Source: a virus
IMG/VR virus record: IMGVR_UViG_3300004461_000515
Location: 1 to 20,704 of that record
Length of the DNA: 20,704 bases
Strand: one strand, 5' to 3'
The translations under genes and the position numbers were made by a program. Positions 1 to 20,704 of this stretch are shown piece after piece (positions within the stretch are counted from its first letter, which is position 1; every line of letters starts with the position of its first letter). The notes under the pieces are model-generated. The model did not search any database. It saw only the letters and a program-made list of their open reading frames with translations, and had not been told where the DNA came from.

Positions 1-615
1 CTCAAGGCTGGTTCAGCCCCCGATGTCAATGATGAAGGGCGCAAGGATGTAGAACGGCCCGATACTTCGCTAGGTCGCTGGCCTGCCAACGTAATCCATG
101 ACGGGTCAGAGGAAGTGCTGGCAGGGTTTCCGATGACTGGGTCGAGCAAGGCTTCGATGAGGGGGGTGGGCTACACAGATAGCGACATTTACGGTACGGG
201 TGATGGCAAGTTTGACTCGCTTCGTGGGTTCAATGACTCCGGCTCCGCAGCACGTTTCTTCTACTGCGCTAAGGCATCTAAGTCAGAACGGAACGCTGGG
301 CTGGAGGGGCTGCCGGAAGTTCCAAAGAATGAACGCAAGGAGGGTGGGAAGTCGGTTCTTGAGGTATCAGGGAAAGCCAGTCAGAACTTTCACCCCACCG
401 TCAAGCCACTAGCCCTAATGCGCTACCTCATCAAGCTTGTAACTCCCCCAGGTGGGATAGTCCTAGATCCATTCCTCGGGTCAGGCACCACCGCAGTCGC
501 AGCGACACTAGAGGGCTTCGACTGGATTGGCTGTGAGATGACCGAGGACTACTGGCCCATCATCGAGGCCCGAGTTGAGTGGGCGCAAAACGAGCGCACC
601 ACGACCCTGTTCTAA
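1..615 (+). CDS. DNA methyltransferase (N4-cytosine/N6-adenine type), 5' truncated by window edge
   Basis: The reading frame is open from base 1, so the gene begins upstream of the window; 204 residues are visible. The visible part carries HPTVKP at 391-408 and the AdoMet-binding loop DPFLGSGTT at 466-492, followed by a conserved-looking segment ending in an acidic helix. In permuted (beta-class) amino-methyltransferases the catalytic (D/N/S)PP(Y/F/W) motif lies before this AdoMet motif, so the catalytic half is expected outside the window. The enzyme should methylate adenine N6 or cytosine N4 in DNA; the target sequence cannot be read from here. A stretch starting GRWPANVIHDGSEEV near base 76 is typical of phage-borne members. 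It probably protects phage DNA from host restriction. It lies 32 nt upstream of the small terminase, on the same strand. Family call is firm, specificity unknown. Confidence 0.9.
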   Translation, partial: LKAGSAPDVNDEGRKDVERPDTSLGRWPANVIHDGSEEVLAGFPMTGSSKASMRGVGYTDSDIYGTGDGKFDSLRGFNDSGSAARFFYCAKASKSERNAGLEGLPEVPKNERKEGGKSVLEVSGKASQNFHPTVKPLALMRYLIKLVTPPGGIVLDPFLGSGTTAVAATLEGFDWIGCEMTEDYWPIIEARVEWAQNERTTTLF

Positions 616-647
616 ACTAGAACTAACGAACATTAGGACTGCCGAAC

Positions 648-1070
648 ATGCCAATCAACTCAAAGTCGGGCTTTATCCGCACCGAGGAAGATGCTCGGGG
701 TGACGCCGAGGCTCTCCACCTGCGCTCGCAGGGCTACACCTATCAACGGATCGCTGACGAACTAGGCATCGCCAAGTCCAGCGCCTACGAACGTTGCCAA
801 CGGGCGCTCGCTGCAATCCCCCTGGAAGCAGTCGAGGAGTACCGCACCATCCAGCGTGAGCAACTTGACCGACTCATGGCATCGTGGCTACCCGAGGCCA
901 TCGCCGGAAACCCTAAGGCTGCCGAAATCGTGCTGAAGATAATCGAGAAGCGGTCAAAGCTCGAAGGCACAGACCAGCCCATCAAGCACGAGGTCATCAC
1001 CCTCGATGCCATCCAAGCCGAGATACTCCGACTAGAGGCTGAACTTGCAGACACCCCAGCAGAGGCTTGA
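648..1070 (+). CDS. Terminase small subunit (HTH DNA-recognition protein)
   Basis: A 140-residue protein with a helix-turn-helix near residues 20-55, containing GYTYQRIADELGIAKSSAYE, followed by long charged helices and an acidic tail. Small terminase subunits bind the packaging start site through such an N-terminal HTH, form a ring through their central helices and regulate the large subunit through the C-terminus. The call rests on the HTH, the size and the position directly before the large terminase, with a 26-nt overlap. The ATG at 648 lacks a strong Shine-Dalgarno sequence. A general HTH regulator is the alternative, but the context favours packaging. Confidence 0.75.
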   Translation: MPINSKSGFIRTEEDARGDAEALHLRSQGYTYQRIADELGIAKSSAYERCQRALAAIPLEAVEEYRTIQREQLDRLMASWLPEAIAGNPKAAEIVLKIIEKRSKLEGTDQPIKHEVITLDAIQAEILRLEAELADTPAEA

Positions 1071-2490
1071 AGCCCTACGGGAACTCCGTGACCTCGCCCT
1101 GGTCGATGCCGAGCGCAAGGGCCGTGAGCAGTCCGAGAAGGCCCAGGCAGAGTTAGCGCAGTCTCGCTACCGCACCAGCGCCCGAGACAATCAACTACCG
1201 CCCGAGGGTGACTGGTTCGTGTGGCTCATCCTGTCCGGTCGAGGCTTCGGCAAGACCTTCACCGGCTCAGGCTGGTTAGCGGAGAAGGCGTGTTCTAACC
1301 CCATGACCGAGTGGGCCGTAGTCGCTCCGACCTTCGGTGACGTGAGGCGTGTCTGCGTAGAAGGCCCGAGTGGTCTGCTCAAGGCCATTCCCGAGAGCAT
1401 GAGGAAGTTCTACAACAAGTCCAACGGGCAAATCCACCTCCGCAACGGATCTATCATCCACATGATTAGCGCCGATGAGCCTGACCGAGTTCGAGGCCTG
1501 AACCTCGCAGGGGGCTGGGGCGATGAGTTCTGCTTCTGGCGCTATCCCGAGGTGTGGACTGAAGGACTAGTACCGGCGCTTCGTATCGGCAATCCACAGT
1601 TCGTCATCACCACCACTCCCAAGCCAACTCGACTGCTCAAGGAACTGATGAAGCGTGACGATGGCTCGGTAGTCATCACCCGAGGCTCAACCTTCGACAA
1701 CGCTGCCAACCTGTCCGAGTCTGCGCTGGCTGAACTTCGTGCCAGGTACGAGGGAACTCGACTCGGTAGGCAAGAGCTTTACGGTGAGGTGCTAGAGGAC
1801 ATCGAGGGGGCGCTGTGGAAACTCGATGACATTGAAGAGACCCGAGTCCAAACCCTGCCCGAGATGATTCGGGTCATCGTGGCCGTAGACCCAGCCGTGA
1901 CCTCCGGCGATGACTCAGACGAAACCGGCATCGTGGTCGTGGGCAAGGGTGTCGATGGTCGGGGATACGTCATTGCAGACCGGTCATGCCGTGACACCGT
2001 GCTGGGCTGGGCGCAACGAGTGGTCGCAGCCTACGAGGAGTTCGGCGCTGACCGAGTGGTGGCAGAGAAGAACCAGGGTGGTGACTTCATCGAGCAGACG
2101 ATTAGATCCGTACTGCCGACCGTGGCCTACAAAGGAGTGACTGCACGAGTCGGCAAACGCCTTCGAGCTGAACCGATTGCAGCGCTCTATGAGCAACGCC
2201 GTATTAGTCATGTCGGTTCTTTTGATAAACTAGAAGGGCAGATGTTGGAGTGGCTTCCCGATAGCGGAACATCACCTGACCGACTCGATGCTCTTGTTCA
2301 CGGCCTAACCGAACTGGGCTTCGCAACCGGTGGATCTGCAGACCGCTTCTTTGCATCACTCGCCCCACTCTGCCCGAACTGCTCTCACCCGAACGCTGCC
2401 GATGCGCCCAACTGTCTAAGTTGTGGCAAGATGTTCGTTGAGGCATACTCCACACACACATCCGTAGGCTTCCCAGACTTCTCGCAGTAA
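1045..2490 (+). CDS. terL: Terminase large subunit (packaging ATPase/nuclease) with C-terminal zinc ribbon
   Basis: A 481-residue protein that powers DNA translocation into the prohead and cuts the concatemer. Visible ATPase elements are the Walker A loop SGRGFGKT (residues 64-71), a Walker B-like segment ending GWGDEF (157-162) and the coupling motif TTTPKP (189-194). The RNase H-like nuclease half shows the expected acidic residues in VDPAV (D282), VVAEKNQGGD (E341) and DRLDALVHG (D412, D415). After the nuclease comes a CX2C-X10-CX2C zinc ribbon (C443, C446, C457, C460), which is not part of the standard fold. The start is TTG at 1045, with AGAGG 6 nt upstream; no ATG or GTG occurs in frame before codon 59, well into the ATPase domain. 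The gene overlaps the small subunit by 26 nt, suggesting translational coupling. Confidence 0.95.
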   Translation: MQTPQQRLEALRELRDLALVDAERKGREQSEKAQAELAQSRYRTSARDNQLPPEGDWFVWLILSGRGFGKTFTGSGWLAEKACSNPMTEWAVVAPTFGDVRRVCVEGPSGLLKAIPESMRKFYNKSNGQIHLRNGSIIHMISADEPDRVRGLNLAGGWGDEFCFWRYPEVWTEGLVPALRIGNPQFVITTTPKPTRLLKELMKRDDGSVVITRGSTFDNAANLSESALAELRARYEGTRLGRQELYGEVLEDIEGALWKLDDIEETRVQTLPEMIRVIVAVDPAVTSGDDSDETGIVVVGKGVDGRGYVIADRSCRDTVLGWAQRVVAAYEEFGADRVVAEKNQGGDFIEQTIRSVLPTVAYKGVTARVGKRLRAEPIAALYEQRRISHVGSFDKLEGQMLEWLPDSGTSPDRLDALVHGLTELGFATGGSADRFFASLAPLCPNCSHPNAADAPNCLSCGKMFVEAYSTHTSVGFPDFSQ

Positions 2491-2494
2491 TCGA

Positions 2495-2599
2495 GTGAAG
2501 TCCAAGTCCACCAAACCGCAGTTCTCGCAAGTCCAAACTAACCTCGGGGCAATCCAGCGATGGTCACTCCAAGATAAACACATACAGCAAAGGTACTAA
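2495..2599 (+). CDS. Possible 34-residue ORF filling the terminase-portal gap
   Basis: The 109-nt gap between terminase and portal is open in one frame across its whole length. From GTG at 2495 the frame runs 34 codons and stops at TAA 2597-2599, directly against the portal ATG. The peptide is basic and polar (it contains QFSQVQTNLGAIQRW), with no recognisable domain. No good Shine-Dalgarno sequence precedes the GTG, and a stop near 2464 closes the frame upstream. The exact fit to the gap is suggestive, but a frame this short can stay open by chance. The portal's own ribosome binding site (AAAGG, 2589-2593) lies inside it. Otherwise the gap shows no clear promoter or terminator. Confidence 0.25.
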   Translation: MKSKSTKPQFSQVQTNLGAIQRWSLQDKHIQQRY

Positions 2600-4852
2600 A
2601 TGGCAATCTTTGGTCGCAACAAGAACGACAATGCTGAACTCATAGAGCAAATCGTTAGCGAACTCAAAAAGGCGCAGAACAACCTCGGCGTTACACCGAT
2701 GTCCAGCGCAGCACCATACGCTTCAACCGGAACCGGCGCAGGTGGTCAGGGGCTAATCCAAACCCCAGGCCGTGAAGCCACGCCCCTACCTCGCTTTGCC
2801 GATGCCTTCGGGTCACAGCTCGGCCCATCAGCGCCATTCATTCCAGCGCCCCTAGACCCCGTCTTCGATGACTCGGGCCGTGCGCTCCCCAGGCTCTATG
2901 AGTTCCCCGTAGCGTGGAACCTCAATCTCACCACTCAGAACGTTCCCTGGACTGTCCTTCGTGCGCTCACGGATCAATGCGACATCGTTCACCGTTGCAT
3001 CGAAATCTGCATCTCGGCCCTAGTCAAGATGGACTGGTCGTTCAAGGTCGATGAGTCAGTCATCGCCGAAATCATGAATGAGCAGAACTGCTCACACGCC
3101 AAAGCCTCACGCATCGCTCGTGACGAGTACGCCGAAGAACTAGACCGCCTACGCAAGTTCTGGGAGAACCCCTACCCTGACCTCGGGCGTGGCTGGGTCG
3201 AGTGGCTCACCGAGTTCCTGTGGCAGCACTACGCCTTCGATGGAGTGCCGGTCTACGCTCGCTACACCATCGGCAAGGACATCCTCGGCTTCGAGATTAT
3301 TGACGCACCGACCATCAAGGTCTTGCTCGACAATCGTGGTGCAGTACCTACGCCCCCGAACCCTGCCTACCAGCAGGTGCTGTGGGGCTTCCCTCGTGGC
3401 GAGTACCAAGCAACCCCTGAGGCCGATGGCGAGTTCTTCGCTGGCCCAGGTACGGGCAATGAGTACCTCCGAGACCAACTCTCCTATTTCGTTCGCAACC
3501 GCAGAACTTGGTCACCTTATGGCTTCTCGGCCGTAGAGGAGAGCGTGCCAGCAGCCACCCTTTACCTAGAGCGCCAAAAGTGGATGAACTCCGAGTACGC
3601 ATCCGGCACGATGCCGATGACCTTCATGGTGACTGACTCTGACGAGATGGACATCCGCAAGTTGGCTGAGTTCGAGCGCCTGTTCAACGACAAGCTCATG
3701 GGGTCAGCCACCGAGCGCCACCGTGTCAAGGTGCTGCCTAAGGGCTTCCACCCCCAGGCGATGCCTACAGTCGATGAGCGCTACAAGTCCGACTATGACG
3801 AGTTCATCATCAAGCGCATCGGGTCAGCCTTCGGTGTATCCCCTAGCCAACTCGGTGTGGTTCCACGCTCGGGTCTTGGCGGTAAGGGCGAACACGATGG
3901 TGAGATGGATCAAAGCGAGACCGTCAGCCTGAAGCCCATGATTGGCTTCATCAGCGAGGTCATCAACTCTCTCTGCCGGCGCTACCTCGGGTCAGACAAG
4001 AACGTCACCTTCGCCATGCAGAACAGCGAACTCGTGCAGAACCAGTTTGAGCAGGCTAAGGCGATGCAAACCTCCATCAACTCGGGTGCTAAGACCCTGA
4101 ACGATGTTCGTGGCGAACTCGGTCTGCCGTTGTACGAGATGCCTGAAGCCGATGAGCCGTTCGTGGAGACCCCCAATGGGCCGGTCTTCCTACGAGGCAC
4201 GATGATGATGAACACCTCTGGGGAAACCGTAGAACAGAAGGATGAATCCAATGGCGGAGTATTACACCTACAAGACCAAGAAGGCCAAAGTCCACAAGGC
4301 CAAGAAGGTCAAGGCGCACAAAGCGAAAGTTCACAAAGCAACCAGCGCCAAGAACCCATCGGTTCGAGCAAGCAGGCGCACGCTGAGCTAGTCGCATTCA
4401 ACAAGTTCGTGAAGGCCCGAGTGACTAAGGGCGCATGGCGTGACTTCACCTTCAACTACATCAACGAAGACGATGCCTACGAACTGAACCAGTCAGCGCA
4501 GTCGATAGTCAAGGGCGATGGACAGACCCCACCGCAGGCCGTTCAGAACGCTGCCAAGCAAGCCCTTGAATGGATCGCAGACGGCAAGGCTGGCTCGGGC
4601 TTCACCGATGTTGGTCGCAAGCGTGCCTCAGACCTCGCTAGAGGCGCTTCAGTCTCACTCACCACCATCCGGCGCATGAAGGCGTTCTTCGACCGTCACC
4701 AGTCTGACAAGGACAGCCCGAAGTGGGATGACCCCAGCGCAGGCAAGGTGGCGTGGTACGCATGGGGTGGCGATGCAGGCTACGCATGGGCCAAGCGAGT
4801 TCTAGGCGAAGAGAAGGCTGCGGAACCCGACCCTTTTTACTCGAGCCTCTGA
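2600..4852 (+). CDS. Portal protein with extra C-terminal domain
   Basis: A 750-residue protein; as a dodecamer it would form the DNA gate at the unique capsid vertex. Residues 1-100 are a low-complexity N-terminus leading to the stretch GRALPRLYEFPVAWNL. The portal core runs to about residue 540 and includes a long helix-rich segment with NRRTWSPYGFSAVEES and VSPSQLGV. A Q/G/S/E-rich linker follows (about 548-590), then a further C-terminal unit. Within that unit, residues 663-735 hold RKRASDLARGASVS, RRMKAFFDRH and AWGGDAGYAW, an accessory domain seen in other phage head proteins. The start has AAAGG 6 nt upstream. Two oddities are described separately: a lysine-rich ORF in another frame inside the linker, and a slippery heptamer just before the stop that would join this protein to the MuF frame. 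Confidence 0.92.
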   Translation: MAIFGRNKNDNAELIEQIVSELKKAQNNLGVTPMSSAAPYASTGTGAGGQGLIQTPGREATPLPRFADAFGSQLGPSAPFIPAPLDPVFDDSGRALPRLYEFPVAWNLNLTTQNVPWTVLRALTDQCDIVHRCIEICISALVKMDWSFKVDESVIAEIMNEQNCSHAKASRIARDEYAEELDRLRKFWENPYPDLGRGWVEWLTEFLWQHYAFDGVPVYARYTIGKDILGFEIIDAPTIKVLLDNRGAVPTPPNPAYQQVLWGFPRGEYQATPEADGEFFAGPGTGNEYLRDQLSYFVRNRRTWSPYGFSAVEESVPAATLYLERQKWMNSEYASGTMPMTFMVTDSDEMDIRKLAEFERLFNDKLMGSATERHRVKVLPKGFHPQAMPTVDERYKSDYDEFIIKRIGSAFGVSPSQLGVVPRSGLGGKGEHDGEMDQSETVSLKPMIGFISEVINSLCRRYLGSDKNVTFAMQNSELVQNQFEQAKAMQTSINSGAKTLNDVRGELGLPLYEMPEADEPFVETPNGPVFLRGTMMMNTSGETVEQKDESNGGVLHLQDQEGQSPQGQEGQGAQSESSQSNQRQEPIGSSKQAHAELVAFNKFVKARVTKGAWRDFTFNYINEDDAYELNQSAQSIVKGDGQTPPQAVQNAAKQALEWIADGKAGSGFTDVGRKRASDLARGASVSLTTIRRMKAFFDRHQSDKDSPKWDDPSAGKVAWYAWGGDAGYAWAKRVLGEEKAAEPDPFYSSL
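4251..4391 (+). CDS. Nested lysine-rich 46-residue ORF inside the portal linker
   Basis: In the +1 frame relative to the portal, an ATG at 4251 (AGAAGG 9 nt upstream, 4236-4241) opens a 46-codon ORF ending in TAG 4389-4391. It starts MAEYYTYKTKKAKVH and continues with imperfect repeats of KAKVH, giving a strongly basic histone H1-like peptide with about 12 lysines. Repeat copies at 4281-4295 and 4320-4334 differ at three bases. All three are third positions and silent in this frame (K, A, V), yet all three change the portal residue (G/S, Q/E, P/S). That pattern suggests selection on the nested frame, while the overlapping portal segment is a tolerant low-complexity linker. An in-frame ATG at 4242 is an alternative start. 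A nucleic-acid-binding role is inference; no homologue is recognised. Confidence 0.5.
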   Translation: MAEYYTYKTKKAKVHKAKKVKAHKAKVHKATSAKNPSVRASRRTLS

Positions 4853-5670
4853 ACAAGAGGCAGGCCCACGAACTGCCAGGCTTCCAAGCCAAACTGCAAA
4901 TCGAGAACTACTACCGACAGGCCATAGACAAAGCGCTGAAGTCGATGTTCACCGGTACTGACGAAGCCATCCGTGAGGCCATCGCTACGAAGGAGCAACT
5001 AGGCAAGGCCGTAGATCCGATGGACAAGTCGGCAGCCAAGCACGCAGTCGAGCGCAACGTCAAAGCGAACAACGCTCCCCTAGTCAAAGCACTCAAGAAC
5101 CTCTATGGCGATGCCGGTCTAAGGGGTACAAAAGAGGCGATGACTCAGATGGGTGGCGCTGCCAAACTTGGCTCGGGAATGAGTGGCCTCGCTGGTGGCG
5201 TAAACTGGGATAGGTGGAAGCCAGGCAATCCAGCAGCAGCCGAGAAGGTCGCTGGTAAGGGTCTAGCGGATCTACTACGGAACGCCGATGTCATCGTGCG
5301 AGGTATCACCCAGACCACAATGGGCCGTGTCGGTGACATTATCGCCAACGGTCTAGAGGCTGGTTCGACCTATCGGGAAATCTCCGATGTGGTAGACGAG
5401 CTACTCGACAACCCCACTCGCTCCGACATCATCTCAATCACCGAAACCAACCGAGCCTTCAACGTTTCAGCCATAGATGAATACCAGGCTGCAGAGATGC
5501 CAGGCTGGGAGTGGCTGACTTACGCTGGCGCTTGCGAGGAGTGCGATGCCGAGGAAGGCCCACACGACTTCGGAGATGATTACCCACCGGCTCACCCGAG
5601 TTGCCGGTGTGCAGTTGTAACACAACTTCCTGATGGAACTACTACAGAAGAAGAAAGCATGGAGGAATAA
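4786..5670 (+). CDS. MuF-type head morphogenesis protein (start unresolved, possibly made as portal fusion)
   Basis: A minor head protein of the SPP1 gp7/Mu gpF family, which associates with the portal inside the prohead. The diagnostic C-terminus is present: a helical stretch with SDIISITETNRAFNVSAIDEY, then CEEC, then PPAHPSCRC, a putative metal site. The centre is a long helical region. The start is uncertain. The frame is open upstream to GTG 4753 and ATGs 4762 and 4786, all deep within conserved portal sequence, and none has a convincing ribosome binding site. Protein-like sequence begins only near LNKRQAHELPGF at 4849, exactly at the portal stop; the next in-frame ATG (4945) would remove a clear helix. 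The listed start is simply the nearest upstream ATG. Initiation at CTG 4849 or a -1 frameshift from the portal at 4831-4837 are alternatives. Confidence 0.85.
   Translation: MGQASSRRREGCGTRPFLLEPLNKRQAHELPGFQAKLQIENYYRQAIDKALKSMFTGTDEAIREAIATKEQLGKAVDPMDKSAAKHAVERNVKANNAPLVKALKNLYGDAGLRGTKEAMTQMGGAAKLGSGMSGLAGGVNWDRWKPGNPAAAEKVAGKGLADLLRNADVIVRGITQTTMGRVGDIIANGLEAGSTYREISDVVDELLDNPTRSDIISITETNRAFNVSAIDEYQAAEMPGWEWLTYAGACEECDAEEGPHDFGDDYPPAHPSCRCAVVTQLPDGTTTEEESMEE
4812..4861 (+). promoter_or_regulatory. Candidate programmed -1 frameshift signal at the portal-MuF junction
   Basis: In the portal frame the sequence reads gaC CCT TTT tac, a perfect X XXY YYZ heptamer at 4831-4837, five codons before the portal stop when the stop is included. 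AGAAGG (4812-4817) lies 13 nt upstream, within the distance at which internal Shine-Dalgarno sequences stimulate -1 slippage in bacteria. A 6-bp hairpin (4845-4850 with 4856-4861, loop GAACA) begins 7 nt downstream, the usual spacer length. Slippage would continue in the MuF frame to 5670. Confidence 0.55.
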
Positions 5671-5675
5671 TCCAC

Positions 5676-7280
5676 ATGGCACAAGACATTACCTACGTTG
5701 GACTTGGTGACTTCACCTACAAATCAACCGCAGATGGTACGCTATTAGTGTTCGGAAAGGCCACCGGCCCTGACCTTGACCTCGACTCGCAAATCTGCGA
5801 TGCCGACTGGCTCAAGAGTGCAATGCCGTTGTGGTTTCAAACGGGTGCTAACATCCGTGAACAGCACTCAAGCATCGCTGCCGGTGTGGGTCTTGAACTC
5901 GCAGCCGATGGCGATGACTGGTTTCTGAAGTCCGAGGTCGTAGATCCTCTCACCGCTAAGAAGGTGGAGAAGGGTGTCCTCAAGGGCTACTCAATCGGCA
6001 TCAAGAACGCCAAAGTCATCAAGGATGCCAACGCCCCAGGTGGTCGCATCGTTTCTGGCAACATCGTAGAAGTGTCGCTTGTAGACCGCCCTGCTAACCC
6101 CACAGCCACAGTCCAAATCGCAAAGATGGTCGGAGAACAAATGGAACTCACCAAGTCAGACATCAACCAGGAAGCAGCGTTCGTTGAGCTACCTGCCACC
6201 GCAGACCTCGACACCTACGAAGGCACGAAGGTCTGTTCAGCCTGCGAGGGAACGGGCCGAGGCCTTGATGACCTCCCAGCCGATGAGATGGCCTGCGACA
6301 AGTGCAACGGTACGGGCAAGGAAGTTCTGGGCGCACAAGACACCCAGCAGTATTCCCCCAGCCAGCCAAACGCTGGCAAGCCTGTCAATGACATGGTGGA
6401 TGACAAGGCCGTTGAAGGCGAAGTTGAGAAGAAGGACTACACCGATGAGCAGCGTGCCTCAATGGAGGAGTCTGGTCAGGCTATGGAAGGTGGGGGCTTC
6501 CCCATCAAGACCGTCAGGGATCTAAAGAACGCCATTCAGTCCATTGGTCGTGCCAAAGACCGTGAGGCAACCATCGCCCACATCATCGCTCGTGCTAAGG
6601 CGATGGGCAAGGAAGACCTCATCCCTGACTCGTTCAAGGAAGTCACCCACGATGAAGCCACGCTGAACTCAGTTCGTGCTGGACTTATCGCTCTCATCAA
6701 GGCCGAGCTAGACGAAATGCTCGCCGGTGAAGAAGACGAGATTGGCGATGTGAGCGAACTGCTCTGCGCCCTTCAGATGTTTATCTGCTGGTGGGATGGC
6801 GAGGCTGACGAGAACGAGACTGTCGAGCCTTACGCCGACATGACCGAAGAAGCCCCCGAAATGTCATCAGTAGACATGAGCTACATGGGCCTCGGCGTAT
6901 CTGCCGACCTAATCAAGAGTGCATCTAGCGAGACCGCTACCGATGCCGACAAGACCGCACTCCGTGAAGAGATCCGTAAGGCTCTCGGCATAGACGAGGA
7001 AATCGCCACCTACAAGGCGAGTCTCACCGAGCAGGAAGAAGTCATCAAGGGCTTCAAGGCTGTTCTCGATGAGGTTCGAGGGATGGCAGCACCAGGAGGC
7101 CCAGTCCTCCGTCAAACACATTCGCAGGTCAAGAAATCTGCGGATGCCGAACGCTTGGAAATCGAGGCTGCACGACTTCGCAGCATCGCCGACCAGGTTG
7201 TCGATCCAGCACTCCGTAATGCGTACATTGCTAAGGCTCTCGAAGTCGAGTCCGATGCGAAGCGCATTGCCCGAGGCTAA
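5676..7280 (+). CDS. Prohead protease/scaffold polyprotein with DnaJ-like zinc motif and DUF6582-like domain
   Basis: A 534-residue protein far longer than a typical HK97-type prohead protease (about 200 residues). Residues 1-150 are an S78-type protease domain with REQHS (H64), KGYSIGI (S106) and VEVSLVDRPANP (E132), the conserved catalytic surroundings. Residues 187-214 carry two CxxCxGxG motifs (C187, C190, C207, C210), as in DnaJ zinc fingers. Residues 255-322, with GGFPIKTVRDLKNAIQSIGR and IIARAKAMGKEDLIPDSF, match DUF6582. A very acidic region (about 340-400) follows, then a predicted coiled-coil C-terminus (about 425-530), probably the scaffolding part. The protein would guide capsid assembly, then mature the head by cleaving itself and other head proteins. 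It starts 5 nt after the MuF stop, with GGAGG about 10 nt upstream. Confidence 0.9.
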   Translation: MAQDITYVGLGDFTYKSTADGTLLVFGKATGPDLDLDSQICDADWLKSAMPLWFQTGANIREQHSSIAAGVGLELAADGDDWFLKSEVVDPLTAKKVEKGVLKGYSIGIKNAKVIKDANAPGGRIVSGNIVEVSLVDRPANPTATVQIAKMVGEQMELTKSDINQEAAFVELPATADLDTYEGTKVCSACEGTGRGLDDLPADEMACDKCNGTGKEVLGAQDTQQYSPSQPNAGKPVNDMVDDKAVEGEVEKKDYTDEQRASMEESGQAMEGGGFPIKTVRDLKNAIQSIGRAKDREATIAHIIARAKAMGKEDLIPDSFKEVTHDEATLNSVRAGLIALIKAELDEMLAGEEDEIGDVSELLCALQMFICWWDGEADENETVEPYADMTEEAPEMSSVDMSYMGLGVSADLIKSASSETATDADKTALREEIRKALGIDEEIATYKASLTEQEEVIKGFKAVLDEVRGMAAPGGPVLRQTHSQVKKSADAERLEIEAARLRSIADQVVDPALRNAYIAKALEVESDAKRIARG

Positions 7281-7319
7281 ACAAACCAATCCCTAACTAC
7301 CAAGAAAGTAGAAATCATC

Positions 7320-8957
7320 ATGGCATTTTCAGCCCCATCAGTTGATGACCTCTTTGGTGGCCTTCCAGCCGAACAGCGTGTAGAGCGCTTCGAGGCATAC
7401 AAGGCCGCTTTGAGCGCTTGTCACACCAAGTCACTCCACGCTGCCGCTACCGGCTCAGCCTCCTTCGAAAAGGGTGTTGGCATCGTCAAGCACAACACCG
7501 TTGCTTCGCAGGCTGCCGAGTTCAAGGACAACCTGGCCAAGTCGGTTAGCGCCGACCAACTCGCTGCTGTTGAGAGCGCCCTTGCTGGCATCTCCGACAT
7601 CAACAAGGACTGGTCACTCACCAACCCGTTGAACACCGTTCCATACGGCAACATTGGTTTGGTTCCCTACGACCTCGACCCTGCGCTGTCGATGCTGGTT
7701 CCAAAGACCTTCATCCTCCGCAACCAGATCCCACGAGTGGGCGCTGTTGGTCAGGCACTTGAATTCCGCCGCATCCTCGGTGTGTCGAACTCAGGTACGG
7801 GTGGCGTTAGCAACCTCAACACCTTCTTCAACTCCAACTCAGTCACCTCCTCCTACGGTGGCGTGACTCTGAACCGCCCTAACAAGATTTCGTACGCTGC
7901 TGACCGCATCGTCAAGTCGTTCGTTGAGCAGGGTGTTTCGGACTCCGTTACGATGCAGGCCGAGTTCGCTGGTCGTGGATACACAGACCTTCGTCAGCTC
8001 AGCCACACCTCGTTGCTGTGGGCCACGATGCTCGGTGAAGAGCGCAACATGTTGAACGCTCGTTCGACTGCTCTCTCAACCTCAGGACTCACCTTCACGG
8101 GTGCTGCTGACACAACCGGTTCCGGTATCGCTACCGGTGGTGCTTCTTCAACTGTTGAAGTTACGCTGTCCTCATCGTTCGGTGAGACCGCCAAGTTGTC
8201 TGCTGGAACCATCACGGCTGTTGCCGGTCAAGGTGCAAAGGTCACCTACACCGGAACCATCCCATCTGGTTGCATTGCCTACAACATCTACGTCACCGTT
8301 GGCGCAGTTGTCTACAAGTCCACCGTGACTGACGTGGACTCTGGTACGGCTGGAAACGTGTTCTCGGTTGCTTCGGCTGCCCCCACCGTTGATGGTTCGT
8401 ACTCGAGCCTGGCCTACGATGGTTTCGTCAGCACGCTGACCGACACCACGCAGTCCGGTTACGTCAAGGCTTTGAACGGTGCGCTCAGCACCACCGAGCC
8501 AGGTGCAGAGTTCCAGGATGCCTTCGTTTCGCTGTTCAACAGCGTTCAGGCCGACCCTGACTTCATCCTCACCACCGCTGCAATCCGCCGTTCGCTCGCT
8601 AAGAGCATCCAGCAGCAGGGCAACCCAACGGGCTACCGCTTGAACTACGAAACTGGTTCAGACGGCATCACCATTGGATCCGTTGTCACGGCTATCGCCA
8701 ACGAAAGCACAGGCAAGATGGTGGACGTTATCGCCCACCGTTTCTGCCCTGCTGGTGTGGCGCTGGTTCACAGCACGCAGTTGCCTTTCCCTGACTCGGG
8801 TGTTTCCTCGACTGTTGAAGTTCACGCAGTCCAGGACCTCATGGTCATCGAGTGGCCTCAGATTGGCATGACGTACGACATCAGCTCGTACATGTACGGA
8901 ACGCTTGCCTTCCGTGCGCCTGCATGGTCTGGTGCAATCACCGGTATCACCGCCTAG
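7320..8957 (+). CDS. Major capsid protein, HK97 fold with inserted beta domain
   Basis: A 545-residue protein placed directly after the protease/scaffold gene, as expected for the shell subunit. The N-terminal 110 residues are helix-rich and could be a removable or internal arm. The HK97-like core follows, with LVPYDLDPALSMLVPKTFIL, a glycine/asparagine-rich loop near 155-182 and a helix near 192-240. Residues about 255-362 are a Ser/Thr/Gly-rich beta segment with fibronectin-like wording (AYNIYVTVGAVVYKS) that looks like an inserted surface domain. The core then resumes with helix and sheet segments and ends in LMVIEWPQIGMTYD and a hydrophobic C-terminus. Codon usage is strongly GC-ended, fitting high expression. 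The ribosome binding site (AAGAAAG) is modest and somewhat far from the ATG. The gene is followed by a structured non-coding region. Confidence 0.9.
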   Translation: MAFSAPSVDDLFGGLPAEQRVERFEAYKAALSACHTKSLHAAATGSASFEKGVGIVKHNTVASQAAEFKDNLAKSVSADQLAAVESALAGISDINKDWSLTNPLNTVPYGNIGLVPYDLDPALSMLVPKTFILRNQIPRVGAVGQALEFRRILGVSNSGTGGVSNLNTFFNSNSVTSSYGGVTLNRPNKISYAADRIVKSFVEQGVSDSVTMQAEFAGRGYTDLRQLSHTSLLWATMLGEERNMLNARSTALSTSGLTFTGAADTTGSGIATGGASSTVEVTLSSSFGETAKLSAGTITAVAGQGAKVTYTGTIPSGCIAYNIYVTVGAVVYKSTVTDVDSGTAGNVFSVASAAPTVDGSYSSLAYDGFVSTLTDTTQSGYVKALNGALSTTEPGAEFQDAFVSLFNSVQADPDFILTTAAIRRSLAKSIQQQGNPTGYRLNYETGSDGITIGSVVTAIANESTGKMVDVIAHRFCPAGVALVHSTQLPFPDSGVSSTVEVHAVQDLMVIEWPQIGMTYDISSYMYGTLAFRAPAWSGAITGITA

Positions 8958-8972
8958 TCATAGGCAACAGTC

Positions 8973-9100
8973 TGCCGGAGTATGGTTCGCCCTGCTCCGG
9001 CAAACTCGCTGGTCTTTCAGACCGGCACTTGCGAAGCCATAGTGCTTCAGCATCCCGAGGGTGGGTGGTTAGTTTCCTCCCCTGGCTGACCCCCACCCTC
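8973..9100 (+). other. Array of four predicted RNA hairpins downstream of the capsid gene
   Basis: The 163-nt gap 8958-9120 has no credible gene but folds almost completely by eye. Hairpin 1: 8973-8982 with 8993-9002, 10 bp, loop 10 nt. Hairpin 2: 9008-9015 with 9019-9026, 8 bp, loop TTC. Hairpin 3: 9031-9037 with 9044-9051, 7 bp, one bulged A. Hairpin 4: 9057-9072 with 9086-9100, 15 bp, one bulged T, loop 13 nt. It could stabilise the capsid mRNA 3' end, reduce read-through, or act as a small RNA; which one is unknown. Confidence 0.6.
9057..9100 (+). terminator. Strong GC-rich hairpin, terminator- or attenuator-like, without U tract
   Basis: GAGGGTGGG (9057-9065) pairs perfectly with CCCACCCTC (9092-9100), and GGTTAG (9067-9072) pairs with CTGACC (9086-9091) with one G-U pair; T9066 is bulged. 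It lies after the capsid gene and 8 nt before the AAGGAGAG ribosome binding site of the next gene. The following bases are CCATTCTC, so it is not a classical intrinsic terminator; an attenuator, an mRNA end-protecting stem or a translational control element fits as well. Confidence 0.4.
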
Positions 9101-9120
9101 CCATTCTCAAGGAGAGAGCA

Positions 9121-9372
9121 ATGCGATTAGTAGGTTCGGACAAAGGCCTCAAAGAAATCACCATGAACGACAGCGCCCCTGTCAAGCGTTCCAAAGACGG
9201 AACCTTTCATGTGGATGGCCCAGGCGCTCGTGCGCTAGTCAAGTCCGGTGACTTCGCCATTGCTGGCACTACGTTTCATGGCGCTCGTGGCTATCGCTGC
9301 CAAGACTGCCGGTTCCTATCGCTGTTCCCGAAGTGCAAATGCGGATCTACTAACACGATTGAAGAGGACTAA
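9121..9372 (+). CDS. Small zinc-ribbon protein of the head region
   Basis: An 83-residue protein of unrecognised family. The N-terminal half is polar; the C-terminal part holds four cysteines, YRCQDC and KCKCG (C60, C63, C72, C74), the layout of a rubredoxin-like zinc ribbon, and it ends acidic. AAGGAGAG lies 4 nt before the ATG at 9121; a second in-frame ATG at 9163 is less well placed. The stop overlaps the next start (TAATG). Position between capsid and connector suggests a head-associated or assembly role, but a regulatory DNA- or RNA-binding role is equally possible. Confidence 0.75.
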   Translation: MRLVGSDKGLKEITMNDSAPVKRSKDGTFHVDGPGARALVKSGDFAIAGTTFHGARGYRCQDCRFLSLFPKCKCGSTNTIEED

Positions 9373-10295
9373 TGGCAGTCATCGCCAGCACCAATCTCAC
9401 CGAAGGCACGCACGTTCCCTACGTCACGATTGACGAAGTTCTCTACTCCCCCACCGCTTCATCCATCGACTTCTCTAACCTCATCGAGAACGGCAGCGAG
9501 GCAGTTCAGCGCCGTGCGCTCCAAGAGCTAATCGTGCGAGCGTCAGTCAAGGCTGACAACTTCATCTACGGGGCGCTCGGAACCCTGACCGCTACGGTGA
9601 ACACCGAGAACGGGCGCTACCGTGCGAACCGCATGGGGCAGTTCGTCATCCACCCCTACTACTGGCCCATCCTCGAAGTCCGCACCTTCAAGGTCGGCTA
9701 CGGCCCAGGCTCGGCTATGACCACCGCCTCCGTGACTGCCGACACCTGCTCCATCGAGCGGATGCAGTTCATCATGACCAATCCCACCGGCCTCGGATCT
9801 ACGCCGGTTCAGTTCAACACGCTGGGTAACTACGCCGTAGGTGGCAACGAGCAGTTCGTGGAATACACCTACGTCAATGGTTTTGCCAACGCCTTCACGA
9901 CTGCCGACTCCAACATCGGCGCTACCTCTATCCAAGTGACCTCCTCCATCGGCATCTACCCAGGTCTGACCCTGACCATCTGGGATGGCATGAACGATGA
10001 GACTGTGATCGTTGCTTCGAGCTATGACGGAACCAGCCTCACCCTGCCCCTCACCTCGGGCCTTCTCTACAATCACGGCAAGAACGTGTCCATCTCCAAC
10101 CTGCCAGCCACCGTCAAGCAGGCAGTCATTCACCTAGTCGTGTCGATGGTCAAGCAGCGTGGTCAGGGCGGTCTAGTCCTGAACGAACTCGGAGACATGA
10201 CCCCTGCCGGTTCAATCAACGTCACTAGCCAAGTCGATGAGATGCAGGCCTATGACCTCCTCACCGAGTTCGCTGCCATCTGGGGTCGCATCTAA
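9372..10295 (+). CDS. Head-tail connector (adaptor) protein with beta insertion
   Basis: A 307-residue protein. The N-terminus has an alpha-helical start (FSNLIENGSEAVQRRALQEL and IVRASVKADNFIYG), typical of gp6-like connectors that dock on the portal. It also has the beta hairpin with FVIHPYYWPILEVRTFKVGY and a C-terminal helical region (LPATVKQAVIHLVVSMVKQR, AYDLLTEFAAIWGRI). Residues about 175-240 form a separate beta unit with IGATSIQVTSSIGIYPGLTL and ETVIVAS, a knob-like insertion seen in some connector and tail proteins. The order capsid, connector, terminator, tail tube supports the call. Both ends share bases with neighbours (TAATG). Confidence 0.7.
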   Translation: MAVIASTNLTEGTHVPYVTIDEVLYSPTASSIDFSNLIENGSEAVQRRALQELIVRASVKADNFIYGALGTLTATVNTENGRYRANRMGQFVIHPYYWPILEVRTFKVGYGPGSAMTTASVTADTCSIERMQFIMTNPTGLGSTPVQFNTLGNYAVGGNEQFVEYTYVNGFANAFTTADSNIGATSIQVTSSIGIYPGLTLTIWDGMNDETVIVASSYDGTSLTLPLTSGLLYNHGKNVSISNLPATVKQAVIHLVVSMVKQRGQGGLVLNELGDMTPAGSINVTSQVDEMQAYDLLTEFAAIWGRI

Positions 10296-10807
10296 TGAGC
10301 CGTGCCACCGTTCGAGCGCAGGTCGCTTCGTATCTTGAGAACGCTGGCATCACCAACCTGTCCGGTGTCAAGCCCTTCCCAGCCAAGTTCACCCCCGAGA
10401 TGGAGTTCTACGCTGGCGAAGACCCAGGCCATTCCTCGGGCGCAATCATCTTCATGTTCTTTGAGTCCGAGACTGAGAACCGCATCGCTCTCGGGGGCGC
10501 TCACGATGGGCGCAAGGCGGTGGAGTATTCTTTAGTGCTGGATTGTTTCATGCGATCCAACCACCGCAAGTCCGAGGATGCCGGTTCCGACAACGAGGCC
10601 TTCCTTGACTCGCTACTGGCAGCCATCCGAGCAGACCGCAACGCTGGCAACCCCGCCATCATCTTTCAATGGGGTGAAGGCGTGAACCCTGGGGGCGCTG
10701 ACCTCTCGGTCGTGAGCTACTACCCACGCCTGCTAAATGGCGCTGGAAGTGCCACGCAGACCTATTCAACCGTTCGGGTTTCGGTAGTCGAAATCCTCAA
10801 CACCTAA
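10295..10807 (+). CDS. Tail terminator / head-tail joining protein
   Basis: A 170-residue alpha/beta protein with an N-terminal helix (VRAQVASYLENAGITN), a strand-rich middle and a helix near FLDSLLAAIRADRN. A strand follows with SVVSYYPRL and a final strand carrying TVRVSVVEIL. This resembles the tail terminator family (lambda gpU, minor tail protein Z-like), whose members cap the tail tube and join it to the head. Position immediately before the tail tube gene supports this. No catalytic motif is present. It could instead be a second neck protein; the family call rests on secondary-structure pattern and context. Confidence 0.6.
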   Translation: MSRATVRAQVASYLENAGITNLSGVKPFPAKFTPEMEFYAGEDPGHSSGAIIFMFFESETENRIALGGAHDGRKAVEYSLVLDCFMRSNHRKSEDAGSDNEAFLDSLLAAIRADRNAGNPAIIFQWGEGVNPGGADLSVVSYYPRLLNGAGSATQTYSTVRVSVVEILNT

Positions 10808-10817
10808 GGAGCCATCT

Positions 10818-11048
10818 ATGGCGTACAATTACAAGGGCGAAGTCGTGAAGGTCTATGTGGACTTTACCGATGGAGACCACACCCTCGAAGCCGTACCTGG
10901 CGAGACCTACGAACTCATCGTTGCACCTGACGATGGTCTCTTTGAAGAGGTCGCTAACAAGGTTGCTAAGGCCACCAAGACCACCGCAGAAGTACCTACA
11001 GAAGCCCCACAGACGGCCCTAGAAGCCCCTGTAGAGCCAGCAAACTAA
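10818..11048 (+). CDS. Small acidic protein of unknown function before the tail tube
   Basis: A 76-residue protein with AAGGAG 7 nt before its ATG. The first 45 residues look like a short beta unit (KGEVVKVYVDFTDGDHTLEA, then YELIVAPDDG), followed by a helix with lysines and an Ala/Pro/Glu/Thr-rich tail. No family is recognised. Small proteins in this slot are common in phages; some decorate capsids or tails. The good ribosome binding site and the two-part composition argue for a real gene. Confidence 0.7.
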   Translation: MAYNYKGEVVKVYVDFTDGDHTLEAVPGETYELIVAPDDGLFEEVANKVAKATKTTAEVPTEAPQTALEAPVEPAN

Positions 11049-11066
11049 CTAACCCACCTAACCCAC
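11049..11066 (+). repeat. Perfect tandem duplication of a 9-bp unit before the tail tube gene
   Basis: CTAACCCAC occurs twice head to tail, directly after the stop of the small acidic gene and just upstream of the AAAGGAA ribosome binding site of the tail tube gene. It may be a slippage duplication or a protein-binding or leader element; two copies do not distinguish these. Confidence 0.6.
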
Positions 11067-11079
11067 TAAAGGAACCAAC

Positions 11080-12057
11080 ATGACTCAATTCATGACCGCC
11101 AATAGTTTCCTCGGTCTTGGTATCGAGAACGCCCGAGGCACGGCTGCTGCCAGCCCTAAGTTCATCCCGATTACCGCACCGCAGGTCACGCCTATGCAGG
11201 TGTTCCTTCGTGACGAAGCTCTGCGTGGATCTCCCACGACTGTCTACGACCAGGTGGCCGGTGTTCGCCATGATGAGTATGACGTGAAGGGCTATGTCTA
11301 CGCCGACACGTTCCCCATCTTGCTGCGCTCCATCCTCGGTGGAACCGACACCATCGCTGGTGCTGGCCCCTACACGCACGGCATCAAGTTGCTAAACAAC
11401 CAGACCGGTTCACAGCCACCCTCAGTCACCATCCAAGACTTTGACGGTGCTACCGCCTTCCAAATGACCGGCGCTCAGATGTCAGAACTGACCCTGACCT
11501 TCGGTGCTGAGGCTGCTGCCGAGTGGAGTGCAAAGTTCATGGGCAACCCCTACACGCAAATCAGCGCACCTAGCCCCTCCATCACCAGCGCCTCGTTCGT
11601 GCCAGGCTGGGACATCACAACTTCAATCGGTGGATCTAGCCTCGCCTACATCGCTGAAGGTGAAATCCGTATGAACCGCAACACGGCTCCTATCTTCACG
11701 ATGGGAACGCAGGCTCCACGAGTCTCGTTCGCTGGGCCTCTTGAAGTCACGGGTCGCTTGCTCGCAGTTGTCGAAAGCACCTCGGACATCTTCTCTAACG
11801 CCACCACCGGTTACGGTTTGTTCGACAGCCCACAGGCCACCGTCATCACCTTGACTGACCCCGTTAGCTCGAACACGATTGCCTTCACGATGACTAAGGC
11901 GCAGTTCTCTGAACCCAAGCGCCAGCGTGGAAAGGCTTTCGTGGAAGTTGAAGTAAACTTCACAGCGAACGCCAATGCGACTGATGCCTCTACCGGCTAC
12001 AGCCCCATTGCCACCGTTACCACGAACAACATCTCTACGGCCTACACGGGTTCGTAA
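11080..12057 (+). CDS. Major tail tube protein
   Basis: A 325-residue beta-rich protein placed between the tail terminator and the tail chaperone, the standard slot for the tube subunit. The N-terminus (FLGLGIENARGTAAASPKFI and ITAPQVTPMQVFLRDEALRG) and the repeated strand pattern with YDVKGYVYADTFPILLRSIL match siphophage tube proteins. The later half includes FTMTKAQFSEPKRQRGKAFV, VEVEVNFTANA and a Thr/Ser-rich tail that may be a small C-terminal extension. The subunits would stack as rings to form the non-contractile tail tube. AAAGGAA lies 6 nt before the ATG, consistent with high expression. Confidence 0.85.
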   Translation: MTQFMTANSFLGLGIENARGTAAASPKFIPITAPQVTPMQVFLRDEALRGSPTTVYDQVAGVRHDEYDVKGYVYADTFPILLRSILGGTDTIAGAGPYTHGIKLLNNQTGSQPPSVTIQDFDGATAFQMTGAQMSELTLTFGAEAAAEWSAKFMGNPYTQISAPSPSITSASFVPGWDITTSIGGSSLAYIAEGEIRMNRNTAPIFTMGTQAPRVSFAGPLEVTGRLLAVVESTSDIFSNATTGYGLFDSPQATVITLTDPVSSNTIAFTMTKAQFSEPKRQRGKAFVEVEVNFTANANATDASTGYSPIATVTTNNISTAYTGS

Positions 12058-12074
12058 TCAACTAAGGGGAGACC

Positions 12075-12479
12075 ATGCCAGCATTAGAACTACCGAACAG
12101 CGCATCAGCCATCATCGCAACCAGAGCCGAAATCAGCGAGCGCACATCTCGCAGCATCTCTCGTTCATACATGATTGCTGGCGCAACCATCGCACGCCTG
12201 CTTGAACTCGGCTATGACGAGTCAGATCCGAAGACGTGGTCTGCCTACTCAAAGCTCGATGAGGCAGAGCGTGAGGCCGTAGATGGCTACGAGGCTGCGC
12301 TAATCGTTGGCATGGTGAAGTCCTGGAGTCTCGGAGACTTGCCGACTGTGGACACGGTGTATGACCTGCCTAGCGAGACCTTCCGTGCGCTGGCAACGGC
12401 CTGCGGTGATGCCTACAGCAAGACCGAGGAGTTCGGCCCCGATGGAGTCACCGACCCAAAAGCGCCTACCGCCGACTGA
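12075..12479 (+). CDS. Tail assembly chaperone, short form (G-like)
   Basis: A 134-residue, mostly helical acidic protein between tail tube and tape measure. Proteins in this slot act as chaperones for the tape measure protein and are absent from the virion; they are made as a short form and as a -1 frameshifted longer form (lambda gpG and gpG-T). The N-terminus contains ISRSYMIAGATIARLLELGY and the C-terminus GDAYSKTEEFGPDGVTDPKA. AAGGGGAG lies before the ATG. A slippery heptamer occurs six codons before the stop (stop not counted after the heptamer: five sense codons), and the -1 frame stays open, so this is the non-shifted product. Confidence 0.85.
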   Translation: MPALELPNSASAIIATRAEISERTSRSISRSYMIAGATIARLLELGYDESDPKTWSAYSKLDEAEREAVDGYEAALIVGMVKSWSLGDLPTVDTVYDLPSETFRALATACGDAYSKTEEFGPDGVTDPKAPTAD

Positions 12480-12676
12480 CTGCCCTGCGCCTAGCCATTA
12501 GTGGCAAGGATGCCGATGTCGATGTCGAGCTAGCAGGGCTTTGGAAGGAATACCGGTTCCGCAAGTTGTTCGGCGGTTCGCATAACGATTACCTAGACCA
12601 GCCCACCGAGACAATCGAGTGGCTCCTAGCAATAGACAACACAGTTCAGGAAGCGAGCAATGGCGAAGCAGTTTGA
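12075..12676 (+). CDS. Tail assembly chaperone, -1 frameshifted long form (G-T-like)
   Basis: Joining 12075-12461 to 12461-12676 by a -1 slip gives a protein of about 200 residues: 129 from the short frame plus 71 new residues. The new part begins SAYRRLTALRLAISGKDADV and includes LWKEYRFRKLFGG and DYLDQPTETIEWLLAID, wording typical of the T-domain in actinophage tail chaperones. It covers 12480-12659, which otherwise has no gene. Its end overlaps the start of the next gene by 17 nt. In well-studied siphophages the long form bridges tape measure and tube subunits, and the ratio of the two products matters for assembly. The frame has no start codon of its own near its beginning, which supports frameshifting over an independent gene. 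Confidence 0.82.
12455..12461 (+). promoter_or_regulatory. Slippery heptamer C CCA AAA of the tail chaperone
   Basis: In the zero frame the sequence reads gaC CCA AAA gcg, a perfect X XXY YYZ site. A -1 slip re-reads A12461 and continues AGC GCC TAC through an open frame to TGA 12674-12676. No strong hairpin was found by eye immediately downstream. The same gaC CC context appears at the portal-MuF junction. Confidence 0.8.
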
Positions 12677-13178
12677 TGTCAAGGTCAAAGGACTAGATGA
12701 CTTCAGCCGTGCCATCCACGCCCAGGCAGAGCGCATCGACAAGGCTGCCGAAATGATTGTCCGCAAGGGTTCGGTCATCGTTGAGCGCAACGCCAAGATG
12801 GTGTTCCTCGGATCGCCTACCAAGAAGCAGACCGGCAGAGGTCTATTGCCTCAAGGCCTGCCAACGTTGAACGGCAAAAGCCAATCGTTCCCTACGCCCA
12901 CCTCACGCTCGGGCAACCTTCGCAACTCCATCGGCCTACGAGAAGCCAAGCGCATCGGCCCAGGTCGTTGGATGTCTAGCACCGGCCCATCCGTTGTCTA
13001 CGGCAAGCGTGTTGAAGAGGGTGGCGTGAGCCAGCACAACATGGCGTGGGGTCGCAGGATGCCCTATTCATGGAACATTCGCACTCGTGCCTTCCCCTAC
13101 ATGGAGCCAGGTCTGCAGCGTTCGATGTACGCCCTTGAAGTTCTGTACCGAGAAGAATGGCGTAAGGCGCTCGCCTAA
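12660..13178 (+). CDS. HK97 gp10-like tail/neck component
   Basis: A 172-residue protein with the HK97 gp10-like layout. The N-terminus is FDVKVKGLDDFSRAIHAQAE, followed by a helix with KAAEMIVRKGSVIVERNAK. Next come a variable Gly/Pro/Ser loop (with LGSPTKKQTGRG), SGNLRNSIG, TGPSVVYGKRVEEGG, and the characteristic end RAFPYMEPGLQRSM. Proteins of this family serve as tail completion or neck proteins. AGGAAG lies 6 nt before the ATG. The gene lies between the tail chaperone and the tape measure, not in the usual connector cluster, which may mean a tail role. Confidence 0.75.
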   Translation: MAKQFDVKVKGLDDFSRAIHAQAERIDKAAEMIVRKGSVIVERNAKMVFLGSPTKKQTGRGLLPQGLPTLNGKSQSFPTPTSRSGNLRNSIGLREAKRIGPGRWMSSTGPSVVYGKRVEEGGVSQHNMAWGRRMPYSWNIRTRAFPYMEPGLQRSMYALEVLYREEWRKALA

Positions 13179-13186
13179 AGGAAACT

Positions 13187-14890
13187 ATGGGAAACTTGCC
13201 ACCAGTCAGAGTCGAACTCATTGCCGAAATCAAAGAGTTCATGGCTCGCATGAAAGAAGCCGAGCATGGTCTTGGCAAGGTCGGAGACAAGGCCAACTAC
13301 ACCAAAGAACGACTAGGCGCACTCGGTCAGAAGTTGGCTACCGGCGTTCTCGCTGGAGTCGGTGGAACGCTCGTGCTGGCTACCAAGTACGCCTTTGAGT
13401 ATCAGAAGTCGCTAGAGGAAATCGGCCTACAGGCCAACGTATCTGAAGAAGAACTGAAGCGCTTACACCACGCCGTTCTTGAGACCTCATCAGCCACCGC
13501 TACCGGTACAGAGCAGATTGCTAAGGCCTACCTCGCAGTCGAGAAGGCTGGCATCAAGGGCAAGCAAGCCGATGAGATGGTCACGCAGGCTGCGAAGTTG
13601 GCGAAGGTCGCTCATGCGGATCTAAACCAAACAGTCTCTGCCGGTCTTGTCATTCAGCAACTTGGTCTTGCTAAGGGCATGGACACCGTGCAGATGTACG
13701 ATGCCCTCTATGGTGCGGTGAAGAACTCTCGATTGTCGCTTGATGAACTGACCGGAGTGTTCCAGGGCAAGGCTGCACTAGCAATGTCAAACTACGGCAT
13801 CAAGCTCGGTGAGGTCGCTGGTGTGGCTAGCGTATTCAAGAAGGCCAACATGGATGCCGGTGCTGGTCTAGCAGGACTGAACCTGTCGCTGGTGAAACTG
13901 ACTACCGTGAACGATAAGGCCAACGACAAACTCAAGAGCGTAGGACTGAGCCAGAAGCAAATCGCTGAGGATCTAAAGAAGCCAAACGGTCTAATCACGA
14001 TGTTCACAGACCTATCTAGCCACATCAGCAAGTCCGGTATGCCACTTCAGCAGTTCCTCAACTCGTTAGTCGGCGCACGAGGCGCACAAGGTCTGGGCTT
14101 CCTTCTTAGCAACATGAAGGAACTACAGGACAGAGCAGGCACAGGTGGCGTGTCAGTCAAGAACGCCTTTGCCGAGTGGCTCAAGAACCCCGAAGGTGCG
14201 CTACAGAACTTCAAGACGGTGGCACAGAACACCCTCATCGGCCTCGGCAACTTGCTGCTGCCAAAAGTTTCGGATGGATTGAACTTTCTCAATGCCGTGA
14301 TTGACAAGTTTCAAACCAACAAGACTTGGCACAATGCTGGAATACAAATCGGAACCGGACTTCTAGCCATCATTACTTCTGCAAAACTTGCTAGCTGGGG
14401 AGTAGCCATTGCAGAGTCCTTTGGGGTTGCAACCGCAGGTATGACAGGCGAACTTGGTGTCGGTATTGCTGCTTCTATTGCCTCGGTGCTTGGTATCAAA
14501 TACATCGTGGATCAGAATAAAAACTGGCTATCCAATTTCAACGACTTCATTTCCACCATGTTGAATAACACCGCCAACCCCACGCCAAGCAATGACGGCA
14601 CACCCACACCGAAGAAGCCAAAGAAGCCATTGCCAGGATTGCCTGTTGGTCAAACTTATGTCACAGCCAACGCTGGTGAACTAGCAACTGATAAGTCTCA
14701 CATTGTGACTGGTTCAGGTTTGAACACCAGAATAACCAACGCTCAACTTTCGGCAGCATTGGCTTATGTCCAATCTCACAAGATAAACATCAACACGCAA
14801 CAAGGCAACAACATTCTTTCTCAAATTCTCTTTGGTTTTCAGAGTCAAGACAAAAAGGGAAACTACTCCGTGACTGTGAACATCAACTAA
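13187..14890 (+). CDS. Tape measure protein
   Basis: A 567-residue, largely helical protein directly downstream of the tail chaperone block. It starts with a charged helix, then a hydrophobic segment (LATGVLAGVGGTLVLA, about 50-65). Next is the TP901-type core with EIGLQANVSEEELKRL, SATATGTEQIAKAYLAVEKA and SNYGIKLGEVAGVAS. Hydrophobic helices lie near residues 382-400 and 420-445, and the C-terminus is Asn/Thr/Pro-rich with a KKPKKPLPG hinge. The protein sets tail length and may help DNA enter the cell. At about 1.5 angstrom per residue this predicts a tail of roughly 85 nm. AAAGGAAA precedes the ATG. From about base 14280 the GC content drops to 38-43% in sampled blocks, unlike the first two thirds, suggesting the C-terminal module was acquired separately. 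Confidence 0.88.
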   Translation: MGNLPPVRVELIAEIKEFMARMKEAEHGLGKVGDKANYTKERLGALGQKLATGVLAGVGGTLVLATKYAFEYQKSLEEIGLQANVSEEELKRLHHAVLETSSATATGTEQIAKAYLAVEKAGIKGKQADEMVTQAAKLAKVAHADLNQTVSAGLVIQQLGLAKGMDTVQMYDALYGAVKNSRLSLDELTGVFQGKAALAMSNYGIKLGEVAGVASVFKKANMDAGAGLAGLNLSLVKLTTVNDKANDKLKSVGLSQKQIAEDLKKPNGLITMFTDLSSHISKSGMPLQQFLNSLVGARGAQGLGFLLSNMKELQDRAGTGGVSVKNAFAEWLKNPEGALQNFKTVAQNTLIGLGNLLLPKVSDGLNFLNAVIDKFQTNKTWHNAGIQIGTGLLAIITSAKLASWGVAIAESFGVATAGMTGELGVGIAASIASVLGIKYIVDQNKNWLSNFNDFISTMLNNTANPTPSNDGTPTPKKPKKPLPGLPVGQTYVTANAGELATDKSHIVTGSGLNTRITNAQLSAALAYVQSHKININTQQGNNILSQILFGFQSQDKKGNYSVTVNIN

Positions 14891-15087
14891 TGGCAGACAA
14901 GGGTCAAGCATCTTTCAACGGCACAAACGCCAACGACATCCACATCAACATTGACTTGGATGCTCTCGCCAAGCGCCTTGCAGCCGACCCTGCTTTCATC
15001 CGGCTCATCTCTAACAAGGTACGCAAAGAGCTGACCAAAGACGTTCGCACAATGGGCAACCTGTTCGGCAAGTGGGCCGGTCGATGA
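14890..15087 (+). CDS. Small hypothetical tail-region protein
   Basis: A 65-residue protein starting at the TAATG overlap with the tape measure stop and ending in an ATGA overlap with the minor tail gene. It has a polar N-terminus (ASFNGTNANDIHINIDLDAL) and an amphipathic basic helix (KRLAADPAFIRLISNKVRKE). No family is recognised. Tight coupling on both sides supports a translated gene. The sequence beginning is AT-richer, like the tape measure C-terminus, and the two may have moved together. Confidence 0.65.
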   Translation: MADKGQASFNGTNANDIHINIDLDALAKRLAADPAFIRLISNKVRKELTKDVRTMGNLFGKWAGR

Positions 15088-17459
15088 CTCAGATTGCCAG
15101 CCTGCCCCTGCTCCGAGTAGAGGTGGCGTTCAACCCTACGGATCTACTGAACCTCACCCAGACCTGGACTGAGGTCACGCCCTATGTTCGAGACTTCGGC
15201 ACACACGGGGGCCGTCAGCACTACCTAGACCGCATCGAAGCCTCAACGCTTTCAATGACCCTAGACAACCGCACCGGCTTCTTTATGAACGGCAACTATT
15301 CCAGCGTGACTGCCGTGTCTGGTTCCGGCTCGGTAGTGACCTACACCTGCGCCAACTCATTCACGGCTGGGTCAAACGTCACGATTACCGGCGTGACTGG
15401 TGGCTCGGGTGGTCAGCCCTACTCGGGAACGTATGTCGTGGCCTCGGCTAGTTCTACGCAGTTCACGGTCAATAACACTCAGACCGGCGCTGCCACGCTC
15501 TCATCGGCCACCGCAGTCACTAGGCCAATCATCGGCACTCGACTTCCGATTCGTGTGTTGAGTGGCTGGCCTCAAAAGTCCATCACCGCCATCTCGGGTT
15601 CCGGTTCAACGGTGACTTACACGGTGAGCAACACCTACATTCCAGGTCAGCAAGTCCTCGTGGCTGGCTCAAACATTGATGGCTACAACGGCTACTTCAC
15701 GGTTGCCACCGCTAGTCTCACACAGTTCACCGTCACCTCATCTGTCACCGGAACGGCAGACCTTGTGAACTACCCCACGCTGGTCGGCAACGCCTACACA
15801 ATCTTCTGGGGGGTCATCGACACCATCGACACCAGCCTGCAGGATGCGCTGAACTCTGACCTCTACCTCTCGGCCTCGGACTCGCTGAAGTACCTATCCC
15901 TGCGCTACCTCTACAACACGACCCTCTATGCCACCTACGCCAACATTGCATCGGTTCGCTCTTGGTACAACACCGCCAACCGAAACACCTATGTGGACAA
16001 CATCGGGGCGTACAACGGAGCCATTGTCGGCCCTCACGAATCCACCGAGGGCGTGCTTCTGTATGACAGAACCACCTCGGTAGACCTGACCAACGGATCA
16101 ACGGACAACACCGCCTACGTTCAAGTACCTGTTGCCACCTCAGGCTCCTCTGCACTTGACTCGGGGATTGAGTTCTGGGTCATCGGGCAGGGCATCGCAC
16201 CTGGCACGCTCCTAGACATCAACCTGTTCAACCCTGGTGGCTTCAGCATGGATGTCTCCATTCAAGTCAATGCTTCGGGTGAAGTCGTGACTGCCTCGGG
16301 GCTTGACTCCAACACGGTCATCAGCGATGGCTACTGGCATCACATCGCCCTAATCGTGGACAGCGCCACCGGCAAACTAACGCTCATTGTTGATGGCGTA
16401 GCAGTTGCAAGTTCAGCCACCTACTTCGTAGGGTACGGGTTTCTATCCAACATCTTTGGTGGCAACTACGTCTTCTGCGATAATCAGCCCTGCTACATCG
16501 ACCAGATAGTTATCTCGGACAACACCGTGACCTCGGCTCAAGTCCTGAACCGCTACGCAGCCGGTTCGCTACTTCGTGAGGATGCCAACGCTGCAGACCG
16601 TATCGCTCAGGCTCTGGTCATCGGTGGGCGTGGCACTATCGCTTCGGGTGCGGTGTCGGTTCCTAACTACCTCGTGAACGGATCTACCTACACTCCAGGC
16701 GCAACGAGCAACGGAACTATCTACTGTCAAGGAACGCTTGCACCAGTCACGACTAGCTCGGTGCTGGACTCCATCTTTGAGTCCGTAGACACCGAGATTG
16801 GCGTGTTCTATCAAGGTGACGATGGCGTGCTGAACTTTCACACTCGGGCCTACCTCTATCGAGCAGCCGGTAACGCTACGCCTAGCGGAGCCTATGTTTG
16901 GACAGATGACACGACCTCGAACTACCACTACGAAGCGCCCTCGTTCCAACTGACCCGAGATGACGTGGACACCTGGACAACGGTCATCGTCAGCCCCACG
17001 AACGGCACGGCTCAAATCTATGAGAACACCGCCAATCAGACACGCTGGGGCCAATCGACCCTGACCAAGTCCAGCACCGCCACGACCCTCGATGCTGCCT
17101 ACCAGACTGCGGTCTATCTGGGCAATGTGTTCGCAACGCCCCTCGCCCGAGTCAATACGCTCAAGCTCAAGAGCGAAACGGACAACGGTTCTAACCTTGA
17201 TGCCATGCTTGGGGTAAACTTACAGGACAGGATTACGGTGAAGCGCACCCCCATCAACGCTTCAGCAGCCGGTATCACCAACACGGACATGAGCGTGGAG
17301 TCCACCAACCACGAGTTCGCTGCAGAGCCTGGCTTCTGGCACACGACCTTCACGCTCGATCCGTATCCAATCCGCTTCAGTACGCAGTCCAGCCCCACCT
17401 ACTTCCTCATCGCTGACGATGCCACCTACGGCAAGTCAGACCTCGATGTGGCGCTCTAA
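15084..17459 (+). CDS. Modular minor tail protein with two inserted beta repeats and a LamG-like domain
   Basis: About 791 residues from ATG 15084, which overlaps the previous stop as ATGA; the frame also opens at GTG 15072, but ATGA coupling is the more likely start. The N-terminal core matches siphophage minor tail proteins (RVEVAFNPTDLLNLTQTWTE, STLSMTLDNRTGFF, IGTRLPIRVL, FWGVIDTIDT). Two related beta units (residues about 73-145 and 166-228) interrupt this core. Residues about 322-493 form a LamG/concanavalin A-like sheet unit with DGYWHHIALIVDSATGKLTL and IVDGVAV. The remaining 300 residues return to tail-type sequence. It probably forms part of the tail tip, with the LamG-like unit exposed for carbohydrate contact (inference). 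Confidence 0.82.
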   Translation: MTQIASLPLLRVEVAFNPTDLLNLTQTWTEVTPYVRDFGTHGGRQHYLDRIEASTLSMTLDNRTGFFMNGNYSSVTAVSGSGSVVTYTCANSFTAGSNVTITGVTGGSGGQPYSGTYVVASASSTQFTVNNTQTGAATLSSATAVTRPIIGTRLPIRVLSGWPQKSITAISGSGSTVTYTVSNTYIPGQQVLVAGSNIDGYNGYFTVATASLTQFTVTSSVTGTADLVNYPTLVGNAYTIFWGVIDTIDTSLQDALNSDLYLSASDSLKYLSLRYLYNTTLYATYANIASVRSWYNTANRNTYVDNIGAYNGAIVGPHESTEGVLLYDRTTSVDLTNGSTDNTAYVQVPVATSGSSALDSGIEFWVIGQGIAPGTLLDINLFNPGGFSMDVSIQVNASGEVVTASGLDSNTVISDGYWHHIALIVDSATGKLTLIVDGVAVASSATYFVGYGFLSNIFGGNYVFCDNQPCYIDQIVISDNTVTSAQVLNRYAAGSLLREDANAADRIAQALVIGGRGTIASGAVSVPNYLVNGSTYTPGATSNGTIYCQGTLAPVTTSSVLDSIFESVDTEIGVFYQGDDGVLNFHTRAYLYRAAGNATPSGAYVWTDDTTSNYHYEAPSFQLTRDDVDTWTTVIVSPTNGTAQIYENTANQTRWGQSTLTKSSTATTLDAAYQTAVYLGNVFATPLARVNTLKLKSETDNGSNLDAMLGVNLQDRITVKRTPINASAAGITNTDMSVESTNHEFAAEPGFWHTTFTLDPYPIRFSTQSSPTYFLIADDATYGKSDLDVAL
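15300..15767 (+). repeat. Two diverged copies of a beta-domain within the minor tail protein
   Basis: Copy 1 (15300-15518) encodes SVTAVSGSGSVVTYTC ... TYVVASASSTQFTV; copy 2 (15579-15767) encodes SITAISGSGSTVTYTV ... YFTVATASLTQFTV. They share the order xITAxSGSGSxVTYT, xxxxG, YxGxxxVAxASxTQFTVxxxxTG. The copies are separated by about 20 residues of core tail sequence, so they sit in two different loops of one parent domain. Confidence 0.75.
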
Positions 17460-17467
17460 GGAGAGTT

Positions 17468-18112
17468 ATGAGTACCCCAGTTTCAGGTTCAATCTCATGG
17501 CAAACGCCGGTCACAATCACCTCGGGCGATGTTGTCACCGCTACGGATCTAAACAACTTGAACAAGGATGTGGCGTACCTGCACGCACGCCCCTGGGTAA
17601 TCGCAACTCAAACCGGCACGGGAACGTCTATCGGCAACCCTGCATCGCAAGTGCTGTTCGGTGGCACGGGTTCGGGTACATGGACTGCAACTAGCTCAAC
17701 TACCGCTACCGGCTCCATCACTAACTCAGCCGGAGCGTTCTACGTTCCCATCGCTGGGATGTATCGCATCACCGCTACGCTCGGTGTCGCTGCCACAGCC
17801 TCAACTCATTGGCGATTACGCATACAGGGACAAACTGCTGCGGCTGCCTCGACTTGGCAGTTCTCAGGCAACGTTGTGAACGGTGTGGCTGCTGCTGGCA
17901 ACATTGACATCAGCACCGTGTCAGTCCTCGTGCCAATCGGTACGGCCTCATCAAGCGTTCCACTCGGCAACGCCAGGTCTTTTTACCTCAACCTTGACCA
18001 CCTCGCTGCTTCATCCTCGGGCAACATCGCAGCCCTCGGCACGCAAGCCTCAAACTTTTATCCAACTACGGTGCAGATTGAATACATCGGCACAAGCACA
18101 GGAGCCTACTAA
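17468..18112 (+). CDS. Minor tail / receptor-contact protein with C1q-TNF-like jelly roll
   Basis: A 214-residue protein with AAGGAGAG before its ATG. The first 55 residues are a linker-like tail attachment segment (TSGDVVTATDLNNLNKDVAY). The rest is a Ser/Thr/Gly/Ala-rich beta domain with AFYVPIAGMYRITATLGVAA and ARSFYLNLDH, the wording of C1q/TNF-like trimeric jelly rolls found at phage fibre tips. It probably forms a trimer at the tail end and contacts the host surface (inference from fold pattern and context). The stop overlaps the lysin start as TAATG. Confidence 0.65.
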   Translation: MSTPVSGSISWQTPVTITSGDVVTATDLNNLNKDVAYLHARPWVIATQTGTGTSIGNPASQVLFGGTGSGTWTATSSTTATGSITNSAGAFYVPIAGMYRITATLGVAATASTHWRLRIQGQTAAAASTWQFSGNVVNGVAAAGNIDISTVSVLVPIGTASSSVPLGNARSFYLNLDHLAASSSGNIAALGTQASNFYPTTVQIEYIGTSTGAY

Positions 18113-18585
18113 TGGCAGACGTAAGACAAGACATCGTGAAGTGGGCAATGTGGGCCGTTCAGAATAAGAAGCGCTTCCACTACCTTCAGGCTCGCCCCTT
18201 CACCTACCGCCTCACCGCCCCCATCAACATCGACTGTTCGGGCTTTGTCGGCTGGTGCTACAAGCAGGCCGGAGCGTTCGACCCCTATCAGCGCCAGCAC
18301 AAGGGCATCGGGTACACCGGCACGCTCATCGAGCTAGGCAAGAAACTCATCATCCCCCGTTTGCAGGTCAAGCCTGGTGACATCGTGGTCTATTCCGTAG
18401 ACCGCCCCACGAGTGAGCAGCACACCGCCGTAGTCGTGCAGGGTGGCAAAGACCCCCTGACCGTGAGCATGGGGCAAGAGGGCGATCCGTCACTCGTTCA
18501 CGTCTCGCAAGACCCTCGCAAGCCCACCTTCTATCGCTTTCCCACCGGCAAGTGCTGGCCCTCAACGCCGTTCCCTCCCAAATAG
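18112..18585 (+). CDS. NlpC/P60-type peptidoglycan hydrolase (endolysin)
   Basis: A 157-residue single-domain cysteine peptidase. IDCSGFVGWCYKQAG carries the presumed catalytic Cys (C42). LQVKPGDIVVYS and EQHTAVVV carry the conserved strand and catalytic His (H104). H130 in SLVHVSQDP is a candidate third residue. NlpC/P60 enzymes cleave peptide bonds in peptidoglycan. There is no signal peptide or cell-wall-binding domain, so release would depend on a holin or another protein. The next gene encodes a membrane protein of suitable type, 4 nt away. It could alternatively be a virion-associated hydrolase used at entry, since it lies within the tail fibre genes. Confidence 0.8.
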   Translation: MADVRQDIVKWAMWAVQNKKRFHYLQARPFTYRLTAPINIDCSGFVGWCYKQAGAFDPYQRQHKGIGYTGTLIELGKKLIIPRLQVKPGDIVVYSVDRPTSEQHTAVVVQGGKDPLTVSMGQEGDPSLVHVSQDPRKPTFYRFPTGKCWPSTPFPPK

Positions 18586-18589
18586 TGCC

Positions 18590-18970
18590 ATGAACATTCA
18601 GTCGTGGAACTTTTGGATTGGCTTCTTTACGACCTGCGGTTTCGCCGTAGGTTTCATCTGGGGTGGTGTAAAGTGGTATCACCGAACTATTGCTAATCTC
18701 ATCACCAACCGCCTCAAGGAAGGCGAGCGCAGGGCGCAAATCGAAGCCCTGAATGTTCGCTTTACGGATCTCGAAGCCACCCTGAACGCAGTCCGCAAGG
18801 ACATCACTCCTAACGGCAAGAACACCCAGCGCCTCGGTGACATCGCAGCCCGAAGCGAAGAGAAGATTGACAACCTGATGGCGTTCATGGAGCGCTACGC
18901 AGTCAAGGTCGATGGCCTCGAACGTGAGATTGCAGCACACCTGGGCTACCACGATGGCGCAGAACTCTAG
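18590..18970 (+). CDS. Holin-like protein with one N-terminal membrane segment and coiled coil
   Basis: A 126-residue protein with a hydrophobic helix at residues 6-30 (FWIGFFTTCGFAVGFIWGGV), then a basic patch and a long charged helical region to the C-terminus. It resembles the DUF2746-type small membrane proteins of actinophages, including the segment DITPNGKNTQRLGDI in place of the usual PN(G/S)G motif. Position directly after the lysin supports a holin or lysis accessory role; pore formation is not shown by sequence alone. No ribosome binding site is visible, so translation is probably coupled to the lysin gene. Confidence 0.65.
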   Translation: MNIQSWNFWIGFFTTCGFAVGFIWGGVKWYHRTIANLITNRLKEGERRAQIEALNVRFTDLEATLNAVRKDITPNGKNTQRLGDIAARSEEKIDNLMAFMERYAVKVDGLEREIAAHLGYHDGAEL

Positions 18971-19005
18971 ACCGCATTACAAACTCAACTAAGTAAGGAA
19001 CCCAC

Positions 19006-19533
19006 ATGGCCTCCGTTTCACAATACGCATTCCCACAAGAAGGACTTGACTACTTGCTCGGTGTCATCCCTAAGGGTGGAACCACACCAGCCAACTTGTA
19101 CCTCGGACTGTTCACGACCTCTTGGACAACCATTCAGGGCTATGGTCTGACGAACATCAACATCCCGCTTGGAACCGGTACTTACCCCGTCACTGAGCTT
19201 GCCTCCGCTACCGGCTACACCGCACGCCCCACGCTGGCCTCGGGTACATGGGGCGCTGCTTCTGCCGGAACCGTGACCATCGGTGCTAACACCATCAACG
19301 TGCGCCAGTCCACCTACGGCTCGGCTATCTCCATCACGAACTCATCGGGTTCGGCTTGGACAAACATCAACGGAATGTTCATCGCTACGAGCGCCACCGT
19401 TGGTCAGGCCTCGGGAGCCGGTACTACCGTTCTCTGGTACGCCCCGTTCAGCGATGGATCTACGGTCACGCTCGCTTCGGGTGACACGCTCAACATCACA
19501 CCCACCTGGCAATCTGCGCCATACCCAGCCTAA
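19006..19533 (+). CDS. Tail fibre-type protein
   Basis: A 175-residue beta-rich protein with AAGGAA before the ATG. It starts with VSQYAFPQEGLDYLLGVIPK, then PANLYLGLFTTSW, then a glycine/threonine-rich region. It ends with TVLWYAPFSDGSTVTLASGD and a last strand. This layout (NLYLGLFTT near the start, then a domain ending in a leucine/tyrosine strand and a GDT turn) matches small tail fibre or fibre-like proteins common in actinophages. The role at the fibre or tail tip is inferred. Confidence 0.65.
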   Translation: MASVSQYAFPQEGLDYLLGVIPKGGTTPANLYLGLFTTSWTTIQGYGLTNINIPLGTGTYPVTELASATGYTARPTLASGTWGAASAGTVTIGANTINVRQSTYGSAISITNSSGSAWTNINGMFIATSATVGQASGAGTTVLWYAPFSDGSTVTLASGDTLNITPTWQSAPYPA

Positions 19534-19546
19534 GTAGGGGCCGACA

Positions 19547-20704
19547 ATGGCCTTTACAGAAATCTCACGTCAGTCTTCAACTGTTATTCGTGCTTCGGCA
19601 ACGACAGCCACCGACACTAAGAACCTGTCCGCTACCCCTGCTGCTGGACAATGGCTGGTGGTCGCTCTCTACACCAATCAAGGCATCATTCCTAGAAGTT
19701 TCATTACCGGTACGAACAACCAAGTGAGTTCGGTGACGTGCGGTAGCGTCACAATGTCGCTACTAGAGGAGGCATTGAATACCGGCAACAGCTCGCCCAC
19801 AGTTTTCATCGCCCCGTATCAGTCGGGAATGAGTACGGCAATCAACGTGACGTGGACAAACGGCATTGCAAGCACAACGTTAGGTATTGCTGCAATGGTT
19901 TTCACCGGCCCATTGACCGGTGCTTCCTCTGGGTACGCTCAGTTCAGGTATTCCGGCCCTGGAACTAACGGGGCGTTTGACGGATCGGGTAATGACTCGG
20001 CAGCGTTTGGTCAAACTCAAGCGGGTTCTAGTGCTGGCATTGTCACATGGGCTAGTTCCGCCACAGGTGTTCCCACAAGTTATGACACTCAGGGTGAAGT
20101 TTTTATTGCTGCTACAAGCGCAACGCTGTCATCTGCTGTCAATCAGCCGAGACAGTTTTCATTGTTCGGTGCAGGCGTTGATGCTTCAGGCAACTTGACA
20201 ACGCTTGGACAAGCAACGGGAACTGTTCTAATCAGCAGCGCAACAACTGTCGTGACTTCAGGCAAGGGCGTAATTTATTCTCCATCCGGCAATTTTGTTT
20301 TCACCTACACCGGAACTAACACGGTGGCAAGTACCTTGACCGGTTGCACAACGACTGCGCCTAGTGGAACAACCATTCCTGGTTATTGCCAACTGATGCT
20401 TACCAGCAACGGCACAAACACAATCAGCGCAATCCTTCCTACCAACTCATTGACATCAGGAACGCTCGGTGGGTTTCAGACCGGCAACTCGGCTACCTAT
20501 ACCGGTGCTTCCACAGCGAACGGTCACGTTCAAACAGCCATTGCTGGTGGCGGTACTCCTGCACGACTTGACCTCATGCTTGGTTCAAACGTGGCTGGCA
20601 CAACGTCAGTCAAGGCGTACGGCAACCTCAAAATCTCCGGTTCATTCACACCTGTCGGTGGGGGGTTCATCTACACAATGGTTCCACCTACTCGAACGAT
20701 GACG
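19547..20704 (+). CDS. Tail fibre-like beta-rich protein, 3' truncated by window edge
   Basis: The frame opens at ATG 19547 (AGGGG 6 nt upstream) and stays open for 386 codons to the end of the window. The first 125 residues form a beta domain (GQWLVVALYTN, TVFIAPYQSGM, TLGIAAMVFTGPLTG). The middle is Ser/Thr/Gly-rich, with GVIYSPSGNFVFTYTGTN followed by TLTGCTTTAPSGT, a turn motif seen in several phage tail proteins. No catalytic motif is visible. A surface-exposed fibre or receptor-binding role is likely from context. GC content in sampled blocks is 45-47%, clearly below the preceding gene (62% in one block), which suggests an exchanged host-range module. Confidence 0.7.
   Translation, partial: MAFTEISRQSSTVIRASATTATDTKNLSATPAAGQWLVVALYTNQGIIPRSFITGTNNQVSSVTCGSVTMSLLEEALNTGNSSPTVFIAPYQSGMSTAINVTWTNGIASTTLGIAAMVFTGPLTGASSGYAQFRYSGPGTNGAFDGSGNDSAAFGQTQAGSSAGIVTWASSATGVPTSYDTQGEVFIAATSATLSSAVNQPRQFSLFGAGVDASGNLTTLGQATGTVLISSATTVVTSGKGVIYSPSGNFVFTYTGTNTVASTLTGCTTTAPSGTTIPGYCQLMLTSNGTNTISAILPTNSLTSGTLGGFQTGNSATYTGASTANGHVQTAIAGGGTPARLDLMLGSNVAGTTSVKAYGNLKISGSFTPVGGGFIYTMVPPTRTMT

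Follow-up and report, generated by a model that had tools for sequence, protein, structure and literature searches.

A conserved two-hairpin RNA in the 3' UTR of a freshwater phage capsid gene and the complementarity of its loop to the Shine-Dalgarno sequence of a predicted tail assembly chaperone gene

The region following a phage capsid gene is a known place for RNA structure: Tphi of phage T7 is an intrinsic terminator located after the capsid gene, and the Mu-gpT-DE motif is a structured RNA found downstream of the capsid genes of Mu-like phages. The amounts of tail assembly chaperones (TACs) must be kept within narrow limits, and their known control is the ratio of −1 frameshifting; a tail tube gene followed by a chaperone gene with a slippery heptamer and an open −1 frame constitutes the G/GT arrangement of these proteins. 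In mycobacteria, the C-rich loops of B11/6C were demonstrated, with the use of a reporter, to repress mRNA bearing a G tract in its 5' UTR (PMC10470900). Regulatory RNAs of phages, OOP, aQ, STnc6030 and IsrK among them, have been reviewed; the examples considered here base-pair with phage mRNAs, mostly as overlapping antisense transcripts or in lysogeny and superinfection (PMC12197685).

The element described here shares with 6C/B11 of Actinobacteria a stable hairpin, a C-rich apical loop and predicted pairing with a G tract in the 5' UTR of an mRNA; judged by its letters, the Shine-Dalgarno (SD) sequence of the putative TAC gene provides such a tract near a start codon. Unlike 6C/B11, it is borne by a phage, lies between the capsid gene and the next gene, and has one main predicted target, a phage morphogenesis gene; unlike 6C, it has a C-rich loop on one hairpin (B) instead of two. 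The covariance model of 6C gave no match at the Rfam gathering score in the DNA studied here and in eight relatives. With OOP, aQ, STnc6030 and IsrK the element would have in common the base-pairing of a phage RNA with a phage mRNA, but not the overlapping antisense arrangement or the role in lysogeny or superinfection, and the word "capsid" is absent from the review (PMC12197685). With post-capsid intrinsic terminators, such as Tphi and those of THSA-485A, MMB025 and Sonali, it shares the genomic position and a strong hairpin; it differs from them by lacking a conserved U tract and by having a conserved loop and a second hairpin. As a structured RNA beside a capsid gene it is also similar to Mu-gpT-DE, for which the Rfam scans returned no match, and a literature search found no describing paper. 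Literature on phage small RNAs, control of tail chaperones and long-range SD pairing, searched mostly outside subscription journals, contained nothing alike. The combination of a capsid 3' UTR with a TAC SD is thus probably new.

The window, i.e. the whole stretch of 20,704 nucleotides that was analysed (IMG/VR virus record IMGVR_UViG_3300004461_000515, positions 1-20,704), contains genes for terminase, portal, protease, capsid and tail, every one of them on the + strand, with the capsid gene following those of terminase, portal and protease. The capsid protein (P0001) has homologues in MMB025 and Sonali that are annotated as major head/capsid proteins. The features of the post-capsid region are as follows.

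7320-8957, + strand: major capsid gene, 545 aa (P0001; PHROG 13692, E 6e-77); its 3' UTR is the place of the element
8958-9120, + strand: structured intergenic RNA of 163 nt, from the capsid gene to an 83-aa ORF (z −5.55)
8973-9002, + strand: hairpin 1, extra and lineage-specific, 10 bp plus a 3-bp base at 8969-9006
9008-9026, + strand: hairpin A (hairpin 2), conserved, 8 bp, type UCGCU...GGCA, identically placed in nearly all relatives, with covarying pairs
9030-9052, + strand: hairpin 3, extra and lineage-specific, 8 bp with one bulge, missing from locus L006
9057-9100, + strand: hairpin B (hairpin 4), conserved, 17 bp with one bulge and a 9-nt loop; supported by the fold, by covariation and by model R1
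9077-9083, + strand: putative antisense seed CUCCCCU in the apical loop of B, unpaired probability 0.76-1.0, perfect complement of 12065-12071
9109-9116, + strand: SD of P2, AAGGAGAG, complementary to the loop over 4 nt only
9121-9372, + strand: P2, 83 aa with four invariant Cys, candidate secondary target with an own-partner signal weaker than that of TAC

The original prediction, made from the letters of this DNA, described four back-to-back hairpins in the gap, with stems of 10, 8, 7 and 15 bp, and regarded them as a maintained RNA structure. All four are present, with stems within a base or two of those lengths. The minimum free energy of positions 8958-9120 is −79.3 kcal/mol, compared with −54.8 +/− 4.4 for dinucleotide-shuffled sequences, none of 200 shuffles being as low, so that the proposed comparison with shuffled DNA came out clearly in favour of structure. 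The two lowest z-scores of the window, −6.2 and −5.7, also fall in the gap (515 overlapping 120-nt windows; mean −0.2, sd 1.1). The next most structured stretches, 7201-7320 and 20121-20240, have z-scores of about −4.1, and the former covers the short gap 5' of the capsid gene.

Relatives were collected by a search with the capsid protein, which gave 71 related viral contigs, and by further scans, which gave more; most of their capsids are 51-99% identical, and about 53 distinct gap sequences are represented. The phages form a freshwater family, and no close relative of the window phage has been cultured. In nearly all relatives the post-capsid gap bears two hairpins, of which A is small and starts with UCGCU, and B is long and has a loop rich in pyrimidines. 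Hairpin 1 was found in L001-L005 and L008, and is missing from L006 and from every other clade. Since L006, with a capsid 88% identical, has hairpins A and B only, hairpins 1 and 3 are additions of the window's lineage. The four-hairpin array as one maintained unit was therefore upheld for the second and fourth hairpins, and has to be abandoned for the first and third.

Covariation across the homologous gaps, another check that had been proposed, was assessed by aligning 16 divergent members with MAFFT, independently of any covariance model. Compensatory changes occurred in 21 of 28 pairs, and 94.8% of cells were paired, versus 76% after shuffling and 40-52% when the pairing was slid. When 77 loci were scanned with a covariance model built on this alignment, the element was found next to the capsid gene and nowhere else on the + strand in 528 kb, the sole other matches being two partial ones on the reverse strand of the element itself. 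Model R1 matches the window at 9029-9125 (E 3e-4), and the model also matches a Sphaerisporangium prophage whose capsid is 39% identical (E 8e-4). Among 58 distinct model matches, in an alignment fitted to the model, 391 double-change cells were counted versus 93 in shuffles. On the capsid-sense strand G-U cells numbered 117 and A-C cells 14; this excess indicates selection on RNA of the capsid strand. The core of hairpins A and B is a conserved RNA structure on the sense strand, as the idea of a maintained structure had anticipated. Letters conserved beyond pairing are UCGCU of A, a 2-nt bulge of B and the loop core; the loops of hairpin A are UUC, GAGUAAUC, UUGC and similar. One clade (L219-L233) carries a hairpin A that is greatly lengthened, at about 4100-4200 of the locus, and the inner part of the added segment, GACAGGCUG...CGCCG, is conserved.

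Several other identities of the gap were considered. A known RNA family was rejected, as Rfam gave zero matches at the gathering score, for the window and for eight relatives alike, and weak miRNA matches were attributed to chance. Neither tRNA nor tmRNA was found in the gap, nor a sigma-70-type promoter in or near it. A protein-coding gap was rejected because changes of letters preserve the base pairs, and because in many relatives the capsid stop is soon followed by further stop codons.

The loop of hairpin B resembles an anti-SD, but its fit to the adjacent gene is modest. When this loop in the window (UCCUCCCCU, 9075-9083) was compared with all gene starts, ORF 12075 was singled out; the loop is complementary to its SD. 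The features at this end are listed below.

11080-12057, + strand: tail tube gene (Pfam Phage_tube_2, E 4e-18), its stop codon 7 nt before the SD of ORF 12075
12065-12071, + strand: putative target site AGGGGAG, the SD of ORF 12075, single occurrence in the window's + strand
12075-12479, + strand: ORF 12075, predicted tail assembly chaperone G (TAC), 134 aa, between the tail tube and tape-measure-like genes
12455-12461, + strand: slippery heptamer C CCA AAA for a predicted −1 frameshift to GT, in frame, with the −1 frame open to 12676 (75 codons)

The name given to ORF 12075 derives from its position and its frameshift site. A PhageMin_Tail match at 13187 places it between tube and tape measure, as expected for a TAC, and an in-frame slippery heptamer, CCCAAAA or CCCTTTA, is present in 13 of 13 homologues; the protein itself could not be credibly matched to any known chaperone family in PHROG or Pfam. 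It is thus predicted to be the chaperone of a G/GT pair.

In the window, the loop seed and the TAC SD are perfectly complementary over 7 nt, and TAC lies downstream at a distance of about 3 kb (3.1 kb). For 36 non-redundant pairs, the uninterrupted run between a loop and the TAC SD of the same genome was on average 6.97 bp, compared with 6.13 bp for swapped partners (z 5.3), and the energy was −13.0 versus −11.7 kcal/mol (z 4.5). The own-partner value was reached in none of 20,000 permutations. These do not correct for phylogeny; the control families have the same phylogeny, but one of them, the adjacent gene P2, also scores. The result held when one member per loop and SD type was retained (6.96 versus 5.98 bp, 25 pairs). 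The control for shared ancestry was provided by tests with other gene families, seven of eight non-TAC families giving low values: for the SDs of the protease, capsid, 9372, 10295, 10818, tube and 12660 genes of the same genomes, z was between −0.9 and 1.9. Segments located 5' and 3' of the loop gave z about 0 against the TAC SD, the highest being 1.1. The 3' strand of B, considered as an anti-SD, was rejected for the TAC SD, as an own-partner signal was not found for it. Neighbouring SDs are of the GGAG type, from which that of TAC has moved away toward the complement of the loop: AGGGGA occurs in 62% of 34 TAC SDs and in 5 of 352 SDs (about 1.4%) of eight other families (Fisher 2e-21, phylogeny uncorrected). 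Raw duplex energy was not used alone as evidence, because by this measure the TAC SD does not rank first genome-wide in every case; other sites, mostly away from gene starts, pair equally well or better. In the window, GGGG of the TAC SD is partly paired in the local fold (unpaired 0.08-0.24).

Across relatives the pairing length is 6-10 bp, and in six contigs first met after the hypothesis was formed it was 7-8 bp in all six, which, as they belong to known clades, is a check rather than independent proof. Most lineages on the capsid tree have the core UCCCCU/AGGGGA (6 bp), nearly invariant among C4/G4 members, so that covariation at the level of positions rests on flanking positions and variant lineages. 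Single-register position tests gave P 0.028 at −2, 0.037 at +3 and 0.09 at +2, and are moderate because the core hardly varies. In several lineages the pair has changed on both sides: AGUCCCC/GGGGACU in L037, CUUCCCC/GGGGAAG in L018, UUCCCUU/AAGGGAA in L010, CCCUUCCUU/AAGGAAGGG in L174 and UGUCUCC/GGAGACA in L048. In L099 (GUUCCCCUUC/GAAGGGGAAC) and L098 (UCCCCUUUCU/AGAAAGGGGA) it is lengthened to 10 bp. In L053, L054, L068 and L071, where the start of the chaperone gene coincides with the tube stop codon and an SD is lacking, the C-rich loop is missing too. Exceptions are L011 and L014, which keep the TAC SD and have a terminator-like hairpin with a U-rich stretch in place of the C-rich loop; L033 and L047/L051 show a poor fit of loop and SD. 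Among the distant prophage relatives L147-L149, left out of target assignment as their starts and TAC are uncertain, L147 keeps a post-capsid hairpin with the loop CGCUCCCCUGAG. These data support a specific pairing of loop and TAC SD, kept by co-variation; at the level of sequence, the fold, its strand, its position and the co-varying complementarity may be taken as established.

The most plausible explanation, to which we give a fair but by no means decisive degree of credence, is that the capsid 3' UTR acts as a riboregulator, in which the loop of B pairs with the TAC SD and represses TAC translation. Together with hairpin A, the long stem of B makes a stable 3' structure presenting the pyrimidine-rich apical loop, which would serve as an antisense seed for the SD 3.1 kb downstream. 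The pairing would most likely block ribosome binding at TAC and lower its translation, and plentiful capsid mRNA, whole or as a stable fragment, could keep TAC low relative to capsid and tail tube. The nearest precedent for such a mechanism is the repression by the C-rich loops of B11/6C (PMC10470900). We infer that the pairing takes place in infected cells, that it is repressive, and that it acts either in cis or in trans. In a cis variant both sites may reside on one late message; in trans, stable 3' hairpins would suit a released fragment, and we slightly favour action of such a 3'-UTR small RNA over action in cis on one polycistronic message. Of the functions first suggested for the gap, i.e. 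protection of the 3' UTR, a processed small RNA or an attenuator, the small RNA comes nearest, and all of them omit a loop antisense to the TAC SD. A more far-reaching version, in which the capsid 3' UTR yields a stable trans-acting small RNA serving as a stoichiometry sensor, so that capsid expression represses TAC and links head to tail across the clade, is a tentative proposal. The host is probably an actinobacterium, judged from prophage relatives only.

A simpler role for the hairpins, which we find rather unlikely as a full account, would be that of a leaky, non-canonical terminator or 3' stabiliser, raising capsid over downstream genes, with the letters of the loop incidental. The position and the stability of the stem fit it: the relatives examined have a strong post-capsid hairpin, the 17-bp stem of B is a G+C-rich hairpin as in intrinsic terminators, and hairpin clusters were proposed as terminators (PMC8355165). 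Distant relatives have canonical terminators in the post-capsid gap, and a hairpin followed by a U-rich stretch was seen at the same place in L011 and L014 and in the cultured THSA-485A, MMB025 and Sonali. However, no U tract directly follows stem B in the window (tail CCAUUCUC), and U tracts are mostly missing elsewhere, with a mean of 2.5 U in 10 nt past the stem (62 elements). The early remarks that the last stem is not followed by a U tract, and that a simple intrinsic terminator is inadequate, have thus proved right, a canonical terminator not being the conserved feature. Moreover, a terminator or stabiliser gives no reason for the loop to be conserved, to match a single distant SD or to re-pair in variant lineages. 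Such a role of the stem is compatible with the riboregulator, and may be a possible route of 3' end formation.

A separate problem is the SD of P2, a few nt past hairpin B. Loop pairing with this next SD was the first idea of the main function, and was demoted in view of the 4-nt match in the window and energies near background. A cis switch for P2, with the loop or the 3' strand of B pairing with its SD, agrees with an own-partner signal of z 4.6 (run) and 2.9 (energy), and the loops of L113 and L009 match the next SD over 8 bp. Nevertheless, the mean energy of −8.3 is near that of other genes and far from −13.0 for TAC, and, on geometric grounds, an intramolecular pseudoknot would require the opening of the stem, which measures about 17-20 bp and has only a short linker. 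A 9-nt loop on a 17-bp stem suits pairing elsewhere, not with an SD a few nt away, which favours a distant target. We consider the cis switch improbable; the P2 signal could mean that P2 is a further target, or could spill over from SDs of similar sequence. A small ORF apparently lies between hairpin B and P2 in several clades (L009, L017, L026, L092, L099, L200), so the hairpin-adjacent SD there is that of another gene. The product of P2 gave no Pfam or PHROG match; its cysteines, CxxC...CxC, are invariant in 40 aligned homologues, and it is zinc-ribbon-like.

Least probable of all is recognition of the C-rich loop by a protein of the phage or the host, its complementarity to TAC then reflecting a shared purine/pyrimidine bias: the letters conserved beyond pairing would fit, but pairing is weakened by shuffling the loop letters (adjacent-SD test) or swapping partners, and the TAC SD itself has shifted toward the loop.

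If repression of TAC by the capsid 3' UTR is true, it would constitute a second, assembly-level control of TAC besides the frameshift ratio, joining head and tail modules, and capsid production may set the amount of a tail-building protein. It would also give a reason for the long structured gap that these phages have behind the capsid gene, and would mean that the partner of a loop can be found without expression data, by testing own partners against swapped ones in a range of gene families.

Apart from this element, a head morphogenesis-like ORF (4753-5670) and the 3' end of the portal ORF (2600-4852) share 100 nt in different frames, and a portal fusion or a frameshift is possible there.
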